A DNA stretch of 64,000 nt from Tsuneonella mangrovi (GTDB lineage Bacteria > Pseudomonadota > Alphaproteobacteria > Sphingomonadales > Sphingomonadaceae), in the NCBI RefSeq assembly GCF_002269345.1, contig NZ_CP022889.1:1550001-1614000 (forward strand). The letters are read 5' to 3'. Position 1 is the first letter of the stretch. Every line of letters begins with the position of its first letter. The notes beneath the pieces are model-generated. The model worked only from the letters and a program-made list of their open reading frames with translations, had not been told where the DNA came from and searched no databases. The translations under genes were made by a program, and so were the position numbers. Shown here in pieces: positions 1 to 64,000 of the stretch.

Positions 1-56
1 CGGGGCTGCTCGTGGCGATCGCGATGCGGCTCGGCGTAGCGGACCTGCTCAAGTGA
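1..56 (+). CDS. C-terminal end of a small membrane protein, DUF6127-like (partial)
   Basis: Only the last 17 codons are present, read from base 3 and ending in TGA at 54-56. The tail is hydrophobic (GLLVAIAMRLGVADLLK). The stop overlaps the GTG start of the prohead protease by two bases, so the two genes are probably translationally coupled. In sphingomonad GTA-like clusters a short DUF6127 membrane protein lies between portal and protease, and its hydrophobic C-terminus would fit. That identity is inferred from position, because the body of the gene is outside the window. Confidence 0.45.
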   Translation, partial: GLLVAIAMRLGVADLLK

Positions 57-478
57 CCCCGGGTCCAGCCCGGGGCAGTGAGCCGCTCCGCTTCGCCGGA
101 TACGCCGCGCTGTTCAATCGGGCGGACGCGGCACGCGACACAATCGTGCCGGGAGCCTTCGCCCGCTCGTTGGCCGAGCGGCAAACGCCGCTGCCGCTCT
201 ACTGGCAACATCGGCCCGACCAACGGATCGGCTGGGTCGAGCAAGCCAGCGAAGATGCGCGCGGGCTGCGGGTGATCGCCGCGATCGACAACCCCGATGG
301 ACGCGCGGGCACGATGCTCGCCCGCCATGCGGTCAACGGCCTAAGCTTCGGCTACCGAGCGCGCGGCTTTCGCCATTCGCCCGGTGGCCGCGTGCTCGAG
401 GATATCGAGATCTTAGAAGTCAGCCTCGTCACCCACCCGCTCCAGCATGGCGCGCGGGTCCACTTCGTCACTCCCTGA
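53..478 (+). CDS. HK97-family prohead protease (GTA gp4-like)
   Basis: 141 aa, starting at a GTG that overlaps the upstream stop. It is a serine protease of the HK97 prohead protease/herpesvirus assemblin fold, which trims the capsid protein N-terminus during head maturation. Family hallmarks are visible: an N-terminal FAGYAALFNRAD segment, the catalytic His in LYWQH, the catalytic Ser in GLSFGY, and the closing ILEVSLVTHP strand. The length matches compact GTA proteases rather than the larger phage protease-scaffold fusions. It sits directly before the major capsid gene, as in the RcGTA operon. No truncation is apparent. Confidence 0.9.
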   Translation: MTPGPARGSEPLRFAGYAALFNRADAARDTIVPGAFARSLAERQTPLPLYWQHRPDQRIGWVEQASEDARGLRVIAAIDNPDGRAGTMLARHAVNGLSFGYRARGFRHSPGGRVLEDIEILEVSLVTHPLQHGARVHFVTP

Positions 479-516
479 CGCCCCCAAACTCCCCCCGAAG
501 AAAGGTGAACTGCCCC

Positions 517-1674
517 ATGGACAATGCGATTCCCCCTGCCGCCGACGCGGCGACTGCCGATACCCAGGCGGCTGACAGCTTCGATATCGTCGCTCGCCAG
601 GACAAGACCGAAGCCGACGTGAAAGTGCTTCGTTCCGACGTCGATGAAGTAAAGGCCCGGCTCGACAAGGTCGGCCGCGCAGCGATCCGCCCGGCGATTG
701 CCGGCGCGCCCGCCACCCCCGAGGTCAAGGGCTTCGTCGATGGCTACCTGCGCCGCGGCTCGACCGCCGAGGTCAAGTCGCTATCCGGCGCAGCGCCAGG
801 TGACGGCGGCTATGCCGTCCCGCAGGAAATCGATGCAGCGATCGCCCGCGAGCTGACCGCGATCAGCCCGATCCGGGCAATCGCCCAAGTCGTGCAAACC
901 GGCTCGGCGGGCTACCGCAAGCTCGTCTCCACCGGCGGCACCGCATCGGGCTGGGTCAGCGAAACCGCCGGTCGCCCCGAGACCGACACGCCGACATTTG
1001 CCGAGATCGCTCCGCCGAGCGGCGAACTCTACGCCAATCCGGCGGCGAGCCAGGCGATGCTTGACGATGCCGCGTTCGACCTCGAATCTTGGCTCGCGAG
1101 CGAGATCGCGATGGAATTCGCGCGGGCCGAAGGCGCCGCGTTCGTCGGCGGCAACGGCACGGACCAGCCGATGGGCTTCCTGTCCGCCCCGACCTCGCTG
1201 ATCGGCGACGGCGCGCGGCCGTTCGGTACGGTGCAATATCTCGGCTCGGGCGACGCGGCGACCCTCGGCACCGAGCCCGAGACCCGGCTGATCGACCTGA
1301 TCCATGCGCTGGGTTCGGGGCACCGCCAGGGTGCGAGCTGGGTAATGAACTCGGCGACGCTCGCCGAAGTTCGCAAGCTCAAGACCGCCGACGGCGCGTT
1401 CATGTGGCAGCCGGGCCTCGTCGAAAGCCAGCCCGACCGCCTGCTCGGCTACCCGGTGGTCGAGGCCGAGAACATGCCCGACATTGCCGGGGGCGCATTC
1501 CCGATCGCGTTCGGCAATTTCCGCGCCGGCTACCTGATCGCGGAACGCAGCGCGACGCAGATCCTGCGCGATCCGTTCACCAACAAGCCGTTCGTGCACT
1601 TCTACGCCACCAAGCGGGTCGGCGGCCAGGTGCTCGACAGCGCGGCGATCAAACTCCTCAAGATCGAGGCCTGA
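517..1674 (+). CDS. HK97-fold phage major capsid protein (GTA gp5-like)
   Basis: 385 aa. An AAGAAAGG ribosome-binding site at 498-505 suits the ATG at 517; an in-frame GTG at 505 lies on top of it and was rejected. The first ~85 residues are charged and helical (a delta/scaffold-like segment with KTEADVKVLRSDVDEVKARLDKV), which the adjacent protease would remove. The remainder carries typical HK97 capsid features: the GDGGYAVPQEI entry, EFARAEGAAFVGGNGTDQPMGFL, and a C-terminal GYLIAERSATQILRDPFTNKPFVHFYATKRVGG region. It forms the icosahedral head shell. It is followed by an 84-base gap containing a hairpin, unlike the overlapping junctions elsewhere in the cluster. Confidence 0.95.
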   Translation: MDNAIPPAADAATADTQAADSFDIVARQDKTEADVKVLRSDVDEVKARLDKVGRAAIRPAIAGAPATPEVKGFVDGYLRRGSTAEVKSLSGAAPGDGGYAVPQEIDAAIARELTAISPIRAIAQVVQTGSAGYRKLVSTGGTASGWVSETAGRPETDTPTFAEIAPPSGELYANPAASQAMLDDAAFDLESWLASEIAMEFARAEGAAFVGGNGTDQPMGFLSAPTSLIGDGARPFGTVQYLGSGDAATLGTEPETRLIDLIHALGSGHRQGASWVMNSATLAEVRKLKTADGAFMWQPGLVESQPDRLLGYPVVEAENMPDIAGGAFPIAFGNFRAGYLIAERSATQILRDPFTNKPFVHFYATKRVGGQVLDSAAIKLLKIEA

Positions 1675-1680
1675 TCGCCC

Positions 1681-1718
1681 GCACCCGCGTCGGCTCTTCC
1701 CCTGGCCGGCGCGGGTGC
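1681..1718 (+). terminator. Hairpin between capsid and connector genes (attenuator-like)
   Basis: A perfect 9-bp inverted repeat, GCACCCGCG (1681-1689) and CGCGGGTGC (1710-1718), with a 20-base loop. It starts seven bases after the capsid stop. Only a weak pyrimidine run (CTTCTTTG, about 1723-1730) follows, so full termination is unlikely. Partial termination or a 3' RNA stabiliser that raises capsid mRNA over downstream tail mRNA is an inference. Confidence 0.45.
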
Positions 1719-1758
1719 CCCCGCTTCTTTGACAATCCTCTGACCGGAGACCGCCGAC

Positions 1759-2301
1759 ATGCGGACAATCGTCATACCCGCGCCGCTCCCGGGCACGGCC
1801 GTCGACGACCTCAAGGCGTGGCTGGCGATCGGCTCGTCCGCCTACGACGGACAACTGACATCGCTGCTGCGGAGCGCGCTCGATACCTGCGAGGCTTTCA
1901 CCGGCCTGATGCCGATCACCGCCCAATGCACCGAAATACTGCCGCTTTCCGGCGAATGGCAATCGCTGGTGACCCGCCCAGTGCAGTCGATCACTTCGGT
2001 CATTGCTGCACCCGTGACCGGTTCGAGCCAGGCGCTCGCCGCCAGTGACTACGAGGTCGATATAGATGCCGACGGCACGGGCCTCGTGCGCGTGCTGAAC
2101 GGCGGCGATGCCACGCGCATCTTCGTGAGCTTTTCCGCCGGTGTATCGCCCGACTGGACGGTGATGCCGGAGCCTATCCGACAGGGGGTAATCCGCCTGG
2201 CAGCACACCACTGGCGCGAGCGCGAAGACGGCACTTCGGGCGCGCCGCCCGCTTCGGTCGCTGCACTGTGGCGCCCGTTCCGCCGGATGCGCCTCGCATG
2301 A
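1759..2301 (+). CDS. Head-tail connector/adaptor protein (GTA gp6-like)
   Basis: 180 aa with ATG at 1759 and GGAGA eight bases upstream. The N-terminal half (DDLKAWLAIGSSAYDGQLTS, then SALDTCEAFTG) matches the helical gp6-type connector family (TIGR02215/phiE125 gp8 type), whose members form the ring under the portal. A beta-rich middle (RPVQSITSVIAAP) and a C-terminal helix (GVIRLAAHHWRERED) follow. Its place after the capsid gene is as expected for an RcGTA g6 equivalent. Its ATGA overlap with the next small gene implies coupling. Confidence 0.8.
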   Translation: MRTIVIPAPLPGTAVDDLKAWLAIGSSAYDGQLTSLLRSALDTCEAFTGLMPITAQCTEILPLSGEWQSLVTRPVQSITSVIAAPVTGSSQALAASDYEVDIDADGTGLVRVLNGGDATRIFVSFSAGVSPDWTVMPEPIRQGVIRLAAHHWREREDGTSGAPPASVAALWRPFRRMRLA

Positions 2302-2486
2302 AGACGAATGGCCTGATCGACGCTGCAACCAGCCCGAACCCGAACGCCTTTGTGGCCCGGCTGGCGGCCCAGGCTGGCCGGATTGCCAAGGCACGTGCCG
2401 AAATGGCGCTGCGCGAGCGTGGCCGCGACCCGCGTGCGTGGCGACAGGCCGGCTTGCTGTGGCCGTTGTTCGGAAAGGAGCGATAG
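2298..2486 (+). CDS. Small uncharacterised protein in the gp7 position
   Basis: 62 aa, ATG overlapping the gp6-like stop (ATGA). The protein is mostly helical and basic (AFVARLAAQAGRIAKARAEM, then RERGRDPRAWRQ), ending in WPLFGKER. In RcGTA this slot holds gp7, a roughly 110-residue head-closure (stopper) protein. This product is about half that length and shows no clear resemblance by eye, so it may be a reduced replacement or an unrelated morphogenetic factor. The neat coupling and the following ribosome-binding site (AAGGAG just before its stop) support it being a translated gene. Confidence 0.7.
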   Translation: MKTNGLIDAATSPNPNAFVARLAAQAGRIAKARAEMALRERGRDPRAWRQAGLLWPLFGKER

Positions 2487-2876
2487 ATGGAATATGCCTT
2501 GCGCGCCGCGCTGCTCGACTGGCTCCGCTCCGGTCCAGCGCCGCTCGACACGCTGACCGCGGTCGAGGAGGAAGCCCCTGCCCGCACCACCGCGCCGTGG
2601 CTCGCCATCGCGACCAGCGCCAGCACCGACTGGAGCACCAAGGACGTGGCCGGACGCGAGGTCCGCATCGCGCTCGAGCTTCATACGCGAACCGACGATC
2701 CCGCTTCCGGCGAGTTGCTCGCCAGCGCAATCGGCGCACGTATCGAGAGCCTGCCGCGCGCGCAGAACACGTTCGAAGTCGCCACCATCCTGTTCCTGCG
2801 TACCCGCACCCAGCGCCGCGCGAACAATGCGCGCGCCACCCTGATCGAATATCGTTTCCGCTGCCTCGCAGCCTAA
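2487..2876 (+). CDS. DUF3168 tail-completion/terminator protein (GTA gp8-like)
   Basis: 129 aa, ATG at 2487 directly after the previous stop, preceded by GGAAAGGAG. It has the DUF3168 pattern: an N-terminal helix (EYALRAALLDWLRS), a middle in which a strand is followed by VRIALELHTRT, and a C-terminal VATILFLRTRTQRRANNARATLIEYRFRC. DUF3168 proteins cap the tail tube and join it to the head stopper. In RcGTA the equivalent is gp8. The order gp6, small protein, gp8, major tail protein is consistent with that role. Confidence 0.8.
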   Translation: MEYALRAALLDWLRSGPAPLDTLTAVEEEAPARTTAPWLAIATSASTDWSTKDVAGREVRIALELHTRTDDPASGELLASAIGARIESLPRAQNTFEVATILFLRTRTQRRANNARATLIEYRFRCLAA

Positions 2877-2891
2877 CCGGAGTACACGCCC

Positions 2892-3299
2892 ATGACCGCC
2901 CAGAACGGCGCAGCCTTCCTGCTCAAGATCGGTGACGGCGCCCAGCCGCCGACCTATTCGACCGTCGCCGGGATGCGCACCACGCAGATGTCGATCAACG
3001 GCGACACTGTGGTCGTCACACACAAGGACTCGGCAGGGTGGCGTGAGTTGCTGTCGGGCGCGGGTACCCGCTCCGTGACGGTTTCTGCGAGCGGCATCTT
3101 CCTCGGCAGCCAGGCCGAGAGCGACATCCGCGCCCAGGCGCTTGCGGGAACCATCACCGACTACCAACTGAGCTTCGAAGACGGCGCGAAACTGCAGGGC
3201 CGGTTTCTCGTTCAGCGGCTGGACTATGCCGGAGATTTCAATGGGGAGCGGACGTATACGCTCCAGCTCGAAAGCTCGGGCGCGGTGCTGCCCGCGTGA
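2892..3299 (+). CDS. Major tail tube protein (GTA gp9-like, TP901-1 type)
   Basis: 135 aa with GGAG upstream of the ATG at 2892. Typical tail-tube features are present: a start in AAFLLKIGDG, the GMRTTQMSINGDTVVVTHKDS strand-turn segment, GAGTRSVTVSASGIF, and a final strand ending in YTLQLESSG. This is the phage major tail/TP901-1 family, whose hexamers stack to make the tube. The length equals that of RcGTA gp9-type proteins. The stop overlaps the GTG start of the next chaperone gene. Confidence 0.88.
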   Translation: MTAQNGAAFLLKIGDGAQPPTYSTVAGMRTTQMSINGDTVVVTHKDSAGWRELLSGAGTRSVTVSASGIFLGSQAESDIRAQALAGTITDYQLSFEDGAKLQGRFLVQRLDYAGDFNGERTYTLQLESSGAVLPA

Positions 3300-3634
3300 G
3301 CCAATTCAACATCGCCGTCACCGAACCACCCGCCAATCCGCTGCGCGGCGAAGCCTCGATCGAGATCGCCGGATCGTTGCGCCTGCTGCGCCCGACGTTC
3401 GCGGCGCTGGTCGGCGCAGAAGAAGAGCTCGGCCCGCTGTTTGCACTGGTCGAGCGAGCAGGAGACGGGCGGCTGGCGCTCGGCGAGATGGCAGCGCTGT
3501 TCTGGCATTGCCTGGCGGATCGCGATGGCCTGGCCCGCGCGGACGTGGGCGAGGCCATATCCCGACACGGCCTCGCCGCCTGTGCCAAGCCCCTGCGGGC
3601 ATTGCTCGCGGCAATCCTGCAAGGGCAGCCGTGA
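3296..3634 (+). CDS. GTA tail-assembly chaperone (gp10-like)
   Basis: 112 aa, GTG start overlapping the tail-tube stop by four bases. It resembles the gene transfer agent family/phage tail tube protein GTA-gp10 type (PF11836-like): an N-terminal strand region (NPLRGEASIEIAGSLRLLRP) and helices with AEEELGPLFALVERAGDG, then EMAALFWHCLADRDGL. In tailed phages two overlapping chaperone genes lie between tube and tape measure and load the tape measure. The same arrangement is seen here with the next gene, although as separate overlapping cistrons rather than a frameshift fusion. Confidence 0.8.
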   Translation: MSQFNIAVTEPPANPLRGEASIEIAGSLRLLRPTFAALVGAEEELGPLFALVERAGDGRLALGEMAALFWHCLADRDGLARADVGEAISRHGLAACAKPLRALLAAILQGQP

Positions 3635-3825
3635 GCGACCGCTTCGGCGCAGCAGCGATGACGCTGTGCCGTTTCGCCACCGTCGCCCTCGGCTGGCGAC
3701 CGCACGAATTCTGGGCCGCGACGCCCGCCGAACTGGGTGTCTGTTTCGCCCCGCCCGATGGCTCCGCTGCCCCGCTGGGCAGGGCCGATCTCGAACGCCT
3801 GATGGAGAACAATCCCGATGGATGA
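3631..3825 (+). CDS. Phage tail assembly chaperone, DUF2376 type
   Basis: 64 aa, GTG at 3631 overlapping the previous stop (GTGA). The core FGAAAMTLCRFATVALGWRPHEFW matches the TIGR02216/DUF2376 family of GTA small tail chaperones, with the invariant-looking GWRPxEFW. The C-terminus (LERLMENNPD) overlaps the tape-measure start by eight bases. The two chaperone genes and the tape-measure gene therefore form an unbroken coupled block. The gene is easy to miss because it is short and begins with GTG. Confidence 0.82.
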   Translation: MSDRFGAAAMTLCRFATVALGWRPHEFWAATPAELGVCFAPPDGSAAPLGRADLERLMENNPDG

Positions 3826-4396
3826 AGTCGACCAGTTGCTGGTCGAAGTCCGCGCCAGCACGCAGGGCTTCGCCAGCGACATCACCCAGATGCGCGGCGC
3901 CTTCGATTCGACGCTGACCGACGGGTTTGCCAAGGCGGGCAACGTGCTCGAGACCGGCCTGCTCGGCGCAATCCGCAAGGGCAGCCTGGGTTTCGAGGAT
4001 ATGGGCCGGATCGCATTGCGGGTGGTCGACCAGATCGCTGCCCGGGCGCTCAAGGTCGGGTTCGACAACCTGTTCGGCAGCGTTTCCACGGGCGGCAACG
4101 CCAACATTGGCGGTTTGCTCGGCGGAGCACTCGGCGCGGTCTTTGGCCTGCCGGGACGGGCGACCGGGGGGCCGGTGTCTCCCGGGCGTGGCTACCTCGT
4201 GGGTGAAAACGGTCCGGAGCTGTTCGTCCCCACGACCGCGGGGCACATCAACGCCAATGGCACAAGCGGAGCTGCGCGCGACGTAAAGGTATCGATCAAC
4301 CTGGCTGCCCCGCGGGGAACCACGGCGCCGGTCGCGCTCCAGCGGTCGAGCCGCCAGGTAGCCAGCGCCGTCGGTCGCGCCTTGCGGGAGGCCTGA
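3818..4396 (+). CDS. Short tail tape measure protein (GTA gp11-like)
   Basis: 192 aa, ATG at 3818 overlapping the chaperone. The N-terminus (VDQLLVEVRASTQGFASDI) and the glycine-rich segment NIGGLLGGALGAVFGLPGRA, followed by ATGGPVSPGRGYLVGENGPE, are hallmarks of lambda-type/GTA tape measure C-termini. RcGTA gp11 is also only about 220 residues. Tape-measure length sets tail length, so a particle with a very short tail is predicted. The hydrophobic stretch near residues 90-110 could act at the membrane during delivery. Confidence is high because of position and the GENGPELF motif. Confidence 0.85.
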   Translation: MDEVDQLLVEVRASTQGFASDITQMRGAFDSTLTDGFAKAGNVLETGLLGAIRKGSLGFEDMGRIALRVVDQIAARALKVGFDNLFGSVSTGGNANIGGLLGGALGAVFGLPGRATGGPVSPGRGYLVGENGPELFVPTTAGHINANGTSGAARDVKVSINLAAPRGTTAPVALQRSSRQVASAVGRALREA

Positions 4397-4399
4397 GCC

Positions 4400-6709
4400 A
4401 TGGCGTTCTGGCTCGCCCGCGAACGCAACGGGCAACAGACCGACTGGATCCAGCGGTTCGATCCGCGGTTCTGGACGGTCAACTTCCCGCGCCCGATGAT
4501 GGCCTCGGTCGTCACCACCGCCGCCGATGCGCTGCGCGTGGATTGCGAATTTCAATACCAAGGCGAACTTGCCGGATTGATCTGGGCGAGCGAGGATACG
4601 CTCGACCATCCGTTGACCGCCTATGCGACCGACCGCGACTATTCGCGGACGACTCTGAGCTTTCGTTGGCGGAGCAGCGGGGTCATTCCGCTCGACGAGG
4701 TGAACGGACCGACGCTCACGGTCGAAGGACGCGATGCAGCGGGTACCGCCCGGACCTGGTACGTCCGCCTGTGGAACTATGCCACCGGCACCAACGAGGA
4801 TGCCACGATCGTGCTGCCGTTCTCGCAGCTTGAGAGCGGCTGGTCCCTTCCCGGCGAACCGGTCCATCCCGCCGACATCGACCGGATGTTCATTTCGCTT
4901 GAGCCGCCGGGAAGTTTCGTTGGGAGCGGCCCTCCACCGGCAGTTCGGGTGAACGGCTGGGTCGAACTGAGCGAGATCGCCTGCGACGGCGAACGCGCGA
5001 TGGCCGAAATCGGCGACGTCCTGCTGCCCCCTCACGGAGTAGGCATTGCCACTGCATACGACGATGCCTTCAACCAGACCCCGGCCCGCCTGCTGCGAAC
5101 CGCGCGGGCGCTCGGCTATCGCGGCGAGTTGGTCCACTATGTCGGGATGAGCCACTTCTTCCGGCTCGGCTCCGACGGGCTTGCCTTGGCCGACGGAACG
5201 CTCTGCACTCCGGCCGAACAGTGGCACCAGAGCTTCTTTGCCAGTGCCGCCGCAATGGGATTCGAGCCGATCGTCTCGCTCAGCTTCGAATTGCTCGCCG
5301 ATCATTGCCCTGACGCGTGGCAGCAACGCGCTGCAGGCGGCGAACCGGCCCGCACAGGTTGGGTGCCGCCTTCCGCGCTGCTCTCGCCTGCCAATTCCGC
5401 CGCTGTCGGCTGGTTGCAAGCGGTTGCAACGACTTTCGCAGCGCTTGCGGAGGCCGCCGGATTGCCGGTGCGCTTCCAAATCGGCGAGCCGTGGTGGTGG
5501 GTGATGTCCGACGGAAGGCCGTGCCTTTATGACGATGCCGCCAGCTACGCGTTCGGAGGTACTCCGCCGGTGATTGCCGATTTGCGCGAGACATTGGCAC
5601 CCGACGAGCTCGACCTGCTCGACCAGGCCGGATCGCTGCTTTCAGCAGCAACCGATGCAATCGCACAAGCCGTCCGCACGCAAGTCCCCGGTGCCGAGAT
5701 CCTGCTGCTGGTGTTTACCCCGACAGTGCTCGATCCCGCCATGCCCGAACTCAAGCGCGCCAACTTGCCGACCGATTGGGCCAGCCCCGCTTTCGACCGG
5801 CTGCAGGTCGAGGACTACGACTGGCTGACTTCCGGTGCTGAAGCTCTGCGCCGAAAGGCATATTCCGAAGTCGATGCACGCCTCGGCTACCCGCTCGCGA
5901 GCCAGGACTATCTCGCAGGGTTCGTGCTCGATCCGGCGAATGCCGATGCACTGTGGCCGCTGATCGACGCCGGACTCGACGAAGCATCTGCGCGCGGCGT
6001 CCCGCGGCGCTTCGTGTGGGCTCTGCCGCAGGTTTCGCGCGACGGCTACACCCGCCTCGCGCCTTCGCAGGAGGAACAGGTGCAAGCATTCGATGACGTG
6101 CTCTACCCGCTCGCGCTGGGCCGTGATGCCGGGGTCAGTCCCGAATTCTCTACTTCGGTTGCGGTCACCGCTTCGGGCCACGAGCGGCGCAATTCGTTGT
6201 GGACCGATGCACGGCTGCATTTCGATGTAGGCCCCGGCATTCGCTCGGAAACCGAACTGGGGGTCCTGATCGCGTTCTTCCGCGCCCGGCGCGGCGCGGC
6301 GCGCGGGTTCCGCTTGGCCGACCCGTTCGACTTCAGCTCGAGCGGGATGACGGGAACGCCGAGCGCGACCGACCAGCCGATCGGCACCGGCGACGGACTG
6401 ACCGCCCGCTTCCAGCTAACCAAGAGCTATGGCGACGGAGCCGAGCCGCAGGTTCGCCCGATCACGCGGCCCCGCGCCGAATCGATCGCAGTCAGTATCG
6501 ACGGGGTCGCGAGCTCGGCCTGGTCACTCGATCCGGGCGGATGGATAGTGTTCGCGGCTGCCCCTCCGACCGGGGCCGAAATCCGCGCCGGGTTCCTGTT
6601 CGACGTGCCGGTGCGCTTTGCCGAGGACCTGCTCAACGTAACCGGAGCGACCTTTGCCGCTGGCGATGCGCCGTCGGTCCCGCTGATCGAGATCCGCGAG
6701 GCGTCATGA
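4400..6709 (+). CDS. Enlarged GTA gp12: baseplate protein with N-terminal hydrolase-like region and C-terminal DUF2460
   Basis: 769 aa. Only about residues 562-769 correspond to the DUF2460/TIGR02217 family (LYPLALGRDAGVSPEFSTSV, then FFRARRGAARGFRLADPFDF), which in RcGTA is the whole of gp12 (about 210 aa). The first ~215 residues look beta-rich and carbohydrate-binding-like. Residues ~220-545 look like an alternating beta/alpha barrel, with acidic residues at strand ends: E297 in SLSFELL, E363 in FQIGEPWWWV, and E471/D472/D474 in LQVEDYDWL. In RcGTA the TIM-barrel segment is inside gp15 instead. A glycosidase-like role against surface polysaccharide or peptidoglycan is inferred. The stop overlaps gp13. 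Confidence 0.8.
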   Translation: MAFWLARERNGQQTDWIQRFDPRFWTVNFPRPMMASVVTTAADALRVDCEFQYQGELAGLIWASEDTLDHPLTAYATDRDYSRTTLSFRWRSSGVIPLDEVNGPTLTVEGRDAAGTARTWYVRLWNYATGTNEDATIVLPFSQLESGWSLPGEPVHPADIDRMFISLEPPGSFVGSGPPPAVRVNGWVELSEIACDGERAMAEIGDVLLPPHGVGIATAYDDAFNQTPARLLRTARALGYRGELVHYVGMSHFFRLGSDGLALADGTLCTPAEQWHQSFFASAAAMGFEPIVSLSFELLADHCPDAWQQRAAGGEPARTGWVPPSALLSPANSAAVGWLQAVATTFAALAEAAGLPVRFQIGEPWWWVMSDGRPCLYDDAASYAFGGTPPVIADLRETLAPDELDLLDQAGSLLSAATDAIAQAVRTQVPGAEILLLVFTPTVLDPAMPELKRANLPTDWASPAFDRLQVEDYDWLTSGAEALRRKAYSEVDARLGYPLASQDYLAGFVLDPANADALWPLIDAGLDEASARGVPRRFVWALPQVSRDGYTRLAPSQEEQVQAFDDVLYPLALGRDAGVSPEFSTSVAVTASGHERRNSLWTDARLHFDVGPGIRSETELGVLIAFFRARRGAARGFRLADPFDFSSSGMTGTPSATDQPIGTGDGLTARFQLTKSYGDGAEPQVRPITRPRAESIAVSIDGVASSAWSLDPGGWIVFAAAPPTGAEIRAGFLFDVPVRFAEDLLNVTGATFAAGDAPSVPLIEIREAS

Positions 6710-7521
6710 GCCGGATATTCTTTTCGCAGGAACTTGAAGGCGTGGCGACCTTCTGGCGCATCCATCGGCGCGACGGCGTCACGCTCGGCTTCACCAGCCA
6801 CGATCGCGACCTGACCTTCGGCGGGATCCGTCACCGCGCCGCGCCGGGAATGCTCCCTTCGGCGATCCGGCGCACCGCCGCACTCACCGGAGACAGCGCC
6901 GAAATGCAGGGCGCGCTGGCGCACGATTCGATCTCCGAAGAAGATCTCAAGGCCGGACTTTTCGACGCTGCGCAGGTCGAGGCCGGCGCAGTCGATTGGG
7001 AGACCGGCGAGCACGCAGTACTCTACTCCGGGACGATCGGCAGCGTTTCACAGGAAGCGGGCACGTTCTCGGCCGAGCTCAAATCCGCCAAGACGGCACT
7101 CGAAGTCGATGTCGTCCCGCGCACCAGCCCGACGTGCCGTGCGCCGTTCTGCGGCCCGGGGTGCGGGCTTTCGGCACCGCGCTTTACCCACGAAGCCCAG
7201 GTTATCGGTATCGACACACAGGCCAATCGGGTGCTCTTCGATGACCCCGCTCCATCACTGATGGCGGGCGGCTCGGTCCGCTGGATCGAAGGGCCCCACG
7301 TCGGCCTGGCGATGGACGTACTCGATGCCGACGCGACCGGTCTGCTGCTCGATTCGCGTCTCGATCCGGCCCTCGGCTCCGGCACCCGCACGGTGCTGCG
7401 CGAAGGCTGCGACCATACGCTCGCCACTTGTCACGCCCGGTTTGCCAACGCGGTCAATTTTCGCGGCGAGCCGTTCCTGCCGGGAAACGACCTGATCGCA
7501 CGCTATCCGGTCGGGCGGTGA
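6706..7521 (+). CDS. DUF2163 tail hub protein (GTA gp13-like)
   Basis: 271 aa, ATG overlapping the gp12 stop by four bases. The N-terminal DUF2163 region contains ATFWRIHRRDGVTLGFTSHDRDL. The C-terminal phage_BR0599 region carries a cysteine set, TCRAPFCGPGCGLS and EGCDHTLATCHARFAN, ending in FRGEPFLPGND. Related tail-tip proteins such as lambda gpL bind an Fe-S cluster through conserved cysteines, so metal binding is plausible here. The protein would form the hub connecting gp12 to gp15. Order and overlaps match RcGTA g12-g13-g14. Confidence 0.88.
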   Translation: MSRIFFSQELEGVATFWRIHRRDGVTLGFTSHDRDLTFGGIRHRAAPGMLPSAIRRTAALTGDSAEMQGALAHDSISEEDLKAGLFDAAQVEAGAVDWETGEHAVLYSGTIGSVSQEAGTFSAELKSAKTALEVDVVPRTSPTCRAPFCGPGCGLSAPRFTHEAQVIGIDTQANRVLFDDPAPSLMAGGSVRWIEGPHVGLAMDVLDADATGLLLDSRLDPALGSGTRTVLREGCDHTLATCHARFANAVNFRGEPFLPGNDLIARYPVGR

Positions 7522-7919
7522 GTGCAGCCCAGGTCGCCACCAGCGCCGAAGCGCTGGTGGGCACCCCGTTCCGGCTGCATGGACGCGACCCGGCAACCGG
7601 GCTCGACTGCATCGGAGTAGTCGCGGCCGCGTTGGCGCGAGGTCACCGACCAGTGTCGGCCCCAACTGGCTACAGCCTGCGTAACCGATCGATCGTTAGC
7701 CAATTGGCTTTCGCTGAACGGGCTGGATTGGTCGAGGCGCAGGGGCAAATCGAACCCGGCGACATCGTTCTCGTCCGCCCCGGCCCGGCGCAACACCACT
7801 TGCTGGTCGCCGTCGCCGACGGAAGCTTCGTCCACGCCCATGCGGGATTGCGCCGGGTGGTCAGCACCCCGGCTCCCCTGGCCTGGCCGACCGTTCGCCA
7901 CTGGCGCGTCGCGCCCTGA
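7518..7919 (+). CDS. NlpC/P60-type cell-wall peptidase (GTA gp14-like)
   Basis: 133 aa, GTG at 7518 overlapping the gp13 stop. It is an NlpC/P60 (CHAP-like) cysteine peptidase: catalytic Cys in GLDCIGVV, His in AQHHLLVAV, and the GDIVLVRPGP strand between them. In RcGTA, gp14 is the tail-tip peptidase that opens peptidoglycan during DNA entry. An in-frame upstream ATG inside gp13 would give a longer protein, but the family starts near this GTG, with a helix (AAQVATSAEALVGTPF). Confidence 0.87.
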   Translation: MSAAQVATSAEALVGTPFRLHGRDPATGLDCIGVVAAALARGHRPVSAPTGYSLRNRSIVSQLAFAERAGLVEAQGQIEPGDIVLVRPGPAQHHLLVAVADGSFVHAHAGLRRVVSTPAPLAWPTVRHWRVAP

Positions 7920-7942
7920 AAGCAAAACTAAGGAATCATGCC

Positions 7943-10135
7943 ATGGCCACCTTGCTGCTCACAGCCGTTGGCACGATTGTCGGCGGACCGGTCGGCGGTG
8001 CGATCGGCGCGCTCGCCGGGCGTTCGCTCGACGCAGCGATTGTTGGTGGCGGGCATCGCGAAGGGCCGCGAGTCAAGGACCTGGCGGTTACCACTTCAAG
8101 TTACGGTCAGCCGATCCCGCGCCATTTCGGAACGATGCGAACCGCCGGAACGATCATCTGGTCGACCGAACTCAACGAAACCAGCGAGACAAGCGGCGGC
8201 GGCAAGGGGAAGCCTTCCACCACGACATACACTTATTCGATCTCGTTCGCAGTGGCGCTCGCCAGCCGGCCGATCGATGGCATCGGGCGCATCTGGGCCG
8301 ATGGCAACTTGCTGCGCGGAGCCGCCGGCGATTTAAAAGCCGCAGGATCCCTGCGGGTCTATTCGGGATCGGGCGACCAGCAACCCGACCCATTGATGGT
8401 CTCCGCGCTTGGCCTGCAGTGTCCGGCGTTTCGCGACTGCGCCTACGTCGTGTTTGAAGACCTCTCGCTGGGCGATTTCGGAAATCGCATCCCGGCGCTG
8501 ACATTCGAGGTCTTCGCCGGATCCGGCGCGTCGCTCCTGGCAGAACTGACTGCCCCCGCGAGCGCAAACCTGAACGTCGCGTCCCTGCTCACGCAGGTCG
8601 ATGGATTCAGCGATGAAGGAGGGGATATTTCGACGACCCTCGACACGATCGATGCGCTCGTCCCGCTTTCCCTTACAGTCAATGATCGGCTGCTCACGCT
8701 ATCCACTGCGGACAACTCCGGGCCAGTCCAGGCCGCACTCCCCCAGGCTGCGCTCGGATGGGACCAGACCGATTTCGGTAAACAATCCGGCGAAGCGCGC
8801 GACCGCAATGCCGGCCTTCCCAACCGGATTGACACCGTGCGCTACTACGACATCGCGCGCGATTTCCAGCCGGGCGTGCAGCGGGCGGGCGGACAAGCAA
8901 AGCCGGCACGCTCGCGAACCGTCGATTTTCCCGCGGCGCTCGCCGCCACCGACGCGCGTTCGCTGGCCGACGCAGCCGCTCGCCGAACAAGCTGGAAGCG
9001 CGAGACACTGCGCTGGCGTATCACCGAACTCGACCCGGCGCTGGTGCCCGGCGCGCTGGTGACGGTGCCCGGCGAGACCGACTTGTGGCGGATCGAGAGT
9101 TGGGAATGGCGTGAGCGGGGCATCGACCTTGGCCTGGTCCGCCAGCAACCATTGGCTGGACCGCAACCGGCATCGACCGACCCGGGAGCGCTACCTGCGC
9201 CGGCGGATTCCGAAGCTGCTCCAACGGTGATGCAGGTGTTCGAGACCCCGGCGTGGACCGCGTTGAGCAGCGACCAACCGCTGATGTTTGCCGCAACATC
9301 CGCCACATCGAGCGGCTGGAACGGCGCCGCCCTTTATCTCGATCGAAACGGTAGCCTCATCCCGCTCGGTGCGAGTGGGCGGCGACCCGCTGCAATAGGT
9401 GATTTGGCGACTTCATTGCCGCCATCACAAGCAGTCCGGTTCGAACCCGACGCCTCCCTTAAGGTGACCTTGTGCAGTTCGGACCTGGCGCTGGCCTCGA
9501 GCGATCTCGGCGGGCTCGCATTTGGAGCAAACCGCGTGCTGGTTGGCGGTGAGGTGCTCCAATACGCGATTGCCGAGAATCTGGGAAATGCCGTCTGGCG
9601 CTTGACCGGGCTCCTGCGCGGCCGCGGCGGGACCGAGCTTGCCGCCTTCGCCGGTCATCCCGCGGGTGAAGAATTTGCCTTGCTCGACGGCCGGCTTAAC
9701 CCGCTCGACGGCTCGATTGTACCGTCGGATCCGGCCACCCGGATCGCGGCGATCGGCCTGGGTGATACCGATCCGGTCTACGCTGCGCTGGCCAACCCCG
9801 GGTTGAGCAGGATGCCGCCCAGCCCGGTTCACTCACAAGCCAAGACTGCGACTGACGGAAGCCGCTTGTTTTCGTGGGTCCGCCGCGCCCGCGGCAGCTG
9901 GGAGTGGCCAGACGGCATCGAAATCCCGCTCGTCGAGCAGGCTGAAACATATCAGGTCGGGGTCGGGCCTCTCGATGCCCCGGTTGCAAGCTGGGAGACG
10001 AACGTGCCGAGTCTTGTCCTCGACAGCGCAACGTGGAGCGACTTGCAGGTATCTGCATCGGGGGCAGCTGTGTGGGTCCGACAGATCGGCACGTGGGCCC
10101 GTTCTCCTTCACTCTTGCTCACTCATGTCGACTAG
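7943..10135 (+). CDS. GTA gp15-like tail tip/host-specificity protein lacking the TIM-barrel segment
   Basis: 730 aa, ATG at 7943 with AAGGAA nine bases upstream. The N-terminus is a hydrophobic glycine-rich segment (TAVGTIVGGPVGGAIGALAG) followed by PIPRHFGTMRTAGTIIWS, typical of gp15/rcc01698 proteins. The middle (ARRTSWKRETLRWRITELDPALVPGALVTVPG) fits Phage-tail_3. The C-terminus (GEVLQYAIAENLGNAVWRLTGLLRGRGGTE) fits the rcc01698 C-terminal region. RcGTA gp15 is about 1300 aa and includes a TIM-barrel glycosidase-like domain. Here the central 500 residues are absent, while gp12 is enlarged by a similar amount. Confidence 0.85.
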   Translation: MATLLLTAVGTIVGGPVGGAIGALAGRSLDAAIVGGGHREGPRVKDLAVTTSSYGQPIPRHFGTMRTAGTIIWSTELNETSETSGGGKGKPSTTTYTYSISFAVALASRPIDGIGRIWADGNLLRGAAGDLKAAGSLRVYSGSGDQQPDPLMVSALGLQCPAFRDCAYVVFEDLSLGDFGNRIPALTFEVFAGSGASLLAELTAPASANLNVASLLTQVDGFSDEGGDISTTLDTIDALVPLSLTVNDRLLTLSTADNSGPVQAALPQAALGWDQTDFGKQSGEARDRNAGLPNRIDTVRYYDIARDFQPGVQRAGGQAKPARSRTVDFPAALAATDARSLADAAARRTSWKRETLRWRITELDPALVPGALVTVPGETDLWRIESWEWRERGIDLGLVRQQPLAGPQPASTDPGALPAPADSEAAPTVMQVFETPAWTALSSDQPLMFAATSATSSGWNGAALYLDRNGSLIPLGASGRRPAAIGDLATSLPPSQAVRFEPDASLKVTLCSSDLALASSDLGGLAFGANRVLVGGEVLQYAIAENLGNAVWRLTGLLRGRGGTELAAFAGHPAGEEFALLDGRLNPLDGSIVPSDPATRIAAIGLGDTDPVYAALANPGLSRMPPSPVHSQAKTATDGSRLFSWVRRARGSWEWPDGIEIPLVEQAETYQVGVGPLDAPVASWETNVPSLVLDSATWSDLQVSASGAAVWVRQIGTWARSPSLLLTHVD

Positions 10136-10155
10136 TTACCAAGGAAATCCCCTCC

Positions 10156-10614
10156 ATGCCTGATCCGATCTCCTATACTTCGACCACGCCGCGTTATGCA
10201 CTGCCTCTCCTTTACCCGGGGCAGTCACAGAAGGAAGCATTCGTCAACGCCGCGTTGGCCCTCGCCGACCTGTTGCTCCATCCCGCCATCCTCGGTGAAG
10301 CCACTGATCCTCCAGCATCGCCTGTTGAAGGTGAGACATGGCTGGTCGCTGCAAGCGCGACCGGTGCATGGGTGAACCACGACAACGATCTTGCATCGTT
10401 CCAGAGCGGCTCGTGGGCCTTTGCCAGCCCAAGCGATGGGCTGCAGCTTCTCGACCTCTCCACCGGGCAGATGGTTCGCTACCTGAATGGCTGGCAACGG
10501 CCGACTGCTCCCGCCAGTCCAGCAGGTGGCACGACAGTCGATAGCGAAGCCCGAACTGCGATCGCCGGGATGATCGATGCACTGAAAAACGCAGGGATTT
10601 TTGCCAGTGTATGA
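10156..10614 (+). CDS. DUF2793 tail-fibre-like protein
   Basis: 152 aa from ATG 10156, with AAGGAA upstream; an in-frame start further upstream inside gp15 has no ribosome-binding site. The DUF2793 core is clear: LPLLYPGQSQKEAFVNAALALADLL, then a WLVAASATGAWVNHDN strand and the GWQRP ending. DUF2793 proteins recur next to GTA/phage tail genes in sphingomonads and are thought to be fibre or spike components. Its position 20 bases after gp15 suggests it is the last gene of the structural operon. The exact role is inferred. Confidence 0.82.
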   Translation: MPDPISYTSTTPRYALPLLYPGQSQKEAFVNAALALADLLLHPAILGEATDPPASPVEGETWLVAASATGAWVNHDNDLASFQSGSWAFASPSDGLQLLDLSTGQMVRYLNGWQRPTAPASPAGGTTVDSEARTAIAGMIDALKNAGIFASV

Positions 10615-10808
10615 TGGGAACTAATCGTGCTAGGGCGCGTTCGATTGTCACAAGGAGGGCTATAAATCCTGCATTTTTCGAGGTTGGGCCCCAAACCGAT
10701 GCGTTATTGCAACAGTTTGGCTCAAAGCCCGCTTGCCCTCTCAAGAGGTAGAAGATAGGAATTAGGTTCTTCGGTGGCTCAAAATTCGCTGAAAAGGGGA
10801 ATTGCATA

Positions 10809-11957
10809 ATGCGGAAACTCGTCATCGGTATGGCGATGGCCTCTACGGCCCTTGCTGTGCCCGCGCTTGCACGAGACAATTCGTGGTACGTCGAAGTCGA
10901 CGGCGGCCCGATGCTCGTGGAAGATATCCATTACAACATCGGTGGTGCGCAGGACCAAGCTATCTCGCACCAGAAAGCCGGATACGATTTCGGCGGTATC
11001 GTCGGATACGATTTCGGTTCGATCCGGCTGGAAGCCGAAGGTAGTTATCGCTCTGCCGACATCGACTCGCTGACCGTGGACGTGCTTGGTGTTCCCAACT
11101 CCGCGTACGGTACTCCCGGTCGCATCGGGATGATCCGCAGCACGCCGGGCCTCGCTGCGACGGGTAGCGCCAATGTCCTGAGCTTCATGGTCAACGGGCT
11201 CGCCGATTTCGGGCCGGACGATGGCATCCAGGGCTATGTCGGCGCCGGTGTGGGCGTTGCCCGGACCGAGATTAGCGGTCTCACCGTGCAGACCAGCAGC
11301 CCGGGTTACCTCAACGATTCGGACAGCGGCTGGGCTTGGCAGGTCCTTGCCGGCGTTCGCGCACCGATCTCGGATCACTGGGATGTCGGCCTGAAGTATC
11401 GCTTCTTCAACACCGACGGACTCCACTTGACCGATTCGATCGGGCGGGAGAACTACACCAAGTGGCGGTCGCACTCGCTGCTCGGCACGCTGACGTACAA
11501 CTTCGGTGCGCCGCCGCCGCCCCCACCGCCGCCCCCACCGCCGCCGCCTCCGCCTCCGCCGCCTCCGCCGCCACCGCCGCCGCCGCCGCCGCCGCCGGCT
11601 CCGGTGTGCAACAAGGGCCCCTACATCGTGTTCTTCGAGTGGGATAAGTCGGACATTACGCCGGAAGCAGCAGCGATCCTTGACAATGCCGTGTCGGCTT
11701 ACGCCAACTGCGGCAGCGCTTCGGTGATGCTTGCTGGCTATACCGACCGTTCGGGTACGGTGAAGTACAACCTTGGTCTTGCGGCTCGCCGCAACGACTC
11801 GGTCCGTGCTTACCTCTCGGGCCACGGCATCCCGGACGGCATGATCTCGAGCGAAGCCTTCGGCGAAGCGAACCCGCGGGTTCCGACTGCCGACGGTGTG
11901 CGCGAGCTTCAGAACCGTCGCGTGGAAATCACCTACGGTCCGGGTTCGGGCATGTAA
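10809..11957 (+). CDS. ompA: OmpA-family outer membrane protein with 29-proline linker
   Basis: 382 aa. Signal peptide MRKLVIGMAMASTALAVPALA, cleaved before RDN. Residues ~25-232 form an eight-strand porin-like beta-barrel (repeated FGGIVGYDFGSIRLEAEGSY-type strands, KYRFFNTDG). A linker of 29 consecutive prolines follows, then the OmpA C-terminal peptidoglycan-binding domain: FEWDKSDITPEA, AGYTDRSG, and NRRVEITYG. The barrel sits in the outer membrane and the C-domain anchors it to the wall. An AAAAGGGG ribosome-binding site precedes the ATG. It is a single-gene unit ended by a strong terminator. Confidence 0.93.
   Translation: MRKLVIGMAMASTALAVPALARDNSWYVEVDGGPMLVEDIHYNIGGAQDQAISHQKAGYDFGGIVGYDFGSIRLEAEGSYRSADIDSLTVDVLGVPNSAYGTPGRIGMIRSTPGLAATGSANVLSFMVNGLADFGPDDGIQGYVGAGVGVARTEISGLTVQTSSPGYLNDSDSGWAWQVLAGVRAPISDHWDVGLKYRFFNTDGLHLTDSIGRENYTKWRSHSLLGTLTYNFGAPPPPPPPPPPPPPPPPPPPPPPPPPPPPPAPVCNKGPYIVFFEWDKSDITPEAAAILDNAVSAYANCGSASVMLAGYTDRSGTVKYNLGLAARRNDSVRAYLSGHGIPDGMISSEAFGEANPRVPTADGVRELQNRRVEITYGPGSGM
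11511..11597 (+). repeat. Polyproline-encoding tract (29 codons)
   Basis: Twenty-nine uninterrupted proline codons mixing CCG, CCC, CCA and CCT, so the run is selected at protein level rather than being a simple trinucleotide microsatellite. It separates the OmpA barrel from the periplasmic domain. Such runs stall ribosomes and need EF-P. Confidence 0.95.
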
Positions 11958-11982
11958 GCCCGTTCCAGACGGACAAGATCAG

Positions 11983-12013
11983 GAGGGGCCGGAGCTATCC
12001 GGCCCCTCTTTTT
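11983..12013 (+). terminator. Rho-independent terminator of ompA
   Basis: A perfect 10-bp stem, GAGGGGCCGG / CCGGCCCCTC, with loop AGCTAT, followed by TTTTT. It begins 25 bases after the ompA stop. Confidence 0.93.
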
Positions 12014-12300
12014 GTGTTGTCCTGATTTGCAAGGAGCTCGGGACAACCAACTGCCTAGTAGAGCCGCACTTCTGACGACCTTGCGGGACGACGAAGCCCT
12101 TTGCAGCAAGCCTCAGGCCCAGAATTCTCCGCCGACGCTGACTCGCGCGTCAATTGCACAGATCTAAGAACCGCACTCTCTCAGGTACGATGATCGATCG
12201 ACTGATCGGTGCGAAGGCCTCGCGCCGAACCAGGCATCAGCCAGCCGACGGCAAATTGCCGTAGCCCCGCGTCGCCACGGCAATGCCGGGCCGATTCAAT
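12014..12300. other. Gene-free stretch between convergent ompA and MFS genes
   Basis: No convincing reading frame or RNA gene. The only structure seen is an 8-bp inverted repeat, ATTGCCGT (12255-12262) and ACGGCAAT (12277-12284), just beyond the end of the minus-strand MFS gene. It could be a weak terminator for the queC-MFS unit, but there is no proper U-tract. Confidence 0.5.
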
Positions 12301-13908
12301 TTATGCGACCAGGTCCTCTCCCGCAGCACGCGCGCGCTCGACCATCGTCCGCGCCGCTTCCGGCACGAGCCGAATTGCGAACACGAGGCAGACAAACCCG
12401 AACGGAACCGCAAGCAAGGTCGAACGCACACCGAGCGAGATGTCGCCTCCATGCGTCGCTGAAACCCAGCCAGCCATGAACGGTCCGACAGCGAGTCCAA
12501 CGAGCGTTGTCGCAAGGAAGAAAGTGGCAGTCGCTACCCCACGCATCCGGGGGAGAACCAATGCCTGGCTCGTCGCAGCAGCAGCCCCGAGTGCCGTGGC
12601 GGCCAAGAACTGGCCCGATGCCGCCCCGATATAGAACACGAGCTTGTCAGGCGTAGTGTAGGTCATCCACAGGACCGGTAGCGGGGCGAGCAACCCGAAC
12701 AGCACCACAAACAAACGCCCTGCCGGATAGCGGACGAACAGCCAATCAGCCGCGCGGCCGCCGGCGATGACTCCGAGGAATCCGGTGACTGCAGCCGATC
12801 CGCCGAGGATCATTCCCATCTCGGTCGCAGGTATCGAGAACCGCACCTCGCCATAGGGCGCAGCGAAGAACGAGCTGGCATACGACACGAACGAAACAAT
12901 CCCGTATCCCAGGATCGTGGCGAGGAATGCCGGCGAGCCCCAAGTCAGATGAAACGTCGGCTTATCGCGCGAGCGCAGTCCGCACGCCCAGCTGAACACC
13001 GCGTAGTATCCGATTCCAAGCAGCAACCATTGGTCGGAAACCGCGTGAATGATCGAGCCAGGGCCGGCGTAGACCCAGTGGGTCAGCAGCACCGCAGCGG
13101 TGGCGAAGAAAGCAGCGCCAGCAAGGTTCACCAACAATGCCACCGGACCGCGGCGCATCGCGCCGATCACCGTGAGCGGCGGGATGATTTGCAGCAGTTC
13201 CTCGGTAAACCCGCGGAAAGGCTGCGGATCCTCCTTCGTCGGCAATCCGTCGATTGCCCCTCGGATCGGCTCGCGTAGGGTCAGAACCCAAGCGGCCAGT
13301 AACAAGCCCGGCAGGCCGACGCTGACGAAGGCCGCCTGCCAGCCAACCAGCCCGAGCGGCCCGCCGTGGGGATAGGCAGCGTCCCAGTGATCCTTGATGA
13401 AACCTCCGATCACCAGCGAAATGCCGCCGCCGAAATAGAGGCCCGAGGAATAGATCGCCAGCGCTGTCGCGCGCAGCCGCGCAGGGAACCAGTCGGAAAT
13501 CAATGAATAGGCCGAGGGGCTGGCGGTCGCCTCTCCGACGCCAACGCCGATCCGCGCGACCGTCAGTGTGCCGCCGTTGCGAGCGAATCCGGACATCGCC
13601 GTCATCATCGACCAAAGCGCGAGCCCGATCGACATCAGCCGCACGCGCTTCCAGCTATCCGCCAGTTTCCCCAATGGAATCCCGAAAAGCGCGTAGAAGA
13701 TCGCGAACGCAGTGCCGTAGAGGAATCCGAGGTACGCGTCGTCAACCCCGAGGTCGGCCTTGATGTCGTTGGCAAGGATCGAGAGGATCTGCCGGTCGAC
13801 GAAGTTCAATACGTAGATCAGCACCAGGACGCCGAGCGCATACCAGCTGTAGGCCGGAACCTTCTGTTCGGCTGCGCTCGTGGCGCCGCCACCGTTCCCT
13901 TCGTTCAA
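12301..13908 (-). CDS. Major facilitator superfamily transporter, spinster-like
   Basis: 535 aa. An AGGAGAGG site lies just upstream of the TTG at 13908, giving MNEGNGGG as N-terminus; a more distal TTG at 13935 would overlap queC and has no such site. Family features: first helix YSWYALGVLVLIYVLNFVDRQILSIL, the loop motif GIPLGKLADSWKRV (MFS motif A) and GVGVGEATASPSAYSLISDWFP, typical of spinster/sphingolipid-type carriers common in sphingomonads. Twelve membrane segments are expected. The substrate cannot be read from sequence. It lies 23 bases downstream of queC. Confidence 0.85.
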   Translation of the reverse strand: MNEGNGGGATSAAEQKVPAYSWYALGVLVLIYVLNFVDRQILSILANDIKADLGVDDAYLGFLYGTAFAIFYALFGIPLGKLADSWKRVRLMSIGLALWSMMTAMSGFARNGGTLTVARIGVGVGEATASPSAYSLISDWFPARLRATALAIYSSGLYFGGGISLVIGGFIKDHWDAAYPHGGPLGLVGWQAAFVSVGLPGLLLAAWVLTLREPIRGAIDGLPTKEDPQPFRGFTEELLQIIPPLTVIGAMRRGPVALLVNLAGAAFFATAAVLLTHWVYAGPGSIIHAVSDQWLLLGIGYYAVFSWACGLRSRDKPTFHLTWGSPAFLATILGYGIVSFVSYASSFFAAPYGEVRFSIPATEMGMILGGSAAVTGFLGVIAGGRAADWLFVRYPAGRLFVVLFGLLAPLPVLWMTYTTPDKLVFYIGAASGQFLAATALGAAAATSQALVLPRMRGVATATFFLATTLVGLAVGPFMAGWVSATHGGDISLGVRSTLLAVPFGFVCLVFAIRLVPEAARTMVERARAAGEDLVA

Positions 13909-13931
13909 ATGACCTCTCCTGTCGGCCCGAT

Positions 13932-14630
13932 TCAATCGGTTTTGTAGGTTACCCTATCTTCCAAACCGGCCTGCGCGAAGCCCTTTCGGCGCAAGCGGCA
14001 ACTGTCGCATTCGCCGCACGCCAGCCCCTCCGACGTCGGGTCGTAGCACGACCACGAGAGCCCTGTGTCGAGGCCCAACCTCGCCGCCTCGCGAGCAATA
14101 TCAGCCTTGGTCAAATGCTGTAGCGGCGCGTGGATCGCGAATGGCTTCCCTTCGACCCCGTCGCGCGTACCGAGCCGGGCGGTTTCGGCAAAGCTGGCGA
14201 TGAATTCAGGGCGACAATCGGGATACCCCGAATAGTCGAGCGCATTGACCCCGATGAACACATCGTGCGCTCCCGCCGCTTCCGCGCAGGCGATTGTTAG
14301 CGACAGGAACACGAGGTTGCGCGCCGGGACATAGGTCACCGGTATGTCATCCCCGATCCCGGATTTGGGTACGTCGATCTCCGCAGTGAGCGCCGATCCA
14401 CCGAACTTGCGCAGATCGAGCGGCATCACGACATGCTCGCGCGCGCCTAGCGCCGCGGCTATCCGGCCGGCCGACTCGATCTCCCGCCGATGCCGTTGGC
14501 CATAGTCGATCGTCAACGCATAGAGAGCGTAGCCCTGCTCGCGGGCGATCGCGGCCGACACCATCGAATCGAGCCCGCCCGACAGCAGGACGACTGCGAG
14601 CGGCTGGGCTGCATCTTTAGGCGAGGTCAT
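13932..14630 (-). CDS. queC: 7-cyano-7-deazaguanine synthase QueC
   Basis: 232 aa. QueC converts 7-carboxy-7-deazaguanine to preQ0 with ATP and ammonia, in queuosine biosynthesis. The PP-loop ATP-pyrophosphatase motif LSGGLDSMVS is at residues ~17-26. The zinc-binding cysteine cluster is near the C-terminus (SWSCYDP, then ACGECDSCRLRRKGF). Length and both motifs are normal, so the enzyme looks active. It is cytoplasmic. The other que genes are not adjacent, and the downstream MFS gene is probably cotranscribed. Confidence 0.96.
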   Translation of the reverse strand: MTSPKDAAQPLAVVLLSGGLDSMVSAAIAREQGYALYALTIDYGQRHRREIESAGRIAAALGAREHVVMPLDLRKFGGSALTAEIDVPKSGIGDDIPVTYVPARNLVFLSLTIACAEAAGAHDVFIGVNALDYSGYPDCRPEFIASFAETARLGTRDGVEGKPFAIHAPLQHLTKADIAREAARLGLDTGLSWSCYDPTSEGLACGECDSCRLRRKGFAQAGLEDRVTYKTD

Positions 14631-14683
14631 CCGCGCGCGCTAGGCGATCCCGGCAGTCGGCACAATGGCCGCTGCTCAACCGC

Positions 14684-15115
14684 TTACGAGCATGAGCCGA
14701 CCCGGCGCGCTTCGGCGAGGAATTCGAACGGCTGTCCGCCAGCGATACCCTGGCTGTCGACCTGGGCCAGCGTCGGGGTTTCCTGCCTGATATTGGTGCG
14801 GCCATAGCCATTGCCGCGGCAGGTGTACTGGACCGTCACTGCACTCGGTCCGTCCTCCACCACGAATCGGTTGCATGCCGCATCGCCATGCTTGAGTTGG
14901 ATCAGTTCGCGACCGGTCTTGAGGCAGATGCGACGCGTTTCCCCGCTGTCCCGAAAGCGCACTTCCCACATCCCGGGTTTCAGTTTGTCGAGCATTGCCA
15001 GTGCTGGAGCCTGTGCGATCGCCGGCGCGAAGGCGAACGACAGCCCAAGGGCAGCGGCGATCATCGCCGATCGCTTACCGATTGTGCTCATCGCTCGTTT
15101 CAACGTTTGCTCCAT
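14684..15115 (-). CDS. DUF3617 secreted protein
   Basis: 143 aa from ATG 15115, or 135 aa from ATG 15091; either leaves a signal peptide (IAAALGLSFAFAPAIAQA). The mature part has the DUF3617 pattern: KLKPGMWEVRF, then a cysteine pair around RRICLKTG and AACNRF, QYTCRGNGYG, and a C-terminal Cys. These are periplasmic proteins of unknown function, common in sphingomonads. The four cysteines probably form two disulfides (inference). It is 53 bases upstream of queC on the same strand. Confidence 0.8.
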   Translation of the reverse strand: MEQTLKRAMSTIGKRSAMIAAALGLSFAFAPAIAQAPALAMLDKLKPGMWEVRFRDSGETRRICLKTGRELIQLKHGDAACNRFVVEDGPSAVTVQYTCRGNGYGRTNIRQETPTLAQVDSQGIAGGQPFEFLAEARRVGSCS

Positions 15116-15196
15116 GCCTCGAACTGCAAACAGGGCGCAGCTTTGCTACATTTGAACGGCATTGTCGGCCAAACGTTCTTTATGAACGATGAACCG

Positions 15197-16090
15197 TTAT
15201 GCCGCGATCGGGAAAGCCCGCGAGCAAAACGCGCAATCGACCACGATCATACCGTCATCGTTGCGCATTTCGGCCCGTTCCTCTTCGGGGAACCGGGCAA
15301 GAACTTCCTCGTAGTGCTCCACCGAGCACCGGCAGCCCCGAGATATCTCTGCGCCGGGTTTGACCCGCACTTCGTCTTCTTCGTGAAACAATCGCCAGGC
15401 GAGCGCTTCCATCGACAGTGCCGGATCGAGCAGTTCGTCGTGCCGGATCGACCCGGCCATGACCGCAACGTGCTCCCACTCGGGATGGTCGTGGCGGACG
15501 TGGAGTCGCTCGCGCCCTTCCTCACCGTCGGGCAAGTGCTGGACCAGGAGGCCGGCTGCGGTCGTTTCCCCGCCAGAAGAACGCACGGCTACCCGAATCA
15601 GCGTCGGCACCTGCTCGGACTGGCTGAAATAGGTTTGGCAGGCTTCAGCAAGCGATTCGCCCTCGAGCGGAACGATGCCCTGGTAGCGGCCCTTGTCGCC
15701 GTCCATATCGAACGTGATTGCAAGATAGCCCTTGCCGAATAGCGCGTAGAGCGATGGGTTCGCGCCCAGCGATGCCAGCCGTTCGGCGTCGAAATCGACA
15801 TATCCGCGCAAGTCCCCATCGCGATAGTCGCACACCAGCAGTCGCACGATGCCGCCTTCGGTCTGCGCCTGCATCGTGACCTGTCCGCTGCCCTTGTCGA
15901 GCAGGCCGCCAACCAGCGCCGCGACCACCAGCGCTTCGGCCAGCAAGTGGGTAATCGCGGGCGGATAATCGTGCGCGGCAAGGATTTCCTGCAGGACGCA
16001 GTCGAGCCTGACCACCCGCCCGCGCGCATTGCGCGAAGGGATGGTGAAGCCGAGCACACGCCCCGAATAGGTTTCGTCGGTGATGTCCAT
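15197..16090 (-). CDS. hslO: Hsp33 redox-regulated chaperone
   Basis: 297 aa from ATG 16090 (an earlier TTG at 16099 is possible). Hsp33 is a cytoplasmic holdase activated by oxidation. Residues ~1-230 form the substrate-binding domain, with LLAEALVVAALVGGLL and the GLLVQHLPDGEE region. The C-terminal redox switch has the zinc cysteines CRCS and CAFC (GCRCSVEHYEEVLARFPEEE, then VVDCAFCSRAF), both pairs intact. It is followed upstream on the same strand by argF with a short gap, so cotranscription with argDF is possible. Confidence 0.95.
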   Translation of the reverse strand: MDITDETYSGRVLGFTIPSRNARGRVVRLDCVLQEILAAHDYPPAITHLLAEALVVAALVGGLLDKGSGQVTMQAQTEGGIVRLLVCDYRDGDLRGYVDFDAERLASLGANPSLYALFGKGYLAITFDMDGDKGRYQGIVPLEGESLAEACQTYFSQSEQVPTLIRVAVRSSGGETTAAGLLVQHLPDGEEGRERLHVRHDHPEWEHVAVMAGSIRHDELLDPALSMEALAWRLFHEEDEVRVKPGAEISRGCRCSVEHYEEVLARFPEEERAEMRNDDGMIVVDCAFCSRAFPIAA

Positions 16091-16142
16091 CGCGGCCAAT
16101 ATGGGAGCGATCGGCGTTGGTGCAATCGCCGCGCGCGAGGCC

Positions 16143-17072
16143 TCAGAGGAGCCCGAAGCACCACAGCAGCACGGACTTCTGCCCGTGGATGCGGTTTTCC
16201 GCTTCGTCGAACACTACCGACTGCGCGCTCTCGAACACCTCCTCGGTCACTTCCTCGCCGATATGCGCCGGCAGGCAATGGAGGAAGATCGCGTCGCTCT
16301 TCGCGCGGGCCATCAGCGCGGCATCGACCTGGTACGGCGCCATCGCCGCCAGCTTGTTATGCGCATGGTCCTGGCCCATCGAGACCCACGTATCGGTGAC
16401 GATTACGTCGGCATCGTCGGCCGCCGTGCCGGCATCGTGGGTCAACGTCACGGTCGCCCCGCCGGCACGCGCCATTGCGATGAATTCCTCCTCCGGCTCG
16501 TAGCCCTGCGGTGTCGCGACCCGGACGTTGAACCCAAGCAGCCCGGCCGCCTCGAGGATCGAATGCAGCACATTGTTGCCATCGCCAAACCACGCCAGTT
16601 CGAGCCCTTTAAGGAACTTCCCGTGCTCCTCGATTGCCAGCAGGTCGGCAACGATCTGGCACGGGTGCGAGCGATCGGTCAGCCCATTGATCACCGGGAC
16701 GCTGGCGTGCGCGGCCATTTCCTCGATCTTGGCGTGATCGTCGGTGCGGATCATGATCGCATCGACCATCCGGCTCAGCACACGCGCGGTATCGGCAACA
16801 CTCTCGCCGCGCCCCAGTTGCATCGAGCCCGATTCCATCACCAAGGCGGTGCCGCCCAGTTGGCGCATCGCCATGTCGAAGCTGACCCGGGTGCGGGTCG
16901 AGTTCTTCTCGAAGATCATCGCCAGAACGCGGCCGGCAAGCGGCGCGTCGGTATCCGCCCGACCCTTGGGCCATTCCTTGCGCGCCGCCTTGCGTGCGTG
17001 CCCGTCTGCCAGCATCGCCGCGAGCGCTTCACTTCCCGCGTCGGAGAGGTCGAGTAAGTGCCGTTGGCCCAT
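16143..17072 (-). CDS. argF: Ornithine carbamoyltransferase
   Basis: 309 aa. It catalyses carbamoyl phosphate + ornithine to citrulline in arginine biosynthesis. The carbamoyl-phosphate loop [12 protein letters not shown], the [16 protein letters not shown] ornithine/CP segment, and the HCLPAH motif with the catalytic Cys are all present. The ATG at 17072 overlaps the argD stop (ATGA reading on the minus strand), and a GTG one codon upstream is the alternative. argD-argF pairing is frequent in alphaproteobacteria. No regulatory leader is visible. Confidence 0.96.
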
Positions 17073-18262
17073 CACGCCCCGTCCGGAATCTGGTAGTCGG
17101 CAGCGCCCGCCGACAGCTTATCGAAGAACTCGTCGATTTCGGCATCGCCGACCACCAGCGGGGGCAGCACGCGCAGCGTATTGTCGCCTGCCGCCACGGT
17201 CAGCAAATGGTGATTGTCGCGCAAGTGGACGAAGAACGGACGGCTTTCGACTTTCATCTTGATGCCAAGCATCAGGCCCTTGCCGCGCACGAGCTCGAAC
17301 AGGTCGGGATAGTTGCCGATGAACTGTTCGAGCCGGGCGCGGATCCGTTCGCCCTTCTCGCGCACTTCGGTGAGAAATTCATCGTTCGCGACGGCATCCA
17401 TCACCGCCATTCCGGCGGCCATCGCCAGCGGGTTGCCGCCATAAGTCGAACCGTGGGTGCCGAACACCATGCCGCGTGCGGCCTTCTCGGTCGCAAGGCA
17501 CGCGCCGAGCGGGAAGCCGCCGCCGATACCCTTGGCGGTAGCCATGATGTCGGGCTCGATACCGTACTGCTCGTAAGCGTAGAACGTGCCGCTGCGCGCG
17601 ACGCCGCACTGTACTTCGTCGAGCACGAGCATCAGGTCGTGCTCGTCGGCCAGCTGGCGCAGCCCCTGCATGAATTCATCCGAAGCCGGGCGGATTCCAC
17701 CCTCGCCCTGGATCGGTTCGACCAGGAATCCAGCGGTGTTCGGCCCCATCTGCGCCTTGGCGCTCTCGAGGTCGTCGAACTCGGCATATTTGAACCCGGC
17801 GAGCAGCGGCAGGAAGCCCTTGTGCATCTTCTCCTGGTTCGACGCGCTGATGGTCGCCATCGTCCGCCCGTGGAAGGCGTTCTTGAACGTGATCAGTTCG
17901 TACTTGTCGTCATTGCCGACGCTTTGGTGATAGGCGCGCGCGGTCTTGATCGCGGCTTCGACCGCTTCGGCACCCGAATTGGTGAAGAACACCGTATCAG
18001 CAAAGGTCATGTCGACCAGCCGCTGCGCCAGGGCCTCGCCCTGCGGGCTGCCGTAGAGGTTGGAAACGTGCATCAGCGTTTCGGCCTGCTTCTGGATCGC
18101 ACCGATCAACCCTGCGTGGCTATGGCCCAGCAGGTTGACCGCGATCCCACTGGCGAAATCGAGGTAGCGGGTGCCGTCTTCGTCGATCAGATGGCAGTGC
18201 TCACCGCGCACGGGACGCACGCCGCACCGGGGATAGACGGGCATGAGCGGAGTGATCGACAT
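17072..18262 (-). CDS. argD: Acetylornithine/succinyldiaminopimelate aminotransferase
   Basis: 396 aa. A class III PLP aminotransferase that converts N-acetylglutamate semialdehyde to N-acetylornithine. AAGGA is eight bases before ATG 18262, which gives [15 protein letters not shown]; upstream in-frame ATGs are less well placed. Motifs: [29 protein letters not shown] and the PLP lysine in [14 protein letters not shown]. The gene leads the argDF pair and overlaps argF. An inverted repeat that probably ends the upstream cold-shock gene sits just before it. Confidence 0.96.
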
Positions 18263-18309
18263 CGGCATATTCCTTGACCAAGAGACGGGTAACGAGAAAC
18301 GAAACGACA

Positions 18310-18338
18310 AATGGCGGCCCCGCATTGGAGCCGCCATT
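18310..18338 (-). terminator. Probable terminator of the cold-shock gene
   Basis: A 9-bp perfect stem, AATGGCGGC / GCCGCCATT, with an 11-base loop. Read on the minus strand it is followed by TTGTCGTTTCGTTTC. It lies 57 bases past the cold-shock stop and about 48 bases before the argD start. Confidence 0.6.
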
Positions 18339-18394
18339 CGCACCGTTTAGGTAGTTGCGTCGCCGCGGTCAAACCACCGCGGTTTCGCCGGAGA

Positions 18395-19153
18395 TCATTC
18401 CTGGACGGGCACCAGGTTGACCGCCGAATATTTCCCTCGTCGATCGACTTCGAGATCGAACTCGAAGCGCTCACCCTCGTTGATCGTCGACAGGCCCGAA
18501 CGTTCGATCGCACTGATATGCACGAACGCATCCGGCTGGCCGTCGTCACGCACGAGGAAGCCGAAGCCCTTGGTGCCGTTGAAGAACTTGACCGTTCCGG
18601 TAGCCTTTTCGCCGGTCAGTTCGCGGCGCGGCTTTTCCACACGGCTCTCGACAGCAATTACGTCGCCAACGACCTGCAGGTCCTGCGCGGAAATCTTGCC
18701 GCCACGATCGACCAGGTTGAATTCCAGCTCCTGTCCTTCGGCGAGGCCCTCAAGGCCCGCGCGCTCGACTGCGCTGATGTGGACGAACACGTCCTCGCCG
18801 CCGCCATCCTGCGCGATGAAACCGAAGCCTTTCTGGCCGTTGAAGAACTTGACCGTGCCCTTGCCGGTGCCGACGACTTGCGGGGGCATGCGGTTGAAAC
18901 CGCCACCGCCACCACCGCCGCCGCCTGAACGGCCGCCACCAAATCCGCCGCCGCGATTGCCGCCGCCGCCAAACCGGTCGCCACCGCCACCGCCACCGCC
19001 AAAACGATCGCCGCCACCGCCGAAACGGTCGCCGCCGCCGAAATTGTCGCGTGGGGGGAAACTGTCCTGACCGCCGCCAAAGGGATCGAAACCGTCTTCG
19101 CCAAATCCGTCGCGCTTGTCCCGGCCGCGGCGGCGCCCTCTATCATAACCCAT
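18395..19153 (-). CDS. Tandem cold-shock-domain RNA-binding protein with Gly-rich N-terminus
   Basis: 252 aa. Residues 1-~88 are a low-complexity RGG/FGGG-type region (repeated GGGDRFGGG units). Two cold-shock domains follow, each with [14 protein letters not shown] and [11 protein letters not shown] or [11 protein letters not shown], covering ~95-165 and ~183-252. They are joined by a basic linker ([13 protein letters not shown]). It is a nucleic-acid chaperone/RNA-binding protein in the cytoplasm. Two-domain versions are typical of alphaproteobacteria, but an extended glycine-rich N-tail is less usual. It has its own terminator and is divergent from terC. Confidence 0.9.
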
Positions 19154-19420
19154 AGTGTGAAACGTGCCTTCGTATTACTCGCCGCCCGGAATCCCTCCCC
19201 CAATCGGCGCGGGCGGTGCGCCACGGGCCGATGCGATTCGCGCCGTGGCACGATTCACACCGTTCAATCGGCGGCGGCATATAGCGCAAACCTGTGAGGT
19301 TAGCGAATTAATTCGCGGAATCGCTAGATGTGGCGTTTGCACTCGGGCGGCAGGCGGTTCCGGCGCTGGCTGTCGAGTTCGCTTGCCTCTCATCGTTCCG
19401 CGCGGCATGGCAGGCATCAA

Positions 19421-20215
19421 ATGGAAATCTTGGCCCTCCTTTCCGATCCCGGCGCGTGGCTCGCGCTGCTGACCCTGATCGCGCTCGAAGTCGTACTGGG
19501 GATCGACAATCTGGTATTTATTGCCATTCTTTCCAACAAGTTGCCAGAAGAGCAGCAATCACGCGCGCGGCGCATCGGGCTCGCACTGGCGTTGATCATG
19601 CGGATCGCCCTGTTGCTGTTGATCGGCTGGCTGGTAACGCTGCAGGCCACATTGTTCGACCTCGGCCTGCACGGTGCGCCGGGGCCGCATGGTGAGGCCA
19701 CCTTCGAAACCGCGTTTTCCGGACGCGACCTGATCCTGCTGGCCGGCGGACTGTTCCTTTTGTGGAAGGCGACCAAGGAAATTCACCACTCGATGTCGCC
19801 GGAAGACGAATCGGGCGACCTGCTCGACAAGTCTCCCGCGAAGGCAGTGGCGCAGCTGACATTCTCCAGCGCGATCGCGCAGATCATCGCGCTCGACCTG
19901 GTATTCTCGATCGATTCGATCCTGACGGCGGTGGGCATGACCGACGAGGTTGCGATCATGGTCGCTGCGGTGGTGATTACCGTCACAATCATGCTGTTCG
20001 CCGCCGATCCGCTCGCCCGGTTCATCGAGCGCAACCCGACGCTTGTTATGCTGGCGCTGGCGTTCCTGGTGATGATCGGCTTCGTACTGATTGCCGACGC
20101 GTTCGGGGTCCATGTGCCCAAGGGCTATATCTACGCGGCGATGGGATTTTCGGTCGCGGTAGAGATGCTCAACATTGCGCAGCGCAATCGCCGCATGAAA
20201 GGAAAGCGGGCATGA
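19421..20215 (+). CDS. TerC-family integral membrane protein
   Basis: 264 aa from ATG 19421; the upstream in-frame ATG (19328) adds an arginine-rich stretch unlike the family. The family signatures [15 protein letters not shown] and the internal repeat [18 protein letters not shown] carry conserved acidic residues within membrane helices. Seven or so helices are expected. TerC proteins are linked to manganese export and metal loading of exported proteins, and some to tellurite resistance. There is no ter operon nearby, so metal homeostasis is the better guess. The stop overlaps the next gene (ATGA). Confidence 0.9.
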
Positions 20216-20649
20216 GCCAGTTTCGCCGCCTGTCCGACACGGTGCTTGCTAGCCCACAAATTTCGGTCGCCGACGTGTCGGCCGCACAAGCGCAAGGCGT
20301 CAGGCTGATCGTCAACAACCGGCCCGAGGGCGAAAGCGCGGACCAGGTTCCCGGCGCAATGATCGAAGCCGCCGCGCGCGCGGCGGGGATCGCCTATCTC
20401 GCGATTCCCGTGACTCATGCCGGGTTCAGCATGCCACAGGTCGAAGCAATGGCCGAGGCGCTGGCGGGGGCGGAAGGACCGGTGCTGGCGTATTGCCGAT
20501 CGGGCACCCGATCGACCCTGCTGTGGGCGCTTGCACAGGCCAGCACGGGTGCCGAGCCCGGCGCGCTGTTCGCTGCGGCCGCTGAAGCGGGTTACGATCT
20601 TACGCCGATTTCTCCGGCGCTCGACGCCCTGGCGGCAGCGAACCGATAA
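20212..20649 (+). CDS. TIGR01244/DUF442 sulfurtransferase-like phosphatase
   Basis: 145 aa, ATG overlapping terC by four bases. The beta-lactamase-hydrolase-associated (DUF442, Blh N-domain) family is recognised by [25 protein letters not shown] and the P-loop [14 protein letters not shown], whose Cys and Arg form a tyrosine-phosphatase-like active site. Related proteins act in sulfide oxidation or are annotated as sulfur transferases; the substrate is unknown here. Coupling to TerC suggests a shared transcript, not necessarily a shared pathway. Confidence 0.85.
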
Positions 20650-21045
20650 ATGGAAGCAAAGCTGATCCAGCTTGGCGCTTCGCTGCTGGCGATACTGGCG
20701 CTCGCCTGGATCGCCTATCGGCTCCACCTGGGCGGAGATGCCCGCATCCGCAACGAAGCCGACGCGCGGCGGCTGGCCGACGAAGCGGTGAGCGGTTTCG
20801 TGCCGGTCGACTTCGCTATCGACCGCGCAGGATATGCGGCGCTGCTGCGCGATGCAGCCGGGCGCGTGCTGCTGCTTCGCCGTCACGGCGCACACTTTGC
20901 GGGGCGACTGCTCGACGGGCACACCGCTTCGCGGCTCGACCAGCAGTTCCTGACTATCGGCACCAGTGACAAACGGTTCGGCAGCGTGACGCTCGACCTG
21001 GGGCCGCAGGCACAGGCTTGGGCAGCGAGCCTGCGGCGCGTATAG
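20650..21045 (+). CDS. Uncharacterised single-span membrane protein
   Basis: 131 aa, ATG immediately after the previous stop. One N-terminal membrane helix (IQLGASLLAILALAWIAYRLHL) anchors a roughly 105-residue cytoplasmic or periplasmic domain. That domain has regular strands (VPVDFAIDRAGYAALLRDAAGRVLLLRRHGAHFAG, then FGSVTLDLG). I do not recognise a characterised family. The operon position between DUF442 and a sterol-desaturase-like enzyme gives no firm clue. Confidence 0.7.
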   Translation: MEAKLIQLGASLLAILALAWIAYRLHLGGDARIRNEADARRLADEAVSGFVPVDFAIDRAGYAALLRDAAGRVLLLRRHGAHFAGRLLDGHTASRLDQQFLTIGTSDKRFGSVTLDLGPQAQAWAASLRRV

Positions 21046-21055
21046 GATCTTCGCC

Positions 21056-22003
21056 ATGCCCAGCTTCAACCCAGTCGATTACGCCGTGCCCGGATTCGTC
21101 CTGCTGGTTCTTGTCGAGATGGTCTGGGCGGCCAAGCAACGCCACGAAGCCTACGAGCCGCGCGACACCCTTACCAGCCTCGCGATGGGGCTCGGCAGCA
21201 CGGTCGCCGGGGTGCTGACCGGCGGGGTCGTGATCGCGCTGTTCATGGCGCTATGGCAGTTTCGGCTATTCGATATCGGCTGGGCCTGGTGGGCCTGGCC
21301 GCTGTGCTTCGTGCTCGACGATTTCGCCTACTACCTGTTCCACCGCGCGGCACACCGGGTGCGCTGGTTCTGGGCCAGCCACGTCAACCACCATTCGAGC
21401 CAACACTACAACCTCTCGACCGCGCTGCGCCAGACGTGGACCGGGTTCTTCGCGGCAAACTTCCTGTTCCGCGCGCCGTTGGCGCTGATCGGGTTCCACC
21501 CGGGGATGATTGCGATCGTCGGCGGGTTCAACCTGATCTACCAGTTCTGGATCCACACCGAAGCGATCGGGCGGATGCCGCGCTGGTTCGAAGCAGTGAT
21601 GAATACCCCGAGCCACCACCGGGTGCACCATGCGACCAACCCGCGCTATCTCGACCGCAATTATGCCGGGGTGTTCATCGTGTGGGACCGTATGCTCGGC
21701 ACGTTCGAGCCCGAGGTGTTCCCGGAAGAAGGCGGCGAACCGATCCGCTATGGCATCGTCAAGCAGCTCGGCAGCTTCAACCTGCTGCACGCGGTGTTCC
21801 ACGAATGGATCGCGATGCTGGCCGACCTGTGGCGCGCACCGTGGCGGCACAAGCTCGCATACCTGGTCAAACCGCCCGGGTGGAGCCACGATGGCAGCCG
21901 CGAGAGCTCGGACACGATCCGCGCGCGTTGGCGCGAACGGCAATCGCAAGCGCAAACCGTTTCATCGGAAAACCCGATTGCGGGCCATAGCGAAGCGGCC
22001 TAG
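21056..22003 (+). CDS. Sterol desaturase/fatty acid hydroxylase family protein
   Basis: 315 aa membrane di-iron enzyme. All histidine boxes are present: HRAAHR, HVNHHSSQHYN and NTPSHHRVHHATNPRYLDRNY. Several hydrophobic helices lie in the first 120 residues. The family hydroxylates or desaturates lipids (sterols, fatty acids, carotenoids, ceramides). In sphingomonads lipid or hopanoid substrates are plausible, but the target cannot be assigned. Ten bases separate it from the gene before, and a GMC oxidoreductase follows after 62 bases. Confidence 0.9.
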   Translation: MPSFNPVDYAVPGFVLLVLVEMVWAAKQRHEAYEPRDTLTSLAMGLGSTVAGVLTGGVVIALFMALWQFRLFDIGWAWWAWPLCFVLDDFAYYLFHRAAHRVRWFWASHVNHHSSQHYNLSTALRQTWTGFFAANFLFRAPLALIGFHPGMIAIVGGFNLIYQFWIHTEAIGRMPRWFEAVMNTPSHHRVHHATNPRYLDRNYAGVFIVWDRMLGTFEPEVFPEEGGEPIRYGIVKQLGSFNLLHAVFHEWIAMLADLWRAPWRHKLAYLVKPPGWSHDGSRESSDTIRARWRERQSQAQTVSSENPIAGHSEAA

Positions 22004-22065
22004 CGAGATTCCTCGTTGCGCTATCGCCCATGTGGCGACTTGAGCGCCGAGAGGAGCAGGCAGGC

Positions 22066-23649
22066 ATGGACGAATTCGACGTCATCGTGATTGGCGGCGG
22101 CAGCGGCGGCAGCGCCGTGGCCGGGCGGCTGGCGGAGGCGGGCAAGAGCGTGTGCCTGCTCGAGGCCGGTCCGCGCAACAACACGGTGATCATCAAGACG
22201 CCCGGCTTCATGCCGTTCATCCGCGACAAGTCGAACTATCGCTTCGAGACCGTACCGCAGAAGGGCCTGAATGGACGGATCGGCTACCAGCCGCGCGGAC
22301 GCGGGCTCGGCGGATCGAGCGCGATCAACGCGATGGTCTATATCCGCGGCAACCGGTGGGACTACGACAACTGGGCCGCGCTCGGCTGCACCGGGTGGAG
22401 CTACGATGATGTGCTTCCCTACTTCAAGCGCGCCGAGCACAATGTGCGCGGGACCGACGATTTCCACGGCGCCAGCGGTCCGCTGTGGGTCAGCGACCAG
22501 CATTCGGTGAACCCGGGCAGTCGCGCCTTCATTGAAGCAGCAACCCAGCTCCAGCTGCCGCACAACCGCGACTTCAACGCCGAAAAGCAGGACGGCTTCG
22601 GGCTCTACCAGGTAACCCAGAAGGACGGCGAGCGCTGGTCCGCCGCGCGCGCCTATGTCGAACCGATGCGCTCCCACAGCAATCTCGACATCCGCATCGG
22701 CGTGACAGTGCAGCGGATCGAGATCGCCGACGGGCGTGCCAAGGGTGTGACATACACCGTTGGCGGCAAGGAGCGCACGCTCTCGGCGCGGGGCGGCGTG
22801 GTGCTGTCTGCCGGGGCGTTCAATTCGCCGCAGGTACTTATGCTGTCCGGCATCGGGCCGGCGGAGCACCTCAAGGACCACGGAATCGACGTGGTCGCAG
22901 ATGTCGCTGCGGTCGGCTCGGACCTCCAGGATCACCCTGATTACGTTTCAAGCTGGTCGACCAAGAGCACCGACTTCTTCGGCACCAGCCTGAAGGGCAC
23001 ACTACGTATGGCCGGAGCGATTATCGAACACCGTCGCAAGCGTAGCGGACCGATGACGACGCCGTTTGCCGAGGCTGGGGGTTTCTGGAAGGTGATGGAC
23101 GATGCCCCCGCACCCGACGTGCAATGGCATTTCGTCCCGGCGATGCTCGAGGACCATGGCCGCACACAAGTGAAGGGCCACGGGTTCTCGCTGCACGCGT
23201 GCGTCCTGCGTCCGGAAAGCCGCGGGACCGTGCGATTGCAATCGCGCGAGGCGAGCGATGCTCCGCTGATTGATCCCAATTTCCTCGACGAAGACCGCGA
23301 TATCGCGGTGATGCGCGCTGGCGTGCGGCTATCGCACCGGATTGCCGCGGCCCCTGCGATGGCGGCCTACGATCCGCAGGACCGCCACCCGGTCGACATC
23401 GAGAATGACGACGCGCTCGACGACCTGATCCGCAGCCGCGCCGACACCGTCTATCACCCTGTCGGCACCTGCCGCATGGGGGGCGATGAGGCCAGCGTGG
23501 TCGATCCCACGCTCAAGGTGCGCGCGGTCGACGGATTATGGGTCGCCGATGCCTCGATCATGCCGCGGCTTGTCAGCGGCAACACCAACGCGCCCAGCAT
23601 CATGATCGGCGAACGCTGTGCCGATTTCGTGAAGGCGGAATTAGCCTAG
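22066..23649 (+). CDS. GMC-family FAD oxidoreductase (choline dehydrogenase-like)
   Basis: 527 aa, ATG 22066 with GAGGAG nine bases upstream. Rossmann FAD motif FDVIVIGGGSGGSAVAGRLAE at the N-terminus, followed by the GMC signature GRGLGGSSAINAMVYIRGN. GMC signature 2 appears in SAGAFNSPQVLMLSGIG. The C-terminal active-site region has YHPVGTCRMG and NTNAPSIMIGER. These enzymes oxidise primary alcohols (choline, long-chain or polyethylene-glycol alcohols). With no bet genes nearby the substrate stays open. Cofactor is non-covalent FAD, cytoplasmic. Confidence 0.93.
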   Translation: MDEFDVIVIGGGSGGSAVAGRLAEAGKSVCLLEAGPRNNTVIIKTPGFMPFIRDKSNYRFETVPQKGLNGRIGYQPRGRGLGGSSAINAMVYIRGNRWDYDNWAALGCTGWSYDDVLPYFKRAEHNVRGTDDFHGASGPLWVSDQHSVNPGSRAFIEAATQLQLPHNRDFNAEKQDGFGLYQVTQKDGERWSAARAYVEPMRSHSNLDIRIGVTVQRIEIADGRAKGVTYTVGGKERTLSARGGVVLSAGAFNSPQVLMLSGIGPAEHLKDHGIDVVADVAAVGSDLQDHPDYVSSWSTKSTDFFGTSLKGTLRMAGAIIEHRRKRSGPMTTPFAEAGGFWKVMDDAPAPDVQWHFVPAMLEDHGRTQVKGHGFSLHACVLRPESRGTVRLQSREASDAPLIDPNFLDEDRDIAVMRAGVRLSHRIAAAPAMAAYDPQDRHPVDIENDDALDDLIRSRADTVYHPVGTCRMGGDEASVVDPTLKVRAVDGLWVADASIMPRLVSGNTNAPSIMIGERCADFVKAELA

Positions 23650-23700
23650 TCACTTCATTTCGTGCGCGCCTGCGCCGCCTCAGCAATTTTGCGACCCAAA

Positions 23701-23733
23701 CAAAAAGGGGGCCGGAGCGGCTGGCTCCGGCCC
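23701..23733 (-). terminator. Terminator of glnK-amt
   Basis: A 10-bp stem, GGGCCGGAGC / GCTCCGGCCC (23709-23718 and 23724-23733). On the minus strand it is followed by CCTTTTTG. It lies beyond the amt stop and converges on the GMC gene. Confidence 0.85.
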
Positions 23734-23767
23734 TTGAAAGGCGTTGTTCGCAGGAGGAACATCTGAT

Positions 23768-23814
23768 GGCGGGCCCGGGGGAGTAGGAGAGGAGAGAGGT
23801 CCCCCGGCCCCGCC
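23768..23814 (-). terminator. Second GC-rich hairpin after amt
   Basis: A 15-bp stem with a single mismatch (arms 23768-23782 and 23800-23814), loop about 17 bases, purine-rich on the + strand. It starts about ten bases after the amt stop and precedes the canonical terminator. It may stabilise the mRNA or act as a tandem terminator. Confidence 0.55.
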
Positions 23815-23824
23815 AAACTGGTGA

Positions 23825-25150
23825 TTAGTTGTAGGCGCGTTCTCCGTGTTCGCCGATGTCGAGACCTTCCTGCTCGACTTCGGGGGAGACCCGCAGCCCG
23901 GTGACTGCCTTGGCGATGTAGATCGCGATCGCGGTCCCGATGGCGGCGATAGCGATGGTCGCAACGACGGTCTGGAGCTGGATCCACACCTGGGCACCGA
24001 TGCCGACCGATCCGTCGCCCGGACCGCCAAGCAGCGGCGAGTAGACGATGCCGGTGCCGATCGCGCCAACCATTCCGCCCACACCGTGGATGCCGAAGGT
24101 ATCGAGAGCGTCATCGTAGCCGAGGGCGCCCTTGAGCTTGGAAACCGCGAAGTAGCAGATGATCGCGACGACGAAGCCGAGCACGATCGCGCCGAACGGA
24201 CCCGAGTTACCGGCTGCCGGAGTGACCGCAACGAGACCGGCGATGATGCCCGAGCAGAAACCCAGGGCCGAACCCTTGTGGCCCATCAGGCGTTCCATCA
24301 CCATCCAGCCGATGCCGGCCGCGGCGGTGGCAACAAAGGTATTGATCATTGCCAGACCGGCAGAGCCATTGGCTTCGAGCGCCGAACCGGCGTTGAAGCC
24401 GAACCAACCCACCCACAGCAGGCCGGTGCCCACGCTGGTCAGCGTCAGGCTGTGCGGCGGCATCGGCTCTTCGGGATAGCCCTTGCGCTTGCCGAGGATG
24501 ATGCACGCGACCAGCGCCGAGACGCCCGAGTTGATGTGAACCACGGTACCACCGGCGAAGTCCAGGGCGCCAAGTTCGAGGAAGTGGCCGTTGCCCGCCC
24601 ACACCATGTGCGCGATCGGGAAATAGACGATCGTCAGCCATACGACTGCGAAAACCATCACCGCCGAGAACTTGATGCGCTCGACAACCGAGCCCAACAC
24701 AAGGGCCACGGTGATCGCGGCAAAGGTCATCTGGAAGCAGATGAACACGTATTCGCTGATCACTACGCCATCTGTGAATGTCGGCGCGGTGCTGTCTTGC
24801 GTCACTCCGTGAAGGAATGCCTTGCCGAACCCGGAGATGAAGCCATTACCGCCGTCACCAAAGGATTCGGTGTAGCCCCACATCACCCAGATGAGCATGG
24901 TCAGCGCGGCGACCGCGCCGACCTGTGTCATGACCGAGAGCATGTTCTTCGAACGGGCGAGGCCGCCGTAAAACAGGGCAAGACCCGGCACGATCATCAT
25001 CAGCACGAGCAAGGTGGAAGTCATCATCCAGGCGTTGTTGCCCGGATCAGGCACAGGAGCGGCGGCAGCGGCCTCCTGCGCGAAAGCGGCGGTTGCGACG
25101 AGCATCGAGGCCCCGATGGCCCCCGCGCCGCACAGCAATTTGCGGATCAT
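23825..25150 (-). CDS. amt: Ammonium transporter
   Basis: 441 aa from ATG 25150, which has AGGGG seven bases upstream. A cleavable leader (LLCGAGAIGASMLVATAAFA) is followed by about eleven membrane helices. Amt features: PGLALFYGGLARSKNMLSV, WFGFNAGSAL, and the pore-histidine regions PPHSLTLTSVG and DTFGIHGVGGMVGAIG. It conducts NH3/NH4+ into the cell and is blocked by GlnK. It follows glnK by 29 bases in one operon, driven by the sigma-54-type promoter upstream of glnK. Confidence 0.96.
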   Translation of the reverse strand: MIRKLLCGAGAIGASMLVATAAFAQEAAAAAPVPDPGNNAWMMTSTLLVLMMIVPGLALFYGGLARSKNMLSVMTQVGAVAALTMLIWVMWGYTESFGDGGNGFISGFGKAFLHGVTQDSTAPTFTDGVVISEYVFICFQMTFAAITVALVLGSVVERIKFSAVMVFAVVWLTIVYFPIAHMVWAGNGHFLELGALDFAGGTVVHINSGVSALVACIILGKRKGYPEEPMPPHSLTLTSVGTGLLWVGWFGFNAGSALEANGSAGLAMINTFVATAAAGIGWMVMERLMGHKGSALGFCSGIIAGLVAVTPAAGNSGPFGAIVLGFVVAIICYFAVSKLKGALGYDDALDTFGIHGVGGMVGAIGTGIVYSPLLGGPGDGSVGIGAQVWIQLQTVVATIAIAAIGTAIAIYIAKAVTGLRVSPEVEQEGLDIGEHGERAYN

Positions 25151-25179
25151 AGTCAAACCCCTCATGTCGATGAGCGCGC

Positions 25180-25590
<411 letters not shown>

Positions 25591-25668
25591 TCATGCACGA
25601 TTCCGGCGCATTAGCTCTTTGGTAAGGAAGATTTCGGTTCGGTTACTGCCCATAAAATAAGCTATTGC

Positions 25669-26370
25669 CTATTTTGCGGGCAGTACAAGCTCCGCCCAGA
25701 CCGGAAGGTGGTCCGACGCCTGCGCGGCCAGTGCGCTATGGTGCACTCCGTGATCGAGCAAACGCCAGTCGTGCGAGGCGATGATCCGGTCGATCTGGGC
25801 GAGCGGCTGGCGGCTGGGGAAGCTGCGGCCGGGAACCAGCGACTGCCAATGCGGACCAAATTCGCGCATCGCCCCGGTCGCCTTGCCCCACTGATTGAAG
25901 TCACCCATCAGCACCGTCGGGCAATGCCCGTCGCAATCGCCCAAGTGATCGAGGATCGCACGCACCTGGTCGCGCCGCCGGAGACCGGACAGATCGAGAT
26001 GCATCCCGACCACCCGTAGATGCTGCCCATCGACTGTGAAATCACCGCGCACCGCCCCGCGCGGTTCGAGCGTAGGCAGTTCGAGTGGATGCGCTTCGAG
26101 CAATTCGAAGCCGCGCCGCACCAGCAAGGCATTGCCGTGCCAACCTAGGCTGCGCGGCCTTCGCCCGACGGGAAGCGGGCGCCAGGGAGAGTCGTCCAAA
26201 GCGCTGCGCTCGATCACGCTGGCCCGCTCACCCAACCGGCGGTCGCATTCCTGCAATGCGATCACATCGGCATCGAGCTCGCGCAGGACAGCGATGATCC
26301 TCTCGCCATCGCGCCGCCCGTCGGTGCCGACAGCCTTGTGGATGTTGTAGCTGGCGAATTTGAGTCGCAC
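25669..26370 (-). CDS. Endonuclease/exonuclease/phosphatase-family hydrolase
   Basis: 233 aa, GTG start. The DNase I-like fold is shown by the start FASYNIHKAVG, the metal-binding Glu in IALQECDRR, the GDFNQWG motif, and the final SDHLPVWAEL. The short length and lack of a membrane anchor resemble the family of small EEP hydrolases often sitting beside cardiolipin or lipid genes, with metal-dependent phosphodiesterase activity. The exact substrate is not determinable. A PNPOx-like gene lies 24 bases upstream on the same strand. Confidence 0.88.
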   Translation of the reverse strand: MRLKFASYNIHKAVGTDGRRDGERIIAVLRELDADVIALQECDRRLGERASVIERSALDDSPWRPLPVGRRPRSLGWHGNALLVRRGFELLEAHPLELPTLEPRGAVRGDFTVDGQHLRVVGMHLDLSGLRRRDQVRAILDHLGDCDGHCPTVLMGDFNQWGKATGAMREFGPHWQSLVPGRSFPSRQPLAQIDRIIASHDWRLLDHGVHHSALAAQASDHLPVWAELVLPAK

Positions 26371-26394
26371 GCCGCCGTTCGTTGTCAGCGCGCC

Positions 26395-26964
26395 TTAGCC
26401 ACGAACTTCGCTGCTACCGAGGTATCGGTCGGTCGTGCGGATCGGCAGCCCGTCGATGCTGCGGTTGCGGCCCTGTTGCTTGGCCACCCAGGCATCGGGA
26501 TCGGTCCGCGCGTGATGCTTCACCAGCGTATCGCGCTCGCGCTCGAACGCCATGAACGGAACGCCATAGCCGCAACTGGTCTGCACCGTCTCGACCGCGA
26601 TCTCGAAGATCTGGCGAGTGCCGGGCAGGATCGTGAAATGCGCGGCCAGTTCGCCCCAGTCGGCATCTTGTGGAAGTACCGCGCGGCCCCGGCCATAAAT
26701 CCGCAGGATCCGCGCGGGCTGGACGAAGTTGCACACCATCAGCGTAATCCGATCGCTGACCGCAAGGTGCGCATTGGTCTCGTTGCCGGAACCGGCAAGG
26801 TCGAGATAGCCGACCCGCTTGGGTCCGAGCACCCGCAGCGCATCGTAACCCTTGGGGCTGAGGTTGACCCGGCCATCCGGCGCAGCAGTTGCCACGAAGA
26901 ACACCGGCTGCGCGGCGATCATCGCCACATGGTCATCGCTCAATGCGTCGTAGAAGTCGGCCAT
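26395..26964 (-). CDS. Pyridoxamine 5'-phosphate oxidase-fold flavoprotein
   Basis: 189 aa. It is a split-barrel FMN-binding family member with FFVATAAPDGRVNLSPKGYD near the N-terminus, followed by VGYLDLAGSGNETNAHLAV and ITLMVCNFVQPARILRIYGRG. This is the subgroup of PNPOx-like proteins annotated as general flavoproteins, not PdxH (no substrate-binding C-terminal signature). It lies between the M1 peptidase and the EEP hydrolase, all on the minus strand. Likely redox or F420/FMN-linked, inferred only. Confidence 0.85.
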   Translation of the reverse strand: MADFYDALSDDHVAMIAAQPVFFVATAAPDGRVNLSPKGYDALRVLGPKRVGYLDLAGSGNETNAHLAVSDRITLMVCNFVQPARILRIYGRGRAVLPQDADWGELAAHFTILPGTRQIFEIAVETVQTSCGYGVPFMAFERERDTLVKHHARTDPDAWVAKQQGRNRSIDGLPIRTTDRYLGSSEVRG

Positions 26965-27016
26965 CGGCCGGCAGGTCTAGGCGCGAACGCCCGACCTGCC
27001 AAGCCTGTGCCGGGCC

Positions 27017-29683
27017 TCAGTCGAGCTTGTCGACCGCCGCCTTGACCTCCGCCCCGCGCGCTTCCTTGAGAGCGGCGCAGTTGCGGATACGTTCGATCGT
27101 TCGCTCCAGCGTCAGCGCGCCCGGGGTGTTAGCGAAGACCGGCCGGAAGGTCGCTGCAATCTCGTCAGCCTTTTCGGCCGAACAGAACCCGCCGAGCACC
27201 GAAGGTACGCCGCGCGCGAGGAAGATGCCGGACGTGCCCTTGAGCATTCCGGCGAGGTTCTTCGTCAGCCATTCGTAGCCGATGTCGCGGGTCTTTTCGT
27301 TTCGGGCGATCCCAAGCTTGAGGAAAAGCTTCTCGGTCTCGCGCATCCGCGGATCGTTGAAGTCGTTGAGCGCCCAGTTTGCGATATCCTTGTTGCCTGA
27401 ATCGGCGATCGCACCGCCCGCCGCCGGGCGGAACATGGGATCGTCGCTGGCCACCGCCCGTTCGGCCAGGTCCTTCGCTGCCGGGAGGCCGCCCGCCTGG
27501 ATGTAGGCATCGAGCGCATCGCTCAGGTAAGATGGATCGAGCGCTGCCTTGTCGCCACCCAGATACGCCTTGGCCGCCGCAACGAGCTTGGCATCGATTT
27601 CCTTGTCGTGTGCAAATACGAGACGCCCAACCATCCGCTGGCGGCGCTGCTGGACGTCCGGGTTTTCTTTCACGTAGGCACCGGCGCGCGGATCGAAGCC
27701 AAGCTTCGCCAGGTCCTGCCGGGCGATCGAGCCCATCCAGTTCCGCAGCTTGCCTTCCTCGGCTTCATCGAGCACGCCCGACGACTGCATCCATCCAAGA
27801 CCACTGAATGCGGTTCCATACGCGAACGGGTCGGGATTCTTGGCAAGCTTCTCAGCCAGCGCGAACACCTGGGCAACACTGGCCCGGCCGGCGCGGAAGC
27901 TGGCATCGAGGCTGTCGGCGGTTGCCAGCGCCTCTGCCGAACCCAGGGTATCGGCGCTTGCGATAAGCTCGTTCCATTCAGCTTTCGGTAGCTCGAAGCG
28001 ATAGTAACCGGTGCCGCCGGCATTGGGCATCAACGCCCCGCTGCCAGGCAATGCGAATGCCATACTCTTATCATTCAGCAGGTGGCACTCACGGTTATCC
28101 CCATGGCGCATGCACACCGGCACGCCCCAGGTCTCCGGATCGGATTCGACTCCGATCGCCCGGTAACGGCTCTGGCTTACCGTGTACTGGCCGTTCGATC
28201 CGGCAACGGTGATCAGCGGCACGCCTTGCTGGTCGGTGAAGCTCTGCATCGCCTGCGTGATTCGCGGGTCACCCGCCTGCTTCGCCATTGCGGAGAAGAA
28301 ATCGGTGCTGGTTGCGTTGCCATAGCGATGTGCCGCCATGTACTTGCGGACGCCGTCGCGGAAATTGTTCTTGCCGAGGAACGCCGCAATCATCGAAACG
28401 ACATGTCCGCCCTTGCCGTATGTAATCGTATCGAACGCCGAATCGACCTGGTCGTTGGTGTTGATCGCCTGGTGGATCGGACGGCCGACGGTAAGCTCGT
28501 CGGTATCCATCGCGCCGAACCCTTCGGCCAGAGCACCTTCGCCGATCTTGAGGTCCGGGCGCCATTCGCCGCCGATGGTGAAGCCCATCCAGTTGGCGAA
28601 GCTTTCGTTGAGCCAGATGTCGTCCCACCAAGTCGGCGTAACCATGTCGCCGAACCACTGGTGCGACAGCTCGTGCGCAACGACCATGCCGAATACCTGC
28701 TGCTGCCGGACCGGTGCATTCTTGTCGAGAATGATGATGTTGTCGTTGTAGAGGTCGGCCCCGGCATTCTCCATCGCTCCGCCCATCAGCGGCGAAGTGA
28801 TCTGGTCAAGCTTGGGGAACGGGAACGCCTGCCCGAAATAAGCCTCCAGGTGCGCGACGATCGGCTTGGTATTATCGAGCGCGAACTGCATATTTTCGGC
28901 GTTGGTCTGGGGCGTGACGATCCGCAGCGGCAGCGGCTCGCTTCGCTCGGGCGTCGGCGGAACCTCGCCCTTGAGCACCGCGAACGGGCCCGACATCATT
29001 GCCACCAGGTAAGTGGGCAGCGGGAGGGTCGGCGCGAAGCGGTGGACCTGCCAACCGTCCTCGAGCGTGTTCGACACTTCCGGCGCGTTGCTCACCGCAG
29101 TTTCGCCGGGAGGGGTGCGGATCGTCAGCGTGAACGGCACTTTGTAGCCCGGTTGGTCGAAGCCGGGGAACGCAGCGCGGGCATCGATCGATTCGAACTG
29201 GCTCCAGCCGTACCATTTGCCACCGATCTGGGCGTGGAACAGGCCGCTGGCATTGCCTTGGTAACGGCCGGTGTAGGCAAATGAGAGCGTCGCTTTCCCG
29301 GCCGGCAGCTCGCCGTCGAACACGACGCGGGCGACGCCGGTCGGATCGAGGTCGTGCCAGGTGCCGGTGTAGGTCTTGCCGTCGACAGTCGCTGTGACCT
29401 TGCTCATCGTGAGATGGCGACCGTTGAGATCGATAAACGTCGTCGGCTTGGCGATCGTCACGTCGATATCGGTGTGGCCCGAAAAGCCATCCTTCGACGG
29501 ATCGAAACTGGTGTCGATACGATAAGCCGAAGGCACCACGGCGTCGCTCAGCTTCCCGTGCGGAACCGGCGCGAGTGCAACGACCGCCGTATCGGCTGTA
29601 TCTGCATCGGCGGCCCAAACCGAGGCGGGCTGGAACAACACAGCTCCGGCGAGCAGAGTGGCGGCGATCAATTTATGGCGCAT
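27017..29683 (-). CDS. M1-family zinc aminopeptidase, secreted (copy 1)
   Basis: 888 aa with signal peptide MRHKLIAATLLAGAVLFQPASVWA. An N-terminal beta-saddle domain leads to the catalytic domain with exopeptidase motif GGAMENAG (~residues 305-312) and zinc site HELSHQWFGDMVTPTWWDD with the distal Glu in WLNESFANW (~335-360). The C-terminal ERAP1-like helical domain fills the rest. It removes N-terminal residues from peptides in the periplasm. It stands head to head with a second M1 gene across 294 bases, and the PNPOx gene follows downstream. Confidence 0.94.
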   Translation of the reverse strand: MRHKLIAATLLAGAVLFQPASVWAADADTADTAVVALAPVPHGKLSDAVVPSAYRIDTSFDPSKDGFSGHTDIDVTIAKPTTFIDLNGRHLTMSKVTATVDGKTYTGTWHDLDPTGVARVVFDGELPAGKATLSFAYTGRYQGNASGLFHAQIGGKWYGWSQFESIDARAAFPGFDQPGYKVPFTLTIRTPPGETAVSNAPEVSNTLEDGWQVHRFAPTLPLPTYLVAMMSGPFAVLKGEVPPTPERSEPLPLRIVTPQTNAENMQFALDNTKPIVAHLEAYFGQAFPFPKLDQITSPLMGGAMENAGADLYNDNIIILDKNAPVRQQQVFGMVVAHELSHQWFGDMVTPTWWDDIWLNESFANWMGFTIGGEWRPDLKIGEGALAEGFGAMDTDELTVGRPIHQAINTNDQVDSAFDTITYGKGGHVVSMIAAFLGKNNFRDGVRKYMAAHRYGNATSTDFFSAMAKQAGDPRITQAMQSFTDQQGVPLITVAGSNGQYTVSQSRYRAIGVESDPETWGVPVCMRHGDNRECHLLNDKSMAFALPGSGALMPNAGGTGYYRFELPKAEWNELIASADTLGSAEALATADSLDASFRAGRASVAQVFALAEKLAKNPDPFAYGTAFSGLGWMQSSGVLDEAEEGKLRNWMGSIARQDLAKLGFDPRAGAYVKENPDVQQRRQRMVGRLVFAHDKEIDAKLVAAAKAYLGGDKAALDPSYLSDALDAYIQAGGLPAAKDLAERAVASDDPMFRPAAGGAIADSGNKDIANWALNDFNDPRMRETEKLFLKLGIARNEKTRDIGYEWLTKNLAGMLKGTSGIFLARGVPSVLGGFCSAEKADEIAATFRPVFANTPGALTLERTIERIRNCAALKEARGAEVKAAVDKLD

Positions 29684-29977
29684 GAAAATAGACCCCTGTC
29701 TTTGGCAACCTTCTATCGGCGGCGTTCAACCGCAAAGACTGCAAGGCAGCAAGCCATCGCTCGCCCGAACACGCAACGAATTCGACAAACGACATGCCAA
29801 AACCGTTTAGCGCATCAATCGCCAACACAGGCTTCGTAGCGATCGAACAACAGCTTATCCGTATCGTCAGGGAAGTCGCCGCTCGATAATCATACGACAC
29901 TCGTCGAAATGTCTCGCCAGCCACCCGGGGCGAACGCTACTCACCCGCCCGCCTACACCAAGGGGGATTTTCACTGT

Positions 29978-32665
29978 ATGTTTCGTTTCGGTCTTGCCAT
30001 CACTACCAGCGCCTTGTTGCTTGCCGGTTGCGCCACGGTCCCTGTTGCCGATCATGTATCGGCCGCTCCGCCCGCGATGGCGGCGACCCCGCTTGCGGCC
30101 GACACCCCTTCCCAGCTTCCGCGCACCGCTGCGCCGAGCCACTATGCCATCCAGATCACACCCGATGCGAAGAACCTAACCTTTGCCGCCCAGTCGGCAG
30201 TAGACCTGTCGGTGTTCGAGCCGACCGACACGATCGTGCTCAACGCCCGCGACCTCAACATCACCGAGGCAAGGCTGGTCAAGGAAGGCGCGCAGGACGC
30301 GGTTCCCGTTTCGATCAGCCTCGACAAGGCGAGCCAGACCGTCACCTTCACAGCCGACAGGAAGATTGAACCGGGCAACTACACGCTCTCGACCACTTAC
30401 ACCGGCACGATCAATACGCAGGCCAACGGCCTGTTCGCGCTCGACTACCCCGACAAGCGCGATGGCAGCAAAAAGCGCGCGCTATTCACCCAGTTCGAAG
30501 CCCCCGATGCGCGCCGTTTCGTGCCGAGCTTCGACGAACCGAGCTACAAAGCGACCTTCGATCTCAGCGCGATCGTCCCGAGCGGCCTGATGGCGGTCAG
30601 CAACATGCCGATCGCCACGTCTGACGATCTTGGCGACGGCACCAAGAAAGTCACATTCGACACCAGCCCGAAAATGAGTAGCTACCTGCTGTTCTTCGGC
30701 TTGGGCGATTTCGAACGCGGCACCATGCCGGCTATGCCCGGTGTCGAAGCGGGGATCGTCGCACCAGCGGGAAGCGGCAGCCAGAAGGATTTCGCGCTGA
30801 AATCGCTCGCGCCTCTGATCCCATTCTATTCCGATTATTTTGGCCAGAAGTATCCCCTGCCCAAGATCGACAATATCGCGGGCCCCGGTCAGTCGCAGTT
30901 CTTCGGCGCAATGGAAAACTGGGGTGCGGTATTCACCTTCGAACGGATCCTGCTCGACGATCCCCGGATTACCAGCGCGGGCACTCGCCGCCGGATATAC
31001 GAAACGCAGGCGCACGAAGTCGCTCACCAATGGTTCGGCGATCTCGTCACCATGGCGTGGTGGGACGACCTGTGGCTGAATGAAGGGTTCGCCAGCTGGA
31101 TGGAAACGAAGGCGACCAATCACTTCCATCCCGAATGGTATCCGATGCTCGGCCGCGTCGGCGGGCGCGAAGCGGCGATGGGGCTCGACAGCTTCAAGAC
31201 CACCCACCCGATCGTTCAAAAAATTCGCACCGTCGAACAGACCAACCAGGCATTCGACACGATCACTTACCAGAAAGGTGAAGCGGTCATCTCCATGCTG
31301 GAGGCCTATGCCACTCCGCAAGTGTGGCAAAAGGGGCTGCAGCGCTACATGGCGGAGCACAAGTACGCCAACGCCAGGACTGGCCAACTGTGGGCGGCGG
31401 TCGAGGAGGCAGGTGCGACCGGCCTTACCGGCATCGCCGAGGATTTTACCACCAAGCCCGGCGTGCCGCTGGTCGAAGTGACCGGCGAGACCTGCACCGA
31501 CGGCAAGACGACGCTTGCGCTGTCCCAGAGCCAGTTCAGCAACGATGACCGGCAAGGTGTCGCCGCCAGCCCGCAAGGCTGGCGCATCCCGCTGTTCGTC
31601 TCGACCGTGGGTGGCGAACCCGTCCGCCAGGTGATGGATGGCAAGACCGCCACCGTCACTGTCGATGGATGCGGCGCGACGCTCGTGAATGCCGGACAGC
31701 TGGGCTACTATCGCACGCTCTACCCGGCCGCCATGCTCGCCACCCTCAAGGACGCGGTGCCGCAGATGAAGCCGATCGACCAGCTCGGCCTGATGCGCGA
31801 CCAGCTCGCGCTGTCGTCCGCCGGATACCAGGCCTTTGCACCCTCGCTCGACCTGCTGCGCGCATTGCCGGGAGACGCCAACCCGGTGGTCGCGGCCAAT
31901 GCGGTAGGGATATATGCGGGCATGTACGAAACACTCGACGGCGATGCGGCGGCACAGGCGAAGATCGCCGGCCTCGCTTCGAGCCAATTCGGCGCGCGCT
32001 TGCAGCAGCTTGGTTTCAGCCCCATCGCCGGGGAGCCACTGGTCGACGACAGCCTGCGCTCGACACTGATTTCCAACCTTGGGGCGATGGGCGACCAGAA
32101 GGTGGCCTCAGAAGCCAGCCGCCTGTTTGCTGAGCTACAGACCGACCCGACCGCGCTCGACGGGCCCCTCAAGACCACTTGGCTATCGATCATCGCGAAG
32201 AACGCTTCCGCCGACCAGTGGGAGCAAATCCTGAAACTGGCCCGCACTTCGAACAGCGCGGTCGAAAAGGCGACGTACTATTCGCTGCTGGGCAGGGCGA
32301 AGGACAAGGTACTGGCACAAAAGGCGCTAGACCTCGCGCTGACGAGCGAGCCAGGGGCGACAACCAGTGCCGGAATCATCGCTTCGGTGGCAGGCGAGAA
32401 CCCCGACATGGCGGTCGATTTCTTCCTCGCCAACCAGGAGAAGATCAAGCCACTGGTCGACGATTCGGCTCGCGCACGATACTTTGCCCGACTGGCCAGC
32501 GGATCGAAGGATCCGGCGATGATCGGCAAACTGGAAAGCTACGTCAAGACGGTCACGCCAGACCAGGCCAAGCCGCTTGTGATGGTGATCGGCTTCCTCA
32601 AGCAGGCCGCAATCAGCCGCCCGCGCTCGATCGCTAGCATCAAGGAATGGCTGGCGACGCAATAA
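29978..32665 (+). CDS. M1-family zinc aminopeptidase, lipoprotein (copy 2)
   Basis: 895 aa from ATG 29978, behind AGGGGG. The N-terminus is a lipoprotein signal (FGLAITTSALLLAGCATV, lipobox LAGC), so the enzyme should be membrane-anchored. Motifs: FFGAMENWGAVFTF and the zinc site HEVAHQWFGDLVTMAWWDD followed by LWLNEGFASWME. C-terminal ERAP1_C helical repeats complete it. It resembles copy 1 in architecture but differs in targeting (lipid anchor versus cleaved signal). A terminator follows the stop. Confidence 0.94.
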   Translation: MFRFGLAITTSALLLAGCATVPVADHVSAAPPAMAATPLAADTPSQLPRTAAPSHYAIQITPDAKNLTFAAQSAVDLSVFEPTDTIVLNARDLNITEARLVKEGAQDAVPVSISLDKASQTVTFTADRKIEPGNYTLSTTYTGTINTQANGLFALDYPDKRDGSKKRALFTQFEAPDARRFVPSFDEPSYKATFDLSAIVPSGLMAVSNMPIATSDDLGDGTKKVTFDTSPKMSSYLLFFGLGDFERGTMPAMPGVEAGIVAPAGSGSQKDFALKSLAPLIPFYSDYFGQKYPLPKIDNIAGPGQSQFFGAMENWGAVFTFERILLDDPRITSAGTRRRIYETQAHEVAHQWFGDLVTMAWWDDLWLNEGFASWMETKATNHFHPEWYPMLGRVGGREAAMGLDSFKTTHPIVQKIRTVEQTNQAFDTITYQKGEAVISMLEAYATPQVWQKGLQRYMAEHKYANARTGQLWAAVEEAGATGLTGIAEDFTTKPGVPLVEVTGETCTDGKTTLALSQSQFSNDDRQGVAASPQGWRIPLFVSTVGGEPVRQVMDGKTATVTVDGCGATLVNAGQLGYYRTLYPAAMLATLKDAVPQMKPIDQLGLMRDQLALSSAGYQAFAPSLDLLRALPGDANPVVAANAVGIYAGMYETLDGDAAAQAKIAGLASSQFGARLQQLGFSPIAGEPLVDDSLRSTLISNLGAMGDQKVASEASRLFAELQTDPTALDGPLKTTWLSIIAKNASADQWEQILKLARTSNSAVEKATYYSLLGRAKDKVLAQKALDLALTSEPGATTSAGIIASVAGENPDMAVDFFLANQEKIKPLVDDSARARYFARLASGSKDPAMIGKLESYVKTVTPDQAKPLVMVIGFLKQAAISRPRSIASIKEWLATQ

Positions 32666-32690
32666 GCCACCGATTCAGACCGGAACCGAA

Positions 32691-32724
32691 GGCCCGACCC
32701 GGCCTGCGCAGCGGTCGGGCCTTT
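32691..32724 (+). terminator. Terminator after the lipoprotein M1 peptidase
   Basis: A 9-bp perfect stem, GGCCCGACC / GGTCGGGCC (32691-32699 and 32713-32721), then TTTCG. It lies 26 bases past the stop. The rest of the 32666-32958 gap holds nothing else that I can identify. Confidence 0.8.
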
Positions 32725-32958
32725 CGTACGGGGCCTCGCCCGGCCAGACAAGCAAGCGATTCAGCACGAACATTCCTCCGGACAAAACCGGGCAACGCCT
32801 GCGCAGACGTTGCATATGCGGGTCTCTGGCGATAGCGCTCAAGCTGGTTGATCGGATCGGGCCACCGGGTGCATGGCTTTCTCACGGGCAAGACCTGTCA
32901 GGTGGCGAGGACGATCACATCGAAACAGGGCTGATCAGTCGAAGACGGGGAGCGGAAC

Positions 32959-33801
32959 ATGACCGATAACGAACCGGCCGGAGAGGTCGACGTCACCAAG
33001 GCCTGGCAAGCGACGCAGGATCAGAAGGGCGCCGCCACACGGCTTCGCATCTTCGCCGCGATTGCCTGGGTGCTGGCCATCGGGGTCGAGATCGCCGGTA
33101 TTGTCATGCTCAAACAGCACAAGTTCGACCACGGCAACATGGCACTGCTCATCGGCATCCTGGTGGTAATCGCGGTCTTCGCGATCGGCGGCAACCTGAT
33201 GTGGAAGGCCGCCAACCGGCACGATCCTGCCAGCAAGGCCGAAGGGTTCCGGTTCTTCGTCCAGAACCAGCTGGGAGCGATCATCACCCTCATCGCATTC
33301 CTGCCGCTGATCGTGCTGATCTTCCTCGACAAGGACATGGACCCCAAGAACAAGAAGATCGCCGGGGGCGTCGGAGTCGTGCTGGCATTGCTGGCGACCG
33401 TAATCGGCGTCGATTTCAAGCCGCCGTCGGTCGAGCAGTACACGCAGGACATGAACGAATGCGCAGCGCAGATCAAATCGGGCCAACCGACCACTGCCTG
33501 TTCGCCTGCGGTCGCTGCGCAAGCAAAGGACATCGCCCGCGATTCACAAACCGTGGCCGATGCGACCAAGTCCGCGCAGAACCCGATGGGGCAAGACGTG
33601 GTCTATTGGATCGCGCCTGAAAACGGTGCCAAGACGTCCTCAATTCCGCACGTCTTCCATCTGTGCGCCGACGTAACCCCGCTCAAGGGCAAGACCGTAA
33701 ATCACGGCTCGGTCACCGAGGCCTATGCGGAGAACGCGACCCGGATCACCAAGCAGATCCCGATGGAGCAGAAGCAATGCGGGCTCACTCCCGCGCAGTG
33801 A
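32959..33801 (+). CDS. Uncharacterised multi-span membrane protein
   Basis: 280 aa, ATG 32959 with GGGGAG seven bases before it. Four membrane helices are visible: residues ~29-51 (IFAAIAWVLAIGVEIAGIVM), ~59-80 (MALLIGILVVIAVFAIGGNLM), ~108-123 and ~134-150. A soluble C-terminal region with CAAQIKSGQPTTACSPAV (possible disulfide), HLCADVTPLKG and a final QKQCGLTP carries the remaining cysteines. I do not recognise the family. It is a single-gene unit between a terminator and the pabB-pabC gene. Confidence 0.75.
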   Translation: MTDNEPAGEVDVTKAWQATQDQKGAATRLRIFAAIAWVLAIGVEIAGIVMLKQHKFDHGNMALLIGILVVIAVFAIGGNLMWKAANRHDPASKAEGFRFFVQNQLGAIITLIAFLPLIVLIFLDKDMDPKNKKIAGGVGVVLALLATVIGVDFKPPSVEQYTQDMNECAAQIKSGQPTTACSPAVAAQAKDIARDSQTVADATKSAQNPMGQDVVYWIAPENGAKTSSIPHVFHLCADVTPLKGKTVNHGSVTEAYAENATRITKQIPMEQKQCGLTPAQ

Positions 33802-33929
33802 ACCGACCTCTCGTCGTCCGGGATATTCGCTAACGGGCTGGCTGCAGCACCCCCTGACCTCGGGGAACGTAGTCGCCAGCCCCGGGCAGCACCCTCGACT
33901 TGCGCGCCGGAGCGGCTAAGGCAGGGCCG

Positions 33930-35729
33930 ATGGGAGAGCGTAGCCCCTTCGTTTTGCTCGACGATGCCCGCGAAAGCGGTGCCGCCGACGCGCGCTACTT
34001 CGCCGCGCCATCGCGCGTGTTCGTGGCGCACCGGGCGAGCGAGGTCGCAGAGACGCTCGCCGCCGCAGATGCCGCGCGGATCGAGGGCGAGGGCACTTTG
34101 GCGGGTTACATCGCGTATGAGGCAGGGCTGGCGCTCGAACAACGACTGGTGCCACTGGCCGACAGACGCACCGGCGCAGCAGGTCCGCTGGTGTGGCTCG
34201 GCCTGTTCAGCGAAGGCGAGACGATCCCGGCAAGCGAAATGCCCGAATGGCTCGCTGCGCGTTCCGATGGCACCGCCAGCCTCGGCCCGCTCGACCCGCA
34301 AATCTCGCCGGGCGGATATGTCGCAGCGTTCGAAGCGCTCGAGGAAGCGATTCGTGCAGGCGACATCTACCAGGCGAACCTGACATTCCCGCTCGCCGGC
34401 AGCGTCCGCGGCGATCCGCTGGCGCTCTACGCTGCGCTGCGTTCGTCCGCCCGGGCCGGTTACGGCGGCGTAATTTTCGACGGACAGCACTGGCTACTCA
34501 GCCTGTCACCCGAATTGTTCGTATCGCTCAGGGACGGCACTGCGAAGGTCAAGCCGATGAAGGGCACCCGCCCGCGCGGCAGCGACGCAGCGAAGGACCG
34601 CGTGCTGGCCGAAGACCTCAGGACTTCGGTCAAGGACAAGGCCGAGAACCTGATGATCGTCGACCTGATGCGCAACGACCTCAGCCGCGTGGCGGAACCC
34701 GGGAGCGTCGCGGTCGATGCCCCGTTCGCAGTCGAAAGCTATCCGACGGTCCACCAGATGGTTTCGACGGTCCATGCCCGGCTCGCTCGCGGCAAAGGCG
34801 CGATGGACCTTGTCCGCGCGCTGTTTCCTTGCGGCTCGATCACCGGCGCGCCGAAGATCCGCGCGATGGAGCTGATCGACGCAGTCGAGCGCGACGCGCG
34901 CGGGGCGTATTGCGGGGCGATCGGGCGGATCGGGCCAGACGGCGATGCAGCATTCAACGTCGCGATCCGCACCTTGCGCCTGACCGAGATCGAGAACGGC
35001 CACGGCACCGCAGTGCTCGGTGTCGGCTCGGCAATTGTTGCCGACAGCGAAGCGATGCCCGAATGGCGAGAAAGCGTGCTGAAGGGCGATTTCGCGCGCC
35101 GCGAAGCGGGCGGCTTCGACCTGCTCGAAGCGATGCGGTTCGATCCCGAAGAGGGCATCCCGTTGCTCGAGCTGCACCTCGAACGGATCAAGGCGAGCGC
35201 GGCCGAACTGGGCTTTGCGTTTGACCGGCATGAAACCCGTAACCGCATCCAGGCGCTGTGTTTCGAGCTGGAGGCCCCGGCCAAACTGCGGTTGCGGCTC
35301 GCGCGCAGCGGTGCGACCGCGCTCGAAGCGCAGCCACTTGGCGACGCGGCGTTGCCGCGGCCGACGGTCTGCGCGGTACTTCCCCTGCCGGTCGGTGAAG
35401 TCGACTGGCGGCTGCGCCACAAGACCAGCGACCGGGGTTTCTACGAAGCGGCGCGCGAAGCGGCGCAAGCGGCAGGCGCGCACGAGGCACTGCTCATCCG
35501 CGACGACGGCCTGCTGACTGAAGCGTGCCATTCGAACCTGTTCGTCGAGCGTGACGGGATGCTGCTCACTCCTCCCGCCAGCCTCGGGTTGCTGCCCGGC
35601 GTACTGCGACGTTCGTTGATCGAGGAAGGCTCCGCACGGGAGTCGGAACTGACTATCGACGACCTGGCGAACGGGTTCCTGCTCGGCAATTCGGTGCGCG
35701 GACTGGTCCCGGCAAGGCTGCTGGCGTGA
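33930..35729 (+). CDS. pabB: Fused aminodeoxychorismate synthase (PabB) and aminodeoxychorismate lyase (PabC)
   Basis: 599 aa. Residues ~1-380 are the PabB chorismate-binding part: SLSPELFVSLRDG, KPMKGTRPRGSDAAKD, MIVDLMRNDLSRVAEPGSV and CGSITGAPKIRAMELID. Residues ~390-599 are a PLP fold-IV (PabC) part, with the likely PLP lysine in RHKTSDRGFYEAAR and EACHSNLFVERDG at the end. Together they make 4-aminobenzoate for folate from chorismate, with a glutaminase (PabA) encoded elsewhere. Start chosen at ATG 33930. The stop overlaps the next gene. Confidence 0.93.
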   Translation: MGERSPFVLLDDARESGAADARYFAAPSRVFVAHRASEVAETLAAADAARIEGEGTLAGYIAYEAGLALEQRLVPLADRRTGAAGPLVWLGLFSEGETIPASEMPEWLAARSDGTASLGPLDPQISPGGYVAAFEALEEAIRAGDIYQANLTFPLAGSVRGDPLALYAALRSSARAGYGGVIFDGQHWLLSLSPELFVSLRDGTAKVKPMKGTRPRGSDAAKDRVLAEDLRTSVKDKAENLMIVDLMRNDLSRVAEPGSVAVDAPFAVESYPTVHQMVSTVHARLARGKGAMDLVRALFPCGSITGAPKIRAMELIDAVERDARGAYCGAIGRIGPDGDAAFNVAIRTLRLTEIENGHGTAVLGVGSAIVADSEAMPEWRESVLKGDFARREAGGFDLLEAMRFDPEEGIPLLELHLERIKASAAELGFAFDRHETRNRIQALCFELEAPAKLRLRLARSGATALEAQPLGDAALPRPTVCAVLPLPVGEVDWRLRHKTSDRGFYEAAREAAQAAGAHEALLIRDDGLLTEACHSNLFVERDGMLLTPPASLGLLPGVLRRSLIEEGSARESELTIDDLANGFLLGNSVRGLVPARLLA

Positions 35730-36376
35730 TTCCGATCCTCTACGAAGACGGCGAAGCGTTGGTGATCGACAAGCCGGCGGGGCTACCGATCGAAACGCCG
35801 CGCGCGGGTGGCCCGGCATTGAGCGACCGGCTTGCGGAACTGCGGCTGGGCTTCCAGCGCGATCCGGTGCCGGTCCACCGGCTCGACACCGATACTTCGG
35901 GCTGTCTGCTGCTGGCTCGCAATCCCAAGGCGCTCAAGCGGTTCAACAAGGCGTTCGAAGACCGGTTGGTCGAAAAGCGCTACCTCGGCATTGTCGAAGG
36001 GACACCCAGCGGCGAAGAAGGCACGATCGAGCTGGCGCTCGCCAAGATCAGCTCGGCACAGGCCGGGTGGCGGATGATCCCGGCGAAGAAGGGCAAGCCC
36101 GCGATCACCCACTGGCGCGTGCTGGCGACAGCAGGCGGGGTGGCGCTGGTCGAGTTTCGCCCCGAGACCGGGCGGACCCACCAGATCAGGGTCCACGCCG
36201 CGTCCGGGCTCGGCACCCCGCTAGCGGGCGATCCGGTCTATGGCAGGCCGGGAACCGGCCCGCGCACGATGCTCCATGCCGCCGGGTTGACAGTGCCGCG
36301 CGATGGCAAGCCGCCGATCGTCGCAGTCTCTCCCTTGCCCAACGATTTCGCCCAGCTCGGCTTCGCGCATGAGTGA
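35726..36376 (+). CDS. RluA-family pseudouridine synthase
   Basis: 216 aa, GTG start overlapping the pabB stop. The catalytic Asp lies in VHRLDTDTSGCLLLAR, and the C-terminal RPETGRTHQIRVHAAS is the second family signature. The short form without an S4 domain is closest to RluA/TruC-like enzymes that modify 23S rRNA or tRNA uridines. The target is not assignable by eye. It is coupled to arfB downstream by an eight-base overlap. Confidence 0.9.
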   Translation: MIPILYEDGEALVIDKPAGLPIETPRAGGPALSDRLAELRLGFQRDPVPVHRLDTDTSGCLLLARNPKALKRFNKAFEDRLVEKRYLGIVEGTPSGEEGTIELALAKISSAQAGWRMIPAKKGKPAITHWRVLATAGGVALVEFRPETGRTHQIRVHAASGLGTPLAGDPVYGRPGTGPRTMLHAAGLTVPRDGKPPIVAVSPLPNDFAQLGFAHE

Positions 36377-36782
36377 CGCCGACGAAACCGTCGAGCGCGC
36401 GATGGCGCTGGTCGAGGAAAGCTTCATCGCCGGGACCGGGCCGGGCGGGCAGAACGTCAACAAGGTCGCGACCGCGGTGCAGCTGCGGCTCAACGTCTTT
36501 GCGCTCAAGCTGCAGCCGCAGGTCTTCGCCCGACTGAAGGCGCTGGCCGGGAGCCGGATGACCGCCAGTGGAGAGATCGTGCTCACCGCCCGCCGCTATC
36601 GCACGCAGGAAGCGAATCGCACCGACGCGCGCGAGCGGCTGGCGGACATGATCCGCAAGGCCCATGAAGCACCGCCTAAGCGGGCCAGGACCCGGCTCAA
36701 CCGCGTGGGCAAGGAAGCCCGCATAAAAGCGAAGAAATCCCGCGGTGCGATCAAGGCTAACCGGGGGAAAGTCGACTGGTAG
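36369..36782 (+). CDS. arfB: Alternative ribosome-rescue factor/peptidyl-tRNA hydrolase ArfB
   Basis: 137 aa from ATG 36369. The GGQ hydrolysis motif is in [22 protein letters not shown]. The C-terminal basic tail ([20 protein letters not shown]) is what ArfB inserts into the empty mRNA channel of stalled ribosomes. It releases peptides from non-stop ribosomes in place of tmRNA or ArfA. Overlaps the pseudouridine synthase, forming a pabB-rluA-arfB unit. Confidence 0.94.
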
Positions 36783-36927
36783 AGCGAAGGGCGCGAAAGC
36801 CCCTTGCAGCCTTGACTTTATCGCCCGTTTGCACCAATGGCCGCGCCGGACGGGCGGCGCACGTGTGCCGCCCTTGGTATTTATCGGGCCCACCCGGCCC
36901 TCTCGCACGCATCAGGACGCACACGCC

Positions 36928-37095
36928 ATGGCGAAGCCCGCAACCGTCAAGATCCGGCTGGTCTCGACCGCCGACACCGGCTTCTTCTACGTTACCAAGA
37001 AGAACCCGCGCAACACGACCGAGAAGATGACCTTCCGCAAGTACGACCCGATTGCCAAGAAGCACGTCGAGTTCAAGGAAGCGAAGATCAAGTAA
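36928..37095 (+). CDS. rpmG: 50S ribosomal protein L33
   Basis: 55 aa ([20 protein letters not shown] at the start; [18 protein letters not shown] at the end). Length and sequence are normal for bacterial L33. The zinc-binding cysteines of the C+ form are absent, so it is the cysteine-free paralogue type usual in alphaproteobacteria. It stands alone 145 bases after arfB and 64 bases before lolA. Longer in-frame starts were rejected. Confidence 0.96.
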
Positions 37096-37159
37096 GCTGA
37101 ACGCCCGGGGCCCTGCAGGTTCACGGGCAGTTCAACGCTCCGAGGTCAGCAAGCGGAGC

Positions 37160-37828
37160 ATGACAATCTTGACCAAGTCTCGCACATTTTCCGCCCGGGC
37201 CGCCTTCGCAGGCGCGCTTGCGCTTGCCGTTCCGCTCGGCGCGGCGATTACCCTCGCACCTGCACCCGCCGCCGCCGCTTCGCCCGAGATGCTCGACACC
37301 GCGATCTCCGCGCTGCGTTCGATCTCGACGATGACTGCCGATTTCACCCAGACCGACGCAAAGGGGCAGACGGTATCCGGTGAAATGACCCTCAAGCGCC
37401 CCGGCAAGATCCGCTTCGAGTACGAAAAGAGCGCCAAGATGCTGATCGTTTCGACCGGCAAGTCGCTCTACCTGATCGACTACGCGGTGAACCAGGTCCA
37501 GCGCTGGCCAATCAAGAATTCGCCGCTTGGTGCGCTGCTCGATCCGGGCCGCGACGTCCAAAAGTACAGCACGCTCGTGCCCACCAGCACCAACGACGTG
37601 ATCGGGGTCGAAGTACGCGACCCCAAGCATCCCGAATACGGAGTGATCACGCTCATCTTCCAACGCGATTCGACCGCTCCCGGCGGGTTCGAGCTGGTCA
37701 GTTGGGTAGCGCTCGATTCGCAAAATAACCGCACCACCGTGCGGCTGAAAAACCAGCGCTACGGCGTGGCCGTGCCTGACAGCACATTCAGGTTCAAGGA
37801 CCCCCGCCGCTCGGGCCGTCGACCGTAG
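37160..37828 (+). CDS. lolA: LolA-family outer-membrane lipoprotein carrier
   Basis: 222 aa from ATG 37160, with a long signal peptide (TFSARAAFAGALALAVPLGAA to about residue 37, ending near PAAAAS). The LolA fold shows in SISTMTADFTQTDAKGQTVSGEMTLKRPGKIRFEYE and LYLIDYAVNQVQRWPI, and the closing FELVSWVALDSQNNRTTVRLKNQR. It carries lipoproteins through the periplasm from LolCDE to the outer membrane. The first part of the leader is basic and long for the family. A terminator lies 183 bases downstream. Confidence 0.9.
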   Translation: MTILTKSRTFSARAAFAGALALAVPLGAAITLAPAPAAAASPEMLDTAISALRSISTMTADFTQTDAKGQTVSGEMTLKRPGKIRFEYEKSAKMLIVSTGKSLYLIDYAVNQVQRWPIKNSPLGALLDPGRDVQKYSTLVPTSTNDVIGVEVRDPKHPEYGVITLIFQRDSTAPGGFELVSWVALDSQNNRTTVRLKNQRYGVAVPDSTFRFKDPRRSGRRP

Positions 37829-38010
37829 CCAACGCTTCGCCCGCAGGCCGTTCGCGCCCTGCGACAAGCCGGTACAAGGCGTTCATCCAGCGGAAAGCCG
37901 CGACGGCCTAGAACGGTCATCAGCAGGCTGGCTCGAGAGGGAGGTTTCCCCCCTGTTGCCCCCTCAATGGAAAGGCTGCCTGCCACAAGCGTGACGAACG
38001 CTCAAACGAA

Positions 38011-38044
38011 CCCTCGTGCCAATGCCCCCGGCACGAGGGTTTTC
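38011..38044 (+). terminator. Terminator between lolA and xth
   Basis: A 10-bp perfect stem, CCCTCGTGCC / GGCACGAGGG (38011-38020 and 38030-38039), loop AATGCCCCC, followed by TTTT. It separates lolA from the xth unit. Confidence 0.93.
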
Positions 38045-38110
38045 GTTTGTCCTGGCGGATCGCGCGGCAGATCGCTTGCCGCCTGCGGGCTTCGCCCCTA
38101 AGTCCGCCCC

Positions 38111-38905
38111 ATGCTGACTGTCGCCACCTGGAACATCAATTCCGTCCGCCTGCGCATAGATCAGGTCGTGCGGATGCTTTCCGAACAATCGCCCGACGTG
38201 CTGTGCCTGCAGGAAATCAAGTGCCAGGAGCAGCAGTTCCCGGCCAAGGTGCTGGCCGATCTGGGCTATGTCCATCAAGCGATCCACGGGCAAAAAGGCT
38301 ATCACGGAGTCGCCACGGTAAGCCGGGTTCCGCTGTGCGAGTTTTCGCGGTTCGACTGGCAGGACAACGGCGAAGCGCGCCACGTCGGAGTCGAACTTAC
38401 TGAAGGCGAAGGTGCCGGGCTGGTGATCGAGAACGTCTACATTCCGGCAGGAGGCGACATTCCCGACCGCGAGGCCAATCCCAAGTTCGGGCAGAAGCTC
38501 GATTTCCTCGATCGGATGACCCGCTGGTCGGAGCAGATCGACCGGCCGACTTTGCTGGTGGGCGATTTCAACATCGCCCCGCTCGAATGCGACGTCTACG
38601 ATCACAAGGCCCTGCTCAAGGTGGTGAGCCACACCCCGATCGAAGTCGAAACGCTGGGGCGACTGCAAGACGCACACGGCTGGGTCGACCTTGGTCGCCA
38701 ATTCATTCCCGCGCCGCAGCGCAATTACTCGTGGTGGTCCTATCGCAGTTATTGGCGACAGAAGGACCAGGGGCGGCGGCTCGATCATATGTGGGCCAGC
38801 CCTGAACTCGCACCCAAGGCGACCGCGCACCGCTTCGTCGAGGAAACCCGCAAGTGGGATCAGCCGAGCGATCATGTGCCGCTGATCACGGAGTTCGCGC
38901 TCTGA
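38111..38905 (+). CDS. xth: Exodeoxyribonuclease III
   Basis: 264 aa. An AP endonuclease/3'-5' exonuclease of the EEP fold that acts in base-excision repair. Motifs in order: ATWNINSVRLR, LCLQEIKCQEQQFP, GDFNIAPLECDVYD, RLDHMWASPEL and the catalytic SDHVPLI. It is the standard length for ExoIII. The end overlaps the probable GTG start of ribA by 52 bases, so the two are likely cotranscribed. Confidence 0.95.
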   Translation: MLTVATWNINSVRLRIDQVVRMLSEQSPDVLCLQEIKCQEQQFPAKVLADLGYVHQAIHGQKGYHGVATVSRVPLCEFSRFDWQDNGEARHVGVELTEGEGAGLVIENVYIPAGGDIPDREANPKFGQKLDFLDRMTRWSEQIDRPTLLVGDFNIAPLECDVYDHKALLKVVSHTPIEVETLGRLQDAHGWVDLGRQFIPAPQRNYSWWSYRSYWRQKDQGRRLDHMWASPELAPKATAHRFVEETRKWDQPSDHVPLITEFAL

Positions 38906-39978
38906 CCGGCGACGCGCCTCGCCCCAGTGCGTCGCGACGCGCGGCGCAGGCGGTTGACGCGCTGCGCCATGGCTGGCCGATCGCGCTCCAAGGCGGACCG
39001 ACTTTGCTGCCCGCTGAGACAGCGATTGCGTCGGGCGCCAGGTCGCGGCTCATGCTGATTTCCGCGGCCCGCGCAGCCACGCTCAAGCTCGCCAACCAGC
39101 GCGAGGCCGCCGAACCGCACGCGCCAGTGCTGATCCGCGCGGCGCAGGACTTCGACCTTGCCGCTGCGCGCGCGTTGGCCGACCCGGCGCTCGACCTCAC
39201 CCACCCGCTGAAAGGTCCGTATCGCGCCGAACCGCTCGACTGGGCCGGGGCGGCACAGGTGGCGCTTGAGCTGGCGCGAGTTGCAGGGATCCTGCCGGCA
39301 TACATGGTCGAAGCCGAGGATGCGGGGGAAGCGCAGCCGTTCGCCCCGGCAGACCTGGCCGCGCTGCTCGATCCGCAGCGCCTCTTCATCGCCAGCCGCG
39401 CGCGTCTGCCTATCTCGGCGAGCGAGAACGCAGAGATTGTCGCCTTTCGCAGCCCCGACGATATCCGCGAACACGTCGCACTGGTGATCGGGGAGCAGAG
39501 CAGCGACCGGGTGCCGCTGGTGCGGCTGCACTCCGAATGCCTGACGGGCGACGTGCTCGGCAGCCTCAAGTGCGATTGCGGCCCGCAACTCGACAGCGCG
39601 CTCGAGCAGATCGCTTCAGAAGCGCGCAATGGCGGGTGGGGCGTGCTGCTGTACCTGCGTCAGGAAGGTCGCGGGATCGGGCTTGTCAACAAGCTGCGTG
39701 CCTATCGCTTGCAGGACGAAGGGTTCGATACGATCGACGCCAACCGGCGACTCGGCCTACCCGACGAAGCGCGCGATTTTCCCGTCGCAGCCCGGATGCT
39801 CGACCTGCTGGGGGTGCGCGAATTGCGGCTCCTCACAAACAACCCGGCCAAGGTCGACGCGCTGCGCGAAGCGGGCGTGACCGTCACCGAGCGCGCGCCG
39901 CACCAGCTGCCCGACAACCCGCACAACGCCCGCTACCTTGCGACCAAGCGCGACCGCGCGGGGCATATCCTGCCATGA
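38854..39978 (+). CDS. ribA: GTP cyclohydrolase II with long N-terminal extension
   Basis: 374 aa if the GTG at 38854 is used. No ATG in frame precedes the conserved part, so the exact start is uncertain, with later non-ATG starts possible. The C-terminal ~200 residues are the RibA core: PLVRLHSECLTGDVLGSLKCDCGPQL with zinc cysteines, YLRQEGRGIGLVNKLRAY, and LRLLTNNPAKVDALREAGV. It opens GTP in the first step of riboflavin synthesis. The ~170-residue N-domain (ALRHGWPIALQGG and MLISAARAATLK) is seen in sphingomonad homologues and resembles a degenerate DHBP-synthase-like region (inference). ATGA overlap with the next gene. Confidence 0.9.
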   Translation: MGSAERSCAADHGVRALTGDAPRPSASRRAAQAVDALRHGWPIALQGGPTLLPAETAIASGARSRLMLISAARAATLKLANQREAAEPHAPVLIRAAQDFDLAAARALADPALDLTHPLKGPYRAEPLDWAGAAQVALELARVAGILPAYMVEAEDAGEAQPFAPADLAALLDPQRLFIASRARLPISASENAEIVAFRSPDDIREHVALVIGEQSSDRVPLVRLHSECLTGDVLGSLKCDCGPQLDSALEQIASEARNGGWGVLLYLRQEGRGIGLVNKLRAYRLQDEGFDTIDANRRLGLPDEARDFPVAARMLDLLGVRELRLLTNNPAKVDALREAGVTVTERAPHQLPDNPHNARYLATKRDRAGHILP

Positions 39979-40475
39979 ACCTGCTCGTCCGCACCGAACG
40001 GGCGGGCGACGAGGCCGACATTCGCGCGCTCACCGCTGCCGCGTTTGCCGACATGCCCCATAGCGGCGGGAGCGAACCGGCGATCATCGACGGCCTGCGT
40101 GCAAGCGGCGATCTGGCACTGTCGCTGGTCGCGGCGAGCGAGGCGGGCGAGATCGTCGGCCATATTGCGTTCTCGCCAGTGACGATCGAGGGCGGCGAAG
40201 TCGGCTGGTTCGGGCTTGGCCCGGTGTCTGCACGCCCCGACCTTCAAGGGCAGGGGATCGGCTCGCGTCTGATCGAGGCCGGGATCGATGAGATGCGGAT
40301 GCGCGGTGCGCGGGGAATCGTGCTGGTCGGCGATCCACTATATTACGCGCGCTTCGGCTTTGTTCCGGACCCGCGCCTCGCTTACCCGCACCCGGGCGGC
40401 GAGTTCCTCCAGCGGCTTATCCTGAGCGGCGAGGGAACCGGGGGCGTAGTCCGATACGCTCCGGCATTCGGCTGA
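39975..40475 (+). CDS. GNAT-family N-acetyltransferase (YhbS-like)
   Basis: 166 aa, ATG overlapping the ribA stop. GNAT motif A is in GPVSARPDLQGQGIGSRLIEAGI, the acetyl-CoA loop with Q/RxxGxG. The DPLYYARFGFVPDPRLAYPHP ending fits the YhbS/DUF-type acetyltransferases. The acyl acceptor cannot be read from the sequence. The coupling to ribA is probably incidental. Confidence 0.88.
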   Translation: MNLLVRTERAGDEADIRALTAAAFADMPHSGGSEPAIIDGLRASGDLALSLVAASEAGEIVGHIAFSPVTIEGGEVGWFGLGPVSARPDLQGQGIGSRLIEAGIDEMRMRGARGIVLVGDPLYYARFGFVPDPRLAYPHPGGEFLQRLILSGEGTGGVVRYAPAFG

Positions 40476-40478
40476 CGG

Positions 40479-41462
40479 TCAGCGCTTTTCGAACGGCTTG
40501 ATACCGTCGCCGAGCTTGTTGTCCTTTACCGTGATCGGATCGCCCGACCAGTCGGCCACGAATGCGCTCGACCGGGTGAGTCCCGGCACGAAGCGGGCAT
40601 CGTTGCCCGCGACAAGCAGGCCGCCCGACGGATTGCCTTGGTTCTCTGCGCTCACCGCTATGAACGCGGAATAGTTTTCCTTGTCGCGGCCCTGCACGAA
40701 CCAGTTGTTGGTGATCTGGCCGGTGGCGCCGTTGGGCAAATCGATCATGTAGTTGGTGGCATGGCCCGCCGAATCGTCGAAATCGCAGCTGGCGACTTCG
40801 ATCCGCGCAGCTCGCGATTTCAGGTAGTGCCCGCCGGTGCCCCGTTCGAAGCGGGTGCGGGTGACCCGCAGATGGCCGTATTCGCCGACGTAGACCGAGT
40901 GCGCGCACCCGGCATCGTCGTCGCAGTTGCCGAGCCCGGAGAAGGTCGATTTGTCGATCACGATGGTCCCATTGGGATCGTCACCCGTGAGGATGCCCTG
41001 CTGGCTGTCGAGGAACCAGCTCTGCGCCACCGTCAGGTTGCCGCCCTCCAGCCGGATCCCCGCGCCGTTATGGTCGGGAACTGCGATATCGCGGAACACC
41101 AGGCCGGCAACGCGCGCCGACTGTCCGCCAAGGACCAGCGCCGCCTTGTCTTCGCATGCCTTGCCCGAAAGGACCGCCGTGCCCGGCTGGCTGGCGAGGT
41201 AAGTGATGTTGCCTGCCTCCTGCACGGCGCACTGCTTGTAAGTGCCCGGCGCAATCGCGATCGTGCCGCTGCCCGCACCGATCGCGTCCACTGCATCCTG
41301 CAACGAGCCGTAGCCCCGGCCGCTCTCGACCACCGTGAACGGTGCACTGGCATTCTGCGCGAACAGGGCTGCGGTCGGGATAGCGGCGATAGCGATCGCA
41401 GCGATCGCTCCGATCAGCAATATCGACGGGCGGCGCGGCACGCGGCAGGCGTAGTTTTCCAT
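40479..41462 (-). CDS. Right-handed parallel beta-helix repeat protein, exported
   Basis: 327 aa. A basic N-terminus and a hydrophobic segment (ILLIGAIAAIAIAAIPTAALFAQ) act as signal anchor. The rest is built of short coils typical of Pfam beta_helix/PbH1: YGSLQDAVDAIGAGSGTIAI, GNLTVAQSWFLDSQQGIL, VYVGEYGHLRVTRTRFERG, TNYMIDLPNGATGQITNNWF. Such folds occur in pectate lyases and polysaccharide lyases, but I see no lyase-specific catalytic set. Role unknown. It converges with the preceding gnat gene and is separated from it by three bases. Confidence 0.8.
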   Translation of the reverse strand: MENYACRVPRRPSILLIGAIAAIAIAAIPTAALFAQNASAPFTVVESGRGYGSLQDAVDAIGAGSGTIAIAPGTYKQCAVQEAGNITYLASQPGTAVLSGKACEDKAALVLGGQSARVAGLVFRDIAVPDHNGAGIRLEGGNLTVAQSWFLDSQQGILTGDDPNGTIVIDKSTFSGLGNCDDDAGCAHSVYVGEYGHLRVTRTRFERGTGGHYLKSRAARIEVASCDFDDSAGHATNYMIDLPNGATGQITNNWFVQGRDKENYSAFIAVSAENQGNPSGGLLVAGNDARFVPGLTRSSAFVADWSGDPITVKDNKLGDGIKPFEKR

Positions 41463-41486
41463 GCCACCCGGGCTACGCCGAATTGG

Positions 41487-42236
41487 TTAACGGGCGGCTA
41501 AGGCTAGGATGCCTGTGAGGCCCACGAACAGTGCGTGACCTCCGCCGTGCGCCAGCATCGCAGCGACGAGCCCGCGCCTTGCGAACAACCACCCGAACAC
41601 CAGTGCCGGGATCGTGTTGCCTGCCATGACTGCCGCAAGCAACCATGCTGACGGATTGGGCACGACGGCAAACAGGAGGCCGAAGTGGCCCACAGCGAAC
41701 AGCAGGGCCGAGACCAGGTTGGCGAACCAGAAGGCAGGCAGTCGGCCGAGACGTAGCTTGAGCAGCCCCAGCATGGTAAGCGACAGGACCCCGTAACGCG
41801 CGATGATTTCTTCAGCCAATCCTCCGTAGAACACCCGCGTTACAAGCGGCATCGGCAATTCGGTCACCTTCGGCGGCAATACACCCTCGGTAAGGCGCGC
41901 ATATCCCAGCAAAACGCCAGCGCTGAGCACGGCACCAAGGCTCGCAGGAAGCGATGCGCGAAGCAATGGCTGCTTCCAGCCTCCCCCCTGAGCCAAACCG
42001 GCAAGCACCGGCGTTTCGAGGCCCACCTTTGGGGCAGCCCACCAGCCGGCGAGGGCAGCCAAAGCGACCAGCAAGCCTGGCTGGATCAGGAACACGGCGC
42101 GCGGAACGTCGATGCCCGGCGGGCCCAACCGTTCGAGCGGGACTGCGAGCAAAGAAGCGATGCCGACCACGCCGAGAGCGAGTACAAGCGCCAGCACACG
42201 CTTGTCGCGCGGAGTTAAAGGCCCTTGCTCCGCCAT
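41487..42236 (-). CDS. CPBP-family intramembrane metalloprotease
   Basis: 249 aa from ATG 42236. A multi-helix membrane protein with the CPBP (Abi/CAAX-protease) signature: GLAEEIIARYGVL (EExxxR), FWFANLVSALLFAVGHF with the conserved H, and a final helix region (AAMLAHGGGHALFV). These act as intramembrane glutamate proteases, or in bacteriocin immunity and stress. It is the last gene of the SPFH-RHH-small protein-CPBP unit, five bases after the small membrane protein. Substrate unknown. Confidence 0.85.
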   Translation of the reverse strand: MAEQGPLTPRDKRVLALVLALGVVGIASLLAVPLERLGPPGIDVPRAVFLIQPGLLVALAALAGWWAAPKVGLETPVLAGLAQGGGWKQPLLRASLPASLGAVLSAGVLLGYARLTEGVLPPKVTELPMPLVTRVFYGGLAEEIIARYGVLSLTMLGLLKLRLGRLPAFWFANLVSALLFAVGHFGLLFAVVPNPSAWLLAAVMAGNTIPALVFGWLFARRGLVAAMLAHGGGHALFVGLTGILALAAR

Positions 42237-42241
42237 CGGCG

Positions 42242-42499
42242 CTACTCCCACTCGCCCCAGCGCCACCGCCAGCCGCCGCGCGTGCGCTTTTTCGAAATCG
42301 TCACGAGGGTCACGATCGCCGCGGCCATCCCGCCGAAGCGCAGGAACGGATCGAGCTCGCGCATCAGAGCGAGGCCGACGATCGCTCCGGCAAACGCAAG
42401 CAGGACCACCCAGCCCTGCCACGCGATCGGCAGGCCCGCGCCGTAGCCAAACCGCTTGGGCGCGAACCAGTCACCTTTCTCGAAGAACTTGTGCAACAT
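42242..42499 (-). CDS. Small two-span membrane protein of unknown function
   Basis: 85 aa, three bases after the RHH gene. Two membrane helices (IAWQGWVVLLAFAGAIVGLALM and FGGMAAAIVTLVTISKK), with an N-terminal WFAPKRFGYGAGLP motif and a Trp/Arg-rich tail (RGGWRWRWGEWE). Similar small proteins appear in sphingomonad genomes without an assigned function. Tight spacing on both sides puts it in the operon with CPBP and SPFH proteins. Confidence 0.78.
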   Translation of the reverse strand: MLHKFFEKGDWFAPKRFGYGAGLPIAWQGWVVLLAFAGAIVGLALMRELDPFLRFGGMAAAIVTLVTISKKRTRGGWRWRWGEWE

Positions 42500-42502
42500 C
42501 GG

Positions 42503-42703
42503 TCATTCCTCCTTCGGAGGGCGGCCCCGTCGCGGGGGCTTGGTGCGGGCGGGTTCGATTCCGCGCGCCTCGAGCGCTTCGCGCAGGAGCATTTCGATCT
42601 GGGCGTTGGCACTGCGCAGTTCGGCCGCCGCCAGGCGCTCGATCGCGGCGTGGACCGCCGGATCGAGGCGCAAGGCAAAGGCTTTCTTCATTGCAGCGGA
42701 CAT
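42503..42703 (-). CDS. Ribbon-helix-helix (Arc-like) regulator with AT-hook-like tail
   Basis: 66 aa. The RHH fold is visible: strand KKAFALRLDPAVHAAIERLAAAELRSAN, then helix AQIEMLLREALEARG. The C-terminal tail PPRRGRPPKEE contains the RGRP core of AT-hook DNA-binding motifs, which insert into AT-rich minor grooves. It probably regulates its own operon through the AT-rich palindrome upstream of the SPFH gene. The alternative is an Arc-type antitoxin, but no toxin lies next to it (its neighbours are membrane proteins). ATG 42703 or 42691. Confidence 0.82.
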   Translation of the reverse strand: MSAAMKKAFALRLDPAVHAAIERLAAAELRSANAQIEMLLREALEARGIEPARTKPPRRGRPPKEE

Positions 42704-42715
42704 AACAAACGCGAC

Positions 42716-43630
42716 TTACTGGTAGAGCGTTCCAGCGTTGACTACCGGCTGCGCCTCGCGCTCGCCGCATAACACGACCATCAGGTTCGAAACCATCGTC
42801 GCGCGGCGCTCGTCGTCGAGTTCGACGATGTCGTCCTCGGAGAGCTTGGCGAGCGCCATGTCGACCATGCTCACCGCGCCCATCACCAGCTTGGAGCGCG
42901 CGGCGATCACCGCCTCGGCCTGCTGGCGGCGGAGCATCGCTCCGGCGATCTCGGGCGCATAGGCGAGATGCGTGAGGCCGGCTTCGTCGACTACGATCCC
43001 GGCCACGTGGAGTCGCTCGTTCAACTCCACCCGCAGTTCGTGATTGACCACGTCGGGGCTGCCGCGCAGCGTCGTTTCCTCCGCCTCGAGGTCGTCATAG
43101 GGATGCCGTGCGCCGACGGTGCGAAGCCCGGCTTCGATCTGGATGTTCACGAACTCCTTGAAATCGTCGACATCGAACGCAGCCTGCGCGGTATCGGCGA
43201 CCCGCCACACCACGTTGCACGCGATGTCGATCGGGTTGCCTTTCAGGTCGTTGATCTTGACCCGGTCCGAATGGACGTTGTGCGCACGGACCGAAATCTT
43301 CTTGCGCAGCATCCACGGCCAGATCCACCGCAGGCCCTCGGTGCGATCAGTGCCTGCGTAGGCGCCGAACAGCGTGATCACGACCGCCTGGTTGGGCTGG
43401 ACCATGTAAAACCCGCCCGCGACCAGCAGCGCAACGAAGCCGGACAGCAGGATGCGGCCGACGAACAGGATCTTGACGATCTTCGCGGCACCGTATGGCG
43501 GCAAGCCGCCCGATACGAACCATAGCCCGAGCACGACCGCAGCCAGCAGTACCAGCAGCATGACGTAACCGTTGTAGGTTTTCGCCGGACCTTCCCGGCT
43601 GGTGTTCATTCCCTTGAGTTCGACAGACAT
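42716..43630 (-). CDS. SPFH/band-7 (slipin-like) membrane protein
   Basis: 304 aa from ATG 43630, with AGAGGAG about eight bases upstream; longer in-frame readings were rejected. Two N-terminal membrane helices ([19 protein letters not shown] and [19 protein letters not shown]) lead into the SPFH domain ([42 protein letters not shown] and [21 protein letters not shown]). The C-terminus ([21 protein letters not shown]) is shared with a subfamily found beside RHH proteins. It likely oligomerises in the inner membrane as a scaffold. First gene of a four-gene unit. Confidence 0.9.
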
Positions 43631-43650
43631 GACGAATCGCTCCTCTGATA

Positions 43651-43670
43651 TAAATATGATATCATATTTA
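43651..43670 (-). promoter_or_regulatory. Perfect 20-bp AT-rich palindrome (putative operator) before the SPFH operon
   Basis: TAAATATGATATCATATTTA is its own reverse complement over all 20 bases, in a strongly GC-rich surrounding. It sits 20 bases upstream of the SPFH ATG. On the minus strand a -35-like TTGACT (43687-43692) lies 17 bases before it, so the palindrome would overlap the -10 (TATGAT is inside it). The RHH/AT-hook protein of the operon is the obvious candidate binder. Confidence 0.75.
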
Positions 43671-43838
43671 ATCCGTGCGGAGCCGAAGTCAATCGAAACC
43701 GGACTTTGCATTCGCAGCGGACCACGAAGCAATGCGGAGATGGCGGCGGCGAGACGTTGCCCGCGCAGGACATCGCGGCTAATCAGCACGGCATCCGGTC
43801 GCTGGTGGGAGCGATCCGTCAACTGGAGGACCAATCGT

Positions 43839-44147
43839 ATGAAAAAATTCGCTCTCGCCGCCATCCCGCTGGTGCTCGCGCTCGCCGCGTGCGGCAAGTC
43901 CGAGGATGCCTCCACAGCTGCGCAAGCAGACTCGGTCGAGGCTCCTGCGGATCAGGCGATGGCCCAGGTCAGCGACGAGCCTAGCGCCGATGCCGCGGCA
44001 GCCGCCGAACCGTCCGACTCGGCGGAAGAAACCGCGGCACAAAAGTCTGCCGAAGCCGCCGGCGCGAGTGCCGCCGAAGTCGCTGCCCGTGCACAGGCCG
44101 CGGCGGCGGCCGCCAACGCCGCAACCTCAACGAACCCGGCAAACTAG
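43839..44147 (+). CDS. Small Ala-rich lipoprotein
   Basis: 102 aa, ATG 43839 with GGAGGA eight bases upstream. Lipoprotein signal KKFALAAIPLVLALAACGKSED (lipobox LAAC). The mature part is low-complexity and rich in Ala, Glu and Ser (EDASTAAQADSVEAPADQAM, and a run of Ala near the C-terminus), probably disordered. No domain is recognised. It is divergent from the SPFH operon and shares a 208-base promoter region with it. Confidence 0.75.
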   Translation: MKKFALAAIPLVLALAACGKSEDASTAAQADSVEAPADQAMAQVSDEPSADAAAAAEPSDSAEETAAQKSAEAAGASAAEVAARAQAAAAAANAATSTNPAN

Positions 44148-44235
44148 GCAGCGAGAAGCGGACGCAACACCGCCCTTTCAGTGCCCTAACATTTCGTCCG
44201 CTTCCCCTTTTCGCTCGCTGCGCTATGGCATCGGC

Positions 44236-44460
44236 ATGCGACACGCCGCCATTGCCACTGTCCTCGGCGCGACATTGCTGCTCGCCAGCTGCGGGCCGGG
44301 TGACAGCGATCCCGGCCCCGGCGGTGTTAGCGTGGGCGAGGCCAAGGCGCTCGACCAGGCCGCCGAAATGATCGAAGCTCGGCGCTTGCCGCCCGGCGCG
44401 CTCGCCAGCCCGTCCGACCAGCCGAGCGATTCCGCTCCGTCAGCAAACCCCGGAAATTGA
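44236..44460 (+). CDS. Very small lipoprotein
   Basis: 74 aa from ATG 44236. Signal and lipobox: AIATVLGATLLLASCGPGDSD (LASC). A short mature region has a helical piece (VGEAKALDQAAEMIEARRLPPG) and a Ser/Pro-rich end. No known family. It ends 23 bases before the thiolase start. It lies between another lipoprotein and the thiolase gene on the same strand. Confidence 0.65.
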   Translation: MRHAAIATVLGATLLLASCGPGDSDPGPGGVSVGEAKALDQAAEMIEARRLPPGALASPSDQPSDSAPSANPGN

Positions 44461-44483
44461 AACCCGCCCGAGAGGAGAACACC

Positions 44484-45698
44484 ATGAGCCAGCGCCGAGC
44501 CGCCATCGTCAGCCCCCTGCGCACCCCTGTTGGCAAGTTCCTCGGTTCGCTTGCCGCGCTCGATGCAGGCCAGCTTGGCGCTGCGATCCTCAAGGCGTTG
44601 ATCGAACGCACCGGGATCGACCCGACGCGGGTCGACGATGTGGTCTTCAGCCAGGGCTACGGCAACGCCGAAGCCCCGGCGATCGGACATTGGGCCTGGC
44701 TCGCCGCTGGGTTGCCGCTCGAGGTCCCCGGCTACCAGCTCGACCGGCGCTGCGGATCGGGCCTGCAGGCGGTGGTCAACGCCGCCATGATGATCGAGGC
44801 GGGCCATGCCGACGTGGTCGTGGCGGGCGGATGCGAATCGATGTCCAATGTCGAGCACTACGCCACCGGGCTGCGAAGCGGAAAGAAGGCGGGCAACATC
44901 GAGTTGTGGGACCGCCTGACCCGCGGCCGGTTGATGAGCCAGCCGGTCGAACGCTTCGGCGTCATCAGCGGGATGATCGAGACTGCGGAGAACCTCGCCA
45001 ACGACTACGGGATCACCCGCGAAGCCGCCGATGCATATGCCGTGCGCAGCCACCAGAACGCGGCGGCTGCGTGGGACGCGGGCAAGTTTGACGGGCATCT
45101 CGTCCCGCTCGAAGTGCCGCAGCGGCGCGGCGATCCGGCGGTGTTCGACCGCGACGAAGGCTTCCGCCCCGACGCGAGCATGGAATCGCTCGGCAAGCTG
45201 CGCGCGCTTGAAGGCGGGGTAGTGACGGCAGGCAATGCCAGCCAGCAGAACGACGCTGCGGCCGCCTGCCTGGTCGTGGCGGAAGACAAGCTGGATGAGC
45301 TAGGCCTCGAGCCGACGCTGTGGTTCTCCGGCTATGCCGCCGCCGGGTGCGATCCCAGCCGCATGGGTATCGGCCCGGTCCCGGCGGTCGAGCGGCTGTT
45401 CGCGCGCACCGGCAAGGGATGGGACGATATCGGGCTGGTCGAACTCAACGAGGCCTTCGCGCCGCAAGTGCTCGCAGTGCTCAAGGGCTGGGGCTGGTCG
45501 GATAGCGATAGCCGGATGGACATGCTCAACGTCAACGGGTCGGGCATTTCGCTGGGCCATCCGATCGGCGCGACCGGCGGGCGGATCCTCGCCGATATGG
45601 CCGCCGAGATGCACCGCCGCGAAGTGCGCTACGGCCTCGAGACGATGTGCATCGGCGGCGGGCAGGGCATAGCGGCGATATTCGAACGGGCCGCGTGA
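44484..45698 (+). CDS. Acetyl-CoA C-acyltransferase (thiolase)
   Basis: 404 aa from ATG 44484 with GAGGAG upstream. Thiolase-fold catalytic residues are all visible: the nucleophilic Cys in DRRCGSGLQAVVNAA, His in NGSGISLGHPIGATGGRI, and the second Cys in ETMCIGGGQGIA. It cleaves or condenses acyl-CoA with acetyl-CoA. The adjacent MaoC-like hydratase, with overlapping stop/start, suggests a beta-oxidation or catabolic role rather than PHB synthesis (inference). Confidence 0.93.
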   Translation: MSQRRAAIVSPLRTPVGKFLGSLAALDAGQLGAAILKALIERTGIDPTRVDDVVFSQGYGNAEAPAIGHWAWLAAGLPLEVPGYQLDRRCGSGLQAVVNAAMMIEAGHADVVVAGGCESMSNVEHYATGLRSGKKAGNIELWDRLTRGRLMSQPVERFGVISGMIETAENLANDYGITREAADAYAVRSHQNAAAAWDAGKFDGHLVPLEVPQRRGDPAVFDRDEGFRPDASMESLGKLRALEGGVVTAGNASQQNDAAAACLVVAEDKLDELGLEPTLWFSGYAAAGCDPSRMGIGPVPAVERLFARTGKGWDDIGLVELNEAFAPQVLAVLKGWGWSDSDSRMDMLNVNGSGISLGHPIGATGGRILADMAAEMHRREVRYGLETMCIGGGQGIAAIFERAA

Positions 45699-46552
45699 TG
45701 GACCGTTGGGACGGCTGGATCGGCCGCGAACAGCGTGCCACCGATACGCTCGATCCCGCGCTGGCGCGGCGCTGGCTGGCGACATTCGACCTCTGCCAAC
45801 CCGCAGATGGAGTCATGCCGCAAGGCATCCACCTGTGCCTGTGCACCCCGGAAGCACCAACCGGCGCCTTGGGCGACGACGGCCATCCATTGCGCGATGA
45901 CAGCGCCGAAAGCTTCTTCCCGCCGATCCCCTTGCCCCGCCGGATGTGGGCGGCAAGCGAGATCGAGTTCCTTGCCCCGCTGCGGATCGGCGCGGCGATC
46001 GAACGAACCAGTCGGATAGTCTCGATCGCAGAAAAGGAGGGCAAGACCGGCAAACTGGGGTTCGTCGATGTCGAACACCTGACGATCGCTGACGGAGCGC
46101 CTGCGGTACGCGAGACGCAGACGCTGGTCTATCGCGATGCCGCCGCGCCCGATGCGCCGCTGCAACCAACAGTTGCGGGGGAAGGCGCATTCGATCCTTC
46201 GTCGTGGCAGGTCCACCGCGAACTGGTGCCTGATCCGCGCCTGCTGTTTCGCTATTCGGCGCTGACCTTCAACACCCACCGGATCCATTACGACGCGCCG
46301 TATGCCCGCGACATCGAGCGCTATCGCGGTCTGGTCGTGCACGGTCCGCTGATGGCGAGCTTGCTGTTGCAGCAGGCCGACACGGCGTTCAGCCCCAATG
46401 CGCTCGCGACATTCTCGTTCCGCGCGGTCAGCCCAGCAATCGCGAATGAACCACTGCACCTTGTCCTGCGCGAAGACGGCGGAGCGATCGAGCTGGGTAC
46501 GTTTGCGTCAGATGGTCGACAGGTGCTGAAGGCTACGGCTACCCGCGCCTGA
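45698..46552 (+). CDS. MaoC-like (R)-hydratase of the HTD2/mesaconyl-CoA hydratase type
   Basis: 284 aa, ATG sharing one base with the thiolase stop (TGATG). Two hot-dog folds: the N-terminal half has IPLPRRMWAASEIEFLAPLRIG, and the C-terminal half has the hydratase motif SALTFNTHRIHYDAPYARDIERY (D/N...H). This double hot-dog family includes HTD2-like and mesaconyl-C4-CoA hydratases. The reaction is hydration/dehydration of an enoyl-CoA or similar ester, and it probably acts with the thiolase in the same acyl-CoA pathway. Confidence 0.88.
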   Translation: MDRWDGWIGREQRATDTLDPALARRWLATFDLCQPADGVMPQGIHLCLCTPEAPTGALGDDGHPLRDDSAESFFPPIPLPRRMWAASEIEFLAPLRIGAAIERTSRIVSIAEKEGKTGKLGFVDVEHLTIADGAPAVRETQTLVYRDAAAPDAPLQPTVAGEGAFDPSSWQVHRELVPDPRLLFRYSALTFNTHRIHYDAPYARDIERYRGLVVHGPLMASLLLQQADTAFSPNALATFSFRAVSPAIANEPLHLVLREDGGAIELGTFASDGRQVLKATATRA

Positions 46553-46557
46553 GCTGA

Positions 46558-46579
46558 TCGGGGGCAATCAAGCCCCCGA
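46558..46579. terminator. Convergent hairpin between hydratase and DUF2807 genes
   Basis: A perfect 8-bp stem, TCGGGGGC / GCCCCCGA, with loop AATCAA. It lies in the 37-base gap between converging genes and could terminate both. It lacks a long U-tract on either side (TTGCTT on the + strand). Confidence 0.55.
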
Positions 46580-46589
46580 TTGCTTCCTA

Positions 46590-47408
46590 TCAGTCGTCGC
46601 TGGGCGGTGAAGGAGGTGCAGGAGGTGCCGGGGGAGCGGGGGGCGCCGGAGGCGCATCGTCGCTCGTTTCGGTAGTGCCGCCGGTGCAGTGCAACTTGCC
46701 CGAACCCATCGACGAGACGGTGCAGGTGGCATTGCCCGCCACGGTCACATCGCCCGAACCCATGATGTTGGCCTTGACCTTGCCGTCGCTGGCGAACGAT
46801 GCGCTGCCCGAACCGGCAACGTTGATTTCCGCGCTGTCGACCTTGAGCCCGGCCATGTCGGACGCGCCTGAGCCGAGTACATTGAGGTCGAGCGACTTGG
46901 CAGTGCCGGCAGCTTCGAACTTGCCTGATCCGGCAATCGTGACTTCGAGCGAATCTGCCGTAACGGTCTTGGCCTTGGCGGTGCCGCTACCGGCTATCGT
47001 CGCTTCGACCTTACCCGAAAGCGCGTCGGCTTCGATCGTGCCCGATCCGGCGACGACCAGCTTGTCGAGCGCCGGCAGCGTGACCGTCACGGTCGCTTTG
47101 CCGCCATCCTTCCAATTGCCCTTCTTGCGCATAACGCCGAGCGAATCGTCATCGAGCGTGAAGCGCAGCGCGTCGATCGCATCCTGATCGCCGCTGGTCT
47201 TGATCGTCAGCTTGTCACCCTTGTTGACGATCACCGTGTCGGGTCCGGCCAGCACGACCTCGTGCGGAGCCTTGCCGTCGATCTTCAGTTCGGAAAGCGG
47301 CACGCCCTCCTCGCCATTGATCGAAATGTGGCTGTCGCAGCCGGAAACGCCGAACGCCAGTGCCAGCGCGGCGATGGGCGCAACGCCCTTGAGAATCTTG
47401 TGAAGCAT
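46590..47408 (-). CDS. DUF2807 (GIN-domain) lipoprotein
   Basis: 272 aa. Lipoprotein signal with lipobox FGVSGCDSHIS. The rest is a beta-solenoid of short alternating turns (repeated VEATIAGSGTAKAKT, LEVTIAGSGKFEAAG, INVAGSGSASF-type units), the signature of DUF2807/putative auto-transporter adhesin head GIN domains. The C-terminus is a Pro/Ala/Ser tail (PPAPPAPPAPPAPP). Localised to the cell envelope; function unknown in the family. Confidence 0.87.
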   Translation of the reverse strand: MLHKILKGVAPIAALALAFGVSGCDSHISINGEEGVPLSELKIDGKAPHEVVLAGPDTVIVNKGDKLTIKTSGDQDAIDALRFTLDDDSLGVMRKKGNWKDGGKATVTVTLPALDKLVVAGSGTIEADALSGKVEATIAGSGTAKAKTVTADSLEVTIAGSGKFEAAGTAKSLDLNVLGSGASDMAGLKVDSAEINVAGSGSASFASDGKVKANIMGSGDVTVAGNATCTVSSMGSGKLHCTGGTTETSDDAPPAPPAPPAPPAPPSPPSDD

Positions 47409-47483
47409 CTTTCAAGCCCTGTTCAGTTGCCTGAGTCCCGTATTGCCGATCTAATACAGCAATGACCCATTCGCAACCGTGCA

Positions 47484-47514
47484 AAGCAAAGGGGCCGCCC
47501 TTTCAGGCGGCCCC
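47484..47514 (-). terminator. Terminator of carD
   Basis: A 9-bp stem, GGGGCCGCC / GGCGGCCCC (47491-47499 and 47506-47514), loop of six bases. On the minus strand it is followed by TTTGCTTTGC. It lies about 28 bases past the carD stop. Confidence 0.8.
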
Positions 47515-47541
47515 TGTCGATGCCGGTTCGACGTTCGTCGA

Positions 47542-48075
47542 TCAGGCGTCTTCGGCGTTCTCGTAATACTGCGGCGCATGTTCGCGCAGCACGTCGAGGA
47601 TCTTTTCGAGCGCGGTCGGCTCATCGGTCTTTTCCATCGCCGCGAGTTCACGCGCGAGGCGGCTCGAGGCCGCTTCAAAGATCTGACGCTCCGAATACGA
47701 CTGCTCGGGCTGGTCGTCCGGACGGAACAGGTCGCGGGTCACTTCGGCGATCAGCACGATCTCTCCCGAGTTGATCTTCGCTTCGTATTCCTGCGCACGG
47801 CGGCTCCACATCGTCCGCTTGACCTTGGGCTTGCCCTTGAGCGTTTCCATCGCTTCCTTGAGCGTCTTGTCGCTCGACAGCTTGCGCATGCCGATCGATT
47901 CGACCTTGTTCACCGGAACTCGGAGAGTCATTTTCTCCTTTTCGAACCGGAGCACGTAGAGTTCGAGCTGCATCCCGGCGATTTCCTCGCTCTGCAGTTC
48001 GATCACACGGCCGACGCCGTGTTTGGGATAGACCACGTAATCGCCAACGTCGAAGGCGGGGGCCTGGCTTGCCAT
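47542..48075 (-). CDS. carD: CarD-family transcriptional regulator
   Basis: 177 aa, ATG 48075 with AAAGGA upstream (a TTG one codon earlier is possible). The RNA-polymerase-interacting domain is in FDVGDYVVYPKHGVGRVIELQSEEIAG, followed by the DNA-binding helical C-domain (AEVTRDLFRPDDQPEQSYSER, then ALEKILDVLREH). CarD binds the RNAP beta subunit and stabilises the open complex at promoters. A TATAAT (48250-48255, minus strand) upstream could be its own -10, although no good -35 is seen. It is separated from the ferredoxin gene by a 275-base gap and has its own terminator. Confidence 0.94.
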   Translation of the reverse strand: MASQAPAFDVGDYVVYPKHGVGRVIELQSEEIAGMQLELYVLRFEKEKMTLRVPVNKVESIGMRKLSSDKTLKEAMETLKGKPKVKRTMWSRRAQEYEAKINSGEIVLIAEVTRDLFRPDDQPEQSYSERQIFEAASSRLARELAAMEKTDEPTALEKILDVLREHAPQYYENAEDA

Positions 48076-48350
48076 CAAAATTCCTTTCGTCGCGGCGCGG
48101 GAGAGCGGGGTGAACCGGTCAGTCGTCCTCTTTCGACCGGGCGATCAACGCTCGGCCGGATAGGTTTTCTGCCTGTTCGCTTGTTCGCTCGCGCCTTTCC
48201 TGCACTCGTCAAACCGCCGGAGAATCGATTAGAACCGGCGACTTGATCGATTATATAACACATTCGCAACAAAATTTCCACCCCGGCGCGATTGCAGGGC
48301 GGAATTGCAGGACTTGCGTGGTTAAGGCCGGATAACCAGGCTGCGAAAGA

Positions 48351-48689
48351 TCAGTCGCCTTCGCCGGGTTCGGGCGAGAAATACTTCTCGAACTTACCCT
48401 CTTCGCCCTTGTGATCGTCGGCATCGGCGGGCGGCTCTTTCTGGCCGGTGATGTTGGGCCATTCGGCCGAATACTTGGTGTTGATCTCCAGCCACTGCTC
48501 GAGCCCGTCCTCGGTATCGGGCAGGATCGCTTCGGCGGGGCACTCGGGCTCGCACACGCCGCAATCGATGCATTCGCTGGGGTTGATCACTAGCATCGTT
48601 TCGCCTTCGTAGAAACAATCGACCGGGCAAACCTCGACGCAGTCGGTGTACTTGCACTTGATGCACGCGTCGGTGACGACGTAGGTCAT
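48351..48689 (-). CDS. fdxA: 7Fe-type ferredoxin FdxA
   Basis: 112 aa. Two cluster motifs: [18 protein letters not shown] (3Fe-4S/4Fe-4S type) and [14 protein letters not shown]. The long acidic C-terminal extension ([19 protein letters not shown]) is typical of alphaproteobacterial FdxA. It carries electrons in the cytoplasm. The start overlaps the S4-domain gene (ATGA on the minus strand), so it is the last gene of a helicase-S4-ferredoxin unit. Confidence 0.95.
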
Positions 48690-48997
48690 GGATGCTGGCC
48701 CCTCTCAGGCAATGTGACTGTTTTTCGCGCTATCCCGCTTTGCTGCGTCGGGTCAAGCACCCGATAACAGCTTTGCGCTTCGGTGGCCGGACCACGGCGC
48801 GTCGGAAGCGTGTCGATCGCGACCACCTGCACCCCGCCGGGCAGCGGCAATGTCAGCGTATCGCCCGGTTCCACGTCCGCGCTGGCGCGCTGCACGCGCT
48901 GCCCGTTGCGGCGAATGTGCCCTCTTGCGACAAGCGCTTGGGCAATGCCTCGCGTCTTGACGAACCGCAGCTGCCACAGGAGCTTGTCGATCCGCAT
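48686..48997 (-). CDS. S4-domain RNA-binding protein (HslR-like)
   Basis: 103 aa with the S4 fold: [49 protein letters not shown]. HslR (Hsp15) binds free 50S subunits carrying peptidyl-tRNA. The C-terminus ([17 protein letters not shown]) is family-like. It starts 11 bases after the helicase stop and overlaps fdxA, so it is cotranscribed with both. Confidence 0.9.
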
Positions 48998-49008
48998 CGC
49001 CGCGAGGG

Positions 49009-51582
49009 CTACTTGCCGATCAGGTCCGCCAGCGCGGCGAACGCATTACCGGGCCTGGGCACAGCCGGTGCGGGCTTTTCGCGCCTCGGTCCCTTGGGGC
49101 GATTCCCGGTAGGCTTCCCCGCCTTTGCCTTGCTGCCATCCCACGAGGACCCCGCGTTTCGGTTCGCGCCGGGGTGCCACGACCAGCGATCTGGCGCGGG
49201 CGGCCCGAGCGCGCCCTCGGCCAGTTTGCGCCCTGACTGCCACTTGAACCCGGCAGCTCCCATCAGCCGCTTCCAGCTGTCCTCGGTCAGCCCGGTCGAG
49301 ATCGCCAGCGCCGGATCGAGTACGAAGTACCTCCTCGCTGCTTTCGCCCGCGTCTCGTGCGCAGTGCGGAGTAACTTTTCGGCGACATCAACCCGCACCG
49401 CCTGTTCGCCCGCCGGGCGATAGCCCGCCGGCAAGCGTCTCCCGCCGGGTATAACCGAGCGCATCGCTTCCTCGAGCGCCCTGCGGTCCGCCCCGCTGGC
49501 GTGGAACGCGGCCCGTGCAGCGGGTTTGAGAAGCGCAGGCGCAAACACGTCTAGCGCGCCGAACACCACGCCAAGCTTGCGCAGGAACGGGCGCGATTCG
49601 CGCGGCAGGTGCTCGATCCCGGTCCGCTCGCGGGTGGCATAGCCATGCCCGTCGATCAGGTTGAGCAGGAGTGCGCGCGCTTCACTCCCGGCAGCCGGAT
49701 CGCGCGATGCCGCCTCAAGCTTGGCCAGCGGTTCGAGCGGAGCAAGTTGCGCCGCCACCCATGCATTCAGCGCGGCCATGAATGCGCCCTTCTCCGGTTC
49801 GCTCAACGCCGTAACTTCACGCGTCGGTACGATCCGCGGACTCGTCGCCAGTTGGGCCGGTTCGAGGTGAGCAATGTCGCTGCCGTTCCAGCGCACCGCG
49901 CCTTCATCAAGCGTAACGCCTGCAAAGCCGCCTGCGGCCAGCGCCTGTGCGCGCTCGCCGAGCAAACGCGGCAAGGCCTTTTCAGCTGCCGACAGCAGCA
50001 AGCGGTGGTCCGCATGATTGGCACGGTGATCGACCACGAAGCGAAAACCCTCGACGCGCCCGATAGGCTCCTCTTCGACCGCAACCGTACCGTCTTCGGC
50101 GAGCGTGACCGGCAATAGCGCGGGATCTTGTCCGAGGTTCTTCATCAGGATCGCCGTCCTCCGGTTGACGAAGCGTTCTGTCAACCGTGCATGGAGTGCA
50201 TCGGACAAACGCGCTTCGACCGAACGGGCGCGCGCCGCCATCTCGTCGCGCGCCAGCACCCAGTCGGGCCGCTGGCAGATGTAGGCCCAGCTGCGGATCG
50301 CCGCAATCCGCCCCTGGAGCGTGTCGATGTCGCCCTGCGTCCGGTCGAGATCGGCGATCCGCGCCGCGACGAAGTCCGCGCCGAGGTAGCCCCCGCGCAG
50401 GTCCCGCCACAAGCGCGCGACGAAGCGGGCATGGGTTTCCGGCCCGTGCTGGCGGAAATCGGGCAGGCGGCAGGCTTCCCACAACCGCCGCACCTGCCCG
50501 GGTACCTTGACGTCATTGACCGAACCATCCTCGGCCAGTCGCTTGAGTACCGCGAGGTCGGTCGCTTCGGGCGCGCGAACCAGTTCGGGTTCGGGCGGGA
50601 CCGCTTCGAGGTCCTCGATCAGAGTCGCAATCGAATCGTAGCGCGGTTCGGGCTCGCGCCAGAACAGCTTCGTCAGCGGCGCGAAGCGATGCTCTTCGAT
50701 CGCATAGACCTCTTCCTCGGTAAATTCCGGGCTTTGTCCTTGCCCGGCAAGCGTGCCGAACGTGCCGTCGCGGTGATGACGCCCAGCGCGTCCGGCGATC
50801 TGCGCCATCTCGGCAGCGATCAACCGCCGTTGGCGCTGTCCGTCGAACTTGGTGAGGCCCGCGAAAGCGACATGCGTGACATCGAGGTTGAGACCCATGC
50901 CGATTGCGTCGGTGGCAACGATGTAATCAACCTCGCCCGACTGGAACAGCGCGACCTGCTTGTTGCGGGTTTCCGGGCTGAGCGCGCCCATCACCACTGC
51001 CGCCCCGCCGCGAAACCGGCGCAGCATTTCGGCCACGGCGTAGACCTGTTCGGCCGAAAATGCGACGATCGCGCTGCGCGGCGGCAAGCGGCTCAGCTTG
51101 CGCGGGCTAATATGCGTGAGCGTGGAGAACCGCGGCCTTGTGACGATCTCCGCCTTGGGCACCAGTGCGCGCACTATCGGCTCGAGCGTCGATGCGCCAA
51201 GCAGCATGGTTTCTTCGCGCCCCCGCGTATTGAGCAGGTGATCGGTAAACACGTGCCCGCGCTCCCGGTCGGCGGCGAGCTGGGCCTCGTCGAGCGCAAC
51301 AAATGCCAGCGGCCCGTTTGGGCCGCCTCCGCCGCGCGGCATCGCCTCCGCCGTACACAGGAAGTAACGCGCATCGGGCGGTTCGATGCGCTCCTCGCCG
51401 GTTATCAGGGCGACCGCCTTGTCGCCCCTTATCGCCACCACACGGTCGTAGACCTCGCGCGCCAGCAACCGCAGCGGGAAGCCGATCGCTCCGCTCGAAT
51501 GGCCGCACATGCGCTCGATCGCCAAGTGCGTCTTGCCGGTATTGGTGGGCCCGAGGACCGCCTTGATCGTGGCATCGGTCAC
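49009..51582 (-). CDS. Suv3-like ATP-dependent RNA helicase
   Basis: 857 aa from the GTG at 51582 (a TTG at 51672 would add 30 non-conserved residues; neither has a strong ribosome-binding site). Helicase motifs in order: Walker A VLGPTNTGKTHLA, DEAQ in FVALDEAQLAAD, motif V TDAIGMGLNLDVTHVAFAG and motif VI QIAGRAGRHHRDGT. The C-terminal half is the Suv3-type all-helical region with a long basic tail (GANRNAGSSWDGSKAKAGK). Suv3 unwinds RNA for degradation in mitochondria, and bacterial homologues occur in alphaproteobacteria. It lies at the head of the helicase-S4-fdxA unit. Confidence 0.9.
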   Translation of the reverse strand: MTDATIKAVLGPTNTGKTHLAIERMCGHSSGAIGFPLRLLAREVYDRVVAIRGDKAVALITGEERIEPPDARYFLCTAEAMPRGGGGPNGPLAFVALDEAQLAADRERGHVFTDHLLNTRGREETMLLGASTLEPIVRALVPKAEIVTRPRFSTLTHISPRKLSRLPPRSAIVAFSAEQVYAVAEMLRRFRGGAAVVMGALSPETRNKQVALFQSGEVDYIVATDAIGMGLNLDVTHVAFAGLTKFDGQRQRRLIAAEMAQIAGRAGRHHRDGTFGTLAGQGQSPEFTEEEVYAIEEHRFAPLTKLFWREPEPRYDSIATLIEDLEAVPPEPELVRAPEATDLAVLKRLAEDGSVNDVKVPGQVRRLWEACRLPDFRQHGPETHARFVARLWRDLRGGYLGADFVAARIADLDRTQGDIDTLQGRIAAIRSWAYICQRPDWVLARDEMAARARSVEARLSDALHARLTERFVNRRTAILMKNLGQDPALLPVTLAEDGTVAVEEEPIGRVEGFRFVVDHRANHADHRLLLSAAEKALPRLLGERAQALAAGGFAGVTLDEGAVRWNGSDIAHLEPAQLATSPRIVPTREVTALSEPEKGAFMAALNAWVAAQLAPLEPLAKLEAASRDPAAGSEARALLLNLIDGHGYATRERTGIEHLPRESRPFLRKLGVVFGALDVFAPALLKPAARAAFHASGADRRALEEAMRSVIPGGRRLPAGYRPAGEQAVRVDVAEKLLRTAHETRAKAARRYFVLDPALAISTGLTEDSWKRLMGAAGFKWQSGRKLAEGALGPPAPDRWSWHPGANRNAGSSWDGSKAKAGKPTGNRPKGPRREKPAPAVPRPGNAFAALADLIGK

Positions 51583-51760
51583 AATCGCAATCGTGGCACT
51601 GCGGGCCGCCTGCGGCAATGGTCTGGGCCGAGTTCCCACAGGCTGTCGCGCGTCCGACTCGGCCTGTCGCAACTTAAGCCGGAATTAACTTCAATCGGGC
51701 AGGAAAGTCAGGCAATCGGCTCGAAAGGGCCCGGGTCGCACGCACCCCGCGCGGCTCGGA

Positions 51761-55016
<3,256 letters not shown>

Positions 55017-55024
<8 letters not shown>

Positions 55025-55589
55025 ATTCCGCCTCGAAACCGAACGCCTGGTAATGCGCGACTGGCGCGCTGAGGACTGGCCGCGCTTCTGGGAGCTGACC
55101 AACACGCCCGCAGTGATGCGCTGGCTCGGCGGGCTCGCCGATGACGAGGCCAAGGCCGGCGCGCAGCAGCGGGTCGAAGGCTATGCCCGCGACCATGGCC
55201 ATACGTTCTGGCTGGTCGAACGTATGGCGGACGGCGGGCACCTATCGGGCGAGGTCATTGGCTTCTGCGGCCTCAAGCGGGCGAGCGCCACCAATTCGAC
55301 GATCGAAGGCGAATTCGAAGTCGGCTGGCGTCTACGCGAGGACGCTTGGGGCCACGGCTATGCCAAGGAAGCGGCAATCGCATCGCTCGACGCCGCATTC
55401 GGGCAGTTCGAGGCTGAAGCGGTCTATGCCATTACCATCCTCGAAAACGAGGACAGCTGGGGCCTTATGGTCCGGCTCGGCATGGAACGCCGCGCAGACC
55501 TCGACTACGTCGATACCCGGTTCGACAAGCCGTGGTGCGACACGATCGTCTATGGCATCGCGCGCGCGCAATGGGAGAAGGGCGAATGA
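55017..55589 (+). CDS. GNAT-family N-acetyltransferase (RimJ/RimL-like), copy 2
   Basis: 190 aa, GTG start overlapping copy 1 by eight bases. It begins FRLETERLVMRDWRAEDWPRFWEL and has the motif EVGWRLREDAWGHGYAKEAAIA, with the closing RLGMERRADLDYVDTRFD. The middle differs from copy 1 (WLVERMADGGHLSGEVIGFCG), so substrate range probably differs. The ATGA overlap with the carbonic anhydrase gene implies translational coupling. Confidence 0.88.
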
Positions 55590-56173
55590 GTGCAAGCCGG
55601 CCGGGAGTGACGATCGTCCCGATCAACGGGAAGGCTCCGCAGATCGACGACAGCGCATGGATTGCGCCGGGCTGCTCGATCATCGGCGACGTCACCATCG
55701 GGGCGGATTCCTCCATCTGGTACAACTGCGTGCTGCGCGCCGACGTCAGCCGGATCGTGATCGGCGAGCGGACCAATGTGCAAGACGGCAGCGTGCTCCA
55801 TTGCGATGGACCCAACCCGATCATGCCCGACGGCGCGCCGCTGATCATCGGAGACGACGTGTTGATCGGCCATATGGCAATGGTCCACGGGTGCCGGATC
55901 CACGATCGCGGGTTCGTCGGGCTCGGCGCGATCGCGATGAACAACGCGGTAATCGCTTCCGACGCGATGCTTGCCGCCGGTGCGATGCTGACCGAAGGCA
56001 AGCAGATGGGCGAGCGCGAACTGTGGGGCGGGCGGCCTGCACGCAAGATGCGCGACCTCGACGACGCGGCAGTCATGGGGATGCGGATGGGCGTTGCGCA
56101 CTATGCCAACAACGCCAAGGTTCACGCCGAGGCTGTCACTGCAACACTCCGCGATGGCGCGGCCCAAAGCTGA
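55586..56173 (+). CDS. Gamma-class carbonic anhydrase family protein
   Basis: 195 aa from ATG 55586. The left-handed beta-helix is visible from the hexapeptide repeats (APGCSIIGDVTIGADSSIWYNCVLRADV, DGSVLHCDG, GDDVLIGHMAMVHGCRI). The metal-ligand histidines are in LHCDG, GHMAMVHGC. Members include carbonic anhydrase-like YrdA/PaaY proteins and respiratory complex I subunits. Activity cannot be assumed. It overlaps both neighbours: the second GNAT (four bases) and DUF167 (20 bases). Confidence 0.9.
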   Translation: MSASRPGVTIVPINGKAPQIDDSAWIAPGCSIIGDVTIGADSSIWYNCVLRADVSRIVIGERTNVQDGSVLHCDGPNPIMPDGAPLIIGDDVLIGHMAMVHGCRIHDRGFVGLGAIAMNNAVIASDAMLAAGAMLTEGKQMGERELWGGRPARKMRDLDDAAVMGMRMGVAHYANNAKVHAEAVTATLRDGAAQS

Positions 56174-56435
56174 TCTCCCGCCTGCCGCAGCGATCCTTGC
56201 GCTGGTCGATGGCGAAGGGCGGCTGGCGCTGCGCGTCACGCCCGGTGCTCGCAGCGAAGGCATTGCGATCAGCGATGGGCAAGTGCAGGTGAAGGTGCGC
56301 GCCAAACCGACCGACGGCGCAGCCAACGATGCGGTGATCCGCCTGCTCGCCAAGGCACTGGCGATTGCACCTTCGCAAATCGAACTGCTGCGCGGTTCGA
56401 CCTCTCGTGAAAAGCTGGTGCGGATCGCAGCCTAG
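56154..56435 (+). CDS. DUF167 family protein (YggU-like)
   Basis: 93 aa from ATG 56154, overlapping the carbonic anhydrase gene by 20 bases. The DUF167 core reads GRLALRVTPGARSEGIAIS, then VQVKVRAKPTDGAANDAVIRLLAKAL and LLRGSTSREKLVRI. Structure-known homologue E. coli YggU; function unknown. It ends the hemB chain. The RTX gene converges from the other side. Confidence 0.88.
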   Translation: MARPKADLPPAAAILALVDGEGRLALRVTPGARSEGIAISDGQVQVKVRAKPTDGAANDAVIRLLAKALAIAPSQIELLRGSTSREKLVRIAA

Positions 56436-56523
56436 CGCCGCAGTGCCTCGACCAGTCGGACGCGATTGGCACCGGATGACCCTGGCTGGATCGTCCGGCA
56501 CCCGTTGCCGCTAAAACCCCAGC

Positions 56524-58680
56524 CTAGAGGACGAAGTCCGCTGCCTGAAGGTTGACCAGCCCGGCAAGATGGATCGCGAAATCCGCCGAGCCGTCGCCGT
56601 CGCGATCACCCTCGACATAGGTCTCGCCGCCAACCTGCACATAGTGCAACTCGCCCGACGTACCGCTGAACGCGCTGGCGCCGATGAAGGAGAAGGCGTT
56701 GTTGCCCGCCACCACCGTGCTCGCGTCGATCAGCGACAGGTCGATCAAGTCGAGACCCTGCTGGAAGTCGGTGATATAATCGGCGGTGGTCCGCAGGCCC
56801 GCGAAATCGTTGACGTTGAACACGAATGTATCCGAGCCGGCGCCCCCCGTCATGATATCGCGATCGCGCCCGCCATTGATGATATCGTCACCACCCTGGC
56901 CGTCGAGCACGTCCTGGCCGGTCCCGCCGAGCATGGTGTCGTTGCCGGCCCCGCCATAGATCGAGTCGGCTGCGTCCTGCCCGTTCAGCGTATCGTTGCC
57001 CGCCTCGCCATAGAGCACGTCAAGTCCGAGCCCACCATTGATGGTGTCGTCTCCGATACCGCCGTGAATCTCGTCGGAGCCGCCGTTGCCGTTGAGCGTA
57101 TCGTTATCGGCGCCGCCATCGACGTAGTCATTACCCGCACCGGCTGTAACGGTATCGATGCCCGCTCCGCCGGTAATGGTGTCGTTGCCGCCGCCGCCGG
57201 TGAGACTGTCGTTGCCGTCCCCGCCGTCGATCGTGTCTGCACCGCCGAGACCGTCCACTGTGTCATCGCCGCCGGAGACTTGGATGACATTGCTCCCGGG
57301 CGTTCCTATGATGTTGTCAACATAGATGTTGCCAATATAGTTCTCGAAGTTCTCGTGCATGAAGCCGGTGCCGTATTGTGTGACGCCAGTTCGCATGTCG
57401 AGATCCACCGGTGCTTGCAGATCTGTCATGTCGATCGTGTCGATGCCAGCGCCGCCATCCGAGGTCGTGTACCAGGGGCCGACGATAACTACGGTGTCGT
57501 TGCCGTCTTCCCCATAGATGTCCGCACCATTCGCATAAGTTTTGATCGTATCGTTGCCAGACCCTGCATAGATCAAGTCGCCACCGGTTATGTGGACGAT
57601 TTCGTCATCGCCACCACCGGCATAAACAATATCCTTGCCCGCGCCGCCTTCGATGTAGTTGTGTCCATCGTCGCCGAATAGCGTGTCGGCCTGCGCAGTG
57701 CCGATCACGCCTTCGATCGAGCTCAGTACATCGCCATCGGCATCACCGCCTGAAGCCGACTGCGAGGCAAGAAAGACCTGAACGGCGCTGGCATTGTCGG
57801 AATAGTCGACAATGTCGAACCCGTCGCCGCCATCGATGGTATCGGCCCCGGCTCCGCCATTCAGCGTGTCGTCGCCAGTCCCGCCCAACAGGCTGTCCCC
57901 GCCATCGCGTCCGTACAATGTGTCATTGCCGTCCCCGCCATCGAGCGTGTCGTTCCCGGTGCCGCCATCGAGCGTGTCGTCGCCCGCGCCGCCGAACAGG
58001 TTGTCGTCACCGCTGGCTCCCATAAGCAGGTCGTTGCCGTCGTTCCCGTGTGACGCAGTCTCGGAATCTTGCGCAAAGGTTTCTGCGCTATCCGCGTGAT
58101 TGGTGACGGTGACGTTGACGAGAAATTGCTCGCCACCGTCAAACACACCGCCATCGCCCGTATCGGCCTCGCTGACCTGGATGTAATAGGTGCCTCCTCC
58201 GCCGACCGTATAGCTCAGATACGAATCGAGATTCGAAATGCTGCCAAGCCCGCCGAGGCTCGCGTTCGCGTTGTCGTTCGAGGCCAAGACGGTCGTGCCG
58301 TCGGTATCGTAGAGTGTGACGACCGTATCGGTCCCCGCCAGGGCCTGGTACCACGAGTCGACATCGATCGTGATCGTCTCGCCCGCACCAACAGCAACAC
58401 TGGCCCAATAGGTCTGGCCAGCGGCGGCGGAAACGTAGTTGGTTTCGTGCGGAAGACTGTCGTCCCCGAACAGCGGATTTTCCGAAGCGGTCCACACGAG
58501 GTTGTTGTCAATGTTCAAGGCGCTGCCCTGTGACGTCCCCCAAGTCGAATAGAAATACCCCATGTCGCCAAGGACGACGTCATTGCCGCCATTGCCGTTC
58601 TGGTTCTGCGAACTGCGAACGAGAATGAAATCGTCGTCTGCAGTCCCGTCAGCAGGATCGCCGGTAAAAACAAGTGCCAT
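56524..58680 (-). CDS. Secreted RTX calcium-binding repeat protein
   Basis: 718 aa from ATG 58680, with GGGGAGAA upstream. There is no classical signal peptide. N-terminal residues ~80-200 match a bacterial pre-peptidase C-terminal (PPC) beta domain (WASVAVGAGETITIDVDSWY and VTLYDTDGTTVLASNDNANA). Long tandem RTX nonapeptides (GGxGxDxLx, such as GGAGDDTLDGGTGNDTLDGG) occupy ~215-640. The C-terminus has the M10_C-like FVFNVNDFAGLRTTADYITDF and a hydrophobic last stretch (VNLQAADFVL), the type I secretion signal. No protease or lipase domain is visible. Its type I secretion system is not in the window. Confidence 0.92.
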   Translation of the reverse strand: MALVFTGDPADGTADDDFILVRSSQNQNGNGGNDVVLGDMGYFYSTWGTSQGSALNIDNNLVWTASENPLFGDDSLPHETNYVSAAAGQTYWASVAVGAGETITIDVDSWYQALAGTDTVVTLYDTDGTTVLASNDNANASLGGLGSISNLDSYLSYTVGGGGTYYIQVSEADTGDGGVFDGGEQFLVNVTVTNHADSAETFAQDSETASHGNDGNDLLMGASGDDNLFGGAGDDTLDGGTGNDTLDGGDGNDTLYGRDGGDSLLGGTGDDTLNGGAGADTIDGGDGFDIVDYSDNASAVQVFLASQSASGGDADGDVLSSIEGVIGTAQADTLFGDDGHNYIEGGAGKDIVYAGGGDDEIVHITGGDLIYAGSGNDTIKTYANGADIYGEDGNDTVVIVGPWYTTSDGGAGIDTIDMTDLQAPVDLDMRTGVTQYGTGFMHENFENYIGNIYVDNIIGTPGSNVIQVSGGDDTVDGLGGADTIDGGDGNDSLTGGGGNDTITGGAGIDTVTAGAGNDYVDGGADNDTLNGNGGSDEIHGGIGDDTINGGLGLDVLYGEAGNDTLNGQDAADSIYGGAGNDTMLGGTGQDVLDGQGGDDIINGGRDRDIMTGGAGSDTFVFNVNDFAGLRTTADYITDFQQGLDLIDLSLIDASTVVAGNNAFSFIGASAFSGTSGELHYVQVGGETYVEGDRDGDGSADFAIHLAGLVNLQAADFVL

Positions 58681-58859
58681 GGTCGCTATTCTCCCCACCA
58701 CAAAACTGAGAACAGCGCGAAGCGCGACCCGGCTTGGCTCTGATCGGCCAATTCCTTCGCGCTTGTTTGATGCACCGGACTATGGGCGCATGGCCGCGAG
58801 ATGCAATGATAAATTGAACCGGAATTGAGTTTTGCAGCTCCAGTTCGAAAGAGGGCCGC

Positions 58860-60638
58860 TCAATTCGTTCCGGGCTGGCCGTTCACGTCCTTTGCGGCAG
58901 CAGCCTTCTTTTTTGCCGCAGCCTCCTTGGCCTTGCGTTTGGCGTCCTCCTGCACCTGCCAGGCAGCGATCGCCGGATCATAGCGCAGTACCTTGGCGTT
59001 CGGATCGAGGATCACGTGGCTGTCCGCGGAGGGCAATTCGAGCGAACCGTGCCCGTTCGCCATCGACACAGTCAGGGTCTTGTCGCCGACCTCGACTTCG
59101 ACCGGCATAGCAAACGGTAACTTGGATTCTGTCTTCCAATCGAGCGACAATGTCTTGCCGGTGCGCGTCGCCTCGAGCCGTGGCAAAGCAGCAGTGCGGA
59201 AATAGGCATCGAAGAACCAACCCAGGTCGCGCCCTGTCTCCTGCTCGACGATCTTGCGGAAATCGGCGGTGCTGGCGACCTGGAGGTCGAAATTCCCCGG
59301 GCGCGGATCGGCACGACCGTAAACCAGCCGCCGGATCGATGTGAAGAACGCCTTGTCGCCGATCAGGTGGCGTAGCGTGTGCGCCACCCACGCGCCTTTG
59401 GTGTAAATATCCCCACCCCAGCCCGCTTCGCGATCTTCGTAAAGATTGCTCGAAACGAATTCCCGGGGCGCCAGCGGCACCTTCGACCTGATGCCCTTGC
59501 GCAGCTGCCACATCATCGCGGTGTAGGCCGCAGGTCCGTCTTTCCAGCCAAGATAGAGCGGCTGCATGTAAGTGCCGAGCCCTTCCTGCAACCACATATC
59601 GGCGGTCGTCTTGTTGCTCAGCTGGTTGGCGAACCATTCGTGGCTGAATTCGTGCTGCATCAGCTGGTCGTAACCCTCCGGCGCCAGCTCATACTTGTTG
59701 CCGTAGGCATTGATCGTCTGGTGCTCCATCCCCTTGTGCGGGGTCTCGACGATGCCGACTTTCTCGTTGCTCCACGGATAGGGGCCGATCGTGCTCTCGA
59801 AGAAATCGAGATAGGTTTCCATCTCGCGCACCAGCCGCTCGGCGCCTGCCTTGTGCCCGGGCAGGTACCAGAAGCGCACCGGCAGGGTGTTGCCGAAGCG
59901 GCTTTGGTAGTCGGCCTCCGCCAGCTCGTAGGGTCCGATCTGCAGCGAGATGCCGTAGTTGTTGGGTTTGCGCGCTCGCCACCGCCAGGTCGTCTTGCCG
60001 TTGGCGGTCTCGGATCCGAGCAGCAGCCCGTTCGAAGCATCGACCAGCCCTTCCGGGACAGTCACCGCCAGGTCGAGGGTGTCGACGCGCTTGGAGGGGT
60101 TGTCGAGGCACAGCCACCACAGGTCGCACCCCTCGAGCTGGTCGGTGGTGGAAATCCACGGCTTGCCCTGCTCGGTCTTGGCCCAGGTAAAGCCGCCGAT
60201 CCACGGCGGGCGCGGGGCAACCCGCGGCGTCCCGCCATAGCTGATCGCAACCTTGGCGGTCTCGCCAGTAGCGAGCGACTTCGGCAGGTCGATCGAAACG
60301 AGGCCTTCCTTGCTCGACCAACTGGCTGCCGGCAGCACGACACCGTCCACTGTTACTTGCGAAATGGCCAGGCGGGGGTCGAGATCGAACTCGAACTTGG
60401 CCAACGGGCTGGCGGCGCGAATGGTATAGTCGGCTACCGCGCTGATCGTCTTGGCCTGCGGGTCGACATCGACCGCCAAAAGCAGGTGCGGCAAGTCCAT
60501 CGCCTGCTGGGTCGCGTCAAGTGGAGCGCCACTCTCGGACGTGCGCGACGGCAGGTCGGCGTCGGGGCGTTCAGCAGCAAATGCAGCAGAGGCAGCCAAT
60601 AGCAGGCTGCCTCCGGCAATTATCGTTGTAATCCTCAT
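58860..60638 (-). CDS. M1-family metallopeptidase (copy 3, divergent)
   Basis: 592 aa from ATG 60638. Signal peptide (TTIIAGGSLLLAASAAFAAE). Zinc site HEFSHEWFANQLSNKTTADMW followed by LQEGLGTYMQP (distal Glu). In place of the usual GAMEN exopeptidase loop it has HKGMEHQTINAYGN (Asn lost), and it lacks the ERAP1-type C-terminal domain, so it is much shorter than the other two. This suggests a different specificity from a typical aminopeptidase (inference). It ends in a Lys/Ala tail (KRKAKEAAAKKKAAAAKDV). The start is 20 bases downstream of the clpA stop. Confidence 0.9.
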   Translation of the reverse strand: MRITTIIAGGSLLLAASAAFAAERPDADLPSRTSESGAPLDATQQAMDLPHLLLAVDVDPQAKTISAVADYTIRAASPLAKFEFDLDPRLAISQVTVDGVVLPAASWSSKEGLVSIDLPKSLATGETAKVAISYGGTPRVAPRPPWIGGFTWAKTEQGKPWISTTDQLEGCDLWWLCLDNPSKRVDTLDLAVTVPEGLVDASNGLLLGSETANGKTTWRWRARKPNNYGISLQIGPYELAEADYQSRFGNTLPVRFWYLPGHKAGAERLVREMETYLDFFESTIGPYPWSNEKVGIVETPHKGMEHQTINAYGNKYELAPEGYDQLMQHEFSHEWFANQLSNKTTADMWLQEGLGTYMQPLYLGWKDGPAAYTAMMWQLRKGIRSKVPLAPREFVSSNLYEDREAGWGGDIYTKGAWVAHTLRHLIGDKAFFTSIRRLVYGRADPRPGNFDLQVASTADFRKIVEQETGRDLGWFFDAYFRTAALPRLEATRTGKTLSLDWKTESKLPFAMPVEVEVGDKTLTVSMANGHGSLELPSADSHVILDPNAKVLRYDPAIAAWQVQEDAKRKAKEAAAKKKAAAAKDVNGQPGTN

Positions 60639-60657
60639 ACGAGCGAGGATGGCACGA

Positions 60658-63042
60658 TCAGCTGTCGCTGTCATCCTTGCTGTCGCTGGCCTTGGCGCCA
60701 GACTTCGGATCGGCCTTCTTGCGGGTTGCCGCAACCTTGCGCGGCTTGCGCTTGGGGCGGGCCTTCGGCGGAGCCGGGGTCAGCTCGAAGGCGGGCTTGC
60801 CGTCCTTGATGCTGACGTGGACCTCGCCGCCACCGGCCAGCTGGCCGAACAGCAGTTCTTCGGCGAGCGGCTGCTTGATCCGTTCCTGCAGCAACCGCGC
60901 CATCGGGCGCGCACCGTAGAGCTTGTCATAGCCGCGATCGGCCAGCCAGCTGCGCGCGTCGCTATCGAACTGGATGTGGACGTTCTGCTCGGCCAGCTGC
61001 AGTTCGAGCTGGATGATGAACTTGTCGACCACCCGCGCCACGGTTTCCTTGCCGAGGTAGGTGAACGGCACGATCGCATCGAGGCGGTTGCGGAATTCCG
61101 GGGTGAACATCTTCTTCACCGCCTCGTCGCCCGCGTCTTCCTTGCTGACATCGCCGAAGCCGATGCCCTGGCGCGCCATGTCGCTCGCCCCGGCATTGGT
61201 GGTCATGATCAGCACCACGTTGCGGAAATCGACCGTCTTGCCGTGGTGGTCGGTCAGGCGGCCGTTATCCATCACCTGCAGCAGGATGTTGAACAGGTCG
61301 GGGTGCGCTTTCTCGATCTCGTCGAGCAGAAGAACGCAATGCGGCTGCTGGTCGATCGCATCGGTCAGCAATCCGCCCTGGTCGTATCCGACGTAGCCCG
61401 GAGGCGCGCCGATCAGGCGGCTGACCGAGTGCCGCTCCATGTATTCGCTCATGTCGAAACGCTGGAGCGGGATGCCCATGATGCTGGCGAGCTGGCGAGC
61501 AACCTCGGTCTTGCCGACACCGGTCGGGCCCGAAAACAGGAAACTGCCGATCGGCTTGTCCGGATCGCGCAGACCCGCACGGCTGAGCTTCATCGCGGTC
61601 GACAGCTTGTGGACCGCCGCGTCCTGACCATAGACGACCTGTTTGAGGTCGCGCTCCAGGTGCTCGAGCGCCTTCTTGTCGTCCTTGCTGACCGACTTGG
61701 GCGGAATCCGCGCCATCGTCGCGATCACCGCTTCGATTTCCTTGGCGGTGATCTTCTTCTTGCGGCGGCTGGGCGGGACCAGCATCTGCATCGCGCCGAC
61801 TTCGTCGATCACGTCGATCGCCTTGTCGGGCAGCTTGCGGTCGTTGATGTAGCGCGCGCTGAGCTCGACCGCGGTCTTGATCGCGTCGGGCGTGTACTTC
61901 ACCCCGTGGTGATCCTCGAACGCCGAACGCAGGCCCTTGAGGATCTTGATGGTGTCCTCGACGGTCGGTTCGTTGACGTCGATCTTCTGGAACCGGCGCA
62001 GCAATGCGCGATCCTTTTCGAAGTGGTTGCGGAATTCCTTGTAAGTGGTCGAGCCGACGCAGCGGATCGTTCCGCCGCTAAGCGCGGGCTTGAGCAGGTT
62101 CGAAGCATCCATCGCCCCGCCACTTGTCGCGCCAGCACCGATCACCGTGTGGATCTCGTCGATGAACAGGATCGCATGGGGCATCTTTTCGAGTTCGGAG
62201 ACGACCTGCTTCAGGCGTTCCTCGAAATCGCCGCGATAGCGCGTGCCCGCCAGCAACGCCCCCATGTCGAGCGAATAAATCACCGCTTCGAGCAGGACAT
62301 CTGGGACGTCGCCTTCAACGATCTTGCGCGCGAGCCCCTCGGCGATGGCGGTCTTGCCGACGCCTGGATCGCCGACATAGAGCGGGTTGTTCTTGCTCCG
62401 GCGGCAGAGGATCTGGATCGTCCGGTCGACCTCCGGCCCGCGGCCGATCAGCGGATCGACCTTGCCTGCCTGCGCCTTGGCGTTGAGGTTGACGGTGAAC
62501 TGGTCGAGCGCGGTTTCCTTCTTGGAACTGCCTTCGGTGCTCTTTTCCTCCGCCTGGCCCGATTCCTCGGAGCCTTGCGGCGGCTTGTTGCTGACCTCGC
62601 GCCCGCCCTTGCCGATGCCGTGGCTGATATAGCTGACCGCATCGAGGCGGCTCATGTCCTGCTGTTGCAGGAAATAGACTGCGTAGCTGTCTCGCTCGGA
62701 AAACAGCGCGACGAGCACGTTGGCACCAGTCACAGTGTCCTTGCCGCTCGACTGGACGTGGAGGATCGCGCGCTGGATCACCCGCTGGAAGCCCGCGGTG
62801 GGCTGCGGTTCGCTCGATTCGCCGACTTCGATCTGGCGGCATTCCTCGTCGAGATAGCGGCGAACCACGTCGCCGAGTTCGGCCAAGTCCACTCCGCATG
62901 CAGCCATCACCGCTGCGGCGTCCTCGTCGTCGATCAGCGCCAGCAGGAGATGCTCCAGCGTCGCGTATTCGTGACGCCGCTCGCGGGCAGCGTCGATCGC
63001 GGAGTGAAGGGTCCTCTCGAGGCTCTGGGCGAAACTGGGCAT
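60658..63042 (-). CDS. clpA: ClpA, AAA+ unfoldase of ClpAP protease
   Basis: 794 aa. N-domain (RRHEYATLEHLLLALIDDEDAAAV) then two AAA+ modules: D1 with Walker A GDPGVGKTAIAEG and Walker B ILFIDEIHTVIG, and D2 with GPTGVGKTEVARQ and VLLLDEIEKAHPD. The IGF loop for ClpP docking is in MARQGIGFGDVS. A basic tail (PKRKPRKVAATRKKADP) is longer than in E. coli. It unfolds N-degron and ssrA-tagged proteins for ClpP. clpS, often adjacent, is not in the window. It precedes the M1 peptidase. Confidence 0.96.
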   Translation of the reverse strand: MPSFAQSLERTLHSAIDAARERRHEYATLEHLLLALIDDEDAAAVMAACGVDLAELGDVVRRYLDEECRQIEVGESSEPQPTAGFQRVIQRAILHVQSSGKDTVTGANVLVALFSERDSYAVYFLQQQDMSRLDAVSYISHGIGKGGREVSNKPPQGSEESGQAEEKSTEGSSKKETALDQFTVNLNAKAQAGKVDPLIGRGPEVDRTIQILCRRSKNNPLYVGDPGVGKTAIAEGLARKIVEGDVPDVLLEAVIYSLDMGALLAGTRYRGDFEERLKQVVSELEKMPHAILFIDEIHTVIGAGATSGGAMDASNLLKPALSGGTIRCVGSTTYKEFRNHFEKDRALLRRFQKIDVNEPTVEDTIKILKGLRSAFEDHHGVKYTPDAIKTAVELSARYINDRKLPDKAIDVIDEVGAMQMLVPPSRRKKKITAKEIEAVIATMARIPPKSVSKDDKKALEHLERDLKQVVYGQDAAVHKLSTAMKLSRAGLRDPDKPIGSFLFSGPTGVGKTEVARQLASIMGIPLQRFDMSEYMERHSVSRLIGAPPGYVGYDQGGLLTDAIDQQPHCVLLLDEIEKAHPDLFNILLQVMDNGRLTDHHGKTVDFRNVVLIMTTNAGASDMARQGIGFGDVSKEDAGDEAVKKMFTPEFRNRLDAIVPFTYLGKETVARVVDKFIIQLELQLAEQNVHIQFDSDARSWLADRGYDKLYGARPMARLLQERIKQPLAEELLFGQLAGGGEVHVSIKDGKPAFELTPAPPKARPKRKPRKVAATRKKADPKSGAKASDSKDDSDS

Positions 63043-63194
63043 GCGACGTACTTTCGTGAGTAGGAACGACTATTCGTTCAAGGGAGAATATGAGCCATCA
63101 TGGTTAACGCGGGTTTTACGAACTGAACGCGATGGCCGAACGGGGAGTTGAACCGAATATGGGGTTGCCCGGCAGGATTGCGAGGCACGCCGGT

Positions 63195-63398
63195 TCATGA
63201 CGTGGGCTTTCCGAACAACGCATCGGCCGCGCTGCGATGCGCGGCGGCTTTGTCGCGATGCGCCCTGACCCGTCCAATCTCGGCTTCGAGCAGTGCGATG
63301 CGCTCGCTAAGCTCGTCCTGCGAATAAGGCGAAAGATCTTCGGCTGCGAGAAGGCTCGCTGCATCGCCCCGTGGGCGCGGCCGATCGTCGTCGTCCAT
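63195..63398 (-). CDS. DUF1192 protein
   Basis: 67 aa from ATG 63398. The acidic start (DDDDRPRPRGDA) leads to the DUF1192 coiled-coil core (LLAAEDLSPYSQDELSERIALLEAEIGRVRAH) and a short C-terminal tail. Such small proteins are widespread in alphaproteobacteria with no known function. It is divergent from the quinone oxidoreductase gene. A longer in-frame reading upstream is not supported. Confidence 0.85.
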   Translation of the reverse strand: MDDDDRPRPRGDAASLLAAEDLSPYSQDELSERIALLEAEIGRVRAHRDKAAAHRSAADALFGKPTS

Positions 63399-63502
63399 GT
63401 CTGATCGGTTTCTTCGCAATGCAGCATGCTTGCTGTCAATGGGCCGCACGGCTATCCGCACAGGCGAGCCGCGCATGTATCCTCGATGCAACAGGGACAG
63501 AC

Positions 63503-64000
63503 ATGGTTGAAGCCTCCGCAGTGATGACCATCCCCCGGACTATGACCGCGATGGGGTTCGACGACCCCGGCGGGCCGGAGGTATTCCGTGCGGAGACGAT
63601 CGACGTGCCGCAGCCCGGCCCGGGGAAAGTGCTGCTGAAAGTCGCCTACGCCGGGGTCAACCGGCCCGACGTGATCCAGCGGCAGGGCTTCTATCCCCCG
63701 CCACCCGGCGCATCGCCGATCCCGGGGCTGGAGGTTTCGGGCACGGTCGTCGCGGTGGGCGATGACGTGCCGCGCGAAATGATGGGCGCAGAGGTCTGCG
63801 CTCTGGTTTCCGGCGGTGGCTATGCCGAATATTGCCTCGCTCATGCAGGCCATTGCCTGCCGGTGTCGAGCGCGCTTTCGCTCAAGGAGGCAGCGGCGCT
63901 CCCCGAAACTCTGTTCACGGTGTGGTACAACGTGTTCGACCGCGGCTGGGCGAAGGAAGGTGACACGCTGCTGGTCCACGGCGGCACCAGCGGCATCGGC
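63503..64000 (+). CDS. NAD(P)H-quinone oxidoreductase/zinc-type alcohol dehydrogenase-like (partial)
   Basis: The reading frame is open to the window edge: 166 codons. The N-terminal part starts MTAMGFDDPGGPEVFRAETI. The MDR-superfamily catalytic-domain segments GKVLLKVAYAGVNRPDVIQRQG and GLEVSGTVVAVGDDV, and the beginning of the Rossmann region (DTLLVHGGTSGIG), are present. This is the PIG3/quinone-oxidoreductase branch, which uses NADPH to reduce quinones or enones and lacks catalytic zinc ligands. The true start may be one of the later ATGs (63524 or 63542). Its C-terminal half is outside the window. Confidence 0.88.
   Translation, partial: MVEASAVMTIPRTMTAMGFDDPGGPEVFRAETIDVPQPGPGKVLLKVAYAGVNRPDVIQRQGFYPPPPGASPIPGLEVSGTVVAVGDDVPREMMGAEVCALVSGGGYAEYCLAHAGHCLPVSSALSLKEAAALPETLFTVWYNVFDRGWAKEGDTLLVHGGTSGIG

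Follow-up and report, generated by a model that had tools for sequence, protein, structure and literature searches.

The GTA-type head-tail cluster of Tsuneonella mangrovi, an element recognised here from its genes alone, encodes a baseplate in which a TIM-barrel module of the phage N4 tail sheath type is fused to the distal tail (Dit) protein, gp12, and in which the megatron, gp15, is without its peripheral domain. The arrangement is probably best explained by the presence of an N4-sheath-type two-domain arm on Dit together with loss of the GH113-like barrel of the megatron, such that one presumably sugar-active barrel replaced another and the ring that bears it changed. Replacement of one barrel by another of a different family, on a different baseplate protein, is widespread in Sphingomonadaceae and is not special to this genome. 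A first-pass annotation of the same DNA had placed the module on a different baseplate ring than usual, and this was borne out, the module being on Dit and none being present on the megatron.

Domain composition and predicted fold of gp12

The gp12 gene (positions 4400..6709 on the + strand of the window, by which is meant the whole stretch of 64,000 nucleotides that was analysed) is a single open frame encoding an NCTSP module fused to a distal tail protein, 769 aa in total. Pfam splits the protein without overlap into three domains, every one far over its cut-off and all on the + strand: a beta-rich N-terminal domain, NCTSP_N (residues 17-205, 4448..5014; PF23844, E 3.4e-93, with strands also present in the model), the NCTSP TIM barrel (residues 210-550, 5027..6049; PF23845, E 1.9e-164, with AlphaFold2 and conservation in agreement) and the DUF2460 Dit domain (residues 565-766, 6092..6697; PF09343, E 1e-72). 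The respective scores were 310.6 bits and 547.2 bits for NCTSP_N and TIM-barrel_NCTSP (cut-off 27), and 244.3 bits against PF09343 (cut-off 30.4). The C-terminal part was assigned in addition to the Rcc01695 distal-tail family by NCBIfam (TIGR02217, 198.6 bits vs a cut-off of 136.65) and, among solved structures, matched the distal tail proteins of RcGTA (6tba) and R4C (8gtc), with DUF2460 aligning to residues 2-209 of the 210 in RcGTA Rcc01695 (E 1.4e-42).

An AlphaFold2 model built from 46 aligned sequences (mean pLDDT 89.7, pTM 0.82; pLDDT < 50 at residues 584-599) is laid out as a beta-rich first domain, then an eight-strand barrel, then a beta-rich C-terminal part, with the barrel strands at residues 215-219, 242-247, 288-295, 358-362, 433-439, 467-471, 502-505 and 536-540. 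The glycosidase-type TIM-barrel fold of gp12 is, then, a predicted one. When the model was compared with solved structures using Foldseek, N4 gp64 and gp65 ranked first, followed by the R4C Dit protein and then by sugar-cleaving enzymes, namely xylanase 10B, a GH66 dextranase, acid alpha-glucosidase and agarases. The best predicted viral folds were from Acinetobacter phage IMEAB3, Goslar, Aeromonas phage MJG, Pseudomonas phage uligo and Delftia phage RG-2014. The first-pass annotation had described a protein of 769 aa with the last ~208 residues matching DUF2460 and the first ~560 comprising a beta-rich domain and a barrel-like region; the Pfam boundaries and the model agree with this on each point, and structure prediction of residues 1-560 yielded the TIM barrel that had been supposed there.

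The short megatron and the surrounding cluster

The gp15 gene (7943..10135, + strand; PF13550, PF23666, a partial NF048004 match, and PDB chains 8gtc_M and 6tba_8A) encodes a short megatron of 730 aa, which keeps the N-terminal iris/adhesin part and the C-terminal central and fibre-binding parts, these N- and C-terminal parts being common to the RcGTA megatron and gp15. In an alignment of 33 megatrons, gp15 showed a single gap of more than 20 residues, 548 wide, where a 1315-aa megatron has its residues 220-767, with the junction falling after gp15 residue 194 (8524..8525, + strand). The peripheral domain of the RcGTA megatron spans residues 230-744, as given in the available text of PMC7296036, and the central segment that had been annotated as missing is identified with that domain because the two intervals correspond. 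Against NF048004, the model of the full-length GTA megatron, gp15 scored 370.4 bits over two separate stretches, the curated cut-off of 800 not being reached. GTA_TIM (PF13547) was found by Pfam in neither gp12 nor gp15, so that an intact barrel, the finding that would have told against the annotation, was absent from gp15; nor was there a GTA_TIM match anywhere in the T. mangrovi genome at E up to 0.001. Judged by its sequence, gp15 is kin of the megatron without the peripheral domain.

The window covers an RcGTA-type cluster from capsid to baseplate, with terminase, portal and protease genes just upstream in the 2.70-Mb genome. The RcGTA-type run is present, from terminase, portal, protease, capsid, connector and tail tube through tape measure, Dit, hub, NlpC/P60 and megatron, the tape measure step being matched weakly. 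On the + strand, the genes include gp5, the major capsid protein (505..1674; PF05065, E 2.6e-87; TIGR01554), gp11, the tape measure protein of 192 aa (3818..4396; phrog_30701, E 4.5e-49; RcGTA_tape, E 3.2e-7, with a score below its cut-off), gp13, a baseplate hub of 271 aa without an extra module (6706..7521; PF09931, E 1.2e-41; PF09356, E 4.6e-23), gp14, an NlpC/P60 cell-wall peptidase (7428..7919; PF00877, E 1.8e-5), whose listed ORF overlaps gp13, and a DUF2793 gene directly 3' of gp15 (10150..10614; PF10983, E 4.2e-22). The genes gp11 to gp15 are of the same kinds and in the same order as in RcGTA. However, RcGTA has a Dit protein of 210 aa and a megatron, Rcc01698, of 1304 aa (lengths that the annotation had given as about 210 and about 1300), whereas the Dit protein here is ~560 residues longer and the megatron is without the peripheral domain. 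The cluster is flanked by malic enzyme/phosphotransacetylase upstream and by OmpA-like ORFs downstream (Pfam; the remaining neighbours were judged by eye). No tRNA was found in L001, and a scan for promoters and terminators over positions 4300-10700 gave nothing beyond chance level.

Relatives of the gp12 module in phage tails

By their titles, the PDB entries 9lc0 and 9yf5 are structures of the phage N4 tail. The gp12 barrel is homologous to gp64 of 9lc0 (E 1.4e-43 over gp12 residues 255-555), with 29-30% identity in the fold search. The best stretch of similarity to chain 9lc0_I, labelled 'non-contractile tail sheath', covers gp12 residues 9-91 (E 4e-18), at the start of the N-terminal domain. 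The available text of PMC12633501, to which 9YF4 and 9YF5 are tied, describes the N4 tail sheath as six-fold and made of gp64:gp65 heterodimers, with gp65 as the receptor-binding protein and gp64 and gp65 together as the non-contractile sheath. N4 differs from gp12 in that the module is divided between two proteins, which form the sheath of a podophage tail, and no Dit domain was matched.

NCTSP_N and the barrel are combined in one protein, as in gp12, in phi92 gp142 and gene 45 of the Lokivirus-type phage vB_AbaS_D0 (by Pfam) and in rV5 gp034 (by alignment), with phi92 gp142 sharing ~32% identity with gp12 over residues 18-558. Unlike gp12, all three are encoded by separate tail genes without DUF2460; the NCTSP gene of Lokivirus-type phages adjoins an annotated, separate Dit gene, and phi92 gp142 has a Calx-beta domain ahead of NCTSP_N. 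The C-terminus of the Lokivirus-type protein was considered as a possible hub, being alike by eye, but this found no support in hhalign (Prob 0.4%, two sequences). Through its NCTSP module, gp12 links the GTA baseplate with the sheath of the N4 tail.

Distribution across genomes

Among 199 Sphingomonadaceae genomes, the NCTSP barrel was present in 125 and DUF2460 in 132, leaving 74 and 67, respectively, without a match, and GTA_TIM scored over its cut-off in none (0/199). One weak, partial GTA_TIM match was seen in the family, in genome G267. A class-wide sample of 240 genomes contained NCTSP in 3, GTA_TIM in 24, DUF2460 in 37, and NCTSP together with GTA_TIM in none; the lack of co-occurrence has a Fisher p of 0.059, which, the genomes being related, is no firm test. 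The 37 genomes with DUF2460 comprised 22 with GTA_TIM, 3 with NCTSP and 12 with neither, a further 2 having GTA_TIM without DUF2460. A strict rule of one barrel per baseplate is not upheld by these 12 of 37 genomes. No NCTSP match was found in 80 viral GTA_TIM loci, within the stretch fetched for each, and no GTA_TIM match in 318 loci (nine of them phage records) retrieved by querying with NCTSP or gp12/gp15; these counts are stronger evidence, though not independent.

From 228 genome loci the best 80 were taken by likeness to the query, a ranking that favours the same make-up; in 79 of them NCTSP_N, barrel and DUF2460 share one ORF, the exception being L120, where the frame is split. Within these best 80, the median length was 777 aa for 76 complete gp12 ORFs and 731 aa for 74 gp15 ORFs, and the genera represented include Tsuneonella, Erythrobacter, Novosphingobium, Qipengyuania, Citromicrobium and Sphingomonas.

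Hub-borne modules and phylogeny

A third arrangement was found in another order, of which 61 genomes were searched: in three of them (G159, G441 and G442) the NCTSP module stands at the N-terminus of the hub, giving proteins of 899, 954 and 1012 aa. DUF2460 is encoded by a gene of its own in these three genomes, and their megatrons, of 772-798 aa, gave no GTA_TIM match. Seven viral contigs (L330-L335 and L341) also have the hub-borne module, with six distinct barrels between them. The hub-fused baseplates resemble the gp12 cluster in having the same module on the same kind of backbone, with a megatron of 749-798 aa where complete, and differ from it in having the module on the N-terminus of gp13 and, where the contig reaches, a plain, separate Dit protein.

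A backbone tree was computed from Dit, hub and the N-part of the megatron (59 rows; support as SH-aLRT/bootstrap). In this tree the Dit-types fell on one side of a branch (95.4/73), the hub-types came together weakly (55.3/90) and the GTA_TIM types grouped together save one (100/100). The barrel tree of 48 rows resolved a hub-borne clade of 9 rows (100/99) and a Dit-borne group of 32 rows (89/97), with the hub-borne clade beside Lokivirus-type and N4-like phages at weak support (82/39). The direction in which the module moved is not fixed by the two trees. It could feasibly have been fused first to the hub and later passed to Dit inside GTA-type baseplates, as opposed to having been taken up twice from phages, and the similarly short megatron on the same RcGTA-type backbone in both carriers, together with the N-terminal position of both fusions on proteins that meet at the RcGTA Dit-hub interface, is consistent with such a passage. 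However, the hub-borne clade and the Dit-borne group are separate in the barrel tree, Dit and hub types are not joined in the backbone tree, and two acquisitions are possible, such that passage from hub to Dit is somewhat doubtful.

Conserved acids of the gp12 barrel

Conservation was assessed in an alignment of 315 barrel rows, most of them near kin, of which 264 were distinct (249 Dit-borne, 6 hub-borne and 9 other); distinct barrels were counted because some contigs had been fetched repeatedly. The last category comprises six phage proteins and three viral-contig ORFs without a DUF2460 match. Six split or short ORFs, from L120, L209 and L211, were left out before alignment, and N4-like gp64 fell below the length cut. 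Residues D221 (position 5060), E297 (5288), E363 (5486) and E471 (5810) are invariant in all 315 barrels, as are S251, Q360, G362, P364, W365, W367, Y473 and G507, and the aromatic motif GEPWWW is nearly invariant. In the alignment of gp12 with gp64 of 9lc0, glutamates stand opposite E297, E363 and E471. These three had been among the acids singled out in the first-pass annotation, and their conservation stood; that of D472 (kept in 299/299 Dit-borne, 7/7 hub-borne and 5/9 other barrels) and D474 (288/299, 7/7 and 9/9) proved incomplete. The invariant D221 was absent from the earlier list.

In the AlphaFold2 model, each of the four putative active-site acids sits at a strand end (strands 1, 3, 4 and 6), D221 being two residues past strand 1. 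Enzymes of clan GH-A have the acid/base Glu after beta-4 and the nucleophile Glu after beta-7. The modelled gp12 barrel fails this pattern, with E363 after beta-4, E471 at beta-6 and beta-7 followed by G507-F508, neither of them acidic, and the catalytic pair of gp12, if any, must therefore differ from the usual one. Compared with nine loci, of which two gave identical values, the barrel had a dN/dS of 0.11-0.17, and the Dit domain one of 0.10-0.21 in the 8/9 loci where it was defined; the values are rough because dS is high and near saturation in several pairs.

The acid-free end of beta-7 in the model could also be taken to suggest that NCTSP_N and the barrel form an inert arm, a sheath or receptor binder without catalytic activity, which stiffens the tail tip and binds surface glycan without cutting it. 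The roles of gp65 in receptor binding and of gp64 and gp65 as sheath point the same way, neither being described as an enzyme in the available text on N4. Against this, the four strand-end acids are invariant in 264 distinct sequences, mostly from GTAs but with six from podo-, sipho- and myophages, and GEPWWW is nearly invariant; together these exceed the needs of a scaffold, yet a lectin site could account for them too. On balance an inert arm appears rather unlikely, and a sugar-active arm is preferred.

Two families of barrel

The GTA_TIM domain of RcGTA and R4C resembles the gp12 barrel in being a glycosidase-like TIM barrel on an RcGTA-type baseplate, but belongs to another family and stands on the trimeric megatron. 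The two were compared by profile-profile alignment with hhalign, using 27 NCTSP barrels and 26 GTA rows (24 distinct) that had been extended 240 residues upstream of GTA_TIM. The NCTSP barrel against the GTA_TIM region gave Prob 0.4% (E 0.17), and phage NCTSP against the GTA region Prob 4.1% (E 0.01), whereas the positive control, phage NCTSP against GTA-borne NCTSP, gave Prob 100% (E 7e-113). A separate AlphaFold2 run on the GTA peripheral region (pLDDT 79.3 from 30 sequences) placed the conserved E260 and E445 on strands three apart, with only seven long barrel strands visible. Clan GH-A enzymes carry their catalytic pair on strands three apart. The nearest solved kin of the GTA_TIM model in the fold search were the R4C megatron and GH113 mannanases, and the R4C authors, in the available text, likewise call the megatron barrel domain mannanase-like. 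N4 chains were missing from the GTA_TIM neighbours among the 50 matches listed; one GH66 dextranase was common to both lists of 50, as is expected of glycosidase barrels generally. As judged by profile and model, the gp12 barrel and GTA_TIM are different families, since there is no profile similarity between them, their top fold neighbours differ and their acids lie on different strands.

It is from this comparison that the central claim of the first-pass annotation, a segment moved from gp15 to gp12, requires revision: a TIM-barrel module is indeed on Dit and not on the megatron, but the segment is not gp15's own, the gp12 barrel being NCTSP kin of N4 gp64 with other fold neighbours than GTA_TIM. 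Movement of the GTA_TIM barrel of gp15 to gp12 followed by divergence was rejected as highly improbable, for although the same clusters have the NCTSP barrel without GTA_TIM, an F-x-I-G-(S)-E motif at the Glu-bearing strand is common to both barrels and the GH66 dextranase is in both fold-search lists, hhalign gives the same Prob of 0.4% whether the barrel or the entire peripheral region is compared, the top fold neighbours are not the same, the acids are at strands 1, 3, 4 and 6 as opposed to two strands three apart, and the N-terminal domain of gp12 is likewise common to phage proteins.

Proposed position of the arms and implications

The RcGTA baseplate has one Dit hexamer and three megatrons, with the N-terminus of Dit contacting hub and megatron, according to the available text of PMC7296036. 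Because the RcGTA Dit ring is hexameric and the megatron trimeric, a particle built on the same plan would have six barrels instead of three, at the Dit-hub-megatron interface and near the site of the absent megatron domain; given the contacts of the Dit N-terminus, the 560-residue arm would be expected to leave the ring at that interface. By model and by analogy, the gp12 arms are most likely six putative sugar-processing arms at the tail tip, their enzyme activity being proposed on account of the fold and the conserved acids. Such arms would bind and probably cut the surface polysaccharide of the recipient, and the tail tip could thereby reach the outer membrane.

A broader proposal, advanced tentatively and at a little short of an even chance, is that RcGTA-type baseplates hold a sugar-active barrel at one Dit-hub-megatron site, drawn from two unrelated barrels on three mutually exclusive carriers (GTA_TIM on the megatron in three copies, the N4-type barrel on the hub in three copies, and the N4-type barrel on Dit in six), and that Sphingomonadaceae kept the sixfold form under selection as a surface-polysaccharide enzyme. 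The exchange of barrels in Sphingomonadaceae represents a natural experiment, and suggests that it is of use to have a barrel at that site, whichever family it belongs to and whichever protein carries it.

The lengths of g12 and g15 in Sphingomonadales differ from those in other orders and were trimmed off in a 2020 paper, as described in its available text (PMC7360931), and the module on gp12, together with the domain missing from gp15, gives a cause for that difference. The role of the RcGTA megatron barrel and of other protruding baseplate domains is called unknown in the available text of a 2026 preprint (PMC13420450), and no account of an NCTSP-Dit fusion, or of the cause of the difference in length, was found in the accessible part of the open-licence full-text literature. 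The joint reading, in which Dit bears an N4-type module, the megatron has lost its peripheral domain entirely, the barrels belong to two families and a hub-borne form exists, appears to be new. The 'ancient prophage' of Sphingomonadales is reportedly treated by Viswanathan in 2017, in work that may say more. The Pfam families NCTSP_N, TIM-barrel_NCTSP and GTA_TIM existed already.

Three alphaproteobacterial genomes from a different order carry an N4-type module (NCTSP_N followed by the NCTSP TIM barrel) at the N-terminus of the baseplate hub (gp13), at loci L247 (8805-11504), L490 (2176-5214) and L491 (7319-10183), the latter two with coordinates on the reverse complement. The hub fusion is paired in each with a short megatron (gp15). 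Seven viral contigs (L330-L335 and L341) also carry the module on the hub, two of which, L332 and L341, have parent contigs of 40.9 and 35.0 kb, respectively, and may represent true phages.

The module is also present in tail proteins of 903-927 aa in two Lokivirus-type siphophages (L204, 6346-9661; L205, 6332-9733), encoded immediately 3' of a separate annotated Dit gene. The final ~190 residues of these proteins bear a likeness to the hub, as judged by eye only.

Hubs of 536, 851 and 672 aa are encoded at loci L248 (7228-8838), L255 (9886-12441) and L249 (7961-9979, minus strand). Those of L248 and L255 have ~260-600 aa inserted between PF09931 and PF09356, and the insert, which has no solid Pfam match, is perhaps another baseplate module. 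The megatrons of L248, L250, L254, L255 and L256 are long (1110-1271 aa), with a peripheral region that has no solid match to any Pfam family, neither GTA_TIM nor NCTSP.

The gp12 barrel or gene lies in two frames in genomes G280, G282, G330 and G377 and at loci L120 and L209 (1388-3497), which would fit either cluster decay or a sequencing error. L209 (MT840053.1), entered in GenBank as 'Bacteriophage sp.' and originating from human faeces, resembles a GTA cluster of the window's type, as do many IMG/VR 'viral' contigs of ~13-15 kb (among L123-L202).

Immediately after gp15 in the window is a DUF2793 gene (10150-10614), the product of which may be an additional baseplate or fibre part. Positions 10809-11957 encode an OmpA-like protein, in which a long uninterrupted proline run precedes the OmpA domain.
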